Under the pieces are notes generated by a model. That model did not search any database. It was given only the letters and a program-made list of their open reading frames with translations, and was not told where the DNA came from. The position numbers were made by a program, and so were the translations under genes. From contig VBAC01000001.1 of assembly GCA_005883305.1 (NCBI GenBank), forward strand, positions 2,294,001 to 2,358,000: a stretch of 64,000 nt of DNA, written 5' to 3'. Of this stretch, positions 1 through 64,000 are shown piece by piece; positions within the stretch are counted from its first letter, which is position 1, and each line of letters opens with the position of its first letter. Source of the DNA: Alphaproteobacteria bacterium (GTDB lineage Bacteria > Pseudomonadota > Alphaproteobacteria > Sphingomonadales > Sphingomonadaceae).

Positions 1-854
1 CGTCCGTAAAGCACGTCGGCGCCGATCAGGTTGAGCGCTCCGGCGATCGGGCTCCCCTCGCGAAGCGCGAGGATCAGGAGCACCCGCTCTCCGAGCCGCT
101 CCCCCAATAACGAGAAGAACCGGCGCGTCAGATAGGGCTGGCCCCATTTGCGCGCGCCGGTGTCCTGGTAGAAGGCCCAGAATATGTCCCAATGCGCCTC
201 GGTCAGCCCGGCGCCGGTTAGATGGACGATGTCGAGGCCTTCGATCGCGGTGGCCCGCTCCTTGCGGATCTGCTTTCGCTTGCGCGAGGAAAGCTCGCCG
301 AGGAAATCGTCGAACGAGCCGAAGCCCTGGTTGAGCCAGTGATACTGGCTGTCGGCGCGGATCAGCCAGCCGGCCTGCTCGAACAGGGAGACCTCCTCCG
401 GCGCAATGAACGTCGCGTGGGCGGAGGAGAGGCGGTTGGAATCGACCACTTGCTCGGCCGCGCCGATCAGCGCCGGAGCAAGCCGCGCCTCGCGCGCCAG
501 CAGTCGGCGGCCGGGCACGGGCGTGAACGGCACCGCGATCTGAAGCTTGGGATAATAATGCCCGCCGGCCCGCTCATAGGCGTCGGCCCAGCCATGATCG
601 AACACATATTCGCCGAGCGAATGGCTCTTCACATAAGCCGGCATCACCGCCGCCGGCCGCGCGTCGGTGCCGTCGATCGAGATCGGCAGCGGCTGCCACC
701 CGGTCTCCGCCGCCGCGCTCCCCGAATCCTCCAGCGCGGAGAGAAAGGCGTGGCTGAGGAACGGATCGTCCGCTCCGGCGCAGCGGTCCCAATCCGCCGC
801 TTCGAAAGCCGCCACGCCGTCGCGCAACCGGGCGAAGACGGGCTCGCCGCTCAT
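1..854 (-). CDS. GNAT-family / DUF482 (COG3146) protein, C-terminus cut by window edge
   Basis: Reading the minus strand from the ATG at 854 gives an open frame to the window edge, 284 codons without a stop. It starts MSGEPVFARLRDG. It has a mid-region resembling the acyltransferase-like DUF482 family (described as peptidoglycan biosynthesis/recognition), including a basic stretch SSRKRKQIRKER near residue 215 and WGQPYLTRRFF further on. The family resembles FemAB/GNAT transferases, but the substrate is unknown. The start overlaps the stop of the upstream phosphodiesterase as ATGA (851-854), so the two are probably translationally coupled. The C-terminal end lies outside the window, so completeness cannot be judged. 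Confidence 0.8.
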   Translation of the reverse strand, partial: MSGEPVFARLRDGVAAFEAADWDRCAGADDPFLSHAFLSALEDSGSAAAETGWQPLPISIDGTDARPAAVMPAYVKSHSLGEYVFDHGWADAYERAGGHYYPKLQIAVPFTPVPGRRLLAREARLAPALIGAAEQVVDSNRLSSAHATFIAPEEVSLFEQAGWLIRADSQYHWLNQGFGSFDDFLGELSSRKRKQIRKERATAIEGLDIVHLTGAGLTEAHWDIFWAFYQDTGARKWGQPYLTRRFFSLLGERLGERVLLILALREGSPIAGALNLIGADVLYG

Positions 855-1567
855 CCCGGCAATGCCTCGTAGATTATCTGGTCAGCATGCCGCGCGGCCC
901 GCGCGCGGTCGTCCGCGCTGCGCACTGTCCAGGTCAGCACCGGCAGGCCCCTGGCGGAGGCGGAGGGAAGATCGCGAATGTCATAAGCGAGGAAATCGGG
1001 ATTCGACCACCAGCGCGCAAGACGCCGCTTGAGGCGGCCGCGCGACGGCTTGCCGTTCTCCGTGACCACCAGGCCGCGCAGAACGTCCGGGTGGTGGCGC
1101 GCGAACCAATGGCCGACACGGGGGTTGAACGACATCACGGCGACCGGTCCTCCATAGGAGCGCAGGACACCGGCGACCCAATAGCAGAGCTGGTGATAGA
1201 GCGGCCTGCCGCTCTTGATCTCGATCAGCAGCGGGGCGCGTCCTGCGATGAGGTTCAGCGCTTCTTCGAGGGTGGGAATCGTCTCGTCCGAATTCTTCAG
1301 CCGAATCCGCTGCAATTCCCCGGCCACGAGACCGCAAATCGGACCGACGTCGCCGGTGAGCCGATCAAGGGTGGAGTCGTGGAAAACGATCGCTTCGCCG
1401 TCCGCGCTGGCCTGCACGTCGAGCTCGATCCCATGGTCCGCGGCGATCGCCGCCTCGAAGGCGGCGCGGCTGTTCTCGATGCGCCCGGGCCCGTGCAGGC
1501 CGCGATGCGCGAAGGGCTTCGCGATCAGGCTTTGGAGCCTAGCCTGCCTTGACGGCGACGATGGCAT
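851..1567 (-). CDS. Glycerophosphodiester phosphodiesterase family protein
   Basis: Predicted to hydrolyse glycerophosphodiesters to glycerol-3-phosphate and an alcohol. From the ATG at 1567 it is 238 residues. It shows the GDPD signatures: HRGLHG at 21-26 (catalytic His), N-E-N-S near 31-33, an E-x-D metal pair at 48-50 (IELDV) and a second catalytic His in VFHDSTLDRLT at about 63. LLIEIKSGR in the middle supplies a further acidic/lysine pair. There is no signal peptide, so it is probably cytoplasmic. An upstream in-frame start at 1624 exists but lies deep in the RidA gene. The chosen start already overlaps the RidA gene by 29 bases. The stop overlaps the next gene as ATGA. Confidence 0.88.
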   Translation of the reverse strand: MPSSPSRQARLQSLIAKPFAHRGLHGPGRIENSRAAFEAAIAADHGIELDVQASADGEAIVFHDSTLDRLTGDVGPICGLVAGELQRIRLKNSDETIPTLEEALNLIAGRAPLLIEIKSGRPLYHQLCYWVAGVLRSYGGPVAVMSFNPRVGHWFARHHPDVLRGLVVTENGKPSRGRLKRRLARWWSNPDFLAYDIRDLPSASARGLPVLTWTVRSADDRARAARHADQIIYEALPG

Positions 1568-2009
1568 CGATCTCGACGGCAGCGCCGAGCGGGAGGACCG
1601 GGACTCCGACGGCGCTGCGCGCATGCCGCCCGGCCTCGCCGAACACCCGCTCCATCAGCTCGGAGGCGCCGTTGGCGACCTTGGGCTGGTCGGTGAAGCC
1701 GGCATCGGAGGCGACGAACGCCCCCAGCTTGACGATTCGCTCGACCCGGTCGAGCGATCCGAGCGCCTTCTTGATCTGGGCGATCAGCATCACCGCGCAG
1801 CGCTTCGCCGCTTCCTGGCCCTGCTCGAGCCCCTGGTCGAGGCCGAGCGTTCCGGTGATCAGCGAGCCGTCCTCGCGGAACGGCAGCTGGCCGGAAATGT
1901 AGAGCAATCCGGCGATCTCGACCGCCGGAACATAAGCGGCGACGGGGGCGGCGGGCTCCGGCAGGCGGATGTCGAGCTCGGCGAGGCGGTTGGAAACGGC
2001 GTCGGTCAT
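1539..2009 (-). CDS. RidA (YjgF/YER057c/UK114) family protein
   Basis: 156 residues from the ATG at 2009 (MTDAVSNRLAEL). The family removes reactive enamine/imine intermediates made by PLP enzymes. Family features visible are LLYISGQLPFREDGS, a central AIKKALGSLDRVERIVKLGAFVAS-type segment, and the C-terminal GRHARSAVGVPVLPLGAAVEIDAIV, which carries the conserved Arg of the trimer interface site and the closing acidic motif. It overlaps the downstream phosphodiesterase. It belongs to the longer RidA subgroup (about 150 residues), so its substrate may differ from that of E. coli RidA. A start five codons upstream (2024) is also possible. Confidence 0.88.
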   Translation of the reverse strand: MTDAVSNRLAELDIRLPEPAAPVAAYVPAVEIAGLLYISGQLPFREDGSLITGTLGLDQGLEQGQEAAKRCAVMLIAQIKKALGSLDRVERIVKLGAFVASDAGFTDQPKVANGASELMERVFGEAGRHARSAVGVPVLPLGAAVEIDAIVAVKAG

Positions 2010-2040
2010 CGCGCCGCTAAGCACCGCCGGCGCGCGTGCG

Positions 2041-4905
2041 TCAAGGCGTCGTGGCCGGCGTCGCGGCCGGAGCCGCGGCGGCCCCGGCCTCCGGAACGAC
2101 GATCAGCTTGAACGCCCGCCCCGGCACCAGGAAGGCGCGCGCCGCCGCCTGCAGGTCCGCGGGTGTCATCGCTCCATAGTCCGAAAGCTGGCTCGAGATC
2201 ATCGCCGGGACCCGCGGGTCGGTCTGGAGGCGCGTCAGGTTTGCGACCCACCAGGCATTGCCGGTGCGCTGGCGGCTTATCGTGTCGATCAGCGGCCGCC
2301 GCGCGCGCTCCATCTCGTCGGCCCCGATCGGATGGTCGCGAAGGTCCGCGGCGATGCTTTCGGCGTCGCGCAGGAAGCCGGCCAAAGCCTCCGGCCGCGC
2401 CTCGATCCGGCCGCTGAACACGCCGTAGCCCGGATAGGCTTCCGAGGCATTGTGCGAAGCCTGCGGGCTGTAGGTCGTGCCCTGCTCCTCGCGGATCTTC
2501 TGGATCAGGCGAAGCTGGAAGACCGAGGAGAGCAGGTTGAGAGTCCGCGCCTGCCTGGGGCTGTCGAAGAAACCCTGGGTGGGCCAGGCGATATAGGCGA
2601 GGCCTTGGTCGGCGCGCCCCCGGTGGGTCAGGCGGATCGGCTCGGGCGTCGGGCTCGGGAAGCGAATCGCGGGCACGCTCGGGGTGGCATCGGGGCGCGG
2701 CGGCAGAGCGCCGAACGTCGCCGCCGTCTGCCGGATCGCCTCCTCGATATCGACGTCGCCGACGATCACCACCTCGATCGGCGAATGGGCGAGCGCGTCG
2801 GCGAGGACCGTGCGCGCGTCGTCGATGCTCATCGCCGCCATCTGCTCGCGGGTCGGGGTCGCCCAGCGCCGGTCGCCATTGTGGAGCAGCACCGCCGCCT
2901 CGCGCGAGAAGACGCCGCTCGGGGTCGAGGCGAGCTGATCGTGGATCGAGCCCGAAAGCGAGCGCACCCGGTTCCAGCCGGTCGGGCGCCAGGCGGGGTC
3001 GGTCATATAGGCCGCGAGCACCTGCATCTGCACGGCGAGGTCGCCCGGCCGCGTGACTCCGCTCAGCAGGTAATCGTCCTCGTCGATCGAAAGCTGGCTG
3101 GCGTAGACGTGATCGTTGAGCGCCTCCTGCATGTCCTCGAAGTCGATCCGGCCGAGACCGCCGGCCTGGTAGCCGGGATAGAGGCCCCAGGCCGGGGACG
3201 GCCGGTTGGCGGGCATGGCGAGCTGGCCTTCGCCGAAGCGCACCTGGACCATCACCTGGTTGGCCGCGAAATCGGTCTTCTTGACGGTCAGGCGAACGCC
3301 GTTGGCGAAGCGCACCATGGTGGCGTCGATCTCGCCGGGCATCGTCCGGCGCTCGGCCACCCGGCCGGGGGCTCCGAAGCTGGTATAGGGCCAGGCCTGC
3401 GCCTGGCGGGTCGTTCCCGCGGCGACGGGAACCGCGCGGGCCGCCTGGTAGGCGGCGAGCAACGCGCCGTCGGCGCCCTCGACCGGCGCGGGCGAGGTCA
3501 TGTAGAGCACCGGTTCCCCGGCGAAGATCGTCCGGGCCGATTGGTTGACGCGCGCCACGGTCATCGCCGGAACCGCCGCCTCGAACAGGCGCAGGCTTTC
3601 CGCCGGGGTGGTGAAGACGTTGCCGATGTCCACCGTCGACACCAGCCCTTCGGCGAGCGCCGGCGAGAGCCGGGTCGAGGCGCCCGCCACCTGGGCGTTG
3701 AGGGCGGTTCGGAACAGGACGATCTCCCGGTCGAGCTCGGCCTGGCTGACTCCGTGCTCCAGGAGCCTGCGCTGCTCCGCCTCGATCACGTTAAGGGCGG
3801 GCCGCCATTCGCCGGGCTGAACCACGGCGGAAATCTGCGTGATCTCGGCGCTTTCCTCGACCTCGCTTCGCGCCGCCTGCGCGCCGACATAGGGCGCGGG
3901 GCTGACGTTGGCGGCGATCCGCTCCAGCCGGCGGTTGAGGATCTGGAGCGCCAGAGAATCGGCGAGATGCTCGGCGCGGCGAGCGCTCGTGTCGGGCCTC
4001 AAGTCGGGCGGGCGGACCCAGCTCGTCTCGACCCGCGCCGTTCCGCCGGGCTCGACCATCAGCCGCGCTTCGGTCCGCCGTGGCGCCACCGTGCCGAGAT
4101 CGGAGTCGCGCCCCGCGGTCCCGCGGCCGCGCCAGTCGCCGAACTTGGCGCGGATGCGCGCCTCCATCGCATCGACGTCGACGTCGCCGACGACGATCAG
4201 CGTCGCCCGCTCGGGCCGGTAATAAGCGTCGTAGAAAGCCTGGAAGCGGTCGCGCTGCGCCTGGGAGATCACCTCCGGAGTGCCGATCGGGATTCGCTGC
4301 GGAACGCGCTGGCCGCGCAGCAGGTAACCGATCTCGTCGACGAAGATGCGGTAGGCGGGGGAGGCGCGGGTGCGCTCTTCGGACTGGATGATTCCGCGCT
4401 CGCGGTCGATCGCCGCCGGCGCGAAGGTCGCCTCGCTCGCCACTTCGCGAAGAAGGAACAAACCCTCGTCGAGCTTGGCCGCGTCGCTCTCGGGCAGGTC
4501 GAGCTTATAGACGGTCTGGGTAAATTCGGTGGAGGCGTTGGTGTCCGCGCCGAAACGCAGGCCGAGCCGCTCGAGCCGCCGGACGAACTCGCCCTCGGCC
4601 ACGTGCGTGGTTCCGTTGAACGCCATATGCTCGATGAAATGGGCGAGGCCGCGCTGGTCGTCCTGCTCCTGCAGCGAGCCGGCGTCGATCCTCAGGCGCA
4701 ACGAGGTCTGACCCGGCGGAGTCGTGTTGCGGCGGATCGCGAAGCGCATGCCATTGGGAAGCTGGCCAAAGCGCACGTCCGGATCGGCCTGCAGGTCGCT
4801 CTTGGCCTGCGGCCAGGGCTCCGCGGCCGCAGGCGGCTGGGCGTGGATCTGCACGGCGAGCGCAAGCCCCGCGGCCAGGGCGAACAGGGGAGTGCGCAGG
4901 TTCAT
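2041..4905 (-). CDS. M16 family zinc metallopeptidase (pitrilysin/insulinase-like), exported
   Basis: 954 residues from the ATG at 4905. Residues 1-22 form a signal peptide ending in a VQIHAQ-type cleavage region, so the enzyme acts in the periplasm. The inverted zinc motif HFIEH is at 89-93 (H89, E92, H93), followed by MAFNGT. The third ligand Glu lies in the downstream helix around IIQSEERTR. A second catalytically inactive M16 half is expected in the C-terminal region, where YIAWPTQGF and QKIREEQGTTYSP are typical M16C motifs. The length is right for a two-unit single-chain M16 peptidase. It ends in an Ala/Thr/Pro-rich tail. The gene stands alone between the RidA gene and the SDR, on the same strand. 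Confidence 0.92.
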   Translation of the reverse strand: MNLRTPLFALAAGLALAVQIHAQPPAAAEPWPQAKSDLQADPDVRFGQLPNGMRFAIRRNTTPPGQTSLRLRIDAGSLQEQDDQRGLAHFIEHMAFNGTTHVAEGEFVRRLERLGLRFGADTNASTEFTQTVYKLDLPESDAAKLDEGLFLLREVASEATFAPAAIDRERGIIQSEERTRASPAYRIFVDEIGYLLRGQRVPQRIPIGTPEVISQAQRDRFQAFYDAYYRPERATLIVVGDVDVDAMEARIRAKFGDWRGRGTAGRDSDLGTVAPRRTEARLMVEPGGTARVETSWVRPPDLRPDTSARRAEHLADSLALQILNRRLERIAANVSPAPYVGAQAARSEVEESAEITQISAVVQPGEWRPALNVIEAEQRRLLEHGVSQAELDREIVLFRTALNAQVAGASTRLSPALAEGLVSTVDIGNVFTTPAESLRLFEAAVPAMTVARVNQSARTIFAGEPVLYMTSPAPVEGADGALLAAYQAARAVPVAAGTTRQAQAWPYTSFGAPGRVAERRTMPGEIDATMVRFANGVRLTVKKTDFAANQVMVQVRFGEGQLAMPANRPSPAWGLYPGYQAGGLGRIDFEDMQEALNDHVYASQLSIDEDDYLLSGVTRPGDLAVQMQVLAAYMTDPAWRPTGWNRVRSLSGSIHDQLASTPSGVFSREAAVLLHNGDRRWATPTREQMAAMSIDDARTVLADALAHSPIEVVIVGDVDIEEAIRQTAATFGALPPRPDATPSVPAIRFPSPTPEPIRLTHRGRADQGLAYIAWPTQGFFDSPRQARTLNLLSSVFQLRLIQKIREEQGTTYSPQASHNASEAYPGYGVFSGRIEARPEALAGFLRDAESIAADLRDHPIGADEMERARRPLIDTISRQRTGNAWWVANLTRLQTDPRVPAMISSQLSDYGAMTPADLQAAARAFLVPGRAFKLIVVPEAGAAAAPAATPATTP

Positions 4906-4964
4906 CGGGCTGATCTTTCGTGCGGTTCGGCGAGCCTCTCGGCTACGGAAAAATGCGAGGAACT

Positions 4965-5702
4965 TCAAGTATTTCGATTGACGGTGAAGCCGGCGAAGCT
5001 CTGGCTGACGGGCATCAGCTCGATCGTGTTGATGTTGAGGTGCGGGGGCAGGGTGGCGATCCAGTGGATCGTTCCGGCGATGTCCTCGGCGGTCATCGGG
5101 TCCATGTCGGCGTAGAGCGCGTCGGAGGCCGCCTTGTCGCCTCCGGTGCGCACGATCGTGAACTCGGTCTCCGCCATTCCCGGCTCGATCGAGGTCACGC
5201 GGACGCCGGTCCCGGCGAGGTCGCAACGAAGGTCGAGCGAGAATTGGCGGACGAAGGCCTTGCTTCCGCCATAGACCGCGCCGCCGCGATAGGGATAGGT
5301 CGCAGCGACCGAGCTCAGATTGATGATCGATCCCTTGCGGGCGATGATTCCGGGCAGCAGCGCGCGGGTCAGCGCGACGAGGCCGGTGACGTTGGTCTCG
5401 ATCACCGTCTCCAGCGATGGAAAGTCGGTGTCCTGAAGCGGCGCCATGGCCGAGGCGAGCCCGGCATTGTTGAGCAGCAGGTCGACCGCGCCGGCCTGCG
5501 TCCCCGCGGCTTCGAGCGCGGCGAAATCGCGCATGTCTAGCATGAGCGGCGTGAAGCAATCGCCGAGCTCGGCGACCAGCGCCTCGAGCCTGTCCTCGCG
5601 CCGCCCGGTGCCGATCACACGCCAGCCGCCCTGCGCGAACAGCCGGGCCGCCGCCGCCCCGAAGCCGGCGGTCGCGCCGGTGATGAAGGCCGTCTTCGTC
5701 AT
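4965..5702 (-). CDS. Short-chain dehydrogenase/reductase (YdfG-like SDR)
   Basis: 245 residues. An NAD(P)-dependent oxidoreductase with TGATAGFG at 8-15 (cofactor loop), NNAG at 78-81, the catalytic Ser in NLSSVAATYP at about 130 and Y144xxxK148 (YGGSK). The closing segment TIHWIATLPPHLNIN resembles the YdfG/serine-3-dehydrogenase group that oxidises L-allo-threonine and serine. GTGRREDR after beta-2 suggests NADP preference. The ATG overlaps the stop of the HAD gene (ATGA at 5699-5702). The upstream frame is open far beyond this start, but it runs through the HAD gene and is not coding. Confidence 0.9.
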   Translation of the reverse strand: MTKTAFITGATAGFGAAAARLFAQGGWRVIGTGRREDRLEALVAELGDCFTPLMLDMRDFAALEAAGTQAGAVDLLLNNAGLASAMAPLQDTDFPSLETVIETNVTGLVALTRALLPGIIARKGSIINLSSVAATYPYRGGAVYGGSKAFVRQFSLDLRCDLAGTGVRVTSIEPGMAETEFTIVRTGGDKAASDALYADMDPMTAEDIAGTIHWIATLPPHLNINTIELMPVSQSFAGFTVNRNT

Positions 5703-6316
5703 TCGCTCTCTCCATTGAGCCGCGCCCTTATCCAGGGCAGCGCGCTTTCCCAATCGTCGATCCGCGCGTGGGCGTGCGGTGCGGGCGGTGTCGCCGCGGC
5801 GATCCGCGCCTCGGCGATCATGTGCAGCCGCCAGACGTCCGGCGCGTGCTTCGCGACCGATTCGTGGTGTGGCGCGAGATCGTCGACGAACACCGTCGCG
5901 CTCGGCCGCATCTTCTCGACCAGCTCCAGCACCGGCCGCCCCTTGCCGCCCTGGTTGCAGAGCACGCGGTGGCGGATGTCGAATCGCTCGAGCTGGGCGA
6001 CGCGGTTGGCGTGATATTGGTCGCCGATATTGGTGAGGATGACGATGTCCGCCTCGGCGCTGATCGCCCGCAACGCATCGAGCGCCCCGGCGACGAGTTG
6101 CTGGCGGTGCATCTCGCGGTCGAAGAAGATGGAGAGCAGGGGCCACACCTGCTCCGCCGGCACCCGGCGGCCTTTCGCGTCCTTGAGCGCCCCGCCGAAG
6201 GCCGGCACGTCGAGCGAGAATGTCAGGCCGTGCGCCTCCGCCACCCATTCGGCGAAATGCGGCGCGAAGTGGAGCAGCACGTCGTCGCAATCGGAGATGA
6301 GAAGCGGCCGGCTCAT
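5699..6316 (-). CDS. HAD-superfamily hydrolase
   Basis: 205 residues. Motif I is SDCDDVLL at 8-14 with the nucleophile D9 and acid/base D11. Motif II is in ILTNIGDQ (Thr). The motif III Lys is probably within CNQGGKGRP, and motif IV is FVDDLAPH. A helical cap lies between motifs I and II (about 20-85). The physiological phosphate ester is not evident. Overlaps on both sides are four bases (ATGA at 6313-6316 and 5699-5702), giving a tight DUF3572-HAD-SDR operon. Confidence 0.85.
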   Translation of the reverse strand: MSRPLLISDCDDVLLHFAPHFAEWVAEAHGLTFSLDVPAFGGALKDAKGRRVPAEQVWPLLSIFFDREMHRQQLVAGALDALRAISAEADIVILTNIGDQYHANRVAQLERFDIRHRVLCNQGGKGRPVLELVEKMRPSATVFVDDLAPHHESVAKHAPDVWRLHMIAEARIAAATPPAPHAHARIDDWESALPWIRARLNGESE

Positions 6317-6579
6317 GCGTCGAGCGCCTCGCGTGCCGCGACCAGCCGCGCCGGGGAGACTCCGAGTTCGTCGGCGCAGGCGATGAGGTCAGGCTCGTGC
6401 CCTTCGAGGAACCTCAGCACCGCGGCGAGGAAGGCGCGCTCCTCCAGTCGCTCCCGAAGGCCCGCGACGGTCATTCCGGTCAGCGCCAGAAGCCTTTGCG
6501 CGCGCGAATCGTCGCTCAGCGTCCAGCCGAGCGCGCCCAGCGCGAGCGCCTCATCGTCATTTGTCTCATCCCGTCGCAT
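6313..6579 (-). CDS. DUF3572 family protein
   Basis: 88 residues, all-helical by appearance, beginning MRRDETNDDEALALGALGWTL. The pattern (ALALGALGWTLSDDSRAQRLLALTG ... VLRFLEGHEPDLIACADELGVSP) fits DUF3572, an alphaproteobacterial family of unknown function. It is divergently oriented to the response regulator with only 17 bases between the two start codons, so at least one promoter must lie inside the opposite coding region. It is coupled to the HAD gene by ATGA. Confidence 0.82.
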   Translation of the reverse strand: MRRDETNDDEALALGALGWTLSDDSRAQRLLALTGMTVAGLRERLEERAFLAAVLRFLEGHEPDLIACADELGVSPARLVAAREALDA

Positions 6580-6596
6580 CGCTTACACCGGCGCGC

Positions 6597-7190
6597 GTGG
6601 GACAAAAAATCCTGGTTGTCGAGGACAACGAGCTCAATCTGAGGCTGTTTTGCGACCTGCTTCGAGCGCACGGCTACGAGGCGGAGCCCGTGCGCGACGG
6701 CCGCGAGGCGATCGAGCGCGCCCGCGCCTTCGCCCCCGATCTCGTCGTCATGGACATCCAGATGCCGCACATTTCGGGTCTCGAGCTGATCGAGCGGATG
6801 AAGGGCGACGAGGAACTTCGCCGCCCGCCGATCATGGCCGTCACCGCCTACGCCGCCAAAGGCGACGAGGAGCGAATCCGCGACGCGGGCGCCGAGGGCT
6901 ATGTCTCCAAGCCGATCTCGGTGCTAAAGTTCGTCGAGGCGGTGCGCGCACTGCTCGACGCCGCTGCGGCGCGGGCGGCGGAGGCGGCGGAGCCGGAGGA
7001 ACGGGAGACGGCCGAGGAGATCGCAACTGACGCTCCGGAAACGCAAGAAGCGGCCGAACCCGAAGGCGAGGCCGCTCCTGAACCGTTCCCCGGCGAAGGC
7101 CGGGGTCCAGGCGCCGAAGGCGAAGGGGTGGAAGAGGTGGATCCCGGCCTTCGCCGGGATGACGCAGGACCTAAGGGCGGAACGCCCTAA
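6597..7190 (+). CDS. divK: DivK-type single-domain response regulator with repeat-derived C-terminal tail
   Basis: From the GTG at 6597 the product is 197 residues. Residues 1-120 are a CheY-like receiver: acidic pocket ED at 9-10, phosphoacceptor D53 in VVMDIQMPH, T83 and K105 (SKP). It closely resembles DivK, a cell-cycle and polarity regulator that works through the PleC/DivJ kinases. An upstream ATG at 6561 would run antisense into DUF3572; GTG fits the usual MxKKILVVEDN-like start. DivK normally ends near residue 125. Here an Ala/Glu-rich stretch follows, then about 25 residues encoded by a palindromic repeat (7087-7163), so the tail is probably acquired. Function should rest on the receiver alone. 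Confidence 0.85.
   Translation: MGQKILVVEDNELNLRLFCDLLRAHGYEAEPVRDGREAIERARAFAPDLVVMDIQMPHISGLELIERMKGDEELRRPPIMAVTAYAAKGDEERIRDAGAEGYVSKPISVLKFVEAVRALLDAAAARAAEAAEPEERETAEEIATDAPETQEAAEPEGEAAPEPFPGEGRGPGAEGEGVEEVDPGLRRDDAGPKGGTP
7087..7163. repeat. REP/BIME-like inverted repeat pair inside the divK 3' end
   Basis: Two palindromic arms in opposite orientation. The left arm (7087-7110) contains ccccggcgaaggccgggg. The right arm (7138-7163) contains cccggccttcgccggg. The reverse complement of the right arm matches the left arm almost base for base, including the flanking gtcca/atcca. The pair is read in frame as part of the divK-like gene. Confidence 0.85.
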
Positions 7191-7199
7191 GGCCCGCCG

Positions 7200-7367
7200 T
7201 CACTTGATCTTGGCTTCCTTGAACTCGACGTGCTTGCGCGCGACGGGATCGTATTTGCGGAAGGTCATCTTCTCGGTGATGTTCCGCGGATTCTTCTTGG
7301 TCACGTAGAAGAAGCCGGTGTCGGCGGTGCTGACGAGCTTGATCTTGACCGTGGTCGGCTTGGCCAT
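7200..7367 (-). CDS. rpmG: 50S ribosomal protein L33
   Basis: 55 residues from the ATG at 7367 ([14 protein letters not shown]). It contains the L33 signature [13 protein letters not shown] and ends [10 protein letters not shown]. This is the Cys-free form of L33. A longer in-frame reading (from 7466) is not supported. The gene is convergent with divK. Its leader carries a terminator-like hairpin (7397-7423). Confidence 0.97.
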
Positions 7368-7396
7368 GACAGCCTCTCTGAAAAAATAAGGGTGCG

Positions 7397-7423
7397 AAAA
7401 AATAAAGCGGCGCTTTCCGCCGC
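7397..7423 (-). terminator. Terminator-like hairpin in the rpmG leader (attenuator candidate)
   Basis: On the minus strand gcggcg pairs with cgccgc across a gaaag loop (7407-7423), followed at once by tttatttttt (7397-7406). It sits 30-56 bases upstream of the rpmG start codon. The next gene upstream is divergent, so no minus-strand gene exists for it to terminate. It therefore lies in the rpmG 5' leader. Whether it acts is inference. Confidence 0.5.
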
Positions 7424-7437
7424 CTCGTGCGCGTGGC

Positions 7438-7466
7438 CCTCTGCCCCGCGCCGCCGATTCTGTCAA
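7438..7466 (-). promoter_or_regulatory. Possible rpmG promoter
   Basis: A perfect ttgaca (-35-like) lies at 7466-7461 on the minus strand. The hexamer at the right spacing (7443-7438, cagagg) is a poor -10, so support rests on the -35 and on its position in the only intergenic space available. Confidence 0.25.
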
Positions 7467-7544
7467 GACCGGCGCACCTTAACCATCCGGTAACCATAAA
7501 GGCGCATCCCTCTCCCGCAGAGACTAAGGCTGATGGGGTGAGCC

Positions 7545-7868
7545 ATGCAGGCGGATCGTGACGGAATGCTGGTTGTGCGGGCCGAGCTTTGCGACCGGCT
7601 CGACAGCCTTCAGCGTTCAGCGGCGAGGATGAACGGGCGCGATTTCTCGCGGCGCATCGCCACAATCCGCACCATGGCCGCCGCCTACGGGCTGATGCCG
7701 GTCGTCTGCGTCTGCGACGCGCTCGACCGGACGGTGCGCGCCCAGCCGCGTCACTGCCCGGCCGCGCTCTATTTCGAGCGGCTTCGCGACGCGATCGGCT
7801 GCGAGCGGAGCGACGAGGCGGCGAGCGAGGCCCTGCTCGCCTCGGTCTCGATCCGCCTCAGCGCCTGA
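7545..7868 (+). CDS. Conserved hypothetical protein
   Basis: 107 residues, mostly helical (MQADRDGMLVVRAELCDRL). It contains a pattern RRIATIRTMAAAYGLMPVVCVCDALDRTV with two closely spaced Cys (CVCD) and a third Cys in RHCPAALYF, then IGCERSDEA. No signal peptide and no domain that I recognise. Codon use matches the neighbours. It lies 12 bases upstream of the GDT1-like gene and is probably cotranscribed with it. Confidence 0.7.
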   Translation: MQADRDGMLVVRAELCDRLDSLQRSAARMNGRDFSRRIATIRTMAAAYGLMPVVCVCDALDRTVRAQPRHCPAALYFERLRDAIGCERSDEAASEALLASVSIRLSA

Positions 7869-7879
7869 CCCCAACCGGC

Positions 7880-8440
7880 GTGGAGGCCCTCCTCACAAGC
7901 TTCGTCGCCGCCTTCCTCGCGGAATGGGGCGACCGCACCCAGCTCATCGTCGCCCTCCTCGCCGCCACCACCCGCCGCCCTCTGCAGGTTTTCCTCGGCC
8001 TCGCTTTCGCCGCCCTGCTCAGCAATGCGGTGGCCGCGGCCGCCGGAATCTGGGTCGCCGAAACCCTGACCATCCGCGCGATGACGATGATGACCGCGCT
8101 CGCGCTCCTCGTCGCGGGCATTTCCGGCCTGATCCCGAAAAAGGCGAAGGAAAGCGCCGCCCCGCGCTGGGCGCTGCCCGCCGCCTTCATCCTCTGCCTC
8201 GCCGCCGAGATGGGCGACCGCACCCAGTTCCTCACCTTCGCTCTGGCCGGCCGCTACGACAGCGCGCCCCTTGCCGCCGCCGGGGCCACCGCCGGGATGC
8301 TTGCCGCCTGCCTGCCCGCATTGGCGCTTGGCGAGCGCTTCCGGGAAGTCCTGCCTCTGCGCGCGATCCGCTATTCCGGCGCGGCCTTGTTCCTGGTCAC
8401 GGGCTTCATCGTCGCGGTCAAGGCGCTGCAGATCGCCTGA
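7880..8440 (+). CDS. TMEM165/GDT1 (UPF0016) family cation transporter
   Basis: 186 residues from a GTG (VEALLTSFVAAFLAEWGD). It has two inverted halves, each with the family motif E-x-G-D-[KR]-T: EWGDRT near residue 14 and EMGDRT in the second half. About six transmembrane segments are visible, and a cytoplasmic KKAKESAAPR loop separates the halves. GDT1 proteins export Mn2+ or Ca2+ against H+; bacterial members (MneA, Mnx) are Mn exporters. A Mn role is inferred from the family. Longer in-frame readings upstream overlap the hypothetical gene and are rejected. Confidence 0.9.
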   Translation: MEALLTSFVAAFLAEWGDRTQLIVALLAATTRRPLQVFLGLAFAALLSNAVAAAAGIWVAETLTIRAMTMMTALALLVAGISGLIPKKAKESAAPRWALPAAFILCLAAEMGDRTQFLTFALAGRYDSAPLAAAGATAGMLAACLPALALGERFREVLPLRAIRYSGAALFLVTGFIVAVKALQIA

Positions 8441-8490
8441 CCGGCTTCGCTTGACAGCGAACTGCTTGGCGCCTCCTTCGTTGCATTGCC

Positions 8491-10083
8491 ATGCGCGATT
8501 TCTCGCAGCTCCTTGATGCGCTCGTTTACACCCGCTCGCGCAACGGGAAGCTCAAGCTCATCGGCGACTATCTGCGCCGAACGCCCGATCCCGACCGCGG
8601 CTACGCGCTTGCGGCGCTGACCGGCGAGCTCAACCTCCCCGCCGTGAAGCCCGCCGCGATCCGCGCCATCGCCGAGGAGCGGGTCGATCCCGTGCTTCTG
8701 CACATGAGCCGGGACTATGTCGGGGACATGGCGGAGACCGTGTCGCTGCTCTGGCCGAAGCGGGAGAGCGAGACGGCCGAGCTCGACGACGGCACGCTGA
8801 GGCTGTCGAACGTGGTCGAGCGGCTCGCCTCGCTGGGCCGGGCCGAGGCGCCGGGCGCGCTCGCTTCGATGCTCGACCATCTCGATGCCTCGGGCCGCTT
8901 CGCCCTGCTCAAGCTCGCCACCGGGGCGCTACGCATCGGCATCTCCGCCCGGCTCGCCAAGGTGGCGCTGGCCGAGGCGTTCGGGCTCGACGTCGATGCA
9001 GTGGAGGAGGTCTGGCACGGCATCGGCCCGCCTTATGCGGCGATCTTCGACTGGGCCGAGGGCCGCGCCGGCCAGCCGACGGCGAAGGACGTGCCGGTTT
9101 TCCGCCCGTTCATGCTCGCCCATCCGCTCGATGAGGCGCGAGTTTCGATGGACGACTATCTCGCGGAGTGGAAATGGGACGGGATACGCGTCCAGCTCGT
9201 TCACGCCGGCGGCGAGACGCGGCTCTACAGCCGCGCCGGCGACGACATTACCGGAAGCTTCCCCGACGTCGCCGAGGCCTTCGCCGAGCCGGGCGTGCTC
9301 GACGGCGAACTGCTGGTGAAGGGCGCGTTTCAGGGCGGCGAGGCGGCGAGCTTCAACGCGCTCCAGCAAAGGCTCGGGCGCAAGGCCGTTTCCGCAAAGA
9401 TGCTCGGCGACTATCCGGCCTTCGTCCGGCTTTACGACATCTTGTTCGACGGCGCGGAGGATTTGCGGGCGCTGCCGCTGGTCGAGCGAAGGCCGAGGCT
9501 GGAAGCGTTCGCCGCCCGGCTCGATCCGGAGCGTTTCGACGTTTCGGCGCTGATCGGGGCGGAGAGCTTCGAGGCGCTGGAGGAAATCCGTGCGGGCGCC
9601 CGCGACGCCTCGATCGAGGGCGTCATGCTCAAGCGCCGCGACAGCCCCTATGTCGGCGGCCGCAAGACGGGCCTGTGGTACAAATGGAAGCGCGATCCGC
9701 TCGTCGCCGATTGCGTGCTGATGTACGCGGCGCGCGGCAGCGGCAAGCGCTCGTCCTACTATTCCGATTACACGTTCGGTTGCTGGACCGGGGAGGGCGG
9801 CGGCGAGCTGCTGCCGGTGGGCAAGGCCTATTTCGGCTTCACCGACGAGGAGCTGAAATGGCTCGACCGCTTCGTGCGCAACCACACGATCGGCCGCTTC
9901 GGCCCGGTGCGCGAGGTGGAGAAGACGCTGGTTCTCGAAGTCGCCTTCGACTCGATCCACCTGTCCAAGCGTCACAAATCCGGCCTCGCCATGCGCTTCC
10001 CGCGAATCTCGCGAATCCGGACGGACAAGCCGGCGGCGGAGGCCGACACGATCGAGACGCTAAAGCGGATGGTGACGTCATGA
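8491..10083 (+). CDS. ATP-dependent DNA ligase (cisplatin damage response type)
   Basis: 530 residues. The N-terminal DNA-binding domain (1-205) begins MRDFSQLLDALVYTRSRNGK. The adenylation domain has its nucleophile K228 in EWKWDGIRVQ (motif I, KxDG) and motif IIIa near LYDILFDG. Motif IV is EGVMLKRRDSPY, and motif V is around LWYKWKRDP. The OB-fold follows, ending at KRMVTS. The family usually sits with a ligase-associated exonuclease, a DEXH helicase and a phosphoesterase, and acts in crosslink or end repair. Here none of these partners is adjacent: a GDT1 gene is upstream, and repeats and a hypothetical follow. Confidence 0.95.
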   Translation: MRDFSQLLDALVYTRSRNGKLKLIGDYLRRTPDPDRGYALAALTGELNLPAVKPAAIRAIAEERVDPVLLHMSRDYVGDMAETVSLLWPKRESETAELDDGTLRLSNVVERLASLGRAEAPGALASMLDHLDASGRFALLKLATGALRIGISARLAKVALAEAFGLDVDAVEEVWHGIGPPYAAIFDWAEGRAGQPTAKDVPVFRPFMLAHPLDEARVSMDDYLAEWKWDGIRVQLVHAGGETRLYSRAGDDITGSFPDVAEAFAEPGVLDGELLVKGAFQGGEAASFNALQQRLGRKAVSAKMLGDYPAFVRLYDILFDGAEDLRALPLVERRPRLEAFAARLDPERFDVSALIGAESFEALEEIRAGARDASIEGVMLKRRDSPYVGGRKTGLWYKWKRDPLVADCVLMYAARGSGKRSSYYSDYTFGCWTGEGGGELLPVGKAYFGFTDEELKWLDRFVRNHTIGRFGPVREVEKTLVLEVAFDSIHLSKRHKSGLAMRFPRISRIRTDKPAAEADTIETLKRMVTS

Positions 10084-10093
10084 GCCCGCAAAG

Positions 10094-10195
10094 CCCTCTC
10101 CCATGGGGAGAGGGTTGGGTGAGGGGATCGGGATTCCGTGAGTGCGTGCCGACGCCGCAGCCCCTAACCCCAGCCCTCTCCCCATGGGAGAGAGA
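10094..10195. repeat. Inverted pair of a palindromic repeat (family A, copy 1)
   Basis: The left arm contains ccctctcccatggggagagg followed by gttgggtgagggg. The right arm contains cccctaaccccagccctc then tccccatgggagag. The arms are inverted copies of each other, about 35 bases apart. The same structure occurs at 41122-41221. It fills the space between the ligase gene and the 3' end of the next gene. Confidence 0.85.
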
Positions 10196-10224
10196 GCTAT
10201 GTCAGTGCGCGAACGGAGATTTGG

Positions 10225-10569
10225 TCAGACCGTCGGCCGCCGGTGCGGCTGGGCCAGTTGCCGGCCGATCGCTCTGAAATCCCGGCCCCCGGCCTGCATG
10301 GCATCGCCGCAGCGGCGCAGCAGCGAATCGCGCTCCGAGGTCCGCGGCGCGGCGAGCCCGGCCGGGTCGAAGCCCGGCGCTGCCGCGTCGATCCGGCCGA
10401 GGAAATATTGCGCCGCCACCCGGCCGAGGGACCGGACCCGGGGGTCGTCCTCCTCGGCGAGCTGGGCCATCAGGCCGAAGCACCTCTGGTCGAGCGCCGT
10501 TGCGGCGTCTGCGGCCGGTGCGGAGGGCGAGGCGGCTGCGAGAACAACCGCGATGAGCACGCTTTCCAT
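10225..10569 (-). CDS. Small exported hypothetical protein
   Basis: 114 residues from the ATG at 10569. It opens with a signal peptide (MESVLIAVVLAAASPSAPAAD), then ALDQRCFGLMAQLAEEDDPRVR and a helical body with a second Cys in SLLRRCGDAMQ. The two Cys could form a disulfide in the periplasm. I recognise no named family. Longer in-frame starts (10662) would put the hydrophobic signal 30 residues into the protein, so they are rejected. It is oriented against the ligase gene. Confidence 0.65.
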   Translation of the reverse strand: MESVLIAVVLAAASPSAPAADAATALDQRCFGLMAQLAEEDDPRVRSLGRVAAQYFLGRIDAAAPGFDPAGLAAPRTSERDSLLRRCGDAMQAGGRDFRAIGRQLAQPHRRPTV

Positions 10570-10655
10570 GCCGTTCTTGGTAAACGGCAAAGGTGGACGG
10601 CTCCTCGCCGGAATTGGTTTACGGCGCGCTAAGCATGAAAAAGGCGGCGGCGCCC

Positions 10656-10776
10656 AGACCATGATCGTCTCAGGCCGATCGGCCTGAGGCGTGAATCATG
10701 GTCTCGCTATATCTGGAGCCTGATTCACGCCTCAAGTGAACCGCGGAATAGCGGTTCACTTAAGACGATCAGGCTC
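10656..10776. repeat. Double stem-loop intergenic repeat
   Basis: agaccatgat (10656-10665) pairs with atcatggtct (10695-10704), enclosing the palindrome caggccgatcggcctg (10671-10686). Then gagcctgat (10716-10724) pairs with atcaggctc (10768-10776), enclosing gtgaaccgc (10736-10744) with gcggttcac (10751-10759). It lies between the exported hypothetical and the 3' end of the cold-shock gene. It may stop minus-strand transcripts from the latter, but no T-run is visible. Confidence 0.7.
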
Positions 10777-10812
10777 TTGGCGCCGCCGCCCGATTCAACC
10801 GGCAACCTGTGG

Positions 10813-11580
10813 TTACTGGATCGGGACCAGGTTGACCGCCGCGGTCTTGCCGCGCCGGTCGACCTCGAGCTCGAATTCGATCCGGTCGCCCTCGTTGAGC
10901 GAGATCATTCCGGCGCGCTCGACCGCCGAGATGTGGACGAACGCGTCGGGCTGGCCGTCGTCGCGGGTGATGAAGCCGAAGCCCTTCGTCGCGTTGAAGA
11001 ACTTGACCGTTCCCGAAGCCTTCTCGCCGGTCAGCTCGCGCTGCGGCCCGCGCTCGCGCGGAGGCCCGCGGTCCTCGACCGGGAGCGGATCGCCCTCGAT
11101 CTTGAGGTCCGTCGCCGAAACTCGTCCGCCGCGATCGACGAGGGTGAATTCGAGCGGCTGGCCTTCGGCGAGGCCGGTCAGGCCCGCCTGCTCGACAGCG
11201 CTGATGTGCACGAACACGTCCTCGCCGCCATCGTCGCGGACGATGAAGCCGAAGCCTTTCTGGCCGTTGAAGAACTTCACGACGCCCTTGGCCTCGCCGA
11301 CGACCTGCGGGGGCATGCCTCCGCCACCGCCGCCGCCGCCGCGGAACCCGCCGCCGCCACCGCCGCCGAAGCCGCCGCCACCGCCGCCGCGGTAGCCACC
11401 GCCGCCGCCGCCGCCGAAGCGATCACCGCCGCCGCCATAACCGCCGCCGCCGCCAAAGCGGTCGCCGCCGCCAAAGCCGCCTCGTTCCTGTCCGCCGCTG
11501 AAATTGTCGTCGCCGAAGCCGTCGCGCTTGTCTCTGCCGCGCCCGCCGCGCTCGCCGCGGCGCCCTTTATCGAAACCCAT
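10813..11580 (-). CDS. Double cold-shock-domain protein with glycine-rich N-terminus
   Basis: 255 residues. Residues 1-90 are a basic, glycine-rich low-complexity region: a KGRRGERGGRGR start, then long runs of Gly with RFGG, YGG and FRGG units. Cold-shock domain 1 (about 93-160) has the RNA-binding motifs KGFGFI and VFVHIS. Domain 2 (about 190-255) has KFFNATKGFGFI and AFVHIS. A charged linker PVEDRGPPRERGPQRE joins them. CSD proteins bind single-stranded RNA/DNA and melt RNA structure. Two CSDs in one chain are common in sphingomonads and Caulobacter; the RGG-like N-terminus is the unusual part. The start is the first Met, and no other start fits. Confidence 0.9.
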   Translation of the reverse strand: MGFDKGRRGERGGRGRDKRDGFGDDNFSGGQERGGFGGGDRFGGGGGYGGGGDRFGGGGGGGYRGGGGGGFGGGGGGGFRGGGGGGGGMPPQVVGEAKGVVKFFNGQKGFGFIVRDDGGEDVFVHISAVEQAGLTGLAEGQPLEFTLVDRGGRVSATDLKIEGDPLPVEDRGPPRERGPQRELTGEKASGTVKFFNATKGFGFITRDDGQPDAFVHISAVERAGMISLNEGDRIEFELEVDRRGKTAAVNLVPIQ

Positions 11581-11798
11581 CTCGTTCAGTTACTTTCGTA
11601 CGCCCGTCCCCTGTCTAAAACCACCGCGCCGGGCAAAGCGCGCAACGGCCTTCGCGCCGTCTGTCGGCGCGCTGGCGACTCACATAGCGGAAAAAATCGA
11701 GCCCCGCGAGCGCTTTTGGCTGTGGATTGTTTTGCCGCGATTGCCCCGGCGCCGCCCTTCGTGCCATGCGCTTCCGACGCCATGAACAGGGAGCACCC

Positions 11799-12581
11799 AT
11801 GATCGACGCCCTTGCCATTTTCGCCCACCCCGAAGCCTGGGTCGCGCTCGCCACCCTGGTCGTGCTCGAAGTGGTGCTCGGAATCGACAACCTGATCTTC
11901 GTCTCGATCCTGTCGAACAAGCTGCCCGAAAAGATGCGGGCCAAGGCGCGCCGGCTGGGCATCGGCCTGGCCCTGGTCATGCGCCTCGTCCTCCTTTCGG
12001 GAATCGCCTGGCTGGTCGGGCTGACCGCGCCGGTGTTCGATCTCGGAATCACCGGGCCGATCGGCGCGCACGGGGAGCCGGGCTTCGAGACCGCCTTTTC
12101 CTGGCGCGACCTGATCCTGATGGCCGGCGGGCTGTTCCTGATCTGGAAGGCGACCAAGGAGATCCATCACAACGTCTCGCCCGGCCCCGAGGACGACCTG
12201 TTCGACACGTCGCGCAAGACGATGGGCTTCAGCGCGGCGATCGTCCAGATCCTCGCGCTCGATCTCGTCTTCTCGATCGATTCGATCCTCACCGCCGTTG
12301 GAATGACCGAGCATCTGCCGATCATGATCGCCGCCGTTCTGATCGCGGTCGGGGTGATGATGCTCGCCGCCAATCCCGTCGCCGACTTCATCAATCGCAA
12401 CCCGACGGTGGTCATGCTCGCGCTCGGATTCCTGTTGATGATCGGCACCGTGCTGATCGCCGACGGCTTCGGCATCCACGTGCCCAAGGGCTATATCTAC
12501 GCCGCGATGGCCTTCTCCGCGGTGGTCGAGGGCCTCAACATGTGGGCGCGCCGGGCGAGGGAGCGGAGGCGAAGCCATTGA
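11799..12581 (+). CDS. TerC family integral membrane protein
   Basis: 260 residues, about seven transmembrane segments. It has the TerC signatures [20 protein letters not shown] near residues 22-41 and [19 protein letters not shown] near 150-168, each with the intramembrane Asp of the family (GIDN, SIDS). TerC proteins are linked to tellurite resistance and, more recently, to Mn2+ handling and metalation of exported proteins. It ends in a basic tail ([10 protein letters not shown]). An in-frame start at 11727 is rejected because it adds a non-hydrophobic leader; ATG 11799 is preceded by agggagcaccc. Confidence 0.92.
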
Positions 12582-12612
12582 GCGTTAAGGCCCCAGCGCC
12601 TATGCGGTCCCC

Positions 12613-13230
12613 ATGACCGTTCATTTCCACGAAGAGGACCTGCCCGAAGGCGTGCTCGCCCCGGGCGCCGTCGCCGTCGACACCGAGACGATGGGCCTTC
12701 AGCTCGGCCGCGACCGGCTCTGCGTGGTCCAGATCTCCGACGGAAGCGGCGACGAGCATCTCGTCCGCTTCGGCCCCGGCAGCGCCTATGACGCGCCGGT
12801 CCTGAAGGCCGTGCTCGCCGATCCGGCGCGGCTCAAACTCTACCATTTCGCCCGCTTCGATCTCGCCTCGATCCGCGCCTATCTCGGCGTGATGGCCGCG
12901 CCTTGCTATTGCACCAAGACGGCCTCGCGCCTGATCCGCACCTATACCGACCGGCACGGGCTCAAGGACCTCGTCAAGGAGGTGCTCGGCCAGGAAATTT
13001 CCAAGCAGCAGCAGAGCTCCGACTGGGGCGCGCCGGAGCTTAGCGACGCCCAGAAGGACTATGCCGCGTCCGACGTCCGCTATCTGCACGCGCTCAGGGA
13101 GAAGCTCGACGAGCGCCTCGCGCGCGAGGGCCGCACCCAGATCGCCCAGGCCTGCTTCGATTTCCTGCCCCACCGCGCCCTGCTCGATCTGGCCGGCTGG
13201 GCCGAGCAGGACATCTTCGCCCATGTCTAG
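12613..13230 (+). CDS. Ribonuclease D-like 3'-5' exonuclease, single domain
   Basis: 205 residues. A DEDD-y exonuclease with D23-T-E25 (VAVDTETMGL) as ExoI. ExoII is near LYHFARFDLASIR. ExoIII is in DYAASDVRYLHAL, with the Tyr/Asp arrangement of the DEDDy group. Canonical RNase D has one or two HRDC domains after the nuclease (about 375 residues); they are absent here, as is common in alphaproteobacteria. Expected role: trimming of structured RNA 3' ends. It overlaps lptC by eight bases, so it heads the lpt operon. Confidence 0.88.
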   Translation: MTVHFHEEDLPEGVLAPGAVAVDTETMGLQLGRDRLCVVQISDGSGDEHLVRFGPGSAYDAPVLKAVLADPARLKLYHFARFDLASIRAYLGVMAAPCYCTKTASRLIRTYTDRHGLKDLVKEVLGQEISKQQQSSDWGAPELSDAQKDYAASDVRYLHALREKLDERLAREGRTQIAQACFDFLPHRALLDLAGWAEQDIFAHV

Positions 13231-13870
13231 GCTCGCCGAGGCGGAGCGGCGGGAAAAGCGCCGCTGGGCGGTCCCGGGCGGCAGCCACGACAAGGTGGTC
13301 AAGGCGCTGAAGCTCGGCCTTCCGGCCCTGATCGGCGTGATTCTCGCCTTCCTCTTCTTCTCTCCGCTGGAGGACAAGCAGGAGGTCAGCTTCCTGCTCA
13401 AGAAGGAAGAGGTCGAAAAGGCGCCCGAGCGACTGCGGGTCGCCGCCGCCCAGTACCGCGGCCAGGACGATTCCGGCCGCCCCTTCGTTCTCAACGCGCG
13501 CTCGGCGCTTCAGGAGCGGTCGTCGAACCCGGTGGTCGAGATCGCCGACATGAACGCCCAGATCCAGCTCGACACCGGCCCGGCGCGGCTCGAGGCCGGG
13601 CATGCGCGCTACAATATGGACAGCGATCACGTGCAGGTCGTCGGGCCGATCCGGCTGACCGCCGCCGACGGCTACCGGATGGGCACCCACGATGTGGACG
13701 TCGACCTTCGCCGCCAGCAGCTCGTCAGCCGCGGCCGGGTCCAGGGACAGATGCCGATGGGCCAGTTCAGCGCCGACCAGCTGCAGGTGAACCTGCCCGA
13801 CCGGCGAGTCGTCCTCAACGGGCGCGCGCGCTTGCATATTGTCCAGGGGGGCCTCAGATCGGGACGATGA
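13223..13870 (+). CDS. lptC: LPS export protein LptC
   Basis: 215 residues from the ATG at 13223. A short cytoplasmic basic segment, one membrane anchor (about residues 27-46, LGLPALIGVILAFLFF), then a periplasmic beta-jellyroll domain with repeats such as NARSALQERSSNPVVEIADMNAQIQLDTG. LptC links the LptB2FG ABC transporter to LptA in the transenvelope bridge. The gene order LptC-LptA-LptB supports the call, since sequence conservation of LptC is low. It overlaps lptA as ATGA (13867-13870). Confidence 0.88.
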   Translation: MSRLAEAERREKRRWAVPGGSHDKVVKALKLGLPALIGVILAFLFFSPLEDKQEVSFLLKKEEVEKAPERLRVAAAQYRGQDDSGRPFVLNARSALQERSSNPVVEIADMNAQIQLDTGPARLEAGHARYNMDSDHVQVVGPIRLTAADGYRMGTHDVDVDLRRQQLVSRGRVQGQMPMGQFSADQLQVNLPDRRVVLNGRARLHIVQGGLRSGR

Positions 13871-14355
13871 AACGCCTACTCGCTCTTATCCCCTTGCTCG
13901 CCGTAGCGCCCGCTCTCGGCCAGAGCGGCTCCGCCCTCAAGGGCCACGACAGCGCCGCGCCGGTCGACGTCGGCGCCGACCGGATCGAAGTGCAGGATCG
14001 GGCCAATCGCGCCATCTTCTCGGGCAACGTGCAGGCCCGCCAGGGCAATATGACCTTGAGCTCGTCGCGGCTGACCGTGGTCTACGCCAATGGCGACGAC
14101 GTCCAGATCCAGCGGCTCGAGGCGACCGGCGGCGTCACCTTGCGCACGCCGACTGAGACGGCGCGGAGCCAATATGCGATCTACGATCTCCCGCGCGGAA
14201 TCGTGACGATGATCGGGGGGGTCAATCTCGACCAGGGCTCGAACCACGTCCAGGGCGGCCGCCTCGTGCTCGATCTCGACACGCACCGGGCGGTGCTCGA
14301 CGGCGGCGGCCGGGTCACGGGGCGCTTCACCGTGCCGCGGCGCCAGGGCAACTGA
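13867..14355 (+). CDS. lptA: LPS transport periplasmic protein LptA
   Basis: 162 residues: signal peptide (MKRLLALIPLLAVAPALGQS), then an OstA-like jellyroll domain. It opens with the typical VDVGADRIEVQDRANRAIFSGNV, followed by LSSSRLTVVY and a series of short beta strands. It ends VTGRFTVPRRQGN. LptA polymerises head to tail across the periplasm to carry LPS to LptD. It is coupled to lptC by ATGA, and lptB follows after 86 bases. Confidence 0.93.
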   Translation: MKRLLALIPLLAVAPALGQSGSALKGHDSAAPVDVGADRIEVQDRANRAIFSGNVQARQGNMTLSSSRLTVVYANGDDVQIQRLEATGGVTLRTPTETARSQYAIYDLPRGIVTMIGGVNLDQGSNHVQGGRLVLDLDTHRAVLDGGGRVTGRFTVPRRQGN

Positions 14356-14441
14356 CCGCCGAAAACCGTCCATGCACAAAGCTTGCCAGTTGTGAGCCCG
14401 CGCCCGATCGCCTAACGAGGCCAAGGGGATAGCCACACGCC

Positions 14442-15221
<780 letters not shown>

Positions 15222-15239
15222 GCCGGTCAACCCGTCCTT

Positions 15240-15322
15240 CGTCATTCCCGCGAAAGCGGGAATTCAGCTTCTTGTGCGAGCCGGAGGAAGTAAGCTGGAC
15301 CCCCGCTTCCGCGGGGGTGGCG
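15240..15322. repeat. REP/BIME-like inverted pair forming the rpoN leader
   Basis: The left arm is gtcattcccgcgaaagcggg followed by aattcag (15240-15267). The right arm is ctggacccccgcttccgcgg followed by gggtggcg (15295-15322). Each arm is itself palindromic and the two are inverted with respect to each other. The right arm ends within a few bases of the rpoN ribosome-binding region. Confidence 0.8.
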
Positions 15323-15333
15323 GGGTAGGGATC

Positions 15334-16827
15334 ATGGCCCTCGGTCCGCGCCTCGACCTCAGGCAATCCCAGTCGCTGGTGATGACTCCGCAGCTGCAGC
15401 AGGCGATCCGCCTGCTCGCGCTCAGCAACCTCGAGGTCGAGACGTTCATCGCCGAGGAGATCGAGAAGAACCCGCTGCTCGAGGCCGGGGCGGTCGAAAG
15501 CGAGCCGGCGCCGGAATCCGCCGCGGAGGGCGAGGATTTCGATGCCGAGCCGGCGCTCCCCGAGATCGATTCGGGGGGCGGCGACTCGGCGCTCGACATC
15601 GACGCCAACAGCGAGGACTTTCACCAGGACAGCGCGGCCGATACCATGCAGGGGCCGTCGGGGGGGCTCGGCCTCAACGACATCGGCGGCGGCGGCGGGT
15701 TCGAGGACGGCCCGGATTTCGACAGCTTCGAGGGCGCGCAGCTTTCGCTTCACGACCACCTCAAGCGCCAGGCCGGCGAGCTTCTTTCGGGCGCCGATCT
15801 GATCGTCGCCCATCACCTGATCGACCAGATCGAGGCGACCGGCTACCTGCTCGTTCCCTTGCTCGATATCGCCCAACGCCTCGGCCACCCCCATAGCGAG
15901 GTCGAGCGCGTGCTTGGCGTCGTCCAGACCTTCGATCCCGCGGGCATCGGCGCGCGCAGCCTTGCCGAATGCCTCGCGCTCCAGGCCAGGGATGCCAATC
16001 GCTACGATCCGGCGATGGCGCGGCTGATCGACAATCTCGATTATCTCGCGAAGGGCAATGTCGCCGCGCTGAAGCGAATCTGCGGAGTCGACGACGAGGA
16101 CATGGCGGACATGATCCGCGAGCTTCGCGCCTACGATCCCAAGCCCGGCTGCCGGTTCATGACCGCAGACCGGGTCAACACGATCGTCCCCGACGTAATC
16201 GTCACGCGCCGCGGCGGCGGCTGGGGGGTCGAGCTCAACAGCGCCACGCTTCCGCGCCTGCTCGTCAACCGCAGCTATTATAACGAGCTCTCGTCCGGCC
16301 CGCAGGACCGCCAGTCCAAGGCGTGGCTCAACGAATGCCTGCAAAGCGCCAACTGGCTGATGAAGGCGCTCGACCAGCGCGCCCGGACGATCGTCAAGGT
16401 GGCGAGCGAGATCGTGACGCAACAGGAGGGCTTCTTCCGCCACGGCGTCTCGCAGCTGAAGCCGCTGACGCTGCGGGCTATCGCCGAGACCGTCGGAATG
16501 CACGAATCGACGATCAGCCGGGTCACTTCGAACAAATATCTGTCGTGCGACCGCGGCCTCTACGAGCTCAAATATTTCTTCACCAGCGGCATCCAGAGCA
16601 ACGACGGCGGCGACGCGGCTTCCTCGGAAGCGGTGAAGAGCCGAATCAAGGCGCTGATCTCGGCCGAGGATGCCGACCGTATCCTCTCCGATGACCAGCT
16701 CGTCGAGATGCTGAGGCAGGAGGGATTCGACATCGCCCGGCGCACGGTTGCCAAATATCGCGAGGCGATCGGCTTCGGCTCGTCGGTCCAGCGCCGCCGG
16801 CAGAAGGCGCTCGGACGCGCCGCTTGA
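15334..16827 (+). CDS. rpoN: RNA polymerase sigma-54 factor
   Basis: 497 residues from the ATG at 15334 (MALGPRLDLRQSQSL). The N-terminal activator-interacting region has MTPQLQQAIRLLALSNLE and IEKNPLLE. An acidic Gly/Asp-rich region II spans about 50-130. The core-binding domain follows, and the HTH has ETVGMHESTISRVTSNKY. The C-terminal RpoN box is ARRTVAKYRE, then a basic tail. It directs transcription from -24/-12 promoters with enhancer-binding ATPases. Earlier in-frame starts read through the repeat at 15240-15322 (VIPAKAG-type peptide) and are rejected. gggtaggg seven bases upstream is a plausible ribosome site. Confidence 0.95.
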   Translation: MALGPRLDLRQSQSLVMTPQLQQAIRLLALSNLEVETFIAEEIEKNPLLEAGAVESEPAPESAAEGEDFDAEPALPEIDSGGGDSALDIDANSEDFHQDSAADTMQGPSGGLGLNDIGGGGGFEDGPDFDSFEGAQLSLHDHLKRQAGELLSGADLIVAHHLIDQIEATGYLLVPLLDIAQRLGHPHSEVERVLGVVQTFDPAGIGARSLAECLALQARDANRYDPAMARLIDNLDYLAKGNVAALKRICGVDDEDMADMIRELRAYDPKPGCRFMTADRVNTIVPDVIVTRRGGGWGVELNSATLPRLLVNRSYYNELSSGPQDRQSKAWLNECLQSANWLMKALDQRARTIVKVASEIVTQQEGFFRHGVSQLKPLTLRAIAETVGMHESTISRVTSNKYLSCDRGLYELKYFFTSGIQSNDGGDAASSEAVKSRIKALISAEDADRILSDDQLVEMLRQEGFDIARRTVAKYREAIGFGSSVQRRRQKALGRAA

Positions 16828-16934
16828 GCCGGCAAGCGAAAAAGAGTAACGGTGCCGGAACATAAGATGCGTCCGCGAATTGTGCGTGCGGGTGTCTTAC
16901 GCAACATCCGGGGTGTCCGGGCTTGGCTTGGGCG

Positions 16935-16951
16935 CCCTCTTTTTGAGAGGG
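16935..16951 (+). promoter_or_regulatory. Hairpin covering the Shine-Dalgarno of the small lipoprotein gene
   Basis: ccctct (16935-16940) can pair with agaggg (16946-16951) over a ttttg loop. The right half is the purine-rich ribosome-binding segment of the gene starting at 16959. Pairing would hide it, so translation may depend on melting of the stem. Function is inference. Confidence 0.4.
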
Positions 16952-16958
16952 GATACAT

Positions 16959-17204
16959 ATGAAGGTCATCGTCACGATCGCCGCGGCCGCCGGTTTCATC
17001 GCGCTCGGCGCGTGCAACCAGAGCCCGACCGAGAACAAGGCCGACGCCATCGAGGCGAACGCCGAGAACGCTGCGGACGTCATCGAAGCGAACGCTTCCA
17101 ATACCTCCGAAGCCATCACGGACAACGCGGAAAACGCCGCCGAAGCCACCCGTAACGCCGGCGAGAATGCTGCCGACGCGGTGCGCAACAGCGACAATCA
17201 TTAA
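16959..17204 (+). CDS. Small lipoprotein built of 11-residue repeats
   Basis: 81 residues. The signal peptide carries a lipobox LGAC, so Cys19 is the likely lipidated residue; Asn follows. The mature part after KA is an 11-residue repeat array: DAIEANAENAA, DVIEANASNTS, EAITDNAENAA, EATRNAGENAA, DAVRNSDNH. This hendecad pattern, with Ala/Ile/Val at fixed positions and Asn/Glu elsewhere, predicts one amphipathic helix or a right-handed coiled coil. It is reminiscent of LEA and entericidin-like stress lipoproteins. No enzymatic motif. A strong terminator follows at 17227-17252. Its function is unknown; an envelope stress role is a guess. Confidence 0.75.
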   Translation: MKVIVTIAAAAGFIALGACNQSPTENKADAIEANAENAADVIEANASNTSEAITDNAENAAEATRNAGENAADAVRNSDNH

Positions 17205-17226
17205 TCCGCTCGACGGATGAAGGAGA

Positions 17227-17252
17227 GGGCGTCCCCGCGGGGGCGCCCTTTT
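17227..17252 (+). terminator. Rho-independent terminator after the lipoprotein gene
   Basis: gggcgtcccc pairs with ggggcgccc (one mismatch region at the loop), followed by tttt. It lies 23 bases beyond the stop codon. Confidence 0.85.
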
Positions 17253-17372
17253 CTCGTTCCGGGCACCCGCGGCGTCATTTTTCATGATCACGCTTCCTGG
17301 CGCGACGGTCTAGGCACGCATGTGCAGACGCGGGGGTGGATTCGCGCCCGCCCCTGTGCTTAGGCCCGGCCC

Positions 17373-18578
17373 ATGAACATTCACGAATATCAGGCGAAGG
17401 ATTTGCTCGCCAGGTTCGGCGTCCCGGTCCCCGCCGGCTTCGCCGCAATGAGCGTCGAGGAGGCCGTCGCCGCGGCCGGGAAGCTCCCCGGCCCGCTCTA
17501 TGTGGTCAAGGCGCAGATTCATGCCGGCGGGCGCGGCAAGGGCAAGTTCAAGGAGCTCGGCCCCGAAGCCAAGGGCGGCGTTCGCCTCGCGCGCACCGCC
17601 GACGAGGTCCGCGCCGCTGCGGCCGACATGCTCGGCAACACTCTGGTGACGGTCCAGACCGGGCCGCAGGGCAAGCAGGTTAATCGCCTCTACGTCACCG
17701 ACGGAGTCGACATCGACAAGGAATTCTACCTCGCGCTTCTGGTCGACCGGAAGACGGGACGGATCGCCTTCGTCGCCTCGACCGAGGGCGGCATGAACAT
17801 CGAGGATGTCGCCCACGAGACTCCGGAGAAGATCCACAGCTTCTCGGTCGATCCGGCGACCGGCTTCATGCCGCATCACGGCCGCGCGGTCGCCCACGCC
17901 CTGGGCCTTTCCGGCGACCTCGCCAGGCAGGCGCAGACGGTGGCGAAGCTGCTGTTCGACGCCTTCATCGGCACCGACGCCGCGCAGATCGAGATCAACC
18001 CGCTCGCCGTCACCGACGACGGCAAGCTGCTCGTGCTCGACGCCAAGGTCGGCTTCGATTCCAACGCCGAGTTCCGCCACTCCGATCTCGAAGCGCTGCG
18101 CGACGAGAGCGAGGAGGATCCGATGGAGCTGGAGGCGTCGAAATTCGACCTCGCCTACATCAAGCTCGATGGCAATATCGGCTGCATGGTCAACGGCGCT
18201 GGCCTCGCCATGGCGACGATGGACATCATCAAGCTGAACGGCGCCTTCCCGGCCAATTTCTGCGACGTCGGCGGCGGCGCCTCGAAGGAGAAGGTGACCG
18301 CGGCGTTCAAGATCATCCTCTCCGATCCCGCGGTCGAGGGCATCCTGGTCAACATCTTCGGCGGAATCATGCGCTGCGACATCATCGCCGAGGGAATCGT
18401 CGCCGCCGCGCGCGAGATCGACATCCAGGTGCCGCTGGTGGTCCGCCTCGAGGGCACCAACGTCGAAGAGGGCAAGCGAATCCTCGCCGACAGCGGCCTG
18501 GCGATCGTCCCGGCGGAGGATTTGGGGGATGCGGCGCGGAAGATCGTCGCCGAAGTGAAGGGCACGGTGACGGCGTAA
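17373..18578 (+). CDS. sucC: Succinyl-CoA synthetase (ADP-forming) beta subunit
   Basis: 401 residues. The ATP-grasp domain opens [20 protein letters not shown], with [16 protein letters not shown] (nucleotide binding), [20 protein letters not shown] (Mg2+ ligands) and the C-terminal CoA-ligase domain [18 protein letters not shown] ... [10 protein letters not shown]. It makes ATP from succinyl-CoA in the TCA cycle with SucD. sucD is not adjacent; the gene is followed by a large repeat and then etfB-etfA. Confidence 0.97.
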
Positions 18579-18581
18579 CAA

Positions 18582-18748
18582 CCTTCCCCCTTGTGGGGGA
18601 AGGATACGAAGCCTTAGCGAGCGAAGCGAGCTTAGGCGAAGTTGGATGAGGGGTGGCGACGCGAAGCGTCGCGCGCTCGCTTGGGCGAGCGCACCCCTCA
18701 CCCCGCTCACGCTTCGCGTGAGTCGCCCTCTCCCACAAGGGGAGAGGG
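18582..18748. repeat. Mosaic of nested palindromes between sucC and etfB
   Basis: Successive hairpins: ccttcccccttgtggggg (18582 onward), gccttagc...gcttaggc (18611-18637), gcgacgcgaagcgtcgc (18656-18672), gcgctcgcttgggcgagcgc (18673-18692), ctcacgcttcgcgtgag (18706-18722), and ccctctcccacaaggggaga (18726 onward). gatgaggggtg and cacccctcac flank the centre, so the whole unit can fold as one branched structure of about 165 bases. The last arm resembles the family A repeats at 10094 and 41122. Confidence 0.8.
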
Positions 18749-18769
18749 TCGAAGAGAAGGATTGAAGCG

Positions 18770-19519
18770 ATGAAGCTGCTGGTCGCCGTCAAGCGGGTGA
18801 TCGATTTCAACGTCAAGCCGCGGGTCAAGGCCGACGGCACGGGAGTCGATCTCGCCAACGTCAAGATGAGCATGAACCCGTTCGACGAAATTGCCGTCGA
18901 GGAGGCGATCCGCCTGAAGGAGAAGGGCGTCGCCACCGAGATCGTCGCCGTCTCGATCGGCCCGGCCAAGGCGCAGGAGACTTTGCGCACCGCGCTCGCG
19001 ATGGGCGCCGACCGGGCGATCCTGATCCAGACCGACGACGAGGTCGAGCCGCTTAGCGTCGCCAAGCTGCTGGCGAAGGTTGCCGAGGAGGAACAGCCCG
19101 GCCTGGTCATCCTCGGCAAGCAGGCGATCGACGACGATTCGAACCAGACCGGCCAGATGCTCGCCGCCCTGCTCGGCTGGCCGCAGGGCACCTTCGCCTC
19201 CAAGGTCGAGATCGCGGGCGACAAGGTCGACGTCACCCGCGAGGTCGACGGCGGGCTGGAGACGGTGAAGCTCAGCGTGCCGGCGGTGGTCACCACCGAC
19301 CTCAGGCTCAACGAGCCGCGCTACGCCTCGCTGCCCAACATCATGAAGGCCAAATCCAAGCCGCTGGCGACCAAGACGCCCGCGGATTTCGGCGTCGATA
19401 CGAATCCGCGCCTGGCCACGCTGAAGGTCGAGGAGCCGTCGAAGCGGCAGGCCGGCGTCAAGGTCGCGTCCGTCGAAGAACTGATCGGCAAGCTGAAGAC
19501 TCTGGGAGTGGTGGCATGA
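18770..19519 (+). CDS. etfB: Electron transfer flavoprotein beta subunit
   Basis: 249 residues, beginning [20 protein letters not shown]. It has the family motif [16 protein letters not shown], the AMP-binding segment [25 protein letters not shown] split over residues 60-85, and the ETF beta signature [19 protein letters not shown]. Forms a heterodimer with EtfA that carries electrons from acyl-CoA and other dehydrogenases to ETF-ubiquinone oxidoreductase. It overlaps etfA as ATGA (19516-19519). Confidence 0.97.
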
Positions 19520-20451
19520 GCGTCGCGCTGGTTCTGGTCGAGCACGAAGACGGGGCGATCAGGGACGCCACCCTGGCCGCCGTCACCGCCGCCTCGCAGC
19601 TCGGCGAGGTTCACGCGCTGGTCGCCGGGCAGGGCGTCGGCGCCGTCGCCGAGGCCGCCGCCAAGATCGCCGGCGTGACCAGGGTCCATGTCGCCGACGG
19701 CGCCCCTTACGCCCACCAGCTGGCCGAGAATGTCGCCCCGGTCGCCGCCGCTTTGGTGCGCGACCATTGCGACTATTTCGTCGCCGCCGCCACCACGACG
19801 GGCAAGAACGTCGCTCCGCGCGTCGCCGCCCTGCTCGACGTCATGCAGATCAGCGAGATCCTCTCCGTCGAAGGGCCGGACACGTTCACCCGGCCGATCT
19901 ACGCCGGCAACGCGATCGCCACGGTTAGATCGTCCGACTCCAAGAAGGTGATCACCGTTCGCGGCACGGCGTTCGAGAAGGCCGAGAAAGAGGGCGGCAA
20001 CGGCGTCGTCGAGCCCTTTGCGGGCGGCGGCGATTCGGGCCTGTCCTCGTTCGTCGGCGCAGAGCTCAGCAAGTCCGAGCGGCCCGAGCTTACGAGCGCC
20101 AAGATCATCGTCTCGGGCGGCCGCGCCTTCGGCTCCTCGGAGCAGTTCCACGCGCTTCTCGATCCGCTCGCCGACAAGCTCAAGGCCGGAGTGGGCGCCA
20201 GCCGCGCGGCGGTCGACGCCGGCTACGCGCCGAACGACTATCAGGTCGGCCAGACCGGCAAGATCGTCGCCCCCGAAGTCTATATCGCGATCGGCATTTC
20301 GGGCGCGATCCAGCACCTCGCGGGCATGAAGGATTCGAAGGTCATCGTGGCCATCAATAAGGACGAGGACGCCCCGATCTTCCAGGTCGCCGACGTCGGC
20401 CTGGTCGGCGACCTGTTCAAGATCGTCCCGGAGCTGACGGAGAAACTCTAG
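19516..20451 (+). CDS. etfA: Electron transfer flavoprotein alpha subunit
   Basis: 311 residues. The N-terminal domain begins [20 protein letters not shown]. The C-terminal FAD domain has [52 protein letters not shown] in pieces, and the closing [22 protein letters not shown]. It is partner to etfB. Its TAG stop shares a CTAG with the TAG of the convergent minus-strand gene, so the two ends overlap by four bases with no room for a separate terminator. Confidence 0.97.
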
Positions 20452-20960
20452 CGCCGGCCGGGCTGCGGCATCGGCCAGATCCGGAACGCGGCCCAGTCAA
20501 CGGTATCGAGTCGGCAGGCCGGCGACGCAGCGATCGCGATCACCGGGGCCCGCGGCACGGCGATTCCGACCCGATTGGCCCAATTCTGCAGACGCTCCGA
20601 GACCACCGGAATGAAGCGCGGGAAGCTCGGGCCGGTCGCGCCGCGATAATGATAATAGGTGGGGCCGATGGCGGCCGTCTCCTCGGTGAAGCGTTCGCGC
20701 AAATAGCCTTGGGTGAGCGCGTTCGTCGCGACCAGGGTGCAGCTTCCCCTTCGTGCCACGACATGATCGAACAGATGGTGCGCCACCACGGCCGTGCGAA
20801 AGCCCCGCGCGGTCAGCGCCGCCGCCATGTCCCGCGCCAGCCGCGCGGCGTCCGGCTCCCCGATCCTCCCGACGCCGATCAGCTTCGGTGTAATCGTGAG
20901 GCCGATCAACACGGCGAAGACAAGGCTAAGCCGGAGCGCGCGCGACACGATAGAGCCCAA
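20448..20960 (-). CDS. Membrane-anchored periplasmic protein, probable exosortase accessory
   Basis: 170 residues with one N-terminal membrane segment (about 8-26, ALRLSLVFAVLIGLTITPK) and a periplasmic domain of about 140 residues. Visible landmarks are VVAHHLFDHVVARRGSCTLVATNALTQGYL, GPTYYHYRG, and a second Cys in ASPACRLDTVDW. The Cys pair may form a disulfide. It overlaps the exosortase gene by 35 bases on the same strand, so the two are co-expressed. Exosortase loci often encode a small single-pass periplasmic partner of the EpsI type. I do not recognise the family itself, so the accessory role rests on position and topology. Confidence 0.65.
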   Translation of the reverse strand: MGSIVSRALRLSLVFAVLIGLTITPKLIGVGRIGEPDAARLARDMAAALTARGFRTAVVAHHLFDHVVARRGSCTLVATNALTQGYLRERFTEETAAIGPTYYHYRGATGPSFPRFIPVVSERLQNWANRVGIAVPRAPVIAIAASPACRLDTVDWAAFRIWPMPQPGRR

Positions 20961-21762
20961 CGCCGATCACTGCGCCGGTCAGGATCAGGCTTGCCCAGGC
21001 GGCCAATTGGCGGCCGCCGCCCTCATGCAGATAATGATAATGTTCGGGCCACAGGCCGAGCGCCGCCAGACGGCCGGTATTGGCGAGGATCGTCGCAGCG
21101 ATCGCGGCGGCCGCGACCGGCACCAGCCGGCGCGACAGCGGGATATCGAGCAGCTGGGTGAGCACGACGAGAAGCAGCAGGGCGATCGAGACATTCGCCA
21201 GTGACGAGCAGCCTCCAGCAACGATGAACGTCGCGCTGCCGTCGTACGAGCGAAACACATTGCCTGCGGTCGGAAGCCCCGTTCCGGCGCCGATGATTAC
21301 CGCCTCGAGTCGCGTGATCTCCGGCCCAAGCAGGTTGATGCAGGCAGGCCCCCAGAGCAATGGCCCGGTGGCGGCCAGCGCGATCAGCGCCAACTTGCGC
21401 AGCGGGGTTCGCGGCTCCGTCGTCCGCAGCAAATAGAGCGCCGTGGAGAACAGGGCGACCGATGCAGCGGCCACCACCGGGAGCAAGCAACAGATCAACA
21501 GCAGCGCAGCGACATATTTGTCGGCTCGGCGCAGTGGTGCGGCGACGCCGTCGCCCAGCGCGCTCTTGATGATCGCATAGAGAGCGAACCAAAGAACCGC
21601 GTCCACGCCGAGCAGCGAGAAAAGCGCAGTCTCATAGCCTGTCGCCAGAGCGCCGGATATGCGCGCCGCTAGACCGTTGAGCAAAGCGAGGGCCAGCAGG
21701 AGCGCGAACAGGTCGGTGCGGGCGGGCCAGCCGCCGCGCACATCGGCAACGTTCGACGTCAC
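20926..21762 (-). CDS. Exosortase/archaeosortase family protein
   Basis: 278 residues from a GTG. About eight transmembrane helices fill the protein. The exosortase catalytic triad is in place: Cys185 in IVAGGCSSLANVSIALLL, Arg231 in LANTGRLAALG, and His246 in HYHYLHEGGGRQLAAW, each at the periplasmic edge of a helix as the family requires. Exosortases cleave and transfer proteins bearing PEP-CTERM-like C-terminal signals, often in organisms making exopolysaccharide. A 58-residue protein with such a signal ends 13 bases upstream on the same strand, and a probable accessory overlaps downstream. The sequence does not look like the usual EpsH-type XrtA, so it may be a dedicated, single-substrate form. 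Confidence 0.8.
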   Translation of the reverse strand: MTSNVADVRGGWPARTDLFALLLALALLNGLAARISGALATGYETALFSLLGVDAVLWFALYAIIKSALGDGVAAPLRRADKYVAALLLICCLLPVVAAASVALFSTALYLLRTTEPRTPLRKLALIALAATGPLLWGPACINLLGPEITRLEAVIIGAGTGLPTAGNVFRSYDGSATFIVAGGCSSLANVSIALLLLVVLTQLLDIPLSRRLVPVAAAAIAATILANTGRLAALGLWPEHYHYLHEGGGRQLAAWASLILTGAVIGVGLYRVARAPA

Positions 21763-21775
21763 GTCGCGACGCGGA

Positions 21776-21952
21776 TCAGCGGCGGGCGATCCGCCTCTTG
21801 AGGTAGAGATAGCCAGTTCCGATCAAAGCCATCGCGCCCATTCCGACCCCCGCCTCCGGGGCCGGGACCGGGATCCCGGCGATTGCCGGGGCTGCGCCAA
21901 GGCAGATGCCGGCGGCGAACGCAGCGGCGAAAAGCGCAGTGTGTCTGGCCAT
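21776..21952 (-). CDS. 58-residue exosortase substrate: signal peptide plus PEP-CTERM-like tail
   Basis: Starts at ATG 21952 behind a strong ribosome site (gggagga, complement of 21958-21964). Residues 1-26 are a signal peptide (MARHTALFAAAFAAGICLGA, then APAIAG). Residues 28-33 read PVPAPE, followed by a hydrophobic helix (AGVGMGAMALIGTGYLYL) and a basic tail KRRIARR. That is the tripartite exosortase sorting signal: a P-x-P-E-like motif, a transmembrane segment and an Arg cluster. Cleavage at both signals would leave almost no mature protein. Longer in-frame readings upstream (to 22099) lack the ribosome site and bury the signal peptide. It is followed at once by the exosortase gene. Confidence 0.72.
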   Translation of the reverse strand: MARHTALFAAAFAAGICLGAAPAIAGIPVPAPEAGVGMGAMALIGTGYLYLKRRIARR

Positions 21953-22040
21953 CGAAATCCTCCCGATCAGGCGGCGCACGTGCCGGTTCAGATTGAAGGC
22001 TAGAGCCGGACGGGCTACTTGGCAAGCGGGAGGGCCGGGC

Positions 22041-23093
22041 GTGCAGGAAGCGAACCAACTCGAGCGTCTGGGCATGCTGCTCGCCGGCAACCTTGCCATC
22101 GCCTATGTCGGTTTTTTCGTCGCCTTCGCGGGGCTGGAGGCCGCGTTCAGCAAGGGGCGCGATCCGGGATCCTCGGCGCACGGCCGGCTGATCGTCAATT
22201 TCAGCCTGCCAATCGCATCGGGGCTGATCGCGCTGATCATTCCCTTCGGAGTCACCACGTCGGCCTATTTCGCCGAGCAGCGGCAATGGGGATTGTTCCA
22301 TCAGATCGATGCGCCGGCGCTGATCGTACTGATCGCGGCGATGCTGTCGCGGACCGGCCTCGGCTATCTGGTGCACAGGCTGAGCCATGCCGTCCCTTGG
22401 CTGTGGCGACTCCACAAGGTTCACCATTGCGATCCGCACGTCGATATCTCGCTCAGCCTGCGCCATCATCCGCTTGAGCTGCTCCCCGGACTATTGGTCT
22501 TCTCGGCAGGCACCCTGCTGCTCGGCTTGCCGGTATGGTCGGTCGCCCTGGTCGAGGCGGTGTTGATCGCGGCCGGCTATTCGGATCATCTCGATGTCCG
22601 CCTGCCGCCGCGCGCGGCGCAATGGCTTCGCCTCCTGTTCGTGACCCCCGAGGTCCACCACCTCCATCATTCCGCCGAGCGCGCGCAGACCGACAGCAAT
22701 TTCGGCAGCCTGTTGATCTGCTGGGATCGGCTGTTCACGACCTATCGCGAGCCAGGGTCTGAAATCGTTCATCGCTACGGCCTCGACGAGATCGACGCCG
22801 GCGATGCCAACAGCCTGTGGGCCCAGCTGGCACTGCCCTTTGTCCGCGCCGCCGGAGCGGCCCGGCGAGTCCCGGCGTTGACCGGGACGCAGAGCACCGC
22901 CCGAAACGCGTCCGAGACCAGGACGAGGACGAGCATGTGGCGCTTATCGGAATCCCGCCAGGAACGATGCGACGTTGGTGCCGAGCGCGTCGACGGCATA
23001 GCCGCCTTCCATGACGATCAGGCTCTGCTTACCGAGCGATGCGATACGGCGCCCGACGGCGCGATAATCCCCCGTCTCCAACCGGAAGTGTGA
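22041..23093 (+). CDS. Sterol desaturase / fatty acid hydroxylase superfamily protein
   Basis: 350 residues from a GTG with gggaggg nine bases upstream. Four to five membrane helices and the three histidine boxes of the di-iron hydroxylases: HRLSH at 112-116, HKVHH at 125-129 and HHLHH at 206-210. A further RHHP is at 141. The family hydroxylates or desaturates membrane lipids. The homologous part seems to end near LALPFVRAA (residue 271). The last 70-80 residues are hydrophilic, Arg/Thr-rich and overlap the 3' end of the convergent deacetylase by 150 bases, so they look like read-through after loss of a stop. It is divergent from the exosortase substrate across 88 bases, which must hold both promoters. 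Confidence 0.85.
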   Translation: MQEANQLERLGMLLAGNLAIAYVGFFVAFAGLEAAFSKGRDPGSSAHGRLIVNFSLPIASGLIALIIPFGVTTSAYFAEQRQWGLFHQIDAPALIVLIAAMLSRTGLGYLVHRLSHAVPWLWRLHKVHHCDPHVDISLSLRHHPLELLPGLLVFSAGTLLLGLPVWSVALVEAVLIAAGYSDHLDVRLPPRAAQWLRLLFVTPEVHHLHHSAERAQTDSNFGSLLICWDRLFTTYREPGSEIVHRYGLDEIDAGDANSLWAQLALPFVRAAGAARRVPALTGTQSTARNASETRTRTSMWRLSESRQERCDVGAERVDGIAAFHDDQALLTERCDTAPDGAIIPRLQPEV

Positions 23094-23948
23094 AATCGGA
23101 TCGCCGGAGAAGGTGTCGGCGCCGTAGGAGATGACGAGCAGATCCGCCGCGAAGGCGTCGATCCGTGCCAGCGCCCGCTCGAGGGCCGGGATATAGGCGC
23201 CGAGATCGGTCCCGCGGGGCAGCGGCAGGTTGAGCGTCGCGCCTTGCCCGTCGCCCTCGCCGCTTTCGTCGGCATGGCCCCAGAAATAGGGGTAATCCAT
23301 CACGGGATCGGCGTGGATCGAGACGAACAGCACGTCGCCGCGATCGTAGAAAATGTCCTGCGTGCCGTTGCCGTGGTGATAGTCGATGTCGAGGATCGCC
23401 ACCCGCCTGCCGGACTTTACCGCGGCCTCGGCGGCGATCGCGGCGTTGTTCAGGTAGCAATAGCCGCCGAGATAGTCGGCCCCGGCATGGTGGCCGGGCG
23501 GACGGCAGAGCGCGAACGCCGGCCCCTCGCCGTCGAGCACGGCATCCAGCGCGGTGAGCGCCGTCTGCACCGACCAATAGGCGCCCTCCCAAGTCCCGGC
23601 CGCGATCGGGCTCGATGCGTCGAAGCTGTAGAGGCCGAGCCTGGCGTCGATCCGGTTCAGGTCGAGCGGCCGGCGGCGGACGACGGGCCAGGCATAGCCG
23701 CCGGCATCGCCCTCTCGCCCGGCCGCCCGCCAGTCGCGGTGCGCCGATCGCAGGAACGCGAGATAGGCCTCGCCGTGCACGGCGCGCAGCGGCGCCTCGC
23801 CATGGTCGCGGGCCGGCTCGGTCCCGCCGAGCGCGGCGCGGATCGATTCGGCGCGCGCCGGAGTCTCGGCGAACGGCACGAAGCCGCCATTGTGCAGCTC
23901 CAGCGTCGGCGCGTGGGCGGACTGTCGCAAGTCGAAAAAGCATCGCAT
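22944..23948 (-). CDS. Histone deacetylase family protein (acetylpolyamine amidohydrolase-like)
   Basis: 334 residues. It has the zinc deacetylase motifs CRPPGHHAGADYLGGYCYLNN (His pair and Gly-rich turn) split around residue 150, LDIDYHHGNGTQDIFY (zinc-binding Asp and His), SIHADP and a C-terminal MEGGYAVDALG, with YGADTFSGDPIS carrying the last zinc Asp. It fits the class II/AphA-like bacterial deacetylases that act on acetylpolyamines or other small N-acetyl compounds; the substrate is not readable. There is no signal peptide. It converges on, and overlaps, the hydroxylase gene. Confidence 0.9.
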   Translation of the reverse strand: MRCFFDLRQSAHAPTLELHNGGFVPFAETPARAESIRAALGGTEPARDHGEAPLRAVHGEAYLAFLRSAHRDWRAAGREGDAGGYAWPVVRRRPLDLNRIDARLGLYSFDASSPIAAGTWEGAYWSVQTALTALDAVLDGEGPAFALCRPPGHHAGADYLGGYCYLNNAAIAAEAAVKSGRRVAILDIDYHHGNGTQDIFYDRGDVLFVSIHADPVMDYPYFWGHADESGEGDGQGATLNLPLPRGTDLGAYIPALERALARIDAFAADLLVISYGADTFSGDPISHFRLETGDYRAVGRRIASLGKQSLIVMEGGYAVDALGTNVASFLAGFR

Positions 23949-24103
23949 CAGCCCCGGTCCTTGCCGAATATTGCGGCGACGGCGTCCCTATTCATGCGTC
24001 CCCTATTCTCCTCTTGCCAATCCGCCGGACGTTGGTCCATTTTGAACTCCGAATCGAGGGTGGGTTTCGGAACTTGCTTTTTACGCTGCTCGACGCCGGG
24101 GAT

Positions 24104-25450
24104 ATGATCCTTCGCGAACTGATCCTGTTCGCCGCCGTCGGCTTCCTTTTTCTCGGCGTTAGCGACCTCGGCGTCGATCTTCTCTATCTCGCCCTCCGGC
24201 TGAAGAGGTTCGTCCTGGGCGGCGGACCGCAATCCGCTGCCACGCCCCCGACCGCGATGCAACCGGGCCGAATCGCCGTGTTCATTCCGGCATGGGACGA
24301 ATCGGAGGTGATCGCGCCCATGCTCGACCACGCGCAGCGGGCGTTCGGGGACTCGGACTATCGCCTCTACGTCGGCTGCTACCCGAACGATCCGGCGACG
24401 ATCGCGGCGGTGCGTTCGGCGGCCGGGCCGAAGGTTCGGCTGGTCGTCACGCCGTCGCCGGGACCGACCACCAAGGCCGATTGCCTCAACGCCATGTGGT
24501 CGCGGATGCGCGCGGACGAGCGCGACGAGCGCGTGCGCTTCAAGGCGGTCGTGCTCCACGATGCCGAGGATGTGGTGCACGCCGACGAGCTTGGCCTGTT
24601 CGACGCGCTGATCGAGCAGTTCGACCTCGTCCAGCTTCCGGTGCTTCCGCTGGTCGACCAGAGGTCGCGCTGGATCGCCGGGCATTATATCGACGAGTTC
24701 GCCGAAGCGCATGGCAAGGAGATGGTCGTTCGCGAGGCGCTGGGGGCAAGCATCCCTGCGGCGGGCGTCGGCTGCGCCATTTCGCGCCGGGTGCTCGATG
24801 CGCTTTCGCGGCGCTACGGCCTTCCCTTCGACCCCGGCAGCCTGACCGAGGATTACGAGCTCGGCCTAAGGCTGCGGGCCGCCGGCTACCCGGCCGCGTT
24901 CGTCCGGTTGCCGGGTGGCACGGGCCGCGCGGTCGTCGCCACGCGCGAATATTTCCCAGGCACGATCCACGCCGCGGTGACGCAGAAGGCGCGATGGATG
25001 GCAGGGATCGCGCTGGCCGGCTGGGACCGGCTCGGCTGGGAGGGCGGACCGGCCGAATTCTGGATGCGGCTGCGCGACCGGCAGTCGGTGTTCGCCGCGC
25101 TGCTGCTCTTCACCGGCTATTTGGCTCTGATCCTGGGCCCGGCGCTGGCGTTGGCGGGGTGGAGCGTGGGCCGCCCGGCCGAGCCTTTTTCCCGGCCAAT
25201 GCTGGTCCTGCTGGCCACGAACTCGGTTCTGCTGCTGTGGCGGCTGGCCATGCGCTTCGCCTTCGTCGCCGCGGCCTATGGCTGGCGCGAGGGCTTCCGC
25301 GCGCTGCCGCGGACCGTGACCGGAAACATCATCGCGATGATGGCGGCGAGACGAGCGGCCGGCAATTATCTGACGATGGTGCGGACCGGGCGGCCAACGG
25401 CGTGGGACAAGACGGCGCACGCTTTTCCGGGTCCGGGGCAGGGCGAATGA
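24104..25450 (+). CDS. NfrB-like glycosyltransferase family 2 membrane protein
   Basis: 448 residues. A membrane helix at about 5-25 (ELILFAAVGFLFLGVSDL), then a GT2 domain: VFIPAWDESEVIAPML, the DxD-like VVLHDAEDVVHADE, the acceptor-site TEDYELGLRL (base Glu-Asp) and QKARWM (the Q-x-x-R-W motif of processive enzymes). Two or more helices follow at 325-400. It matches the N-terminal half of NfrB (phage N4 adsorption protein B), which builds a surface glycan in E. coli. The start codon overlap of the next gene (ATGA) and that gene's identity support the assignment. An upstream open frame to 23615 runs antisense to the deacetylase and is rejected. Confidence 0.85.
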   Translation: MILRELILFAAVGFLFLGVSDLGVDLLYLALRLKRFVLGGGPQSAATPPTAMQPGRIAVFIPAWDESEVIAPMLDHAQRAFGDSDYRLYVGCYPNDPATIAAVRSAAGPKVRLVVTPSPGPTTKADCLNAMWSRMRADERDERVRFKAVVLHDAEDVVHADELGLFDALIEQFDLVQLPVLPLVDQRSRWIAGHYIDEFAEAHGKEMVVREALGASIPAAGVGCAISRRVLDALSRRYGLPFDPGSLTEDYELGLRLRAAGYPAAFVRLPGGTGRAVVATREYFPGTIHAAVTQKARWMAGIALAGWDRLGWEGGPAEFWMRLRDRQSVFAALLLFTGYLALILGPALALAGWSVGRPAEPFSRPMLVLLATNSVLLLWRLAMRFAFVAAAYGWREGFRALPRTVTGNIIAMMAARRAAGNYLTMVRTGRPTAWDKTAHAFPGPGQGE

Positions 25451-26442
25451 GGCGCGCCGCGCCGTTCCGCTTTCTTGGCATGCTGCTTGGCGGCTGGGTC
25501 GTTGTCCGCGCGGCCTTTCTTTCCCTTGCTCCCGGTTCCTCGCTGGCCTTCGGAGTGCCGGCGGCGGCGATGGCGCAGCGGCCGCCGCCCGATCGTGCGG
25601 TGACCGCCATCGCCCAGCGGGAATGGATTTCGCCGGGAATGGCGAGTCCAACCCCTTCCGCTCCGCCTGTCTCACGCGGGCCTGCCTCACCGATCGTCGC
25701 CATGGCCGGGGCGGGCGAGCCCGCTTTCGCCCCAATGCCCCTCGAACCCGTCGTCGCCACGGAGCCGCCGCGAGCGGCCGGGATCGGCCCGGCTGCCGCA
25801 ATGGCCGCTCCGCCTCCCGCTCGCCCGAGCCGTTGGAGCGGATCGGCCTGGTTGCTGGCGCGCGGCGATATCGGGCAGCCTTCGCTCGCGCCCGGCGGAA
25901 CGCTCGGCGGCAGCCAGGCGGGCGGGCGGCTGACATACGGTCTCGGCCGGCACTGGTCGCTGAGCGCGCGGGCCTATCTCCCGCTGCGCCGTCCGGAGGG
26001 AGCGGAGGCTGCCGCCGGTGTCGATTGGCGTCCTTTCGCCTCCATACCCGTGTCGTTGCTCGCCGAACGGAGACAGGCGATTGGAGACGAAGGGCAATCC
26101 GCTTTCTCGATCACCTTTTATGGCGGCTTCTCCCACGCCGTCGGCAAGCTCTTCCGCATCGATGGCTATGCGCAGGCCGGTATCGTCGGCCTGCGCTCGC
26201 GCGACGGGTTCGTCGATGGCTCGGCTCGCGCCGTCGCGACGCTCGGCCGGCTGGAGGCGGGCGGCGGCGCCTGGGGCGCGGCCCAGCCCGGCGCCGCTCG
26301 GCTCGATGTCGGCCCGAGCCTGTCCTACCGGCTCCCCGTTTCGAACAGCGCGATACGAATCGAGGCCGATTGGCGCTTTCGAATCGCCGGCGACGCGCGG
26401 CCCGCCTCCGGCCCGGCCTTGGTCATCGCCACCGATTTCTGA
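25447..26442 (+). CDS. NfrA C-terminal-domain-like outer membrane protein, truncated form
   Basis: 331 residues. Signal/anchor at 1-35, a Pro/Ala-rich linker at about 40-135, then a domain of about 190 residues matching the NfrA C-terminus: GGRLTYGLGRHWSLSARAYL, SLLAERRQAIGDEG, FYGGFSHAVGKLFRIDGYAQ, GAWGAAQPGAARLDVGPSL and WRFRIAGDARPASGPAL. The alternating hydrophobic pattern and terminal Phe suit a beta-barrel. E. coli NfrA is about 990 residues with a large periplasmic repeat region, which is missing here. It overlaps the NfrB-like gene by four bases and probably exports its glycan. Confidence 0.75.
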   Translation: MRRAAPFRFLGMLLGGWVVVRAAFLSLAPGSSLAFGVPAAAMAQRPPPDRAVTAIAQREWISPGMASPTPSAPPVSRGPASPIVAMAGAGEPAFAPMPLEPVVATEPPRAAGIGPAAAMAAPPPARPSRWSGSAWLLARGDIGQPSLAPGGTLGGSQAGGRLTYGLGRHWSLSARAYLPLRRPEGAEAAAGVDWRPFASIPVSLLAERRQAIGDEGQSAFSITFYGGFSHAVGKLFRIDGYAQAGIVGLRSRDGFVDGSARAVATLGRLEAGGGAWGAAQPGAARLDVGPSLSYRLPVSNSAIRIEADWRFRIAGDARPASGPALVIATDF

Positions 26443-26514
26443 GCCGGGAAGCCGAACCTTTGTCGCCTTCCGCGCCTTCCGCGCGGGTGCATTCGCGGTT
26501 AGGGTCCGCCGGCA

Positions 26515-27432
26515 ATGGACATTTACCTGCCGATCGCGGGCCTTTCGGTGAACGCGCTGGTCATCGTCGGCCTCGGCGGGCTGGTCGGCCTGCTGACCGG
26601 AATGGTCGGGGTCGGCGGCGGCTTTCTCACCACGCCGATCCTGATCTTCTACGGAATCCCGCCCGCGGTGGCCGTGGCCTCGGCGACGACTCAGATCACC
26701 GGCACCAGCATCTCAGGGGTGCTTGCCCACCGCCGGCGGCGCGGGGTCGACGTTCAGATGGGGGCTGTGATCATCGCCGGCGGCGTGCTGGGATCGATCC
26801 TCGGCGGCTTCATCTTCCGTCTGCTGCAAAATTCCGGCCAGATCGATACCGTCATCTCGGTCCTCTACGTCCTTCTGCTCAGCGCGGTCGGGCTGATGAT
26901 GGCCAAGGAAGCCGCGACCGCGCTCGACATATTGAAGCCGTCGGCCCGCGCTCTGGCCCGCCCGGCGAAGCGCCACAATCCGATCATTGCCGCGCTTCCG
27001 ATGCGCTGGCGCTTCTACCGCTCCGGCCTTTACATCTCGCCGCTCGCCCCGCTTGGGCTCGGCTTCATCTCCGGCCTGCTCACCGTCCTGCTCGGCATCG
27101 GCGGCGGCTTCATCATGGTCCCGGCGATGATCTATTTGCTCGGCATGTCGGCGCAGGTCGTGGTCGGCACCTCGCTGCTCCAGATCCTGTTCGTCACCGC
27201 GGTCACCACCCTGGTCCACGCCACCACCACCCGTTCGGTCGATATCGTGCTCGCCGGCCTGCTTCTGCTGGGATCGGTGATCGGCGCGCAATATGGCGCG
27301 CGCTTCGCCCAGAAGATGAAGCCGGAGCTTCTGCGCATGATCCTGGCGATCGTCGTTCTCGGAGTCGCGTTCCGAATGGCGCTCCAGCTCGGTTACCGCC
27401 CAGAGGAAATCTACACGGTCCAGATGCTGTGA
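26515..27432 (+). CDS. TSUP family exporter (TauE/SafE)
   Basis: 305 residues, about eight membrane helices in two repeated halves. The first half has GLGGLVGLLTGMVGVGGGFL and the second GFISGLLTVLLGIGGGFIMVP, the duplicated Gly-rich motif of the family. Transports sulfite, sulfoacetate or similar organosulfur anions in characterised cases. The neighbouring TIGR02186 gene overlaps by four bases (GTGA) and is its usual partner. An ORF on the other strand covering the cytoplasmic loop is a shadow. Confidence 0.92.
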   Translation: MDIYLPIAGLSVNALVIVGLGGLVGLLTGMVGVGGGFLTTPILIFYGIPPAVAVASATTQITGTSISGVLAHRRRRGVDVQMGAVIIAGGVLGSILGGFIFRLLQNSGQIDTVISVLYVLLLSAVGLMMAKEAATALDILKPSARALARPAKRHNPIIAALPMRWRFYRSGLYISPLAPLGLGFISGLLTVLLGIGGGFIMVPAMIYLLGMSAQVVVGTSLLQILFVTAVTTLVHATTTRSVDIVLAGLLLLGSVIGAQYGARFAQKMKPELLRMILAIVVLGVAFRMALQLGYRPEEIYTVQML

Positions 27433-28196
27433 GGCGCCCGAAGGTCCTGCTCCTCGCGTTGATCGCGCCGCTGGCGCTCGGCCAGGCGGAGCCGCGGCTC
27501 GTGCCCGACGTGTCGCAGCGCAACGTCGAGATCCGCTACAGCTTCTCGGGCGCGGAGCTGCTGCTGTTCGGCGCCATCCTCTATCCGGGCGGCCGCACGC
27601 CGCAGGCGACCCCCGACATCGCCGTGGTTCTGAAGGGGCCGCTGGAGCGGATCGTGCTGCGCGAGAAGCAGAAGGTCGCCGGCATCTGGATGAACGTGGA
27701 ACGGGTGCGGTTCCGCTCGGCCCCCGCTTTCTACGCCGTGGCCTCCTCGCGCCCGCTGTCCCGGCTGGTCGACGAGAGGACCGCGGCGATCTACGAGCTC
27801 GGCCTCGACAACCTCCAGCTTTCGCCCGGCGGCGGCGCTTCCCCCGACACTCTGCGCCGCTTCGAGCAGGGCCTGATCGATCTCAGGCGGCGCAACCAGC
27901 TCTACGCCGAATATCCGCGTGGCGTGGAGATCAGCGAGGGCGTGCTCTACCGCGCCCGCATCGCCATTCCCGCCCGGGTTCCGGTGGGCACCTATTCCGC
28001 CGAGACCTTCCTGATCCGCGACGGAAGGGTGATCGCCGGCGCGGCGCGCGAGATCCGGATCGAGAAGCTGGGCTTCGAAGGCTTCATCGCCCAGGCCGCC
28101 GAGCGCTGGTCGCTGACCTACGGAATCGTCGCCGTGTCCCTCTCGCTGCTGCTGGGCTGGGCGGCCAGCGCGTTTTTCCAGCGCCGCTACGGATAA
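27429..28196 (+). CDS. TIGR02186 family membrane-anchored protein
   Basis: 255 residues from a GTG overlapping the exporter's stop. Signal peptide (to about 20), a periplasmic beta-rich domain (VEIRYSFSGAELLLFGAI, VVLKGPLERIVLREKQKVAGIWMN in parts), and a C-terminal membrane helix (about 228-248, YGIVAVSLSLLLGWAASAFF). The family is alphaproteobacterial and nearly always paired with a TauE/SafE-type exporter; it is presumed to be a subunit or chaperone of it. Biochemistry is unknown. Confidence 0.88.
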   Translation: MRRPKVLLLALIAPLALGQAEPRLVPDVSQRNVEIRYSFSGAELLLFGAILYPGGRTPQATPDIAVVLKGPLERIVLREKQKVAGIWMNVERVRFRSAPAFYAVASSRPLSRLVDERTAAIYELGLDNLQLSPGGGASPDTLRRFEQGLIDLRRRNQLYAEYPRGVEISEGVLYRARIAIPARVPVGTYSAETFLIRDGRVIAGAAREIRIEKLGFEGFIAQAAERWSLTYGIVAVSLSLLLGWAASAFFQRRYG

Positions 28197-28273
28197 GCGC
28201 GTGTTCTCGTTGTCAAACTCTTGTTTACCCTATTCCATTAGGACGGGCGGCTGGACCAGCTGCAAGGCCCTTT

Positions 28274-29968
28274 ATGACCGACGGAATCAACCTTCACAGC
28301 TTTCCCGCCAACGAGGGCGGCACCGGCAACATCCAGCCGGCCGCTCGTGGCAAAAGGCCGCTGGTCGCCAGTCATGAGGCGATCGGACAGGTCGTCGAGG
28401 TGGGCGGGAGCGGCGCTCAGGTCGAGATCATCGGACGCCGGCTCGTCGAGCTCGCCGACGATCCCGATCCGAGCATCGCCATGTCCGGCCAGGTCGGCAG
28501 CCAGATCAAGATCGCGTCGGGCCGCCGCTGGCTTCTCGCCAACGTTCGCCGGCTGCGGGTGATCGACGCCGAGGCCGGAAGGGTCAGCGCGGAGATCGAC
28601 TTCCTCGGCGAGGGCGACGAAGATTCGGCGTCTGGCAAGCTCGCCAATTTCAAGCGCGGAATCACCTCCTATCCGATCCCCGGAAGCAAGGCCTATCCGG
28701 TCGCCGCCGAGGATCTGAAGCAGATGTTCGCCGCCGACGAGCGCGCGCATATCGAGATCGGCACCGTCTATCCGACCAAGGACGTTCGCGGCGCGCTCTA
28801 TATCGACGCCCTGCTCGGCAAGCATTTCGCGCTCCTGGGATCGACCGGCACCGGCAAGTCGACCGCGGCCGCGCTCATCATGCACCGGATCTGCGATCAA
28901 TCGCCCGAGGGCCATATCGTGATGATCGATCCGCACGGCGAATATTCGGCCGCGTTCAAGGGTCATGGCGAGCTGTTCAACGTCGACAATCTCGCAATGC
29001 CCTACTGGCTGATGAACTTCGAGGAGCATTGCGAGGTCTTCGTCACCTCGCAGGGCGCCGACCGCCAGCAGGACATGGACATCCTCGCCAAGTGCCTCCT
29101 CCAGGCGCGGGCCAAGAACCGGGCGGCCGAGGGGCTTTCCAAGCTCACCGTCGATTCGCCGATCCCTTACGCCTTGTCGGACCTGACGACGGCGATCACC
29201 CATGAAATGGGCCTGCTCAACAAGGCGACCGACACCGCGCCCTTCATGCGTCTCAGGGGCAAGATCGACGAGCTCAAGTCCGATCCGCGCTACCAGTTCA
29301 TGTTCTCCGGAATGCTGGTGGCGGATTCGATGGGATCGTTCGTGTCCAAGATCTTCCGCCTGCCCGCCAAGGGCCGCCCGATCTCGATCATCGACGTCTC
29401 GGGCGTGCCATCCGACATCGTCTCCGTCGTCGTCGCGATAATCTCGCGCCTCGTCTTCGATTACGCGATCTGGTCGCGAAGCGAGGCGCAGCGGCCGGTC
29501 CTCCTCATCTGCGAGGAGGCGCACCGCTACATCCCGTCGGACAAGACCTCGACCGGCCAGGCGGTGCGCAAGATCCTCGAGCGGATCGCCAAGGAGGGCC
29601 GCAAATACGGCGTTTCGCTCGGTCTGATCACCCAGCGCCCGTCGGATCTGGCCGAGGGCGTGCTTTCGCAATGCGGCACGATCATCGCCATGCGCCTCAA
29701 CAACGACCGCGACCAGGCGTTCGTGAAGTCGGCGATGCCGGAAGGCTCGCGCGGGTTCCTCGACGTCATCCCGGCGCTTCGCAACCGCGAGTGCATCGTG
29801 TGCGGCGAGGGCGTCTCGATCCCGATCCGGGTCGCGTTCGACGATCTCGAGCGCGACCGCTGCCCGGCCTCGTCCGATCCGATGTTCTCGCATCTGTGGA
29901 AACAGACCGGCGAGGAAGAGGCGATGGTCTCCCGAGTCGTCAAGCGCTGGCGCGCCCAGGGGCGCTAG
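28274..29968 (+). CDS. HerA-like FtsK/HerA-superfamily ATPase (DUF87)
   Basis: 564 residues. An N-terminal HAS-barrel region (about 30-150, EAIGQVVEVGGSGAQVEI), the ATPase core with Walker A GSTGTGKST at 189-197, Walker B RPVLLICEEAHRY at about 408-420, a sensor region LGLITQRPSDL, and the C-terminal INxR-type Arg finger MRLNNDRDQ. HerA-like hexameric ATPases move DNA and in archaea work with the nuclease NurA. No nuclease gene is adjacent here, so the partner is unknown. Bacterial stand-alone members are common in alphaproteobacteria. Confidence 0.9.
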   Translation: MTDGINLHSFPANEGGTGNIQPAARGKRPLVASHEAIGQVVEVGGSGAQVEIIGRRLVELADDPDPSIAMSGQVGSQIKIASGRRWLLANVRRLRVIDAEAGRVSAEIDFLGEGDEDSASGKLANFKRGITSYPIPGSKAYPVAAEDLKQMFAADERAHIEIGTVYPTKDVRGALYIDALLGKHFALLGSTGTGKSTAAALIMHRICDQSPEGHIVMIDPHGEYSAAFKGHGELFNVDNLAMPYWLMNFEEHCEVFVTSQGADRQQDMDILAKCLLQARAKNRAAEGLSKLTVDSPIPYALSDLTTAITHEMGLLNKATDTAPFMRLRGKIDELKSDPRYQFMFSGMLVADSMGSFVSKIFRLPAKGRPISIIDVSGVPSDIVSVVVAIISRLVFDYAIWSRSEAQRPVLLICEEAHRYIPSDKTSTGQAVRKILERIAKEGRKYGVSLGLITQRPSDLAEGVLSQCGTIIAMRLNNDRDQAFVKSAMPEGSRGFLDVIPALRNRECIVCGEGVSIPIRVAFDDLERDRCPASSDPMFSHLWKQTGEEEAMVSRVVKRWRAQGR

Positions 29969-30000
29969 AGTCGGATTCGCTTGCTCTGAATCTCTTCGCC

Positions 30001-30081
30001 CGTTCGGGCTGAGCCTGTCGAAGCCCTCTTCTTCTCTGCTCCAAAAGAAGGAAAGCCCTTCGACAGGCTCAGGGCGAACGG
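30001..30081. repeat. Inverted repeat between convergent herA-like and M23 genes
   Basis: The left arm cgttcgggctgagcctgtcg then aagcc (30001-30025) is matched by an inverted right arm agcccttcgacaggctcagg then gcgaacgg (30054-30081), with a loop of about 29 bases. The long stem could terminate transcription from both sides. The core gagcctgtcgaag is related to the gagcgaagtcgaaggg unit near 59632. Confidence 0.8.
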
Positions 30082-30133
30082 AGTGGGTTTTCATCCTGCC
30101 GGATCAGACCCTACGCTCCCTTATTTTCGAAAC

Positions 30134-31666
30134 TCAGCGGGCGGCGCGGCTCGCACCGGCGCCGCCGCTCGCCTGTTGCGCACCGCCGAGCGGCGTTCCG
30201 AGCAGGCTGCGCAGGCGGCTGCGGAAGCTGGCGAGCGCGGTGCCGCTCAGCTGGGCGCGTCCGACGAAGCGGACCGAGCGCGGATTGACCGTCGCTCCAT
30301 TGCGATAGGTCTCGAAATGGAGGTGCGGGCCGGTCGATAGCCCGCTCGTTCCGATATAGCCGATCACCTGGCCCTGGCGGACGTGCGCGCCGGGCTGCAC
30401 AGCGATTCGGCTCATGTGGGAATAAGAGGTGGAAAGGCCGCTCGCGTGGTTGAGCCGGACCTGCCGGCCGTAGCCGCCCGCCCAGCCTGCCCGAGCGACG
30501 CTGCCGTCGGCCACCGCCAGGATCGGCGTGCCATAGCTCGCCCGCATGTCGATTCCGCGGTGCATCCGCGCATAGCCGAGGATGGGGTGCATCCGAAGGC
30601 CGTAGTTGGACGTGATCGGGCCAGGCACCGGCTGGGTCATGCCGCCGCTCTGGCGGCCGACGCCGGAGGCTTCGAACCACTGGCTTCGGCCGTCGCTTTC
30701 CCATTGCATCAATTGCAGGTCGCGCCCGCTGGCCCGCTTGAGGCCGGCATAAAGGAGCGGCCCGGTCTCGACCTCGCCCGTCGCCGCCCGGCGATGCTCG
30801 ATGATGATGTCGAACTTGTCGCCGGAGCCGATCCCGCCGGGCACGCTGAGCTGGGTGCTGAGCGCGCGAATATAGGCTTCGACCGCTCGGGCGGGGACGC
30901 CGGCCGCGCGCGCCGAGCGATAGAGGCTCGGTCCGACCAGCCCCTGGATGCGCAGCGGCGTATCGTCGACCGCGATCGGGATCCGGGTGAGCTTGAGCGC
31001 GCCGTCGGCGCGGGCCAGCTCGACGCGCATATCGAAGCGGGCGCGGAAGGTGAGCTTTTCGAGCGGGCGCGCAACGCTGCGGTTCGGCCGGCGGCCAAGC
31101 GTCAGGTCCATCGTCGTGCCGGCGCGGATGTCGGAGAGCGGGACGACGCCGCCGATCAGCGAAGCCACCTGTGCCGCCTCCGCGGAGCCGATCCCGGCGC
31201 GCTCGAGCACGCTGGCGAAGCCGTCGCCGCGGCCCAAGGTGGCGCGAAGGTCGACGATCGGCCGTTCCGGGCTCTCGGCAAGCGTCTCCACGGCATCGGT
31301 CGGAGCCATTCGGCGGCCGGTGTCGGCTCCGTAGGCGAGCGGAGCGATGGCGATCGCCCGCGACTCCTCGAACTGCAGGTCGGCGAGCGGCGGCGGCGAG
31401 CGGCCCCACAGCGGCTGCACACCGGCGCCGAGCGACCAGGCGCCGTAGCAGAGCGCGAAGCAGGTGGCGAAGCCGCGCAGCCAGGTGCGCGAGCCGATCC
31501 GCTGGCCGAGATCGACGACGAGATCGAACCGGCCCGTGCGCGTTCGGATATCGTCGAGCCTTTGGCCGAAAGGCTGGCGCGGCGCCGGGCGGCCGAAGGG
31601 GCCGTCCAGGGCTAGCGCGGCCGTGCCGCTGCCCGATCCCGCGCCGATATCGCCGATCTGATACAA
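30134..31666 (-). CDS. M23 family peptidoglycan DD-endopeptidase, membrane-anchored
   Basis: 510 residues. A cytoplasmic N-terminus, one membrane helix (about 63-82, WLRGFATCFALCYGAWSLGA) and a long periplasmic region containing a LysM/OapA-like segment (ATLGRGDGFASVLERAGIG). The C-terminal LytM domain (about 345-465) has the zinc ligands in MHRGIDM (HxxxD) and GPHLHFE (HxH). All ligands are present, so it should be an active D-Ala-mDAP endopeptidase involved in cell-wall growth or division. Pro/Gly/Ser-rich basic tail. Convergent with the herA-like gene across the inverted repeat. Confidence 0.92.
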   Translation of the reverse strand: MYQIGDIGAGSGSGTAALALDGPFGRPAPRQPFGQRLDDIRTRTGRFDLVVDLGQRIGSRTWLRGFATCFALCYGAWSLGAGVQPLWGRSPPPLADLQFEESRAIAIAPLAYGADTGRRMAPTDAVETLAESPERPIVDLRATLGRGDGFASVLERAGIGSAEAAQVASLIGGVVPLSDIRAGTTMDLTLGRRPNRSVARPLEKLTFRARFDMRVELARADGALKLTRIPIAVDDTPLRIQGLVGPSLYRSARAAGVPARAVEAYIRALSTQLSVPGGIGSGDKFDIIIEHRRAATGEVETGPLLYAGLKRASGRDLQLMQWESDGRSQWFEASGVGRQSGGMTQPVPGPITSNYGLRMHPILGYARMHRGIDMRASYGTPILAVADGSVARAGWAGGYGRQVRLNHASGLSTSYSHMSRIAVQPGAHVRQGQVIGYIGTSGLSTGPHLHFETYRNGATVNPRSVRFVGRAQLSGTALASFRSRLRSLLGTPLGGAQQASGGAGASRAAR

Positions 31667-31881
31667 GGCGTTCGCCCCTCGCGCGCCGCTGATGTTCCCC
31701 CCGCCGCGCGTTCGCCCGGCAGGTGGCGAGGGTTGTGAAGAAAACAGGTTAAAGTCAAATTACGGATTCGGGTGCGACACGCTTCCTGCGGCGAAGCGAC
31801 GAAGCCGCCGGATGAGCCGAGCCGGCGCCACAACACGCGGAAATGCTTGTGCTTTGCCTTCGGGCTAACGATCTTGCGCGC

Positions 31882-34374
31882 ATGAACGCCGAGCTCAAGG
31901 CCGTCCTCGGCCCCACCAATACCGGCAAGACCCACCTCGCGGTCGAGCGGATGTGCGGCCATTCCTCCGGAATGATCGGCTTTCCGCTGCGCCTGCTCGC
32001 GCGCGAGGTCTACGACCGCGTGGTCAAGCTAAAGGGCGCGAACCAGGTCGCCCTGATCACCGGCGAGGAGAAGATCCTGCCGAAGGACGCGCGCTGGCTG
32101 CTCTGCACCGCCGAGAGCATGCCCGCGGATCGCGACGTCGCGTTCGTCGCGATCGACGAGGCCCAGCTCGGCGCCGACCCGGAGCGCGGCCATGTCTTCA
32201 CCGACCGCATGCTCCATGCGCGCGGGCGCGAGGAAACCATGATTCTCGGCTCGGAAAGCCTGAAGCCGATGGTTCGCGCCTTGCTGCCCAAGGCCGAGAT
32301 CACCACGCGGCCGCGTTTCTCCACCTTGTCCTATGTAGGCCCGGCCAAGCTCTCGCGGCTGCCGCCGCGCTCGGCGATCGTCGCCTTCTCGGCCGAGCAG
32401 GTCTACGCGGTCGCCGAGATGCTTCGGCGGATGCGCGGCGGCGCCGCGGTGGTCATGGGCGCGCTCTCTCCCCGCACCCGCAACGCCCAGGTGGCGATGT
32501 ATCAGGCGGGCGAGGTCGATTATCTCGTCGCCACCGACGCGATCGGCATGGGCCTCAACATGGACGTCGACCATGTCGCCTTCGCCGGACTCTCCAAGTT
32601 CGACGGCAACCGGCGCCGGCGGCTGACCCCGGCGGAGATGGCGCAGATCGCCGGGCGCGCCGGCCGCCACCAGCGCGACGGCACGTTCGGCTCCCTGACG
32701 CTGGAGGGCGATGCCCTAGCCGAATTCCGCCCGGAAGAAATCGAGCGGATCGAGGAGCATCGTTTCGAGCCGCTCGAATTCCTCTACTGGCGCGAGAGCA
32801 AGCTGGATTTCGCCAGCGTCGGGGCATTGATCAAATCGCTCGAGCGGAGGCCGGTGCGGCGCGAGGTGCGCGCGGCTCCTGAGGCGATCGACCTCGCCGT
32901 GCTGAAGGTGCTTGCCGGCGACAGTGACGTCATGACGCTCGCCACGACGCCTCACCTCGTCGAACGGCTCTGGGCGGTGTGCGGCCTGCCCGATTTCCGC
33001 AAGACCGGCCCGGAGCATCACGCGAGGCTGGTCGGTCGGCTCTTCGCCTATCTCGCCGAGGGCCACGTCCCCCAGGCCTGGTATGCCGAGCAGGTCGCGC
33101 GGCTCGACAACGTCCAGGGCGACATCGACACGCTCGCGGACCGAATCGCCGGGATCAGGACCTGGGCCTATATCGCCCACCGCCGGGATTGGCTGGCCGA
33201 CCCGGAGGGGATGGCGGCGCGGACGATGGCGGTCGAGGAAAAACTGTCCGACGCGCTGCACGAGCGGCTGACCCAGCGCTTCGTCGACCGGCGCACCGCG
33301 GTGCTGATGCGCGACGTCGGGCGCAAGGGGGCGGGGGAGTTCCCGGTGGCCATCGATCCCGAAGGCGAGGTGAGTGTCGGCACCTATGCGATCGGGCGGC
33401 TCCAGGGCTTCGCCTTCGAGGTGGATCCGGCAGCGCGCCACGCCGACCGCAAGATGCTGCTGGCGACGGCGGAGCGGCGGCTTGGCCACGAATATGAGCG
33501 CCGCGCGGGCGCGCTCGTCGCCGACACGGACGAGCATTTCACGCTGCGCACCGACGCCGGCCAGCCGATCGCCATCCTGTGGCGCGGGCACGAGGTGGCG
33601 CGGCTCGGCCCCGGCAAGAATCTGCTCTCCCCGCGAGTCCTGCTCGACCGGCGGATCGACCGGGTGTCGGACAAAGGGCGCGAGGCGGTCATCGAGCGGC
33701 TCAAGAGCTGGGTGCGCGCCGGCGCGGAGAAGGTGCTCGGGCCGCTCCGCGCCGCCGGCCACGCCGCGCAGGATCCGGCGGCCGCGCCTGCTGTCCGCGC
33801 CTTGCTGGCGATGCTGGTTGACGAGGGCGGAATCATCCCGCGCGAGGCCGTCGCCGCGCCGCTCGGAGCGCTCGACCGCGAACAAAGGCGTGCGGTGACC
33901 CGGCTCGGCATCCGAATCGGCGCGCTCGACCTGTTCATGCCCGCGGTCCTGAAGCCCGAGGCGCGCCGCTGGCGGGCCGCCTTGCGCGCCGCCGCGGCGG
34001 ACTCCGCGATGCCGGACATGCCGCCCCATTCGAGCGTCGTCCTGCCGACGCCGGAGGACCGCGCGCTGCTGACTCGGCTCGGCTTCCGAGCGGCGGGGCC
34101 GCAGATGATCCGGGTCGACATGGCGGAGCGGATTGCCGCCAAGGCGCACGAGGCGCGGGCAGGCGGGCAAGGCGAGGCGGTCGATCCAGACCTGGTCACC
34201 TCGCTCGGCCTTCAACCGGCGGCGGTGGCCAGGCTGATGCGCGACATTGGCTTCCAGCCGACCGAAGAGGCGGCCGGCTGGATCTGGCGCGGCCGGGAGC
34301 GTCGCAAGCCGCCTCGCGGCGGGCCGGACAAAGCCTCTCACGCCTTCGCCGCGCTCGCCGCGCTGAAGCGCTGA
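31882..34374 (+). CDS. Suv3-like superfamily 2 RNA helicase
   Basis: 830 residues. Motif I is GPTNTGKT at 10-17, motif II is DEAQLGADPERGH, motif III is near LGSESL, and the second RecA domain has VVMGALSPRTRNAQVA, DYLVATDAIGMGLNMDVDHVAF and QIAGRAGRHQRDG (motif VI). The C-terminal half (about 330-830) is helical and Arg/Ala-rich. Mitochondrial Suv3, its eukaryotic relative, works with an exoribonuclease in RNA decay, so an RNA turnover role is likely. ATG 31882 is chosen over an in-frame start at 31843 because the protein then begins right at the helicase core. TIGR01244 follows after one base. Confidence 0.9.
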   Translation: MNAELKAVLGPTNTGKTHLAVERMCGHSSGMIGFPLRLLAREVYDRVVKLKGANQVALITGEEKILPKDARWLLCTAESMPADRDVAFVAIDEAQLGADPERGHVFTDRMLHARGREETMILGSESLKPMVRALLPKAEITTRPRFSTLSYVGPAKLSRLPPRSAIVAFSAEQVYAVAEMLRRMRGGAAVVMGALSPRTRNAQVAMYQAGEVDYLVATDAIGMGLNMDVDHVAFAGLSKFDGNRRRRLTPAEMAQIAGRAGRHQRDGTFGSLTLEGDALAEFRPEEIERIEEHRFEPLEFLYWRESKLDFASVGALIKSLERRPVRREVRAAPEAIDLAVLKVLAGDSDVMTLATTPHLVERLWAVCGLPDFRKTGPEHHARLVGRLFAYLAEGHVPQAWYAEQVARLDNVQGDIDTLADRIAGIRTWAYIAHRRDWLADPEGMAARTMAVEEKLSDALHERLTQRFVDRRTAVLMRDVGRKGAGEFPVAIDPEGEVSVGTYAIGRLQGFAFEVDPAARHADRKMLLATAERRLGHEYERRAGALVADTDEHFTLRTDAGQPIAILWRGHEVARLGPGKNLLSPRVLLDRRIDRVSDKGREAVIERLKSWVRAGAEKVLGPLRAAGHAAQDPAAAPAVRALLAMLVDEGGIIPREAVAAPLGALDREQRRAVTRLGIRIGALDLFMPAVLKPEARRWRAALRAAAADSAMPDMPPHSSVVLPTPEDRALLTRLGFRAAGPQMIRVDMAERIAAKAHEARAGGQGEAVDPDLVTSLGLQPAAVARLMRDIGFQPTEEAAGWIWRGRERRKPPRGGPDKASHAFAALAALKR

Positions 34375-34375
34375 G

Positions 34376-34777
34376 ATGTTCAGGCGGCTCTCCGATCAGG
34401 TGCTCGTCGCGGGCCAGATCGGGCCGGAGGATGTCGCCGAAGCGGCCGCCTGGGGAATCACCGTGATCGTCAACAACCGCCCGGACCGCGAGGAGCCGGG
34501 CCAGCCGCTCGATTCCGAGATCGAGGCGGCGGCGCGCGCGGCGGGCCTCGCTTACCACCACATTCCCATCGCCGGCGGAATCGAGTCCGAGGCGGTCGAG
34601 CGGATGGCCGGTGTGCTGGACGAGGAGGACACGGTACTCGCCTTCTGCCGCTCCGGCACGCGATCGACCTGGCTTTGGGCCATGGCGGAAGCCAGCCGCG
34701 GGGCGAGCGGAGCGGCGTTGATCGCCCAGGCAGCCGCCGCCGGATACGATCTGGAGCCGTTGAGGCCCTATCTTTAG
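34376..34777 (+). CDS. TIGR01244 family phosphatase/sulfurtransferase-like protein (DUF442)
   Basis: 133 residues with the fold of dual-specificity phosphatases. It opens FRRLSDQVLVAGQIGPEDVA, has NNRPDREEPGQP, and the active-site loop is FCRSGTRST (C-x5-R). The DUF442 family includes the N-terminal domain of BLH/BigR-associated proteins, in which the catalytic Cys handles sulfane sulfur. Whether this one is a phosphatase or a sulfurtransferase cannot be decided from sequence. It is one base from the helicase stop, hence the same transcript. Confidence 0.85.
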   Translation: MFRRLSDQVLVAGQIGPEDVAEAAAWGITVIVNNRPDREEPGQPLDSEIEAAARAAGLAYHHIPIAGGIESEAVERMAGVLDEEDTVLAFCRSGTRSTWLWAMAEASRGASGAALIAQAAAAGYDLEPLRPYL

Positions 34778-34799
34778 GCGCCCGGACAACTCTGCCCGC

Positions 34800-34964
34800 T
34801 CGTCCTGAGGAGGGACTGAGCTTGGTGAAGGCCCGTCTCGAAGGGTGCATCAGGTCGGATCGTCCCCCGGACGATCCTGAAACATGCCGGGGGCATGTTT
34901 CACCTGATCACTCCTTCGAGACGCCGTTTCGACAAGCTCAACGGCTCCTCAGGATGAGCGGGAC
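34800..34964. repeat. Nested intergenic palindrome
   Basis: Outer arms cgtcctgaggag (34801 onward) and ctcctcaggatgag (34945 onward) are inverted. Inside are gtctcgaagg against ccttcgagac. In the centre are two small hairpins, cgtcccccggacg (34861-34873) and aacatgccgggggcatgtt (34881-34899). It lies between TIGR01244 and the convergent DUF2007 gene and may act as a two-way terminator. Confidence 0.75.
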
Positions 34965-34974
34965 GGGACTTCAA

Positions 34975-35175
34975 TTATTTGTCGAGTACCCGCCGAGCCC
35001 GCGCCAGATCGCCCTCGTCGACCATCAGCCGCACCGGAACGACGCCGAGATCGACTCCGCCCCAATTCATCTCCGCGTCGAACAGGATCGCCGGAATCTC
35101 CTCGGCATCGAGGGCGCCTTTGGCGACGTGCGCCTCGAACGAGGTGTAGAAGCGCGCGGCCTCGACCAAAGCCAT
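34975..35175 (-). CDS. DUF2007 domain protein (putative signal-transducing protein family)
   Basis: 66 residues: MALVEAARFYTSFEAHVAKGALDAEEIPAILFD and a closing VDEGDLARARRVLDK. This is the compact DUF2007 fold, an alpha-beta domain related to PII-like proteins, of unknown role. Its ATG overlaps the DUF924 stop by one base (taatg), so it is the last gene of the tldD operon. Confidence 0.85.
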   Translation of the reverse strand: MALVEAARFYTSFEAHVAKGALDAEEIPAILFDAEMNWGGVDLGVVPVRLMVDEGDLARARRVLDK

Positions 35176-35714
35176 TACCAGGGCACCACGTCGCCGGCGG
35201 CCTGCTCCATCGCCGTCGGCTTGCGCCCCAGCATCGCGTTGCGGTGCGGGAAGCGGCCGAAGCGCTGGACCATGTCGTGATGGAGCCGCGCATATTGCAG
35301 CTGCTCGGCATTGCCGAGTGCGGTGAACAGCAGCAGCGAGCGGACCTGGTCGCGCAGATCCTCGCTGTGCTGGAACGGCATGTAGAGGAAGCCGCGGCGA
35401 TCTGACGTCATGCCGTCGTCATAGTCCCGCTCCACCGCCCCTTTGGCCACTGCGAGCGCGAGCGGATCGGTCGAGAATTGATCGGCGTGGCCGCGAAACA
35501 TGTTGCGCGGGAATTGATCGAACAGCAGCACCGCCGCCAGCGCCTCGTCGGCCGAGCCGAGGAAATGCTCCGGCACGTTCTCGCGTTGCTGTTCCCGAAG
35601 CGCCTCGAAGCGCTTGCGGATATCGGCGTCGAGCTCCGGGCCGCCTTTCCACCAATCGTCCCAGCCGAGCGCGAACCAGAAATCGAGGATCGCGCGGACC
35701 TGCGCCTGGTTCAC
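35175..35714 (-). CDS. DUF924 family protein
   Basis: 179 residues from a GTG that overlaps the tldD stop (GTGA). All-helical, with family landmarks ILDFWFALGWDDWW, VLLFDQFPRNMFRG, FLYMPFQHSEDLRDQ and RFGRFPHRNAMLGR. The fold resembles TPR-like proteins; the function is unknown. The upstream open frame to 35801 lies inside tldD and is not used. Confidence 0.9.
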   Translation of the reverse strand: MNQAQVRAILDFWFALGWDDWWKGGPELDADIRKRFEALREQQRENVPEHFLGSADEALAAVLLFDQFPRNMFRGHADQFSTDPLALAVAKGAVERDYDDGMTSDRRGFLYMPFQHSEDLRDQVRSLLLFTALGNAEQLQYARLHHDMVQRFGRFPHRNAMLGRKPTAMEQAAGDVVPW

Positions 35715-37144
35715 GCCGCGGTTCCGCCCACCGTTATCCCATCGATCAGCAAGGTCGGCTGGCCGACTCCGGCAGGCACCGACTGGCCGCCCTTGCCGCA
35801 AACCCCTACGCCCTCATCGAGCGCCATGTCGTTCCCGATCGCCTTGACCCGGGTCAGCACGCTGGGCCCGTCGCCGATCAGGGTCGCGCCCTTGATCGGC
35901 GCCCCAAGCCGGCCGTTCTCGATCCGGTAGGCCTCGGTGCACGAGAAGACGAACTTGCCCGAGGTGATGTCGACCTGCCCGCCGCCGAAGCTTTTGGCGT
36001 AGATGCCGTTCTTCGCGCGGGAGAGGATCTCGGCGGGATCGTCCGCGCCGCCGAGCATGAAGGTGTTGGTCATCCGCGGCATCGGCGCGTGGGAGAAATT
36101 CTCGCGGCGGCCGTTGCCGGTCGGCGCCACGCCCATCAGCCGGGCGTTGAGCCGGTCCTGGATATAGCCTTTGAGGATTCCGTCCTCGATCAGCACGTTG
36201 CGCTGGGTCGGCGTGCCCTCGTCGTCGATCGTGAGCGAGCCACGGCGGTCTCCGATCGAGCCGTCGTCGATTACGGTGACGCCTGGCGCGGCGACGCGCT
36301 CGCCGATCCGGCCGGAGAAAGCCGACGTGCCCTTGCGGTTGAAATCGCCCTCGAGACCGTGGCCGACCGCCTCGTGCAGCAGAACACCGGGCCAGCCTGG
36401 GCCGAGCACGACCGTCATCTCACCCGCCGGTGCGGCGACCGATTCCAGGTTCACCAGGGCCTGGGCGAGCGCCATGTCGATCGCCCGGTTCCAGGCCGCT
36501 TCCTCGAACAAAGCATCGTAGAGGTAGCGGCCGCCGAGGCCGTGGGAACCGGTTTCGCGGCGCCCGTTCGCTTCCGCGACGATCTGGACGTTGAGCCGAA
36601 CCAGCGGACGCACGTCATGCGCGACGAAGCCGTCCGGCCTCACGATGTCGATCACGCTCCACGATCCGGCGAGCGATACCGTCACCTGCGACACGCGCGG
36701 GTCGCGCGCCCGCGCCGCGGCGTCGATCTGCTGGCAGAGCGCGACCTTGCGCGCGAACGGGATCAGGCTGAGCGGGTCGGAATCGGTGTAGAGGCTGGCG
36801 TTGGTCCGCCGCGGCGGGGCCGGGCGCGCGCCCTTTGCCGGATCGAGCACCGCCATCGTCTCGGCGGCACGGCGGATCGCGGCCTCGCTGAGCTCGTTGG
36901 CCTGGGCGAAGGCTGTGGTCTCGCCCGAGACGCCGCGCAGGCCGAAGCCGGCCTGGGTGTTGAAATCGGCGGTCTTCAGCCGCCCGTCGTCGAAGCCGAA
37001 GCTCTCCGAGGCGATATATTGCAGGTAGAGCTCGCCGTCGTCGCATCCTTTCAGCGCGTCGGCGGTGAGGCGGAGAGCGGCGTCGGGATCGAGGCCGTCG
37101 GGGCGGTAGAGAAAGCGGCGGGGATCGGAGGTCATGCCTGCCAT
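35711..37144 (-). CDS. tldD: Metalloprotease TldD
   Basis: 477 residues. The zinc motif is in LLHEAVGHGLEGD (HExxxH), with the third ligand, a Cys, in FVFSCTEAY. It ends GVGQPTLLIDGITVGGT. With TldE/PmbA it forms a heterodimeric protease that trims unfolded peptides, such as microcin B17 precursors and CcdA. TldE is not in the window. A second ATG nine bases downstream (37135) is equally plausible as start. It follows the zinc-finger gene after 23 bases and leads into DUF924 and DUF2007. Confidence 0.95.
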   Translation of the reverse strand: MAGMTSDPRRFLYRPDGLDPDAALRLTADALKGCDDGELYLQYIASESFGFDDGRLKTADFNTQAGFGLRGVSGETTAFAQANELSEAAIRRAAETMAVLDPAKGARPAPPRRTNASLYTDSDPLSLIPFARKVALCQQIDAAARARDPRVSQVTVSLAGSWSVIDIVRPDGFVAHDVRPLVRLNVQIVAEANGRRETGSHGLGGRYLYDALFEEAAWNRAIDMALAQALVNLESVAAPAGEMTVVLGPGWPGVLLHEAVGHGLEGDFNRKGTSAFSGRIGERVAAPGVTVIDDGSIGDRRGSLTIDDEGTPTQRNVLIEDGILKGYIQDRLNARLMGVAPTGNGRRENFSHAPMPRMTNTFMLGGADDPAEILSRAKNGIYAKSFGGGQVDITSGKFVFSCTEAYRIENGRLGAPIKGATLIGDGPSVLTRVKAIGNDMALDEGVGVCGKGGQSVPAGVGQPTLLIDGITVGGTAA

Positions 37145-37167
37145 ATAGGAAGGCGGAGGACGGAAGT

Positions 37168-37431
37168 CTAAGCGCCGGGCTCGCTCGGCAGGCTGCCGGC
37201 GCTATTCTCTCCGGCGCCGGGGTCGATCCGCTCGTCCGGCGCGCTGTCCGCTACCCCACCCCTCAGGATGAATCTCTTGTCGCAATAGCCGCAGTCGACG
37301 AAGCCCTCGGCACCAATCTGAAGCCAGACGCGCGGATGGCCGAGCGCCGGCGAGATTTCGGTGGCGCCATCGCAGGCGATGCGGGTCTTGTCGGTGTAGG
37401 CGATTTCAGGCGTGAAGGGATCGGTGGCCAT
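37168..37431 (-). CDS. Zinc-finger domain protein (zf-CHCC, NDUFS6-like)
   Basis: 87 residues. The conserved segment IACDGATEISPALGHPRVWLQIG is followed by FVDCGYCDKRFIL. The metal ligands are C, H and C-x2-C, as in the mitochondrial complex I subunit NDUFS6. Alphaproteobacterial homologues are complex I accessory proteins. The C-terminal 25 residues (DERIDPGAGENSAGS) are acidic and unstructured. Divergent from the ABC ATPase gene; an 8-bp inverted repeat (tagcgaag/cttcgcta, 37442-37466) lies between. Confidence 0.85.
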   Translation of the reverse strand: MATDPFTPEIAYTDKTRIACDGATEISPALGHPRVWLQIGAEGFVDCGYCDKRFILRGGVADSAPDERIDPGAGENSAGSLPSEPGA

Positions 37432-37441
37432 GAAGCCGCCT

Positions 37442-37466
37442 TAGCGAAGGACAATCTGCTTCGCTA
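37442..37466. promoter_or_regulatory. Inverted repeat between divergent genes
   Basis: tagcgaag (37442-37449) and cttcgcta (37459-37466) are exact inverted copies, nine bases apart, in the 65-base gap between the zinc-finger gene and the ABC gene. It could be an operator or a leader hairpin. No regulator is known. Confidence 0.3.
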
Positions 37467-37496
37467 GGCGCGAAAGTGCCGCTATTCCCGCGAGCC

Positions 37497-38420
37497 ATGA
37501 CCGAAGCCGCGATCGAAATCCGCGATTTGCAGAAGACCTATGCCGGCGGCAAGCGCGCGCTCGACGGCATCATGATCGACGTGCCGCGCGGCGGCATATT
37601 CGGCCTGCTGGGCCCGAACGGGGCCGGCAAATCGACCCTGATCAACATCCTCGCCGGGCTGGTCACCAAATCCGGCGGCAGCGCCTCGATCTGGGGCTTC
37701 GACATCGACGAGCATCCGCGCAACGCCAAGCGCTCGATCGGCGTCGTGCCGCAGGAGATATTGTTCGATCCCTTCTTCACGCCGAAGGAGGCGCTGGAAA
37801 TCCAGGCCGGACTCTACGGCATTCCGAAGGCCGACCGGCGGACGATGGAGCTTCTGCGGGCGGTGCGGCTGGAGGACAAGCAGGACGCCTATGCGCGCAC
37901 GCTCTCCGGCGGCATGAAGCGCCGCCTGCTGGTCGCGAAGGCGATGGTCCACTCGCCGCCGATCCTGGTGCTCGACGAGCCGACCGCCGGGGTCGACGTC
38001 GAGCTTCGCCAGCAGCTGTGGGATTATGTCCGCTCGCTCCACGCGCAGGGCGTGACCATCGTCCTCACCACCCATTATCTCGAGGAGGCGGAGCAGCTCT
38101 GCGACCGGATCGCGATCATCAATCACGGCAAGCTGATCGCCAACGAGACCACGCGGACGCTGGTCGGGATGGCCCAGGAGAAGGTGGTCGAGGTCGTGGT
38201 CGACCGGGATCTCACCGCGGCGCCCGACGCAATCTGTTTCGACAAGGTCGAGTTCAATGGAGAGCGCACGCTGACCATCACCTACCGCAAGGACCGGGTC
38301 AACGCCGGCGAGGTGCTCGCCGCGCTGCAGCGGGAAGGACTCGGCATCGTCGATGTATCCACCCGCGAGGCTGACCTCGAGGACGTGTTCCTCAATCTTA
38401 CCCGGACGGAGGCGGCTTGA
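37497..38420 (+). CDS. ABC transporter ATP-binding protein (ABC-2 type, drug/polysaccharide export)
   Basis: 307 residues. Walker A is GPNGAGKST, the Q-loop PQEILFDPFF, the signature LSGGMKRR, Walker B ILVLDEPTAGVD and the H-loop TTHYLEEAEQLC. The C-terminal 80 residues (VVEVVVDRDLTAAPDAICF ... VDVSTREADLEDVFLNLT) are the DUF4162-like domain of DrrA/CcmA-type exporters. No permease gene is beside it, so its membrane partner is elsewhere. A start seven codons upstream (37476) is possible. The stop overlaps the next gene as TTGA. Confidence 0.9.
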   Translation: MTEAAIEIRDLQKTYAGGKRALDGIMIDVPRGGIFGLLGPNGAGKSTLINILAGLVTKSGGSASIWGFDIDEHPRNAKRSIGVVPQEILFDPFFTPKEALEIQAGLYGIPKADRRTMELLRAVRLEDKQDAYARTLSGGMKRRLLVAKAMVHSPPILVLDEPTAGVDVELRQQLWDYVRSLHAQGVTIVLTTHYLEEAEQLCDRIAIINHGKLIANETTRTLVGMAQEKVVEVVVDRDLTAAPDAICFDKVEFNGERTLTITYRKDRVNAGEVLAALQREGLGIVDVSTREADLEDVFLNLTRTEAA

Positions 38421-38692
38421 GCGACCAGAGCTGCCCGTTATGCGGCGCGGGCGCGGCGAAGAGCAAAGGCCAGCCGCCTGCGCTTTGCAGCGATTGCGTT
38501 GGCCGCGCCCTCGCATTGAACGGCCGACCCATCTATTTCCGGAGTCCCTGGGAGGCCGACGGATATGAGGCGGTTTATGCCGACACTGGCGAGCCCTATT
38601 TCGACCATGCCTGTATCGTTCGAGGGGTGCTTTGCCGGGCGGAGGCGCGTCTCGGCCGCATTGTGATCCGTCCGACTGGAAATGGCCTGTGA
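38417..38692 (+). CDS. Small zinc-ribbon hypothetical protein
   Basis: 91 residues from a TTG that overlaps the ABC stop. The N-terminus has CPLCGAG and then LCSDCVG, two CxxC pairs that would bind one zinc. The rest is a short alpha-beta segment (RPIYFRSPWEADGYEAVYADTGEPYFDH in pieces) with two more Cys in CIVRGVLCR. No known family that I can name. It is coupled on both sides (TTGA, then GTGA with nadB), so it is likely a genuine gene in the ABC-nadB transcript. Confidence 0.65.
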   Translation: MSDQSCPLCGAGAAKSKGQPPALCSDCVGRALALNGRPIYFRSPWEADGYEAVYADTGEPYFDHACIVRGVLCRAEARLGRIVIRPTGNGL

Positions 38693-40269
38693 GTGCGCGC
38701 GATTACGACGTCCTCATCGTCGGCGCCGGCGCGGCCGGGCTGACGGCGGCGCTGAACCTCGCCCAGCGATTCAGGGTCGCGGTCCTCCTCAAGGGCGAGG
38801 GCGCAACCGGCTGGGCGCAGGGCGGGATCGCGGCGGTTCTGGAGCCCGGCGACACGTTCGAGGCGCATGTCGAGGACACGATGATCGCCGGCGCGGGCCT
38901 CAACAACCGCGACACGGTCGAGTTCGTCGTCGGGAATGCGCCGGCGGCGATCGCCCGGCTCGCGGAGCTGGGCGTGCCCTTCACCGGCGACAGCGACGGC
39001 GAGGGCTGGCACCTGACGCGCGAAGGCGGCCACAGCCACCGCCGGATCGTCCATGTCGACGACGCGACCGGCTGGGCGGTCCAGCAAGCGCTGGAGAAGG
39101 CCGCTGCGGCCAATCCGAACATCACGATCGTCCCCGAAATGGTCGCGATCGACCTCGTCACCAGCCGCAACGGCCAGCGTTACTCGGGCGACGGCCACGT
39201 CTGGGGCGCCTATGCGCTCAACAAGGCGACCGGCAAGGTCGAGACCTTCACCGCGCGGGCGACGATCCTCGCCACGGGGGGCGCCGGCCGGGTCTACCTG
39301 TTCTCGACCGCCCCGCGCGGGGCGACGGGGGACGGCATCGCCATGGCCTGGCGGGCGGGCGCCAGAGTTTCCAACATGGAATTCATGCAATTCCACCCCA
39401 CCTGCCTCTACAATCTGGAGGTCAAGAACTTCCTGATCACCGAGGCGGTGCGCGGCGAGGGCGGGCAGCTCAAGATTCCCGCAACCGGCCATCGTTTCAT
39501 GCCCGATTTCGACGAGCGCGCCGAGCTCGCTCCGCGCGACGTCGTCGCCCGGGCGATCGACCATGAGATCAAGCGGCTCGGCCTCGACTACGTCCATCTC
39601 GACATCAGCCACCGCGACCCGGACTTCGTGAAGGGCCACTTCCCGAACATCCACGAGAAATTGCTCGGCCTCGGCATCGACATGACCAGGGAGCCGATCC
39701 CCGTCGTCCCGGCGCAGCACTACACCTGCGGCGGCGTGGTCATCGACCTCGACGGGCGGACGGACCTTCCCGGCCTCTACGCGGTCGGCGAGGTCAGCCA
39801 GTCCGGCCTTCACGGCGCCAACCGGCTCGCTTCCAACTCGCTGCTCGAATGCTTCGTCTTCGGCGACGCGGCCGCTACGCACATCACCACCAATTGGGAC
39901 GACCTGCTTCCGCCGCCGCCGATCCGCGCCTGGGATGAGAGCCGCGTCACCCATTCCGACGAGGAGGTGGTGATCAAGCAGAACTGGACCGAGATCCGCC
40001 GCTTCATGTGGAATTACGTCGGCATCGTTCGCACCACCAAGCGTCTGGAGCGCGCCAGGCGCCGGATCGCGCTGCTGACCGAGGAAATCGAGGATTATTA
40101 CGGCCATTTCCGGGTCACCCCGGACCTGATCGAGCTTCGCAACCTCCTTCAAAGCGCCGAGCTGATCGTCCGCTCCGCCCTCCACCGCAAGGAGAGCCGG
40201 GGGCTTCATTACACGCTGGATTATCCGAAGACGCTGGCCAGGGCGGTGGACACGATTCTAGCGCCCTAG
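38689..40269 (+). CDS. nadB: L-aspartate oxidase
   Basis: 526 residues from a GTG. The FAD dinucleotide-binding motif VLIVGAGAAGLTAAL is at 8-22. The succinate dehydrogenase/fumarate reductase-type flavoprotein body has GEGATGWAQGGIAAVL, REGGHSHRRIVHVDDATG in part, and QHYTCGGVVIDLDGRT. The C-terminal helical domain starts near WDESRVTH. NadB oxidises L-aspartate to iminoaspartate for NAD synthesis with NadA. nadA is not nearby. It overlaps the zinc-ribbon gene as GTGA and the convergent hydrolase by 12 bases. Confidence 0.95.
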   Translation: MSARDYDVLIVGAGAAGLTAALNLAQRFRVAVLLKGEGATGWAQGGIAAVLEPGDTFEAHVEDTMIAGAGLNNRDTVEFVVGNAPAAIARLAELGVPFTGDSDGEGWHLTREGGHSHRRIVHVDDATGWAVQQALEKAAAANPNITIVPEMVAIDLVTSRNGQRYSGDGHVWGAYALNKATGKVETFTARATILATGGAGRVYLFSTAPRGATGDGIAMAWRAGARVSNMEFMQFHPTCLYNLEVKNFLITEAVRGEGGQLKIPATGHRFMPDFDERAELAPRDVVARAIDHEIKRLGLDYVHLDISHRDPDFVKGHFPNIHEKLLGLGIDMTREPIPVVPAQHYTCGGVVIDLDGRTDLPGLYAVGEVSQSGLHGANRLASNSLLECFVFGDAAATHITTNWDDLLPPPPIRAWDESRVTHSDEEVVIKQNWTEIRRFMWNYVGIVRTTKRLERARRRIALLTEEIEDYYGHFRVTPDLIELRNLLQSAELIVRSALHRKESRGLHYTLDYPKTLARAVDTILAP

Positions 40270-41076
40270 AAAGTCCGCGAGCGCCGCGCGAAACCGCGCC
40301 GGCTGATCGAGCATCACCATATGGCCGCTGCCGTCGATCCGGACGAGCCGCGCGTTGCGGGCGCTGGAATAGGCGCGGGCGAACTGGCGGTCGATGGCGG
40401 CGCGGGACCGCGCGTCGGGCGAGGCGTAGGCAACCGTCAGCGGGATACGGATTCTCGCCAGCTCCGCGGTGAGATCGGTGACCGCCAGCTCCTGCGCCGC
40501 CCGGCCGACCACTTCAGTGTCGCTTCGTCCGACCGTGCCCGGCGGGCTGAACGCACCCATCAGATTGGCGAAAAGCCGGCGGCCGCCTTGCGAGTCCAGC
40601 ATCTGGGCGAGCGGGCCGAAGTCGCTCGCGGTGCCGCCGAGCAGGCCCGCGGGCTGCGGCAACATGTCGACCACCATCACCTTGCCGGCCAGCGCCGGAT
40701 TGCGCGCGGCGATCATCAGCGCCAGCGTGCCGCCCATCGAATGGCCGACGATCGCTGGGCGCGCGAGGTGCCGATCGGCGATGTAGCGGGCGATCTCTTC
40801 CGCGAGCGGAGCGACGATCGCGCCCGTGCGGTTGCCGCGCGCCGGCTCCCCGGCGAAGCCGGCCACCTGGATCAGGTGATAGCGATAGCCGGGCATGGCG
40901 GCGACCGTGCCGCGCCACACCTCGCGCCCCGAGGTAAGGCCCGGGATCAGGATCACGTCCGGCCCGCGGCCGACGACTTCGACCGAGAAGCGGGTCGGCT
41001 GGAAGCGTTGCGCGTCGGCGGGCGCCCCAAGGAGCGTGAAGGCTAGCGCGGCGAGAATGAAGCTTCGGCGTTTCAT
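40258..41076 (-). CDS. Exported alpha/beta hydrolase
   Basis: 272 residues with a signal peptide (MKRRSFILAALAFTLLGAPA, then DAQ). The alpha/beta-hydrolase core has the oxyanion segment LIPGLTSGREVW, the nucleophile elbow GHSMGG, an acidic residue near AYASPDARS and the catalytic His in DGSGHMVMLDQP. Probably a periplasmic esterase or lipase; the substrate is unknown. A longer open frame starts at 41196, but it includes the family A repeat and is not used. Confidence 0.88.
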   Translation of the reverse strand: MKRRSFILAALAFTLLGAPADAQRFQPTRFSVEVVGRGPDVILIPGLTSGREVWRGTVAAMPGYRYHLIQVAGFAGEPARGNRTGAIVAPLAEEIARYIADRHLARPAIVGHSMGGTLALMIAARNPALAGKVMVVDMLPQPAGLLGGTASDFGPLAQMLDSQGGRRLFANLMGAFSPPGTVGRSDTEVVGRAAQELAVTDLTAELARIRIPLTVAYASPDARSRAAIDRQFARAYSSARNARLVRIDGSGHMVMLDQPARFRAALADFLGR

Positions 41077-41121
41077 CCCCCGCCTCCTATTGCCATATGT
41101 TTGAACGCCACCTTTCCAAAT

Positions 41122-41221
41122 ACCCTCTCCCATGGGGAGAGGGCAGGGTGAGGGGTTCGGACCTTCGAGATTATTCACTGCCGCCAATCCCCTCACCCCA
41201 ACCCTCTCCCCATGGGAGAGG
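41122..41221. repeat. Inverted pair of a palindromic repeat (family A, copy 2) upstream of polA
   Basis: The left arm ccctctcccatggggagagg then gcagggtgagggg mirrors the right arm cccctcaccccaaccctctc then cccatgggagag. It is nearly identical in sequence and spacing to 10094-10195. It fills the gap between the hydrolase and polA starts, 22 bases before the polA ATG. Confidence 0.88.
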
Positions 41222-41243
41222 GAGTAGGTTAGAGATCGCCCCT

Positions 41244-44009
41244 ATGCCTTCCCCGCATCTCTACCTCGTCGACGGATCGAGCTATATTTTCCGCGCCTTC
41301 CACGTCCTGCCCGGGCTCACCAACAAGTTCGGGCTCAACGTCGGAGCGGTCTACGGCTACACGACGATGCTGTGGAAGCTCGCCGGCGACCTCGAGAAGG
41401 AGGACGGGCCGACTCATCTCGCCGTCATCCTCGACGCCTCCGAGAGCACGTTCCGCAACAAGATGTACGACCAGTACAAGGCGAACCGGCCGCCGCCGCC
41501 GCCGGAGCTGGTGCCTCAATTTCCCTTGATCCGCGACGCCACTCGCGCCTTCTCCATTCCGTGCATCGAGGAGGAGGGGCTGGAGGCCGACGACATCATC
41601 GCCTGCTACGTGAAGGCGGCCCGCGAGCGGGGATGGGACGTGACGATCGTCTCCTCCGACAAGGACCTGATGCAGCTGATCGAGCCCGGCGTCGACATGC
41701 TGGACACCATGCGGGACCGGCGTATCGGCACCGATCAGGTGGTCGAGAAGTTCGACGTTCCGCCAGCCAAATTGGGCGACGTCCTCGCCCTCATGGGCGA
41801 CAGCGTCGACAATATTCCGGGCGTGCCCGGAATCGGGCCGAAGACGGCATCGAAGCTGATCAACGAGTTTGGCGACCTCGATGCCGTGCTCGCCGCCGCG
41901 CCGTCTATGAAACCTTCGAAGATGCGGGACAATCTGATCGAGCATGAGGACAAGGCACGGTTGTCGCGCGAGCTGGTCAGGCTGATCTGCGACTCGCCGC
42001 TGCCCGAGCCGCTCGACGAGCTTGCGCTGAAGGGGATTCCCGAGGAGCCGCTGCGCGAGTTTCTCGAGCATCACGGCTTCCGCACCCTGCTCACCCGGCT
42101 CGGCGCGCAGGGCCAGGCGGCAAGCGCCCCGGTCGCCGACGAGACGACCACCCAGCGCGAGGTGAGGCCGGAGCCCAGGATCGACCGCTCGCTCTATGAA
42201 ACGGTGACGACCGAGGGGGCGCTGGACGATTGGATCGCCGCGGCGCGCGAAAGGGGCTTGGTCGCGTTCGACACAGAGACCGACGGGCGCGACTGCGTCT
42301 CCGCCAAGCTGGTCGGAATCAGCCTCGCCACGGATTGCAACAAGGCCTGCTACATTCCTCTCGAGCATGGCGGCGACGATATGTTCGCCGAGCGGCCGGA
42401 CCAATTGCCGTCGGAGCTGGTGCTCGCCAAGCTGAAGCCGCTGCTCGAGGACCCGGCGGTGCTCAAGATCGGGCACAATTTGAAGTTCGACTGGGTCGTG
42501 CTGAACAGGCGCGGCATTTCGGTCGCGCCCTATGACGATACGTTGGTGATGAGCTTCAACCTCGACGCGGGCGGGCTCAACTCCCATTCGCTCGACGATC
42601 TCGCGAAGAAGCATCTCGACCACGTCTGCATCGCCTTCAAGGAGCTGTGCGGGACGGGGCAGAAGCAGATCACCTTCAACCGAGTCCAGCTCGACCGGGC
42701 GACCGAATATGCGGCCGAGGATGCCGACGTCGCGCTTCGCCTGTGGCTGCGCTTCAAGGCGCGGATGCCGTTCGAGCGGGTGACCCGGGTCTACGAGCTG
42801 GTCGACCGGCCGATGGTGGCGGTCGTCGGCGCGATGGAGCGGGACGGGGTCAAGGTCGACCGCGAGGTGCTGAAGAGCCTCTCGGCCGAGTTCAACGTCC
42901 AGATCGCCGCTCTGGAGGAGCGGATCTGCGGCGAGGCCGGCTGCAAGTTCACCATCGGCTCGCCCCAGCAGCTCGGCGACATCTTGTTCAACCAGATGGG
43001 GCTCTCCGGCGGCCGCAAGGGCAAGTCGGGAGTCTATTCGACCGACCAGAACGAGCTCGAGCGGCTGGAGCGCGAGGGCGTGCCGATCGCCCGGCTCGTG
43101 CTCGAATGGCGCCAGCTGACCAAGCTCAAATCCACCTACACCGACGCGCTGCAGGAGCAGATCAACCGCGACACTGGACGGGTCCACACCAGCTACAGCC
43201 TGTCGGGCGCGCAGACCGGGCGGCTGGCCTCGACCGACCCGAACTTGATGAATATCCCCATACGCACGGAGATCGGCCGGCGCATCCGCGACGCCTTCAT
43301 CGCCGAGCCCGGCCACGTCATGCTCTCCGCCGACTACAGCCAGATCGAGCTTCGCCTCGCCGCCCATATCTGCGACGTTCCGGCGCTGAGGGCGGCGTTC
43401 GAGGCGGGCGAGGACATCCACAACCGCACCGCTCAGGAATTGTTCGGCACCGTCGACCGCGACACGCGCGCGCGCGCGAAGACCATCAACTTCGCTATAC
43501 TTTACGGCATCTCCCGCTGGGGCCTCGCCCAGCGGCTCGAGCTGACGCCGGACGAGGCGCAAGCGATGATCGATCGCTATTTCGAGCGCTTCCCCGGCAT
43601 CCGCGCCTATATCGGCGACACGCTGACCCACGCCCGCGAAACCGGCTTCACCACCACCCTGTTCGGCCGCAAGACGCACTTCCCGCGGCTCAAGTCGAAC
43701 GTCCAGCACGAGCGCCAGGGCGCGGAGCGGGCGGCGATCAACGCCCCGATCCAGGGTACCGCGGCCGACATCATCAAGCGGGCGATGGCGCGGATGGGGC
43801 CGGCCCTCGCCGCCGAGGGCCTCGGCGGCACGCGCATGCTGATGCAGGTCCATGACGAATTGGTGTTCGAAGTGCCCGAAGCCGAGGTGGAGAGCGCCAC
43901 GACCGTGATCCGGCGGGTCATGGAGAGCGCGGCGGAGCCTGCGGTTCGGCTCAACGTCCCGCTCGGCGTCGAGATCGGCACCGGCGCGAACTGGGGCGCC
44001 GCGCATTGA
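41244..44009 (+). CDS. polA: DNA polymerase I
   Basis: 921 residues from the ATG at 41244. The 5' nuclease domain (1-290) opens YLVDGSSYIFRAFH and has EADDIIACYV and GDSVDNIPGVPGIGPKTA. The 3'-5' exonuclease has VAFDTETDGRD with D-x-E intact, so proofreading should be active. The polymerase domain has motif A MLSADYSQIELRLAAH, motif B RAKTINFAILYG and motif C MQVHDELVFEVP. The full-length three-activity enzyme is preserved. The frame is open upstream to 41097 only through the repeat. Its stop overlaps the flippase start (TTGA). Confidence 0.97.
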   Translation: MPSPHLYLVDGSSYIFRAFHVLPGLTNKFGLNVGAVYGYTTMLWKLAGDLEKEDGPTHLAVILDASESTFRNKMYDQYKANRPPPPPELVPQFPLIRDATRAFSIPCIEEEGLEADDIIACYVKAARERGWDVTIVSSDKDLMQLIEPGVDMLDTMRDRRIGTDQVVEKFDVPPAKLGDVLALMGDSVDNIPGVPGIGPKTASKLINEFGDLDAVLAAAPSMKPSKMRDNLIEHEDKARLSRELVRLICDSPLPEPLDELALKGIPEEPLREFLEHHGFRTLLTRLGAQGQAASAPVADETTTQREVRPEPRIDRSLYETVTTEGALDDWIAAARERGLVAFDTETDGRDCVSAKLVGISLATDCNKACYIPLEHGGDDMFAERPDQLPSELVLAKLKPLLEDPAVLKIGHNLKFDWVVLNRRGISVAPYDDTLVMSFNLDAGGLNSHSLDDLAKKHLDHVCIAFKELCGTGQKQITFNRVQLDRATEYAAEDADVALRLWLRFKARMPFERVTRVYELVDRPMVAVVGAMERDGVKVDREVLKSLSAEFNVQIAALEERICGEAGCKFTIGSPQQLGDILFNQMGLSGGRKGKSGVYSTDQNELERLEREGVPIARLVLEWRQLTKLKSTYTDALQEQINRDTGRVHTSYSLSGAQTGRLASTDPNLMNIPIRTEIGRRIRDAFIAEPGHVMLSADYSQIELRLAAHICDVPALRAAFEAGEDIHNRTAQELFGTVDRDTRARAKTINFAILYGISRWGLAQRLELTPDEAQAMIDRYFERFPGIRAYIGDTLTHARETGFTTTLFGRKTHFPRLKSNVQHERQGAERAAINAPIQGTAADIIKRAMARMGPALAAEGLGGTRMLMQVHDELVFEVPEAEVESATTVIRRVMESAAEPAVRLNVPLGVEIGTGANWGAAH

Positions 44010-45526
44010 GCGAAGCGACTGCCCGCCCAGACGACGATATCGCAGCGCTCGCCAAGGGGGGGCGGACCAACTTTTTCGGCTTCCTTCTGCGGCTCGCGGC
44101 GCGCATCCCGTTCCTGTTCATCGCCGGGCGCCTCTACGGGCCTGAGCTGCTCGGGCGCTTCGCTTATGCGGTGATCGTCGCCGAGCTTGCGGCGCAGCTC
44201 GCCACGCTCGGGCTGAAGCGCGGCCTCGCCCAGCAGCTGTCGACCACCGACCAGCCCCATGCCTGCGTCGTCGCCGACGGGCTGCTCGCCGCCTTCATCG
44301 CCTCGGCCATCGCCAGCGTGATCCTGATGCTCTTTCCCCAGGCGATGTTCCCCGCCGGCGACATCAGGGGCGCGGAGTGGCTGCTGCCCCTGGTCATCTT
44401 CGGCATCGCCGGCGCCGACGTGGCGCTCGCCGCATTGGCCTACCGCCATGACGTCGCCTCGACCGTCCACGTCCGCGCCCTCGTCGAGCCCTGGGTGATC
44501 AGCATCGCCGCCGGCGTGCTTCACTACACCCTCTTCTGGCGCGACGGCCTGATCCTCTCCTACGCAGTCTCGGTCGTCGCCGGGCTCGGCGCCGCCTTGT
44601 GGCGGCTGTTCCGAAGCTACGGGGTCGCTTACGGCTGGAAGCCGAACCCCGCGGCGGTCAACGCGGTCGCCCGGCGCAACATCCCGCTCGCCGCTGCGGA
44701 CGCGATCGAATGGGGCTCGCGCCGGCTCGACATCGCCATCCTCGGCCTGTTCGTCGCCCCTTATTATGTCGGCCTCTATTATGTGGCGCAGCAGGTCGCC
44801 TCGATGCCGCAAAAGCTGAAGACCAGCTTCGATCCCATCCTAGCGCCGGTCATCACCCAGAAGCTGGCCGAGGGGGACAAGCCGGCGGTGGCCCGCCAGG
44901 TGCGCCAGGTGGGCTTCTGGATCATCGCCGCGCAGGCGGCGATCGCGCTCGCGCTCGGAATACCGGGCGAGGCGGTGATGGGCCTGGTCGGCCCGCAATT
45001 CGTCGGCGGTACGGCCGCGCTCGGCTTCCTGCTCGCCGCCGAGGTCATCGCCGCGACCGCCGCCGTATCGGAGGCCGCGCTCGTCTACGTCGCCCGGCAC
45101 CGCAATTTGATGATCTCGGCGCTGATGATCGGCGCCCAGGCCGTGCTGACGGTGTCGATCATCCTTGCCATGCGCGCGCTCCACTGGTCCGAGGCCTATC
45201 AGACGGCCGGGGCCGCGCTCGCTCTGGCGCTTGCGCTCGGCTTGGCCTCGGTCCTCAAGGCACGGCTGCTCTGCCGGCTGCTCGGCGCGCCGGTCCAGGG
45301 CTGGCGCTGGTCGCTGATCTGGGCTGCGGCGGCGGCGACCGTGGTCGGCTTCGTCGCCATCCAGCTGCCGGAATGGATGGAGCTCGGCCTCGGCGCTCCG
45401 GCGATCCTCTTCGCCTTCGGGCTGGTCGTCTGGTACCGCGGCTTCACCCAGGAGGACCGCGCCCTGTTCCGCAAGCAGGGGCCGGAGGAGCCCAGCCTGC
45501 CGACGAGGGACCTGCCGACGCCCTAG
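44006..45526 (+). CDS. Polysaccharide biosynthesis flippase (Wzx/MATE-like)
   Basis: 506 residues from a TTG overlapping the polA stop. About 12-14 membrane helices; family features include [33 protein letters not shown] at the N-terminus (in pieces) and [18 protein letters not shown]. It resembles Wzx-type lipid-linked oligosaccharide flippases; the cargo is unknown and no glycosyltransferase is adjacent. The end overlaps the convergent purH stop at a shared CTAG. Confidence 0.85.
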
Positions 45527-47112
45527 TGGCGGAAGTGCCGCATTCCCGTGAAAACCATCGCCAATCCCGCTTCGTCGGCGGCGGCGATCACCTCCTCGTC
45601 CCTGATCGAGCCCCCGGGCTGGATCACCGCCGTCGCCCCCGCCTCGACCGCCGCGAGCAGACCGTCGGCGAAAGGGAAGAAGGCGTCCGAGGCCACCGCC
45701 GAGCCGATCGTGCGAGGCTCGCCCCAGCCGGCCTTCTCGGCGGCGTCTTTCGCCTTCCACGCGGCGATTCGCGCGGATTCGAGGCGGTTCATCTGCCCCG
45801 CGCCGATCCCCGCCGTCGCCCCGTCCTTGGCGTAGACGATCGCGTTCGACTTGACGTGCTTCGCGACGGTCCAGGCGAACAGGCAGTCGGCCAGCTCGCG
45901 CTCGGTCGGCGCGCGTCTGGTCACCACCTTGAGGTCCGAGGCCTGGACGCGGCTATTGTCGCGCGACTGGACCAGCCAGCCGCCGGTGATCGAGCGCACC
46001 GCAAGCCCGCCGCGCGCCGGATCCGGCAGCGCGCCGGTCAGCAGCAGACGGAGATTCTTCTTCGCCGCGAATACCGCTCTCGCCGCTTCGTCCGCATCAG
46101 GGGCGACGACGACCTCGGTGAAGATCGCCGCGATCGCTTCGGCCGTCTGACCGTCGAGCGGGCGGTTGACCGCGATGATCCCGCCAAAGGCCGAGACCGT
46201 GTCGCAGGCGAAGGCGGCGGCATAGGCCTCGGCGAGCGTGCCCGCGGTCGCCACGCCGCAGGGATTGGCGTGCTTGACGATGACGCAGGTCGGATCGGCG
46301 TCGCGAAATTCGGAGACCAGCTCGAGCGCCGCGTCCGCGTCGGCCAGATTGTTGAAGCTGAGCGCCTTGCCCTGGACCTGCTCGGCCTGCCCGATGCCCT
46401 GGCTGTGCGGCCCGGCAGGCGCGTAAAAGGCGGCTTTCTGGTGCGGGTTCTCGCCGTAGCGTAGTTCATCGCCGCGCTCGAGGATCAGCGGCAGGGTCTC
46501 GGGGAAGAGCTGCCCCTGGTCGGCGAAGCCGAACCAGCTGGCGATCATCGAATCATACGTGGCAGTGGCGGAAAAAGCCTTTGCGGCTAGGCGCTTGCGA
46601 AGTTCGAGCGACGTCTTGCCGCCGTTCTGGTCGAGCGCGGCGATCAGCGCGCCATAATCGGCGGGATCGGTGACGATCGCCACATATTCATGATTCTTCG
46701 CCGCCGAGCGGACCATCGAGGGGCCGCCAATATCGATATTCTCGATGATCTCGGCCCGCTCCGCGCCCCTCATCACCGTCTGAAGGAACGGGTAGAGATT
46801 GACCACGACGAGATCGATCGCGCCGATGCCGTGCGCGGCCATCGCCGCTGCATGCTCGGGATCGTCGCGGACGGCGAGCAGGCCGCCATGGACCATCGGG
46901 TGGAGCGTCTTGACCCGTCCGTCCATCATCTCTGGAAAGCCGGTGAGATCGGAAACGTCGCGAACCACCAGCCCGGCGTCGCGGAGCGCCTTCGCCGTCC
47001 CGCCGGTGGAGATCAGCTCGACGCCGTGGCGCGCCAGCGCCTGGCCCAACTCCCCGAGCCCCGCTTTGTCCGACACGGACAGCAAGGCGCGCGCGATCTT
47101 CACGTCCGACAT
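45523..47112 (-). CDS. purH: Bifunctional AICAR transformylase / IMP cyclohydrolase
   Basis: 529 residues. N-terminal MGS-like cyclohydrolase (1-200): [42 protein letters not shown]. The C-terminal transformylase has [40 protein letters not shown], and the closing [38 protein letters not shown] in parts. Catalyses the last two steps of purine synthesis. It follows the heparinase-like gene on the same strand. Confidence 0.97.
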
Positions 47113-47135
47113 CTCGATCCTTCAACCCGTTCGTT

Positions 47136-48875
47136 TCAGGAGGCCCGCTTGAGCTCCCAGGAGATGGTCATGCCTTCGGCCGGCGATTCCCCGGTGATCA
47201 CCAGCTGGAGGGTCGCGTGCGGGCGCGCCACGCCGTCGATCCACAAGCTGTCCTCGGCCTGGAGCTGGCCGCCGCGGCAGCGGAACTGCCAGACGCCGCC
47301 CTTCAGCCTCAGCAGCGCGCCCTGGCCGTCGGCGGTGGAGGTAACCTCGATCGCCGGCGCGAGATGGAATCTCACCGCGAAGGGGATCGGCCCCGAATGG
47401 CGGCGGCGGCGGGCGGCGAACAGCCGGTCCTCGCCGCTGAGGTGCCGACCGTCGCTGGAGAGGTTGAGCCGGCGCTCGTGGATCAGGCCGTAGCGGCGCA
47501 CATAACCGTCATGGCTCGCCTCGATCCGGGCGAGGCCGCCGGTCTCGTCGCGCACGAGCTCGACCTCGCCGACACCCTTGCCCAGCGAGCCGTCGTCGTG
47601 GATCGCCGTCGAGTTGCGGTCGCCGAGAGTCAGCGTCGAATGGGCCGCGGTGGTGCGCAGCGCATGAACCAGGCCCGGCGGCAGCGCGCCGTGGGATTCG
47701 CCGGCGCCGCCGCAATTGACGATCAGCCGGTCCCCCCCGTCGCTGAGCTCGAAGGCCAGGGTCGAGGCGCAGGCGCCCTTGAGCGCGCGCGGCGGCGGCG
47801 GGGGCGCTGCGTCGAGCACCAGCACCGTCGTCCTGGCCTGGACGCGCTGATAGCCCCAGCCGCGGGCCTGCCGCAGCGGCGCGGCGTCCATTCCCGCACC
47901 CTCCGCCGCGGCGATCACTCGCCGCCGGCTGGCCATATGGCCGCTCTGCCAGCTCGACAGCGCTTCGTCGCCCAGAGTCACCGAAAGCAGCGCGCCGACC
48001 GCCGCGACCAGGGCTTCGGTCAGCCATTCGGGCGTGTCGCGCCGGGCGGCGGCATAGGCGGCACGGAGCTGGCTCAATATCTCCACCGCGGCGAGCTGCT
48101 CGGTCGGCGAGCGGCTTACGAGACCGCCATCGTCGTGGAACGCGGCACCGATCGCTCGGGCGAGCCCCGCCTCGCCGGTCTTCAGGCGCCCGGGGCCGCC
48201 CTGCACGACGAGCGCCGCGGCGATCACCCCGCTCCAGGCGGCGATCCGCGCCAGGCCCGGCGGTCCCTTGTCGGCACTGCGCTCGAGGTGCCGAGCGCCG
48301 CGGGCGAGCGTGTAGAGAAGGCTCGATCGGTAGACGAGGTCGGAGCTCGAGAGGATGTAGGGCGCATAGGCGGTCCAGAAGAGGACGCGGCGCCCCCACA
48401 AATCGGCGCGCCAGGCCGGTTCGCTGATCTGCTCGGCGAAGGCGGCCAGCCACTTGCGCGCGATCCCTTCGGCGATCTTGGCGCCGCGCTCCCGGGTCGC
48501 CGCGGCGGAAAGATCGCGCAACCAGGCGAAGCTGTGCAGATAGGCGGTGAAATCCTCGGGCAGGCCGATCGTCGCGAAATCGAGCTCGGCGATCGGCACC
48601 TCGGTGCCGTTGTGCGAGAAGCGCCCGGCAAGCAGCGCCTCGCCCGCCGCCTTGTCGCCGGCGATCGGGTCTTTGGGCACCGCGATCAGCTTCAGCGGCA
48701 CTCGGCCCCGCAGGCGCATCTTGTGCAGCGGAGTCCGCCAGGCGAGGCGGTGGAGGCGGTGGTTGAGCCGCTCGAACAGCGAGAGGCCGCGGTCGTCGCC
48801 GACCCGGATCAGCCTCTTGCCCGGTTCGATCTCCCCTGCGCCCGTATCGCTCTCCACCCGCGCGTGGCGGCTCAC
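47136..48875 (-). CDS. Heparinase II/III family protein
   Basis: 579 residues. An N-terminal alpha-toroid (about 80-330, with [22 protein letters not shown] and [22 protein letters not shown]) and a C-terminal heparinase II/III-like beta-sandwich (about 340-560), including [25 protein letters not shown] and [14 protein letters not shown]. Alginate/heparin lyases of this type use Tyr/His in the toroid. There is no signal peptide, so the substrate in the cytoplasm is unclear. Position between rpe and purH is typical for sphingomonads. The start overlaps the rpe stop (48872-48875). Confidence 0.88.
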
Positions 48876-49531
48876 CCTCTCAAACTCCTGATATTGTCCG
48901 CATAGGCTTGCGGACCGCCGCGGAACGTCGCCGTCCCCGCGACCAGCACGTCGGCTCCGGCGTCGATCGCGCGCCGCGCGTTGGACTGGTCGATACCGCC
49001 GTCGACCTCGAGGTCTATCGCCCGGCCGCTCGCGTCGATCCGCTTGCGGATCGCTTCGATCTTCTTCAGCTGGCTGTCGATGAAGCTCTGCCCGCCGAAG
49101 CCCGGATTGACGCTCATCACCAGCACGAGATCGACCTCGTCGAGCACGTAATCGAGCGCCTTGGCCGGAGTCGCCGGATTGAGCGAGACTCCGGCGCGCT
49201 TGCCCAGCGCCTTGATCTTCTGGACCGTTCGATGGAGGTGCGGTCCCGCCTCCGGATGAACGGTGATGATGTCCGCCCCGGCCTCGGCGAAGGCCTCGAT
49301 GAAGGGGTCGACCGGCGAGATCATCAGGTGGACGTCGAGCGGCTTTTGCGTGTGCGGCCTCAGAGCCTTCACCACCGCCGGCCCGATCGTCAGGTTCGGC
49401 ACGAAATGGCCGTCCATCACGTCGACATGGATCCAGTCGGCCCCGGCCGAGTCGATCGCGCGCACCTCCTCGCCCAGCCGCGCGAAATCGGCGGAGAGGA
49501 TCGAAGGGGAGATGCGAACCGGCTGCTGCAC
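48872..49531 (-). CDS. rpe: Ribulose-phosphate 3-epimerase
   Basis: 219 residues from the GTG at 49531 (preceded by ctgagaga). TIM barrel with [52 protein letters not shown] and EVDGGID, i.e. the catalytic Asp pair and metal ligands. A TTG at 49567 would add 12 residues ([11 protein letters not shown]) that are not in the family. Interconverts Ru5P and Xu5P in the pentose phosphate and Calvin pathways. Confidence 0.95.
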
Positions 49532-49581
49532 TTCTCTCAGCCTAAATGGCCCCGAGTCGCGGGGCAAGGAAAGCGGCCGAC

Positions 49582-50796
49582 TTATCCCCCTTTATTTCGT
49601 GAGAATCGCGCGATGTAGAAGCTGTCCGCCCCGCCCTCGGCCTCGTAGAGACCCGGCAGAAGCCGCTGCTCCTCCTCGATCGCATAATCCGGCCGGGTGT
49701 CGAGGAAGTCGGCGGCGACCCGCTCGCCCTCCTCGCGCTCCAGCGAGCAGACCGAATAGACGAGGGCGCCGCCGGGCTTGAGCCAGCCGGCGACGCGTCC
49801 CAGCATCGCCTTCTGGGCCTCGGCCAGCTCGGCGATCGCCCGGGGGCGGACGCGGTGGATGACGTCGGGATGGCGGCGGAAGATGCCGGTCGCCGAGCAG
49901 GGCGCGTCGAGCAGGATCGCGTCGACTTGCGCGGGCGGCGACCAGCTCATCACATCAGCCGCGACGACCCGCGCCGAAAGACCGGTGCGGGCCAGATTCT
50001 CCGAAAGTCGCGCCAGACGACTTTCCGAGATGTCGACCGCGGTCACGTCCCAGCCGGCCGCGGCGAGCTGCATCGTCTTGCCGCCGGGCGCGGCGCACAG
50101 GTCGAGCACGCTGCGGCCGCCGCCTTCGCCGAGAAGCCGCGCGGGCATGGCGGCGGAGATGTCCTGGACCCACCACGCACCCTCGCCGAACGCGATCGCC
50201 GTTCCGCGCGGAAGGCGGAGGTGACCCGGCATCAGGCTGACGCCTTCCAGCTCTTCGGGAATATCGCCGAACAGATCGATCGGCGGCGGCTCAGCCATCA
50301 GCCGCGCCGCGGCCGCGACGACCGGATCACCCCAGGATTCGCGCCAGCGCGTCGCGAGCTGCTCCGGCAGCGTCGGCACTTCGGGAAGCGTCGGCTTCGT
50401 CCGCATCACGCCGCTGAACACCCCGTGGACCAGCTTGCGCGGCCCGCCGTCGACCAAAGGCAGCACCGTGGAGATGGCGGCGTGCGGCGGCGTGCCCAGC
50501 GCAAGCGCCTGTACGAGGGCGATCCTGAGGGCGAAGCGCGCCTTGGCGTCGTCGGGCAGGCGCTTGTGCGTGGCGGCGTCGATCAGGGCGTCGAGATCCG
50601 GCAGCCGGCGCAGAGTCTCGGCGACGATGGCATGGGCGAAGGCGCGGTCGTCGGTGCGCTCCAGGTCCCGCGTTGCGCTGTCCATCGCCGATTCCAGCGG
50701 CAGGCCCTTGCGCAGCACGGCGTCCAGCAGACGCAAGGCGGCCCGGCGCGCGGGCGTGCCGGGCGGATCGGGAGGCGTCGTCTGAACCCTGCTCAT
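49582..50796 (-). CDS. RsmB/NOP-family RNA (cytosine-5) methyltransferase
   Basis: 404 residues. An N-terminal NusB-like helical domain (1-140), then the Rossmann methyltransferase: [15 protein letters not shown] (SAM site), [29 protein letters not shown] (catalytic TC/PC loop), and [13 protein letters not shown] with the second Cys. Both family Cys are present. Likely target 16S rRNA C967 by analogy. ATG 50796 is preferred to 50841. It is divergent from the SDHAF4-like gene and precedes rpe by 50 bases. Confidence 0.92.
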
Positions 50797-50864
50797 CGAA
50801 TTTCGCGCCTCTCCGTCGCCGGGATGTGGTAGCGGACCCAAGTCAATTCAAACGGAAATCCGCA

Positions 50865-51032
50865 ATGGCAGAGCGCCCGCCCCACCTCAAACCGCCGGCC
50901 TATCTCTCCAAGAGCCCGCCACTGCCCGATCCCGCCGAGGTTAAGGAAGAGGCGGAGAGCGGCGGGCCGAAGGGGCTGGAGCCGACCCGTTACGGCGACT
51001 GGGAGAACAGGGGGATCGCATGGGACTTCTAG
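50865..51032 (+). CDS. DUF1674 / SDHAF4-like protein (succinate dehydrogenase assembly)
   Basis: 55 residues: MAERPPHLKPPAYL, a short acidic linker, then the family signature GGPKGLEPTRYGDWENRGIAWDF split at the Gly pair. In eukaryotes and yeast, SDHAF4/Sdh8 binds flavinated SdhA. No sdh gene is in the window. A longer open frame from 50673 overlaps the methyltransferase antisense and is rejected. Confidence 0.92.
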   Translation: MAERPPHLKPPAYLSKSPPLPDPAEVKEEAESGGPKGLEPTRYGDWENRGIAWDF

Positions 51033-51390
51033 GAGGCGTTACGGCTTCGGCGGGACAGTCGGCGGATCGAACCAGCTCGGCTGGGCGCCCAGCAGGGCCG
51101 CCGTCGCCGAACGCCTCGTTGGCGATGCGATGTGTAACCGTGGTGAAGTCGCAAACCGATCCGACTTCCGGATACCGGTCCGCGCCGCCGCCCATATGAA
51201 TGAAAAAGACCTTGAGGGCGCGGCCGTCGCGGGTGGCAATCTCCACGCCCCGCAGCACCATCAGCATCCCGGATCCGATAGTGGGCATGGGATTGTAGCG
51301 CACGACCCGCGCTACCCGGAATTCATGTTCGCCCGCCGGCGCCCATGTTGGCTGCGCCGCCACGTGCAAAGCTAGAAACATCGGCAGCAT
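50941..51390 (-). CDS. Exported hypothetical protein, 3' end doubtful (possible frameshift)
   Basis: 149 residues as read. It starts MLPMFLALHVAAQPTWAPAG (signal peptide), then a compact beta-rich domain: EHEFRVARVVRYNPMPTIGSGMLMVLRGVEIATRDGRA, VFFIHMGGGADRYPEVG, HRIANEAFGDGG in pieces. After that the frame becomes a low-complexity Arg/Ser/Pro stretch lying antisense to the SDHAF4 gene by 92 bases. A neighbouring minus frame instead gives AALLGAQPSWFDPPTVPPKP and stops at 51039, just outside that gene. A one-base shift near 51110 would make this the natural end. No known family. Confidence 0.55.
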   Translation of the reverse strand: MLPMFLALHVAAQPTWAPAGEHEFRVARVVRYNPMPTIGSGMLMVLRGVEIATRDGRALKVFFIHMGGGADRYPEVGSVCDFTTVTHRIANEAFGDGGPAGRPAELVRSADCPAEAVTPPRSPMRSPCSPSRRNGSAPAPSARRSPPLP

Positions 51391-51393
51391 CGT

Positions 51394-52374
51394 TCAGACG
51401 CCCTCGCTCCTCAGCGGCCGCGCCAGCAGCCGCTCGACCGCTTCGTCGACCGACACCTCCTCCTTCAGGAGCGCGGCGACCGCCGCGACGATCGGCATGT
51501 CGATCCCGAGCGCGTCGGCGACCCGCTCCAGTACCGGGGCGGTCGAGGCACCTTCCGCAACGGTCCGACGGTCCGCGAGCAGATCGGCCGGGCGGCGGCC
51601 TTCGCCTATGCCCTTGCCGAGGCTGAAATTGCGCGAGCTGGTCGAGGAGCAGGTGAGCACGAGATCGCCCAAGCCGGCGAGCCCCGCCAGCGTTTCGGCA
51701 CGCGCGCCCTTGGCGAGGCCGAAGCGGGTCATTTCGGCGAAGCCGCGTGAGATCAGGGCCGCGCGGGCGTTCTGCCCGAGGCCTTTGCCCTCGACCACGC
51801 CGCAGGCGATCGCCAGCACATTCTTGACCGCGCCGCCGATCTCGGCCCCGGCGACGTCGTCCGAGAGATAGGGACGGAAGGCGGGTCGGGCGATCCGCGC
51901 GATCAACTCCTCCCCGAGTGCCTCGTCTTCGGCCGCCAGAGTCACGGCCGTGGGCAGCCCCGCCGCGACCTCGTGCGCGAAGGTCGGCCCGGAAAGCACG
52001 GCGATCGGAGAACGCGGCTGCGCTTCGCTCGCGACCTCGTGCATGAGAAGGCCGGTCGAATCCTCGATCCCCTTGGCGCAAAGGACGAGCGGCTTGCCGG
52101 CAGCATCCATGCCGCCGAGCACCGATCGCAAATGCTGCGCCGGCGCCACGACCAGGAAAGCGTCGCACGCCTCGAGCGCCACGAGATCGCCGGTGGCGCG
52201 GATCGTCGGCCCAAGCGGCACGCCTTTGAGAAACGTCTCGTTTTCATGCCTTGCGCTGATCGATTCGACCACTTCCGCTTCGCGCGCCCAGAGCAAGACC
52301 TCCTCGCCTCCGGCCGCCGCGACCTGCGCCAGCGCCGTTCCCCAGGCGCCGCCGCCGAGGATTCCAAGCCTCAC
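51394..52374 (-). CDS. gpsA: Glycerol-3-phosphate dehydrogenase [NAD(P)+]
   Basis: 326 residues from a GTG overlapping the tsaD stop (GTGA). NAD(P) loop [13 protein letters not shown], active-site segment [20 protein letters not shown], and the catalytic Lys in [12 protein letters not shown] with [12 protein letters not shown] as the family signature. Makes sn-glycerol-3-phosphate for phospholipids. The open frame continues upstream to 53100 antisense-free inside tsaD but is not coding. Confidence 0.96.
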
Positions 52375-53405
52375 GCCTTGACCCCCGCGCCGCGCGCCTT
52401 CTCGGCCTCCGGATCGAGCGGCCAGCGCGCGCGGGCGGGCGCGTCGAGCCCGTCGACCAAACCGGCGTCGAAGCGCAGCGCACCAGCCCAGGCAATCATC
52501 GCCGCATTGTCGGTGCACAGCCACAGCGGCGGCGCGACGAAAGGCAGACCATGGGCCGTCGCGAGATCGGCGAGTGCGGTGCGCACCGCCTGGTTCGCAG
52601 CAACGCCGCCGGCGACGACCAAAGCCGTCGCCCCGCCCGCCCGCTCGAGCGCCCGCGCCGTTCGGTCGACGAGGCAGTCCACCACCGCCTGCTGGAACGA
52701 GGCGGCGATATCGTCGGCCGCGTAAAGCTCTGCATCGCGCGCTCGAAGCACCGCGCTCTTCAGGCCGGCGAAGGAGAAATGGGGTTCGCCCGATCCGGCC
52801 AGCGGCCGCGGCAGCGGTACGGCGGCGGGATTGCCCCGCGCCGCCGCCTGCTCGACCGCCGGCCCGCCCGGAAAGCCGAGGCCGAGCAGCTTCGCGCTCT
52901 TGTCGAACGCCTCGCCGGCGGCATCGTCGATCGTCGTCGCCAGACGGCGATAGCGCCCGATCCCTTCGACGAACAGCAATTGGCAATGGCCGCCCGAGAC
53001 GAGCAGCAGCAGATAGGGGAATTGAAGATCGGGCTCGCTCAGCATCGGCGACAATGCGTGCCCCTCGAGATGATTGACCGCGACCAGCGGCTTTCGGCAA
53101 GCCAGCGCGAGCCCCTTGGCCGTCAGAAGGCCGACCATCACGCCGCCGATCAGGCCCGGCCCCGCAGTCGCGGCGATCGCATCGACCTCGGCGAGATCGA
53201 TCTTCGCTTCCGCAAGCACCTCCTCGATCAGGCGTGGCAGGATCTCGACATGGGCGCGCGCGGCGATCTCCGGCACGACCCCGCCGAACGGCCGGTGCGC
53301 CGCTTCCTGCCCGGCGAGGCGGTGGGCGAGGATGCGCCGGTCGGAGGCGACCAGCGCCGCCGCCGTCTCGTCGCAGCTCGATTCGATGCCGAGGATCAGG
53401 CTCAT
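52371..53405 (-). CDS. tsaD: tRNA N6-adenosine threonylcarbamoyltransferase
   Basis: 344 residues. ASKHA fold: [15 protein letters not shown], the metal ligands in [10 protein letters not shown] (H-x3-H), [13 protein letters not shown] and FAGLKSAVL, ending with [13 protein letters not shown]. Essential subunit of the t6A tRNA modification complex with TsaB, TsaC and TsaE. ATG 53405 is chosen over an in-frame start at 53681, which is antisense to hemC. It is divergent from hemC across 45 bases. Confidence 0.96.
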
Positions 53406-53450
53406 CGCGGCCTTCCCTGCCACCTTGAACGCGTCTAGCACAAGCGCGCC

Positions 53451-54308
53451 ATGGCCAGCCCCCTTCGCATCGGCACCCGCGGCTCGCCGCTCGCCCTCGT
53501 CCAGGCGCGCCTCGTCGCCGATGCTTTGGCTGCCCAAGGCTTCGACAGCGAGATCGTCCCGATCACCACCTCGGGCGACATCATCCAGGACCGCCCGCTC
53601 GCCGAAGTGGGCGGAAAGGCCTTGTGGACCAAGGAGCTCGACGCCTGCCTCGCCGACGGGCGGACCGACCTTTCCGTCCATTCTATGAAGGACGTGGAGA
53701 CGCTTCGCCCCGCCATCTTCGCCATCGCCGCGATGCTGGAGCGCGCCGACACGAGCGACCGGCTGATCGGCGCCGAAAGCATCGAAGCGCTGCCGCGGGG
53801 CGCGCTAGTCGGCACCTCCTCGCCCCGCCGGGCGGCGCAGTTGCTCGCGCGGCGGAGCGACCTTAGGGTCGCGCCCATCCGCGGCAACGTCCAGACGCGC
53901 CTCGCCAAGATAGAGCGCGGCGAGTTCGACGCGACCCTGCTCGCCGCGGCGGGCCTCGCGCGTCTCGGCCTCGACCTCGGCGCGCCGCTCGACCTGCTGC
54001 CCGCGCCCGCGCAAGGCGCGATCGGGATCGAAATCCTCGCCGAGCGCGGCGACTTGCGCGACTTGCTCGCGGCCATCGATCATCGGCCGACGCACGAGGC
54101 GGTCACGGCGGAACGCGCCTTTCTCGCCGCGCTTGGCGGCGACTGCCATTCGGCGGTGGCGGCGCTTGCCTCCGATGTCCTGGTGCGTGCCGAACTTCTG
54201 AGCGCGGACGGGCGCGAGGTCAGCGCGGGTGAGGGCGAGCCGGAGGCGCTGGCGCGGCGGCTGCTCGCCGAAGCGAGCCCGGCGTTGCGGGCGATGTTCC
54301 ACCCGTGA
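53451..54308 (+). CDS. hemC: Hydroxymethylbilane synthase (porphobilinogen deaminase)
   Basis: 285 residues. [20 protein letters not shown] at the N-terminus, [25 protein letters not shown] in parts, [20 protein letters not shown] and [28 protein letters not shown] in parts. The dipyrromethane cofactor Cys is in [11 protein letters not shown]; the more usual context is GGCxVP, so this is a mild variant. Tetrapyrrole pathway, followed at once by hemD. Confidence 0.96.
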
Positions 54309-54973
54309 AGGTTCTGATCCTCCGCCCGCAGCCCGGCGCCGGCGAGACCGCGGCGCGGGCCGGGGCGATGGGGCTCGATCCGGTCGTCGCTCCGCTGTTC
54401 ACGATTCGGCCGATCGCCTGGACGCCGCCCGCTCCCGCCGGCTTCGGCGCGGTCCTGCTGACGAGCGCCAATGCGGCGCGGCTGGCCGGCGGCGGCATGA
54501 CGCCGTTCCTTTCGCTCCCCTGCTATGCGGTCGGCGAGCGCACCGCCGCCGCCGCGCGCGAGGCCGGGTTCCGCGACATCCGCACCGGCCCCGGAGACGG
54601 CGAGGCGCTGTCGCGCATGATCGCCGCCGAGGGCTCAGGCCCCGCCTTCCATCCCTGCGGGCGGGAGCATCGCGCGTTCGACAACGTCCTTTCGCTCCCT
54701 GTTTATGCCGCCGACGCGGCCGAACACCTGCCCGACCCGGCGGCCTCGGCGATTGCTCAGGGCGCGATCGCTCTGCTCCATTCGCCGCGCGCCGCCGCCC
54801 TCTTCGCCCAGCTCGCCGGTCCGTTGCGCTCAGCGGTCCAGGTCGTCGCGATCAGCCCGGCGGCGGCCGAAGCCGCAGGTGCGGGGTGGCGCTCCCGCCG
54901 GGTGGCCGAATCCCCCCGCGATCATGCCTTGCTGGAGCTTGCCGCCAAGCTGTGTCAGGATGCCGCCATATGA
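54305..54973 (+). CDS. hemD: Uroporphyrinogen-III synthase
   Basis: 222 residues from a GTG overlapping the hemC stop. Family features are weak, as usual for HemD: VLILRPQPGAGETAARAGAMG, VLLTSANAARL, YAVGERTAAAAREAGF and LLHSPRAAALFAQL. Position after hemC makes the call secure. Closes and inverts ring D of hydroxymethylbilane. Confidence 0.9.
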   Translation: MKVLILRPQPGAGETAARAGAMGLDPVVAPLFTIRPIAWTPPAPAGFGAVLLTSANAARLAGGGMTPFLSLPCYAVGERTAAAAREAGFRDIRTGPGDGEALSRMIAAEGSGPAFHPCGREHRAFDNVLSLPVYAADAAEHLPDPAASAIAQGAIALLHSPRAAALFAQLAGPLRSAVQVVAISPAAAEAAGAGWRSRRVAESPRDHALLELAAKLCQDAAI

Positions 54974-54980
54974 GGTGCGT

Positions 54981-55877
54981 ATGAACGGCGATTACGATCC
55001 GCTCGACTCTCCCGCCGTCCGGCGCGGCTCCTGGTTTGGGCCGCTGATTCTGCCGCTCGTCGCGTTCCTGCTCGGTCTCGGCGCGATGGGCTATATCCTC
55101 GCCCGCTGGGACGCCGCCGCCCGAGTGGTTGGGGTCCAGCCAGCGCCGCCCCCCGCCGCTCTGGCCGCGCCTGTGGCCCCCGCCCCCGCGCAGGCCGTCG
55201 CCGCTCCGCCGGCAAGCGGGGCAACGCCCGCGGAAGAGCCCGAACGGATCCTGATCGACCCCGAAGTGGGGCGGCGGGTCTCCGCGCTCGAGCAGCGCAT
55301 CGCCCAGCTCGACACCCAGTCGCGCGCCGCGGTGGGCAATGCCGACCGCGCCGAGGGCCTGCTGGTCGCCTTCGCCGCGCGCCGCGCGCTGGACCGCGGC
55401 GTGGCGCTCGGCTTCCTTGAGGCGCTGCTGCGCGAGCGGTTCGGCGCCAGCCAGCCGCGCGCGGTCGGAATGATCCTTCTCGCCGCGCGCAACCCCATCA
55501 CGCTGCAGGAGCTGCAGCTCGGCCTTCAGGAGGCCGGCCCCCGGCTCGTCGGAACGCCGCCCGACGCCACCTGGTGGACGGCGATCCAGGCCGAGCTGGG
55601 CGCGCTGATTACCGTTCGCCGCCGCGACACGCCTTCGCCCGAGCCCGAGGAAAGGCTGCGCCGGGCGACTCAGCGGCTCGACGCGGGCCAGGTGGACGTC
55701 GCGCTCGCCGAGGTTTCGCGGATTCCGGGCAACGCCACGGCGTCCGACTGGATCCGCAAGGCCCGGCTCTACGTGGCCGCCCGTGCCGCGCTCGACACGA
55801 TCGAGACCGCCGCCCTGCTCGAACCGCGCGCGCCCGCGCCGGTGCCCGCCGCTCCTGCGCCCGCTAGACCTCGATGA
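54981..55877 (+). CDS. Mitofilin/HemX-like single-pass membrane protein
   Basis: 298 residues. One membrane helix (about 20-42, PLILPLVAFLLGLGAMGYILA), a Pro/Ala-rich linker, a coiled-coil segment (VGRRVSALEQRIAQLDTQSRA) and a helical C-terminal domain with EERLRRATQRLDAGQVDVALAEVSRIPG. This matches the alphaproteobacterial mitofilin-related protein often found after hemD (HemX/HemY region). Role probably structural in envelope or haem-biosynthesis membrane organisation. It starts eight bases after hemD and ends 14 bases inside the convergent phosphoesterase gene. Confidence 0.8.
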   Translation: MNGDYDPLDSPAVRRGSWFGPLILPLVAFLLGLGAMGYILARWDAAARVVGVQPAPPPAALAAPVAPAPAQAVAAPPASGATPAEEPERILIDPEVGRRVSALEQRIAQLDTQSRAAVGNADRAEGLLVAFAARRALDRGVALGFLEALLRERFGASQPRAVGMILLAARNPITLQELQLGLQEAGPRLVGTPPDATWWTAIQAELGALITVRRRDTPSPEPEERLRRATQRLDAGQVDVALAEVSRIPGNATASDWIRKARLYVAARAALDTIETAALLEPRAPAPVPAAPAPARPR

Positions 55878-56589
55878 GCGCGTAGGGGCGGCCCTCGGCC
55901 GCTTCGACCACCATCTGCGCGCAATTGTAGACCGGCGTGCCGCGAGGAGTCGCTCCGGTGAAGGCGCCGCGATGGGCGTGGCCGTGGACGACCGCCGCGA
56001 CATGATCGAAGCGGTCGACCGCGTCGGCGAGGCGGGAGCAGCCGAGGAATGGGTAGATTTCGAGCGGCTCGCCCTCGAGCGTCCCGGCGATCGGCGAATA
56101 ATGCATCACCGCCACGTTTCGCTCGGTCTTGAGCGAGCGCAAGGCGTTCTCAAGCTTTCGCGCCTCGTCGAGCGCGGCGTCGACGAACGCCTTGATCGGC
56201 GCCTCGCCGAACGCGCCGAGCTCGCCGCGCCCGAACCCGCCGAGGAAGCCCTTCACCCCGGCGAATCCGACGTCCTTGATCACCACCGCCTGCTCGCCGA
56301 GCACGGTGACTCCCGCGGCATGGAGGATTCGTGCGACCTCCTCGGGCTGGCCGCACTCGTAATCGTGGTTGCCGAGCACTGCGACGCTGGGAATCGTACA
56401 ATGGCGCAGGTCCTCGGCCAGGATCTCGGCCTCGCGAGTCTTGCCGAAATTGGTCAGGTCGCCGCACAAGGCGAGCACGTCGGCGACCTCGGAGATCTCC
56501 TCGAACATGTCGCGGTAGCGATGCTCGCTGGCCTCGGTGACGTGGAGATCGCCGATCGCCGCCAGCGTCAGCGTCTCAGTGCCGCTCAT
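55864..56589 (-). CDS. Calcineurin-like metallophosphoesterase
   Basis: 241 residues. Di-metal motifs in order: GDLHVT (D-x-H), ALCGDLTNFG (GD), VLGNHDYE (GNHD), VMHYSPIAG (His) and VVHGHAHRG (GH-x-H). All ligands are present, so it should be active. No signal peptide. Its start overlaps the nucleotidyltransferase stop by 14 bases, so the two are one unit; a nucleotide or nucleic-acid substrate is a reasonable guess. Confidence 0.9.
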   Translation of the reverse strand: MSGTETLTLAAIGDLHVTEASEHRYRDMFEEISEVADVLALCGDLTNFGKTREAEILAEDLRHCTIPSVAVLGNHDYECGQPEEVARILHAAGVTVLGEQAVVIKDVGFAGVKGFLGGFGRGELGAFGEAPIKAFVDAALDEARKLENALRSLKTERNVAVMHYSPIAGTLEGEPLEIYPFLGCSRLADAVDRFDHVAAVVHGHAHRGAFTGATPRGTPVYNCAQMVVEAAEGRPYALIEV

Positions 56590-57361
56590 GCTTTTCCTCG
56601 ATCCCCTTGCCGACGACGTCGGCGAAGCCCCACTGGGCGATGTCGATGATGTAGTCGCGCGGCGAGAAGAGCCGGCCGCGGCAGACCCGCATCCGCGCCG
56701 CGGGCATGTCGGCCTGGGCCTGCAACCGCGAGATCAGCTCGTCGAACAGCCAGCGCGGAATGCACTCCCGTTCGGTCGGATAGATGAAGCGGAAATTGAG
56801 CACGTGGATCAGAAGCACCTCCCAATAGAGCTCGAGCGCGCCGAGCAGATGCTCCCAGTCGATCTCGTCATGCTTCTTGAGGATGACGTGCGCGACGTCC
56901 GCGCCGTCGTAGCGGTAGCGGTCCTGGAGGAAGAGCTTGGAGAGCACGAACTGGGTCGGCGGCGTGATCCTGACGTTGGTTCCGTAAACCTCGGATTCGT
57001 AGGCATGCTCGAACCAATGGTCGGTGATCGGAATGCTCGCCGTCGACATGTTGTAGATCACGTCGAAGAACAACTCCCCCCTCCACACCTTCCCGATCCA
57101 CCGCTCGTCCTCAATGTCGATGCGGTAGCCGCGCTCCTTGAAGAAGGAGAGGATCTTGGGCGCGTCGGACGGCTTGCAGAAGACGTCGAGATCCTTGGTC
57201 GGCCGGGTGATGCCTGTGTAGCAGGACAGGGCATAGGTGCCCGACAGCAGGAACGGCACGCCGGATTCGTCGAGCAGGCGAAGGCTCTCGACGTAGAAGT
57301 CGACCGCCTCGGGCGGCGGCTCGAAAGCGGAGGAGTCGAGTGTTGGAAGCTGGGTGCTCAT
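56576..57361 (-). CDS. Nucleotidyltransferase superfamily protein
   Basis: 261 residues from the ATG at 57361. The MNT/AbiEii-like core has LLSGTYALSCYTGITRPTKDLDVF, with the G-S/T pair, the conserved R-x-T-x-D and the metal pair D-L-D. A helical domain follows with FVLSKLFLQDRYRYDGADVAH and a C-terminal IIDIAQWGFADVVGK. Members of this broad family transfer nucleotides to proteins, RNAs or small molecules. It is coupled to the phosphoesterase. The substrate is unknown, and a role as a toxin partner is possible but not shown. Confidence 0.82.
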   Translation of the reverse strand: MSTQLPTLDSSAFEPPPEAVDFYVESLRLLDESGVPFLLSGTYALSCYTGITRPTKDLDVFCKPSDAPKILSFFKERGYRIDIEDERWIGKVWRGELFFDVIYNMSTASIPITDHWFEHAYESEVYGTNVRITPPTQFVLSKLFLQDRYRYDGADVAHVILKKHDEIDWEHLLGALELYWEVLLIHVLNFRFIYPTERECIPRWLFDELISRLQAQADMPAARMRVCRGRLFSPRDYIIDIAQWGFADVVGKGIEEKHERH

Positions 57362-57563
57362 CGCGCGGCTGAACGGGCGGGCTGCCGGGTCGTTCCGCCG
57401 CAACTAGTCGTCAGGGAGCCTTCCAGCCTCTCTAGTCGCGCGCCGGCGCACCGGTCGCGAGACGTACTTGGATGCTGCCACATAAAAAGCATTGTCGAAA
57501 CACGCTTCCCGATTAGGTTGCTCCCGGAAACCGGCGATGACCGGTCGAAACGGGGCCAGAAAA

Positions 57564-59150
57564 ATGACCGGCATAGTATCCGTTCCTGCAACACCCGATG
57601 ACGTGCGTCGATTTCTCGACGGCAATCGGCGCAAATACGAGCAGGATTTGCAGCGCCTTCAGCTCGTCCTTTCCGGCCTTCGTCGCAAAGAGCGCGCGCT
57701 TCGCCACGTCTACAAAATATATAGCAGGGGAGAAGCTCAAGCCGGAGATGAGCTCAAGAGCGCTCGAAAGATACGATTGAAATTCAATGACTTCAATGAA
57801 AAGAGGAAGTCCGCTCAGGCATCGTTGTTCGACGTTCCAGACATTGTCGGGTTGAGGATCGTGGTCTCTTATCCGTCCGATATTTCGGCGATCGCCGCCG
57901 TCCTTGACAACGCTATCGACCGCAAAGAACTCCTGGCAGTCGCGATGGGCGCCCCAGCGCCTAGCTCCGTAATAACCACGAGATATGGCCGCCCCTTAGA
58001 AACAGGCGGATATTTCGCCTGTCACTACAATGTGAGGCTGCCCGGAGTCGGGATCGCCCGCCCCATTTGCGAGATCCAAATCAAGACCCTCCTCCACGAT
58101 GCGTGGGGCGCGAAGACCCATGATCTGACCTACAAGCCGGCGGGCAGGATCGGCGCCGAGTTGTTGACTAGCTTCGACCTTCTTGGCGCAAGTCTCGCCA
58201 ATCTTGATCAGCAAAGCGACGCTTTGAAGACCAGCATCGTGCGGAACGCCAGCGTTCGCGAGGCGAAGCGGCGCCGAGTCCAGACCTGCGTGCTGCACGA
58301 TCTTTCGGCCGGCGTGCTCGACTCCGTGGCTGATGCGGAACTGCGCCTTGAGCTTGTTGGCCTGCACTCGTGCATAGCGGCCATGGACACCGACACGGCA
58401 GACGAGGACGCCCAACCGGTGGCGAACCGCCTTCTTCAAGTGTTTGTCGGGCAGGAGGTCGCCTCATCGAGCTTGTTATGCTTCCTCGCAGCCATGCTTC
58501 AGCGGGCAACCTACATCGAGCATGCTCAGGAATCGATTTCGGCACGCGAGCAACTGTGCACCGATCCGCTGGACCGCTTGGGAATAAAGTTCGAGGGCTC
58601 GCTGGCCGCCTTTGCCGCGGGAGATGTAGGGGAGGCGATCGATATGGCGGAGAATGCCTCGGAGCTAATGAGAGAGCTGCAGGCCAATCGGGCCGCGGTC
58701 TCCAATGTCCTGCGATTGGATCGTATCGCAGTCGAAATGAACTCTAATCTCGCTTATTTCCATGCCGACATCATCGGCTCGCATGACGGCGACAAGCGCA
58801 ACGCGGTGGCGTGCGGTCGGAGTTACATGGAGCGCAGTATCGCGCTCTACCCTTCCATCGGATTTCCAACTCTGGGCATCCACGCCCCCGACGCGGATCT
58901 CCGCGCACTGCTTGCGGCCTCACCGATCGCTGCGGAGGCCTTCTTCGCCCTCGACAGCGAAGCCTATGTCGCGATCCAGACCTCGAACAGCGAGGAGCGG
59001 CTCCGCTCGGCACGCGAGCGCCTTGGCTTCATTCACAGCCATGTGCCCGCGCAGGTTAAGAGGATCGCAGGGTTGGCCTTGGATTATCATGATTATTGCG
59101 CACGCACGCGCCTCGCGGAACTCGAAAGCAGTTCGACACACACCGACTAG
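57564..59150 (+). CDS. RelA/SpoT-type nucleotide pyrophosphokinase domain protein with helical C-terminus
   Basis: 528 residues from the ATG at 57564 (MTGIVSVPATPDDV). Residues 20-200 carry the (p)ppGpp synthetase signature: DIVGLR at 93-98, GGYFACHYNV near 148-157 (the G-Y-x-S-x-H-Y position), EIQIKTLLHDAWGAKTH at 170-186 with the catalytic Glu170 and His186. No HD hydrolase, TGS or ACT domain is present. Residues 200-528 are helical, TPR-like in look (LEHAQESISAREQL-type segments, ENASELMRELQANRAA). Base composition is lower in GC than the flanking genes, and the gene stands alone beside tRNA-Gly, which suggests transfer. It could be an alarmone synthetase, or a toxin of the ToxSAS/CapRel type that modifies nucleotides or tRNA. 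Confidence 0.82.
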   Translation: MTGIVSVPATPDDVRRFLDGNRRKYEQDLQRLQLVLSGLRRKERALRHVYKIYSRGEAQAGDELKSARKIRLKFNDFNEKRKSAQASLFDVPDIVGLRIVVSYPSDISAIAAVLDNAIDRKELLAVAMGAPAPSSVITTRYGRPLETGGYFACHYNVRLPGVGIARPICEIQIKTLLHDAWGAKTHDLTYKPAGRIGAELLTSFDLLGASLANLDQQSDALKTSIVRNASVREAKRRRVQTCVLHDLSAGVLDSVADAELRLELVGLHSCIAAMDTDTADEDAQPVANRLLQVFVGQEVASSSLLCFLAAMLQRATYIEHAQESISAREQLCTDPLDRLGIKFEGSLAAFAAGDVGEAIDMAENASELMRELQANRAAVSNVLRLDRIAVEMNSNLAYFHADIIGSHDGDKRNAVACGRSYMERSIALYPSIGFPTLGIHAPDADLRALLAASPIAAEAFFALDSEAYVAIQTSNSEERLRSARERLGFIHSHVPAQVKRIAGLALDYHDYCARTRLAELESSSTHTD

Positions 59151-59482
59151 AGCTTCTTGGTGCCCCTGGCGTCTTCCCATCCATACGGAATTCGCATTTT
59201 CAGTTCCTTCCAATAACATCCTGAATCAACGGCGATTCGAGGTCAAGAGCAATCTACGTTGAGGATCATTTTGTGATGCTGAACGTCGGATTCCAGACCT
59301 TATGCAGCGCGTATATTGCCAAAACGTTCCGGTCGGACCTTAGCTGAGCTTCCTATCTCGTTCATTTGACGGTCCAAAATCCGGCCAGCCGACCGGCCCC
59401 ACGATGGCGGTTCGAACGTTCGGCCCACCTGCTCACCGCAGAAAGCGGCCCTCCCAGAGTTCGACCTCGAGGGTCCGAGAAA
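59151..59482. other. Intergenic region without a recognisable gene
   Basis: 332 bases between the RelA/SpoT-like gene and tRNA-Gly, with lower GC at the left. It holds a few short palindromes (cgaacgttcg near 59413) but no coding frame I trust and no repeat shared with the rest of the window. It may be the remains of a mobile insertion at the tRNA 3' end. Confidence 0.5.
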
Positions 59483-59557
59483 TGGAGCGGGCGAAGGGAT
59501 TCGAACCCTCGACCCCAACCTTGGCAAGGTTGTGCTCTACCCCTGAGCTACGCCCGC
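59483..59557 (-). tRNA. tRNA-Gly (GCC)
   Basis: 75 bases on the minus strand with encoded CCA. Acceptor stem gcgggcg/cgcccgc, D arm gctc/gagc, anticodon arm caacc-ttgccaa-ggttg giving anticodon GCC, T arm with gttcgaat. All stems pair. The 3' end points at the RelA/SpoT-like gene, the usual side for integration. Confidence 0.97.
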
Positions 59558-59631
59558 TCGACTGGCGGAACCGGTAGGGCCCGGTCCGGGTAAGGCGGCG
59601 GCTGCTAGCATGGGCTTGATCGCCCCGCAAC

Positions 59632-59679
59632 CCTGTCCCGAGCGAAGTCGAAGGGCCTGTCCTGAGCGAAGTCGAAGGG
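59632..59679. repeat. Tandem 24-base repeat (two units)
   Basis: Units at 59632-59655 and 59656-59679 share the core gagcgaagtcgaaggg preceded by cctgtcc and one variable base. A third copy, with two or three changes, lies inside a coding sequence at 60825-60848. A related half-site occurs in the inverted repeat at 30001-30081. Confidence 0.88.
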
Positions 59680-59757
59680 CCCCGAACGAATGGGGTTGGC
59701 AGGACGGGCCGCCTTCCCACATAGGGCCTAAGACAGGCCGTCCTTCGGAGAGTTTAA

Positions 59758-60666
59758 GTGGCGACATTGGGTTTGAGCGAAGCCGAGCGCGAGGCGGTCG
59801 AGAAATTCCGGCGCGATGTCATCGAGCCGAGCATGACGAACCTCGTCATCCTCGATTTCTGGGCCGAATGGTGCGGCCCCTGCAAGCAGCTCGCCCCGCT
59901 GCTGGAGAAGGTCGCCGCCGATTATGCGAACCGCGGCGTCACCCTGGTCAAGGTCAACGTCGACGAGGAGAAGCTGATCGCGGCCCAGTTCCGGATCCAG
60001 TCCATCCCGACCGTCTACGCCTTCTTCCAGGGCCAGCCGGTCGCCGATCTTTCCTCGGCGCGCACCGAGGGCCAGCTGACCGGCGCTCTCGACCAGATCC
60101 TCGCCCAGCTTCCCGTCGCGGGCGAGGCGCAGCAGATCGAGGCCGAGATCGAACCGCTGATCGCGATGGGCGAGCAGGTGCTCGGGGAAGGCGATGCGGA
60201 GCGGGCGGCCAATATCTTCCAGCAGATTTTCGAGATGGCGCCCGAGAATCCCGAGGTCGTCTCCGGCCTGGCGCGCGCCCTGATCGGGGCGGGGAAGCCG
60301 GACGAAGCGCGTGCGAAGCTCGAGGGCCTGCCTGAGAAGGTGGAGAAGGACCCGGCCATCGCCCGGGCCCGTTCGGCGCTCGCCCTCGCCGAGGCCGCGC
60401 CCGCCGGCGAGACGGCCGAGCTCGAAGCGAGGCTCGCCGCGGATCCCGACGATCATCAGGCGCGAATCGATCTCGCCGGCGCTTTGATGGCCGCCGGCGA
60501 CCGCGATGCGGCGGCGAACCATCTGCTCGAAAGCATCCGGCGCGACCGCGACTGGGATGAAGGGGCGGCACGCAAGAAGCTGCTTCAGATCCTCGAGGCG
60601 GTCGGCCTGGAGGATTCCTGGGCGGGCGCTCAGCGGCGCCGGCTGTCGTCGATATTGTTTGGCTGA
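59758..60666 (+). CDS. CnoX/YbbN-like thioredoxin with TPR domain
   Basis: 302 residues from a GTG. Thioredoxin domain at about 25-118 with WCGPCK (active CxxC) and the cis-Pro in QSIPTVYAFFQG. The C-terminal 180 residues are TPR helices (AERAANIFQQIFEMAPENPEVVSGLARALI in pieces). E. coli CnoX (YbbN) has SxxC and is a chaperone-holdase; the full CxxC here, as in Caulobacter, implies redox activity as well. It overlaps the next gene as TGATG (60664-60668). Confidence 0.92.
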   Translation: MATLGLSEAEREAVEKFRRDVIEPSMTNLVILDFWAEWCGPCKQLAPLLEKVAADYANRGVTLVKVNVDEEKLIAAQFRIQSIPTVYAFFQGQPVADLSSARTEGQLTGALDQILAQLPVAGEAQQIEAEIEPLIAMGEQVLGEGDAERAANIFQQIFEMAPENPEVVSGLARALIGAGKPDEARAKLEGLPEKVEKDPAIARARSALALAEAAPAGETAELEARLAADPDDHQARIDLAGALMAAGDRDAAANHLLESIRRDRDWDEGAARKKLLQILEAVGLEDSWAGAQRRRLSSILFG

Positions 60667-61319
60667 TGGAAGGCAGCCTCCTGCGCATCCCCGTCTTCCC
60701 TCTGGCGGGCGCGCTGCTCTTTCCCGGCAGCCAGCTCCCCCTGCACATTTTCGAGCCGCGATACCGCGCGATGATCCGCGACGCGCTGGCGAGCGACCGC
60801 CTGATCGGAATGATCCAGCCGAAGCCTGCCCCAAGCGAAGTCGAAGGGGGCGGCGGCGCCCAGCCGGACCTGTTCGACGTCGGCTGCATCGGCCGGATCG
60901 GGACCTGCGACGAGCGCGAGGATGGATGTTTCGACATCGTCCTGGAAGGGCTCAGCCGCTTCCGCGTCGCGCGCGAGGCGAAGGTCGACACGCCCTACCG
61001 CCAGGTCGATGCCGATCGCGAGCCTTTCGACGAGGAGGGGGACCCGGTTCTGGGCCTCGCCCAGCGCGCCGAGGTGGAGCGCGAGGCGAGGCGCTACGCC
61101 GACGCGCTCGGCTACATGATCGAATGGGAGCAGGTCTCCCGGCTCGACGACGAAATGCTGGTCAACGGGATTTCGCAGATCGCCCCGCTCGACGTCGGTT
61201 CGAAGCAGGCGTTGCTCGAGGCAACGGACCTCGCCGACCGCGCCGACCTGCTCGTCCAGTTCATGCAGTTCCAGCGCATGGCGCCCGGCGGAGCGGACGG
61301 GCCGGAGACGATGCAATAG
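60666..61319 (+). CDS. Lon N-terminal (substrate-binding) domain protein with repeat-derived loop
   Basis: 217 residues. The LON/PUA-like domain opens IPVFPLAGALLFPGSQLPLHIFEPRYRAMI, in pieces, and continues DVGCIGRIGTCDE and FDIVLEGLSRFRV. No ATPase or protease follows, so it is the stand-alone type. After MIQPKP comes PAPSEVEGGGG, encoded by a copy of the 24-base repeat (60825-60848) in frame; relatives normally have a short loop there. The function of stand-alone LON-domain proteins is unknown. Confidence 0.88.
   Translation: MEGSLLRIPVFPLAGALLFPGSQLPLHIFEPRYRAMIRDALASDRLIGMIQPKPAPSEVEGGGGAQPDLFDVGCIGRIGTCDEREDGCFDIVLEGLSRFRVAREAKVDTPYRQVDADREPFDEEGDPVLGLAQRAEVEREARRYADALGYMIEWEQVSRLDDEMLVNGISQIAPLDVGSKQALLEATDLADRADLLVQFMQFQRMAPGGADGPETMQ
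60825..60848. repeat. Copy of the 24-base repeat inside the Lon-N-domain gene
   Basis: The sequence ends aagcgaagtcgaaggg and matches the units at 59632 and 59656 with two or three changes. Its length is eight codons, so the reading frame survives. Confidence 0.85.
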
Positions 61320-61353
61320 CCTAATCCTCCTGCATTTGCAGGGGAGGATTAGG
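61320..61353. terminator. Bidirectional hairpin between convergent genes
   Basis: cctaatcctcc (61320-61330) pairs with ggaggattagg (61343-61353), with a small inner stem tgca/tgca. It fills the whole gap between the Lon-N gene stop and the UbiH-like stop. There is no T-run, so efficiency is uncertain. Confidence 0.6.
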
Positions 61354-61354
61354 A

Positions 61355-62575
61355 TCAGATCGGCAGGCCCCTGAGCAGCAGCGGCAAATCGCCCGATTCG
61401 CCGCGCGCCTCGGCCATCAGCCGGTCCTTTAGCGGCCCGATCCGCTGCACCGCGCCCATGCCCAGCCGGCGAAGGGCAGAGGCGGTCTTGCCGGGCACGC
61501 CGTAGAGCCGGGTCAGCGAATCCGTCGCCATCGCCACCATCAAGGTGTCGAGGCTGCGCCAGCGCTCGTAGCGGTCGAGCAATTGCGCGTCGCCGAGATC
61601 GAGGCCGAGCCGGGCGCCTTCGACAAGCACCTCGGCGAGCGCGGCGGCGTCGCGAAAGCCGAGGTTTAGGCCCTGGCCGGCAATCGGATGGATGCCGTGA
61701 GCGGCGTCCCCGACCAGAGCGAGCCGAAGGTCTGTGAGCCGCGCTGCGTGGTGGAAGCCGAGCGGATAGCTCCAGCGGGGCCCGGCCAGCGACACCGTGC
61801 CGAGGAAGCCCCCCATTCTCTTCTCGATCTCATGGCTAAGCGCGCGCTCCGGCAGCGCCAGCATCGCGGACGCATCCCGCTTGGAGACCGACCAGACGAT
61901 CGCCGAGCGGGGGCGTCCGTCCTCGCCCGCCAGCATCGGCAGGATGGCGAACGGCCCGGCGGGATAGAAAATTTCATAGGCGGTCTCGTCATGCGGCCGC
62001 TCGTGCGAGACCGTGGCAACGATCGCCACGTGATCGTAGCTCCAGCGGGCGAGCGGCAGGTTGGCGGCCTCGCGCATGGGCGAGTTGCGCCCTTCGGCCG
62101 CGACCAGCAGCGGCGCGGTGAGCAGGCGGCCGTCGTCGAGCGCCACGCGAACTCCGTTGCCGTCGCGCACAGTCTCGGCCGGGCGCGCCGGCATAACGAG
62201 CTGGATAAGCTCGGCCGCCCGGGCGCTCTCCTGCAGCGCGCCGCGCAGGAGCCGGTTCTCGACCATCACGCCGAGCGGATCGTCGTTCTCCTCGGGCTCG
62301 AAGGCGATGCCGCCTGGTGCGAGGCCATCGCTGACTCGGATGGCGCGGATCGCGCAGGTTCGGTCTTCGAGCCGGTCCGCCACGCCGAGCGCCTCCAGCA
62401 TCCGCCAGGAGGAGCTCGAGACGGCGGTGGCGCGCCCGTCATAGGCTTTGGCGATCTGGGTGGCGGGATCGGCGGGATCCACGACGATCGTCGCCAGCCC
62501 ATGCCGGTCGAGCGCGAGCGCTAGGCTGAGTCCCACCAGGCCGCCGCCGAGGATGATCACGTCCGCTTGGCTCAT
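61355..62575 (-). CDS. UbiH/UbiF/COQ6 family FAD monooxygenase
   Basis: 406 residues. FAD loop VIILGGGLVGLSLALAL at the N-terminus, the DG-type segment AAEGRNSPMREAANL, and the second FAD motif GDAAHGIHPIAGQGLNLGFRD. These identify the ubiquinone hydroxylase family (UbiH, UbiF, UbiL or similar). Which ring position it hydroxylates cannot be told from sequence. It is divergent from ftsK across 186 bases with a palindromic repeat. Confidence 0.9.
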   Translation of the reverse strand: MSQADVIILGGGLVGLSLALALDRHGLATIVVDPADPATQIAKAYDGRATAVSSSSWRMLEALGVADRLEDRTCAIRAIRVSDGLAPGGIAFEPEENDDPLGVMVENRLLRGALQESARAAELIQLVMPARPAETVRDGNGVRVALDDGRLLTAPLLVAAEGRNSPMREAANLPLARWSYDHVAIVATVSHERPHDETAYEIFYPAGPFAILPMLAGEDGRPRSAIVWSVSKRDASAMLALPERALSHEIEKRMGGFLGTVSLAGPRWSYPLGFHHAARLTDLRLALVGDAAHGIHPIAGQGLNLGFRDAAALAEVLVEGARLGLDLGDAQLLDRYERWRSLDTLMVAMATDSLTRLYGVPGKTASALRRLGMGAVQRIGPLKDRLMAEARGESGDLPLLLRGLPI

Positions 62576-62587
62576 TTCCTTCCCCTA

Positions 62588-62672
62588 GACCGTTTTCCCG
62601 AAAACGGTCCAGATCATTCAAAGGAGCGCTTTTCGGCCGCAAAACCGGACCACTTTTGCTGAAAAGCGCTCC
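62588..62672. repeat. Palindromic element between ubiH-like and ftsK
   Basis: gaccgttttcccgaaaacgg then tc (62588-62609) is a near-perfect palindrome. Then ggagcgctttt (62623-62633) and aaaagcgctcc (62662-62672) are inverted copies about 28 bases apart. The element lies between divergent genes, so it may include promoter or operator sites. Confidence 0.7.
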
Positions 62673-62761
62673 GCCGTTGCCCCGCTGCAACGCCAAGCGC
62701 TTGACCGGGGAGTCCGAGCGGGCGCATTAAGCCTGTTGGGAACATTTGGGGCACATATCCG

Positions 62762-64000
62762 ATGGCGGCAGCAACCGCGAACAGCGATGGGCCGGGCCGT
62801 ATCGCGCAGTGGCGCGACGGCACGGTGCGGCTCGTCCGCCGCTCGCGGAGCTTCTTCGGCGGCCTGGCCCTCACGCTTGGCGCTTTGGGCGGCGCCGTCG
62901 CCCTGATCACCTACCATCCGAGCGACCCCTCGCTGAACACCGACGCTGCGGGCCCGGTTCAGAATTGGATGGGCGCGATCGGCGCCTGGACTTCCGATTT
63001 GATGCTGATGCTGCTCGGGCCGCCGGCGGCGCTGCTGCTGCCGGTGATCCTCGTCATCGGCCTCAGGCTGACGCGTGGGAGCGATGCCGGCCGCTGGCTG
63101 CGCGCGCTGGTCGTCACCGCCATCGGAATCGCCCTGATCGGCGCCGGGGCAGGGCTGTTCGCGGGCGGCGCGGTCAACGGCCTGCCCGCGGGCTGGGGCG
63201 GCGCGTTCGGCCTCGCGCTGGCCGGTCTGATCGATTGGGGGCTCGCTTTCCTCGGCGACTCCGGGATCGTCGGCCCGTTCAGGATCGCGATCATCGCCAT
63301 CGCCGCCGCTTGCGGCCTGGCGCTCTGCCTGATCGGCCTCGGCCTCACCGCCGAGGAGCGCCGCTGGCTCAGCACGCGGCGGCTGGCGCGCGAGGCTGCC
63401 GACGAAGACGATCCGGCGGCCGTTCCCGAGCGCCCGGCGCGGGCTCCGGTCGTACCGGCGACCCAGCCGCGCGGTCCGGTCATCGCGGATCGCGCGCCCG
63501 ACGCGGTGCGCCGCCCGTTGCGCGAGCGCCAGCCCTCGCTCGCCCTCGGCGACAGCTACACTCTTCCCTCGGTCGACCTGCTCACGCCGCCGCCGCCGCG
63601 GACCAACGTCGTGCTCGACAAGGCGGCGCTCGAGCGCAACGCCCGTCTGCTCGAATCGGTGCTCGACGATTTCTCGGTCAAGGGCGAGATCGTCGAGGTC
63701 CGGCCCGGTCCGGTGGTGACGATGTACGAGCTCGAGCCCGCATCGGGCATCAAGGCGAGCCGGGTGATCCAGCTCGCCGACGACATCGCCCGCAACATGT
63801 CCGCGCTCTCGGCCCGGGTCGCGACCATTCCGGGCCGGTCGGTGATCGGCATCGAGCTTCCCAACGCCAAGCGCGAGATGGTGAGCTTCTCCGAGCTGGT
63901 GTCGAGCCCCGCCTTCGAGGATCAGGTCGCCTCGCTTCCGATCATCCTCGGCAAGAACATCGCCGGCGATCCGGTCGTCGCGGACCTCGCGCCGATGCCT
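62762..64000 (+). CDS. ftsK: DNA translocase FtsK, N-terminal part (cut by window edge)
   Basis: 413 codons to the edge, no stop. Residues 1-200 hold four membrane helices (SFFGGLALTLGALGGAVALI, LLGPPAALLLPVILVIGL, and two more), then a proline-rich linker with ERPARAPVVPATQP. The start of the motor module follows: LDKAALERNARLLESVLDDF, VRPGPVVTMYELEPASGIKAS and IPGRSVIGIELPN. The Walker motifs lie beyond the edge. FtsK couples division to chromosome dimer resolution. Confidence 0.95.
   Translation, partial: MAAATANSDGPGRIAQWRDGTVRLVRRSRSFFGGLALTLGALGGAVALITYHPSDPSLNTDAAGPVQNWMGAIGAWTSDLMLMLLGPPAALLLPVILVIGLRLTRGSDAGRWLRALVVTAIGIALIGAGAGLFAGGAVNGLPAGWGGAFGLALAGLIDWGLAFLGDSGIVGPFRIAIIAIAAACGLALCLIGLGLTAEERRWLSTRRLAREAADEDDPAAVPERPARAPVVPATQPRGPVIADRAPDAVRRPLRERQPSLALGDSYTLPSVDLLTPPPPRTNVVLDKAALERNARLLESVLDDFSVKGEIVEVRPGPVVTMYELEPASGIKASRVIQLADDIARNMSALSARVATIPGRSVIGIELPNAKREMVSFSELVSSPAFEDQVASLPIILGKNIAGDPVVADLAPMP

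Follow-up and report, generated by a model that had tools for sequence, protein, structure and literature searches.

What does an exosortase do when its target seems to consist of sorting signals and nothing else? This question is raised by a small locus in the window, the stretch of 64,000 nucleotides of Sphingomonadaceae DNA analyzed here. The original prediction placed three overlapping or nearly abutting minus-strand genes at this site, and our reading of the open reading frames agrees. A 58-aa target (21776..21952) is followed by a divergent exosortase of 278 aa with a GTG start (20926..21762) and an accessory protein of about 165 aa (20448 to about 20948), all on the minus strand; the exosortase starts 13 bp past the target stop codon, and the accessory gene overlaps the 3' end of the exosortase gene. 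That three-gene description had overlooked a fourth partner. The cassette reaches beyond 20448-21952 to a divergent plus-strand gene of the membrane fatty-acid-hydroxylase superfamily (FAH; 22074-23093), separated from the target by a 121-bp intergenic region (21953..22073). That this is a dedicated exosortase cassette with a real, selected and payload-free target is well supported, and we hold it with high confidence. The best explanation of the whole, for which we would put the chances just under even, is that the cassette makes a very short surface peptide rather than sorting a protein.

The target consists of a signal peptide to residue 25 (ending in AIA, by eye), followed by GIPVPAPE, AG, a hydrophobic segment and finally KRRIARR. 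By pattern and hydropathy it has a complete tripartite tail (motif, hydrophobic helix and basic end) behind an N-terminal signal peptide, bearing out the earlier description of a protein made of sorting signals alone. The PVPAPE motif singled out in that description is present in the window but does not qualify as PEP: the form shared by the loci reads P-x-P-x-[AIL]-[GA], with an exchangeable Glu. The PEP-CTERM model TIGR02595 scores 12.6 bits on the window target, under the cut-off of 16, with two of five other targets scanned listed at 11.8 and 12.9 bits, and the window target matches no named tail model. Its frame is also open upstream, giving 107 aa if started from the ATG at 22099. The start at 21952 is favored because GGGAGG lies immediately 5' of this ATG as a ribosome site, the signal peptide begins there, and the same opening point recurs in relatives, among them genomes G558 and G093.

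Several lines of evidence argue that so small a gene is real. An architecture pattern, written after the targets had been seen, finds one ORF in the window and nine across 21 related loci (382,796 bp), where all nine are targets and 2 of the 11 payload-free targets (G095 and G558) are overlooked; 40 Markov-1 sequences, each 64 kb long, contain no match. In G093, which has four payload-free targets in tandem and a fifth elsewhere in the genome, the tail sites of the tandem copies differ at 33-58% of synonymous versus 2-13% of non-synonymous positions, and a tail pN so far below pS indicates purifying selection. A chance ORF is excluded by conservation, by this synonymous-site bias and by the pattern control.

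The order target-exosortase-accessory gene is kept at 15 loci of one Sphingomonadales family, with the accessory gene 3' of the exosortase in all 15 (two of them incomplete at the end of the examined DNA). These come from overlapping genome searches whose yields are not additive (7/298, 10/396, 7/397, 12/385 and 5/398, with the window genome in each). Partial exosortase matches in G348, G484, G855 and G623, covering 66-145 model positions, were excluded on score and length, and G1229, listed in the search, was little used in later counts. The expectation that homologues would pair this gene order with a short target holds at 12 of the 15 loci, where the target is payload-free and 51-60 aa long (start codons picked by eye), but not at the other three, where a Gly-rich payload puts 61-110 residues between the AxA site and the motif end. 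In the 14 payload-free targets tabulated, the same stretch is always 8-10 residues. It begins with Gly in all nine single-target genomes tabulated and, by eye, in two found later, and in one of the five G093 copies. In an exosortase tree the Gly-rich loci form a single nested clade (support 99/96), and the payload-free condition is the more widespread one in this family. Outside it, alphaproteobacterial homologues carry a payload in each case where the target could be read, and they lack a neighboring FAH of this kind.

Is the small protein the only target? A tail profile run over 11 genomes finds no further match at E<=0.01 in ten of them, and five in G093, all payload-free. Matches above E 0.01 were left out of these counts, and the 17 of them whose loci were examined have no C-terminal PxPx[AIL][GA] motif. 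The profile is incompletely sensitive, as one true target each in G1011 and G1002 escaped it, and in the genus-wide tail search we set aside a false match in G1007 (a prepilin-peptidase-like ORF) as well as a further match, of E 0.007, in G1003. Longer PEP-CTERM proteins elsewhere in the genome, named beforehand as the finding that would overturn the proposal, did not appear, with 0 TIGR02595 matches at E<=0.1 in the window genome. The only recognizable target of this exosortase is thus, as foreseen, the payload-free one. The window genome does carry a second, separate exosortase of PF09721. We rejected the idea that the target is a PEP-CTERM substrate of this second exosortase, given the lack of a TIGR02595 match and a tail that travels with the cassette exosortase.

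The exosortase itself is divergent; the gene order is kept although the ten relatives aligned share only 33-39% identity with it. The catalytic residues reported for it are indeed in place: Cys185 (21208-21210), Arg231 (21070-21072) and His246 (21025-21027, all minus strand) do not vary among the 20 sequences aligned, which include the window exosortase. As for its subfamily, a check that the original prediction had called for, only the general exosortase/archaeosortase signature TIGR04178 is passed (23.7 bits, cut-off 23), and matches to it at E<=0.01 are seen for 10 of the 11 family members. The window protein falls under every named Xrt/Art subfamily cut-off in NCBIfam 20.0 (for example, XrtO 12.4 bits against 250 and ArtC 13.2 bits against 100), and other exosortases of the family give weak E-value matches to CrtA, XrtP, XrtT, ArtC, XrtD and CrtC. 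PF09721 (Exosortase_EpsH) scores 19.4 bits on it in a whole-genome search, under the gathering cut-off of 25.7, is absent at E<=1 from an hmmscan of the window exosortase, and is matched at E<=0.01 by 2 of 20 homologues. Its predicted function would be cleavage or transpeptidation of a C-terminal tail.

The accessory protein combines one N-terminal helix with an alpha/beta domain in the periplasm, in which two Cys residues (69 and 144, alignment numbering) are invariant. It matches no Pfam or NCBIfam model above cut-off. Its identity with EpsI is unsupported: no EpsI model is among the Pfam/NCBIfam matches, and comparison with one C-terminal region that looked EpsI-like by eye gives an hhalign probability of 0.3%, in what is a weak test. 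AlphaFold2 models of the exosortase (pLDDT 92) and the accessory protein (pLDDT 91) have no PDB fold match at E<=0.001 (best 0.26 and 0.19, respectively) and therefore add confidence in the folds only. A sequence search of solved structures returned two TatC sequences at E 0.002, which we take as chance.

The fourth partner is the hydroxylase. The window FAH matches PF04116 at 88.2 bits (cut-off 31), and the diiron His clusters HX3H, HX2HH and HX2HH are invariant in 10 of 10 sequences. At E<=0.01 the three locus hydroxylases scanned hit a single NCBIfam model, that of the ornithine-lipid headgroup hydroxylase OlsE (NF052566; 73 bits in the window, 73-85 overall), far under its cut-off of 475. 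OlsE is a neighbor within the superfamily. The OlsB-type PF13444 was not found in the window genome, ruling out an OlsB-made ornithine lipid as the acceptor there. Two genes past the FAH is one for a family-2 glycosyltransferase (PF13641, 137 bits).

In all 12 payload-free genomes, two of which came from the FAH search itself, an FAH and a payload-free target form a divergent pair. In 11 the pair lies at the exosortase locus; in G093 it involves the fifth, separate target on another contig. None of the three loci with Gly-rich targets has an FAH. The Fisher test of payload against FAH (p = 0.002) overstates the association because the tree shows one event only: with the Gly-rich loci in one nested clade, payload gain and FAH loss fall on one branch. 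A tail profile led to two loci absent from its training set, both then seen to have an FAH, and an FAH profile led to two further loci, likewise outside its training set, with an exosortase and a payload-free target; three of the top five same-genus scores in that search were the profile's own training sequences. Close FAHs without a target occur once each in G203, G095 and G1008, and those of the loci do not strictly form one clade in an FAH tree built from 59 PF04116 matches (8 paired and 51 others, two of these without an FAH ORF), with five low scorers left off. The gap between target and FAH is 77-129 bp in ten loci (hydroxylase N-terminal point picked by eye). In the window this region presumably holds the control signals for both transcripts; no sigma-70-like site was found between the two genes.

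Based on these observations, we propose the following pathway. The 51-60-aa precursor would be exported via Sec and cut by signal peptidase after AxA, as its sequence suggests. A proline-rich peptide of 8-10 residues would then be retained by the C-terminal helix and basic end; for the window target, the two predicted cleavage sites delimit it as GIPVPAPE (residues 26-33, 21854..21877, minus strand). By analogy with archaeosortase and sortase chemistry, the Cys185/Arg231/His246 site would cut between PxPx and AG and hand the new C-terminus to an acceptor, perhaps with the help of the one-helix periplasmic protein, whose constant adjacency hints at such a role. Double processing of the precursor to a short peptide is likely. 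Genomic pairing points to an amine-bearing membrane lipid supplied or modified by FAH as the most probable acceptor, and the product would then be a ribosomally made lipopeptide; attachment to an FAH-dependent lipid is plausible, if short of probable. A lipid- or sugar-linked seed, a regulator and a peptide signal had all been suggested beforehand, and of these the lipid-linked option is favored, without being proved, because of the hydroxylase partner. With more doubt than belief, we extend this to a lipopeptide class of one Sphingomonadales family: the exosortase would act as a peptide-to-lipid ligase, and a mostly Gly-initial, proline-rich peptide would be amide-linked through its C-terminus to an FAH-made or FAH-tailored lipid.

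Other readings account for parts of these data. The small protein may not be processed at all; it could instead sit in the membrane as a two-helix hairpin or as a subunit, with a regulatory or assembly role for either the exosortase or the hydroxylase. It constantly adjoins both genes, has no obvious payload and, in its fifth G093 copy, accompanies a hydroxylase and not an exosortase. We consider this unlikely, as a full tripartite sorting tail and an AxA site are retained, five copies per genome would be odd for a subunit, and at the three nested loci the same tail sits, substrate-like, on a longer Gly-rich signal-peptide protein beside the same exosortase. Payload-bearing homologues could also mean that the target has decayed from a longer exosortase substrate and no longer has a function. 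We rate this as highly improbable: the G093 copies are amplified in tandem and under purifying selection, the target is conserved in 12 genomes, and the tree makes the payload-free state the wider one.

If the precursor is processed, the fate of the peptide could still differ from the one that we propose. The exosortase might merely hydrolyze, freeing a peptide that diffuses as a signal or is surface-active, with the hydroxylase acting on an unrelated lipid. A leftover that is short, proline-rich, species-variable and mostly Gly-initial, with several differing versions in one genome, fits such a product, but the 12/12 hydroxylase pairing would go unexplained, and we think release quite unlikely. 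A glycan acceptor, with the short peptide seeding or capping an exopolysaccharide, is improbable in our estimation. It would suit the glycosyltransferase near the window FAH, the glycosyltransferase-like ORFs (by eye) that adjoin the distant homologues in G815, G829, G715 and G654, and the tie of PEP-CTERM systems to exopolysaccharide described in PMC1569441. Against it, the hydroxylase is the only extra gene common to most (7/11) of the family loci compared, where other shared ORFs are partly assigned, so that some loci may carry a glycan gene.

The lipopeptide reading, if true, would show directly what exosortases join their substrates to. We know of no determination of this acceptor. With normal targets the product is a large protein on which the attached group is hard to detect, whereas the whole product of this cassette is expected to be under about 2 kDa by our estimate. 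A small product, a small cassette and a neighboring candidate lipid enzyme are combined here, and therefore gene removals with LC-MS could name the acceptor. In addition, sorting tails are here selected without cargo, and the cassette suggests a simple search rule for further such systems.

In the open-licence literature we found nothing joining an exosortase with a fatty acid hydroxylase or PEP-CTERM with a sterol desaturase, and no such cassette, by title, among papers on exosortases with lipopeptides or with Sphingomonas. N-acyl amino acid synthases, reportedly linked to PEP-CTERM/exosortase systems by Craig in 2011, likewise tie a lipid-making enzyme to exosortases, and are an enzyme family other than FAH; our acyl-synthase search of the window genome covered the OlsB-like PF13444. 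Dedicated single-target systems exist, for instance the exosortase pair XrtE/VPEID-CTERM, and the known targets there carry a mature domain, whereas almost no mature sequence is left here.

Other systems allow further comparison. Rhombosortase/GlyGly-CTERM is similarly dedicated, with one enzyme and one adjacent target (PMC3237569). XrtA/PEP-CTERM shares the multi-pass exosortase, the signal peptide and tripartite tail of its targets, and a protein encoded directly downstream (EpsI), but often has many long targets per genome amid exopolysaccharide genes (PMC1569441); the window cassette has one payload-free target, a hydroxylase partner and no PEP-CTERM model or EpsI match. Cyanoexosortase B also has a protein of unassigned function, the CrtB-associated protein, encoded directly downstream, but serves many PEP-CTERM targets (PMC12188702), and our accessory protein has no match at E<=1 to that protein's NCBIfam model. 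In archaeosortase A/PGF-CTERM, as in our cassette, a sorting enzyme is tied to lipid enzymes: artA adjoins the lipid-headgroup genes pssA/pssD in Methanosarcina, and the Haloferax PssA/PssD homologues, unclustered there, take part in ArtA-dependent processing and lipid anchoring, with an ethanolamine lipid as the proposed acceptor of the C-terminus (PMC7157517). That system is archaeal, with large surface-protein targets and enzymes that make headgroups (PMC7157517), whereas the partner in our cassette is a hydroxylase.

Three genes are packed tightly on the minus strand from 21952 to 20448, as the original prediction held. The first (21776-21952) encodes a 58-residue target made of sorting signals, also as predicted: a signal peptide ending at AIA (residue 25), then GIPVPAPE and AG, a run of hydrophobic residues and finally KRRIARR. 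Its reading frame stays open upstream to an ATG at 22099, and we prefer the start at 21952 because a ribosome site and the signal peptide are found there. The exosortase (20926-21762, 278 residues) starts with GTG 13 bp past the target stop codon, and is followed by a gene (20448 to about 20948) for an accessory protein of about 165 residues with one N-terminal helix.

Exosortase searches recovered this arrangement from ten more genomes in the window's family (G203, G093, G043, G123, G011, G095, G420, G518, G555 and G558; the order Sphingomonadales is taken from G203 and G093 only). G203 is Sphingomonadales bacterium EhC05 (contig LXYP01000006) and G093 is an Erythrobacteraceae MAG. In each, an exosortase 33-39% identical to that of the window sits between an upstream target and a downstream accessory gene. 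Searching 26 same-genus genomes with the 28-residue tail yielded loci in G1006 and G1009, and a search with the neighboring hydroxylase described below yielded those in G1011 and G1002, for a total of 15 loci including the window. The system is rare, since it is present in 7 of 397 genomes in the largest draw from the family. The expectation that homologues keep the gene order thus stood at all 15 loci; that of a short target held in 12 genomes (51-60 residues, with start codons picked by eye and several frames open further upstream) and failed in three, where the targets are longer and Gly-rich. A pattern for the target architecture, composed once the targets were known, picked out a single ORF in the window and nine in the 382,796 bp of 21 related loci (all nine are targets; two others escape it), and had no match among 40 random sequences of 64 kb. 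The recurrence in relatives argues more strongly than this control that the system is real.

The short targets of these 12 genomes are free of payload: 8-10 residues follow the AxA site, up to and including the four-residue motif. In nine single-target genomes the predicted leftover peptides are GIPVPAPE, GMPIPSPE, GVAVPAPV, GTPITPAPV, GQTNVAPGPE, GVPATPGPE, GLPATPAPI, GVVVPAPI and GIILPTPGPM; by eye, G1011 and G1002 follow the same pattern, and all 11 begin with Gly. G093 carries four tandem targets ahead of its exosortase and a fifth elsewhere, and only one of these five predicted leftovers is Gly-first. The tail is under selection: the tandem copies differ there at 33-58% of synonymous versus 2-13% of non-synonymous sites. 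In G043, G123 and G011, the same tail ends a Gly-rich protein with 61-110 residues from AxA to the motif end. These exosortases look like one-target systems because a tail profile, which missed the G1011 and G1002 targets, found no further match in the first 11 genomes at E<=0.01 apart from the five of G093, and none of 17 weaker matches inspected had such a tail.

Signature and active site place the window enzyme in the exosortase/archaeosortase family; it barely passes the general model (23.7 bits; cut-off 23). It passed no subfamily model and falls outside every named subfamily. Besides this enzyme, the window genome (3.03 Mb, 99.8% complete) encodes one further exosortase, a strong PF09721 match (contig 1, 886720-887469). 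By eye, it is surrounded by exopolysaccharide-type genes and its C-terminal extension resembles EpsI. The alternative that the real targets are longer PEP-CTERM proteins elsewhere found no support, with no TIGR02595 match in this genome at E<=0.1 and the window exosortase passing the general signature alone; the targets of the PF09721 exosortase may have a tail foreign to TIGR02595. In the exosortase tree, the window protein pairs with G203 (97/94), and the four other same-genus exosortases cluster separately (100/99); this may reflect horizontal transfer or an early divergence inside the genus.

Upstream of the target and divergent from it, beginning 121 bp from its ATG, is a gene (22074-23093, plus strand; PF04116, 88 bits) for a membrane enzyme of the fatty-acid-hydroxylase superfamily. 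The enzyme has HX3H, HX2HH and HX2HH, and its sole NCBIfam neighbor is OlsE (73 bits; cut-off 475). The hydroxylase is within the exosortase locus in 11 of 15 genomes; in G093 a mere 202 bases of the exosortase contig precede the first target, too few to judge its presence there, and on a separate contig a hydroxylase is divergent to the fifth payload-free target, with no exosortase at that place. The pairing of hydroxylase and payload-free target occurs in 12/12 payload-free and 0/3 Gly-rich genomes; in these three, genome-wide PF04116 lists put all hydroxylases on contigs other than that of the exosortase locus. With the exosortase tree rooted on distant homologues (84/83), the Gly-rich clade (99/96) is nested in the payload-free set, and the switch in payload and hydroxylase is a single event on the branch leading to that clade, which limits the weight of the correlation. 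Among the 26 same-genus genomes, five hydroxylases score at least 300 bits, all inside such loci; three had been used in building the profile, which leaves G1011 and G1002 as the fresh support. The next (182 bits, G1008) has no exosortase or target within the stretch read, nor do paralogues in G203 and G095, whose interspersion with the locus hydroxylases in their tree further limits the case for the pairing. These stand-alone enzymes may hint at a general lipid role. A histone-deacetylase-family gene (22944-23948, minus strand; PF00850, 227 bits) is convergent with the window hydroxylase and overlaps its 3' end, and by eye G1011 and G1002 have a similar neighbor.

We propose that the target would be exported by Sec and cut at AxA, and that the exosortase would then cut at PxPx|AG and hand the peptide to an acceptor. 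This acceptor may be a lipid, given the hydroxylase partner and the precedent of archaeosortase A. According to PMC7157517, artA adjoins pssA and pssD in Methanosarcina, Haloferax homologues of the latter two are involved in maturation that depends on ArtA, and the amine proposed to attack is that of an ethanolamine lipid. A point against the lipid reading is that a family-2 glycosyltransferase (23615-25450, plus strand; PF13641, 137 bits) lies two genes past the window hydroxylase; for this reason a glycan acceptor, though improbable, retains some weight. Within the lipid reading, ornithine lipid made via OlsB is disfavored for the window genome, which has no match to the OlsB-type family PF13444.

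Ten loci with exosortase homologues from other Alphaproteobacteria formed a distant set. The accessory gene is found in 7/10 by profile at E<=0.1 (strongly in three), no hydroxylase of this type is within the fetched stretches, and the targets identified by eye (G714, G823, G972 and G726) all have payload. Those adjoining the exosortases of G714, G972 and G823 have tails like PGPxxGxGLP, apparently an unnamed tail class. Two cysteines of the accessory protein are conserved in 17/17 and its structure is predicted with a pLDDT of 91; the window protein has no above-cut-off match in Pfam or NCBIfam and there is no PDB match at E<=0.001.

The window target tail matches no named tail model. Four of five other targets also pass none (G823 matches nothing), and the one exception, from distant G714, scores above cut-off with the general LPXTG anchor model only (18.5 bits; cut-off 15.9). 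In the open-licence literature searched, we found no report of a payload-free target or of a hydroxylase partner. The exosortase family is known and so, in kind, are dedicated one-target sorting systems (PMC3237569), which are alike in having one enzyme for one target.
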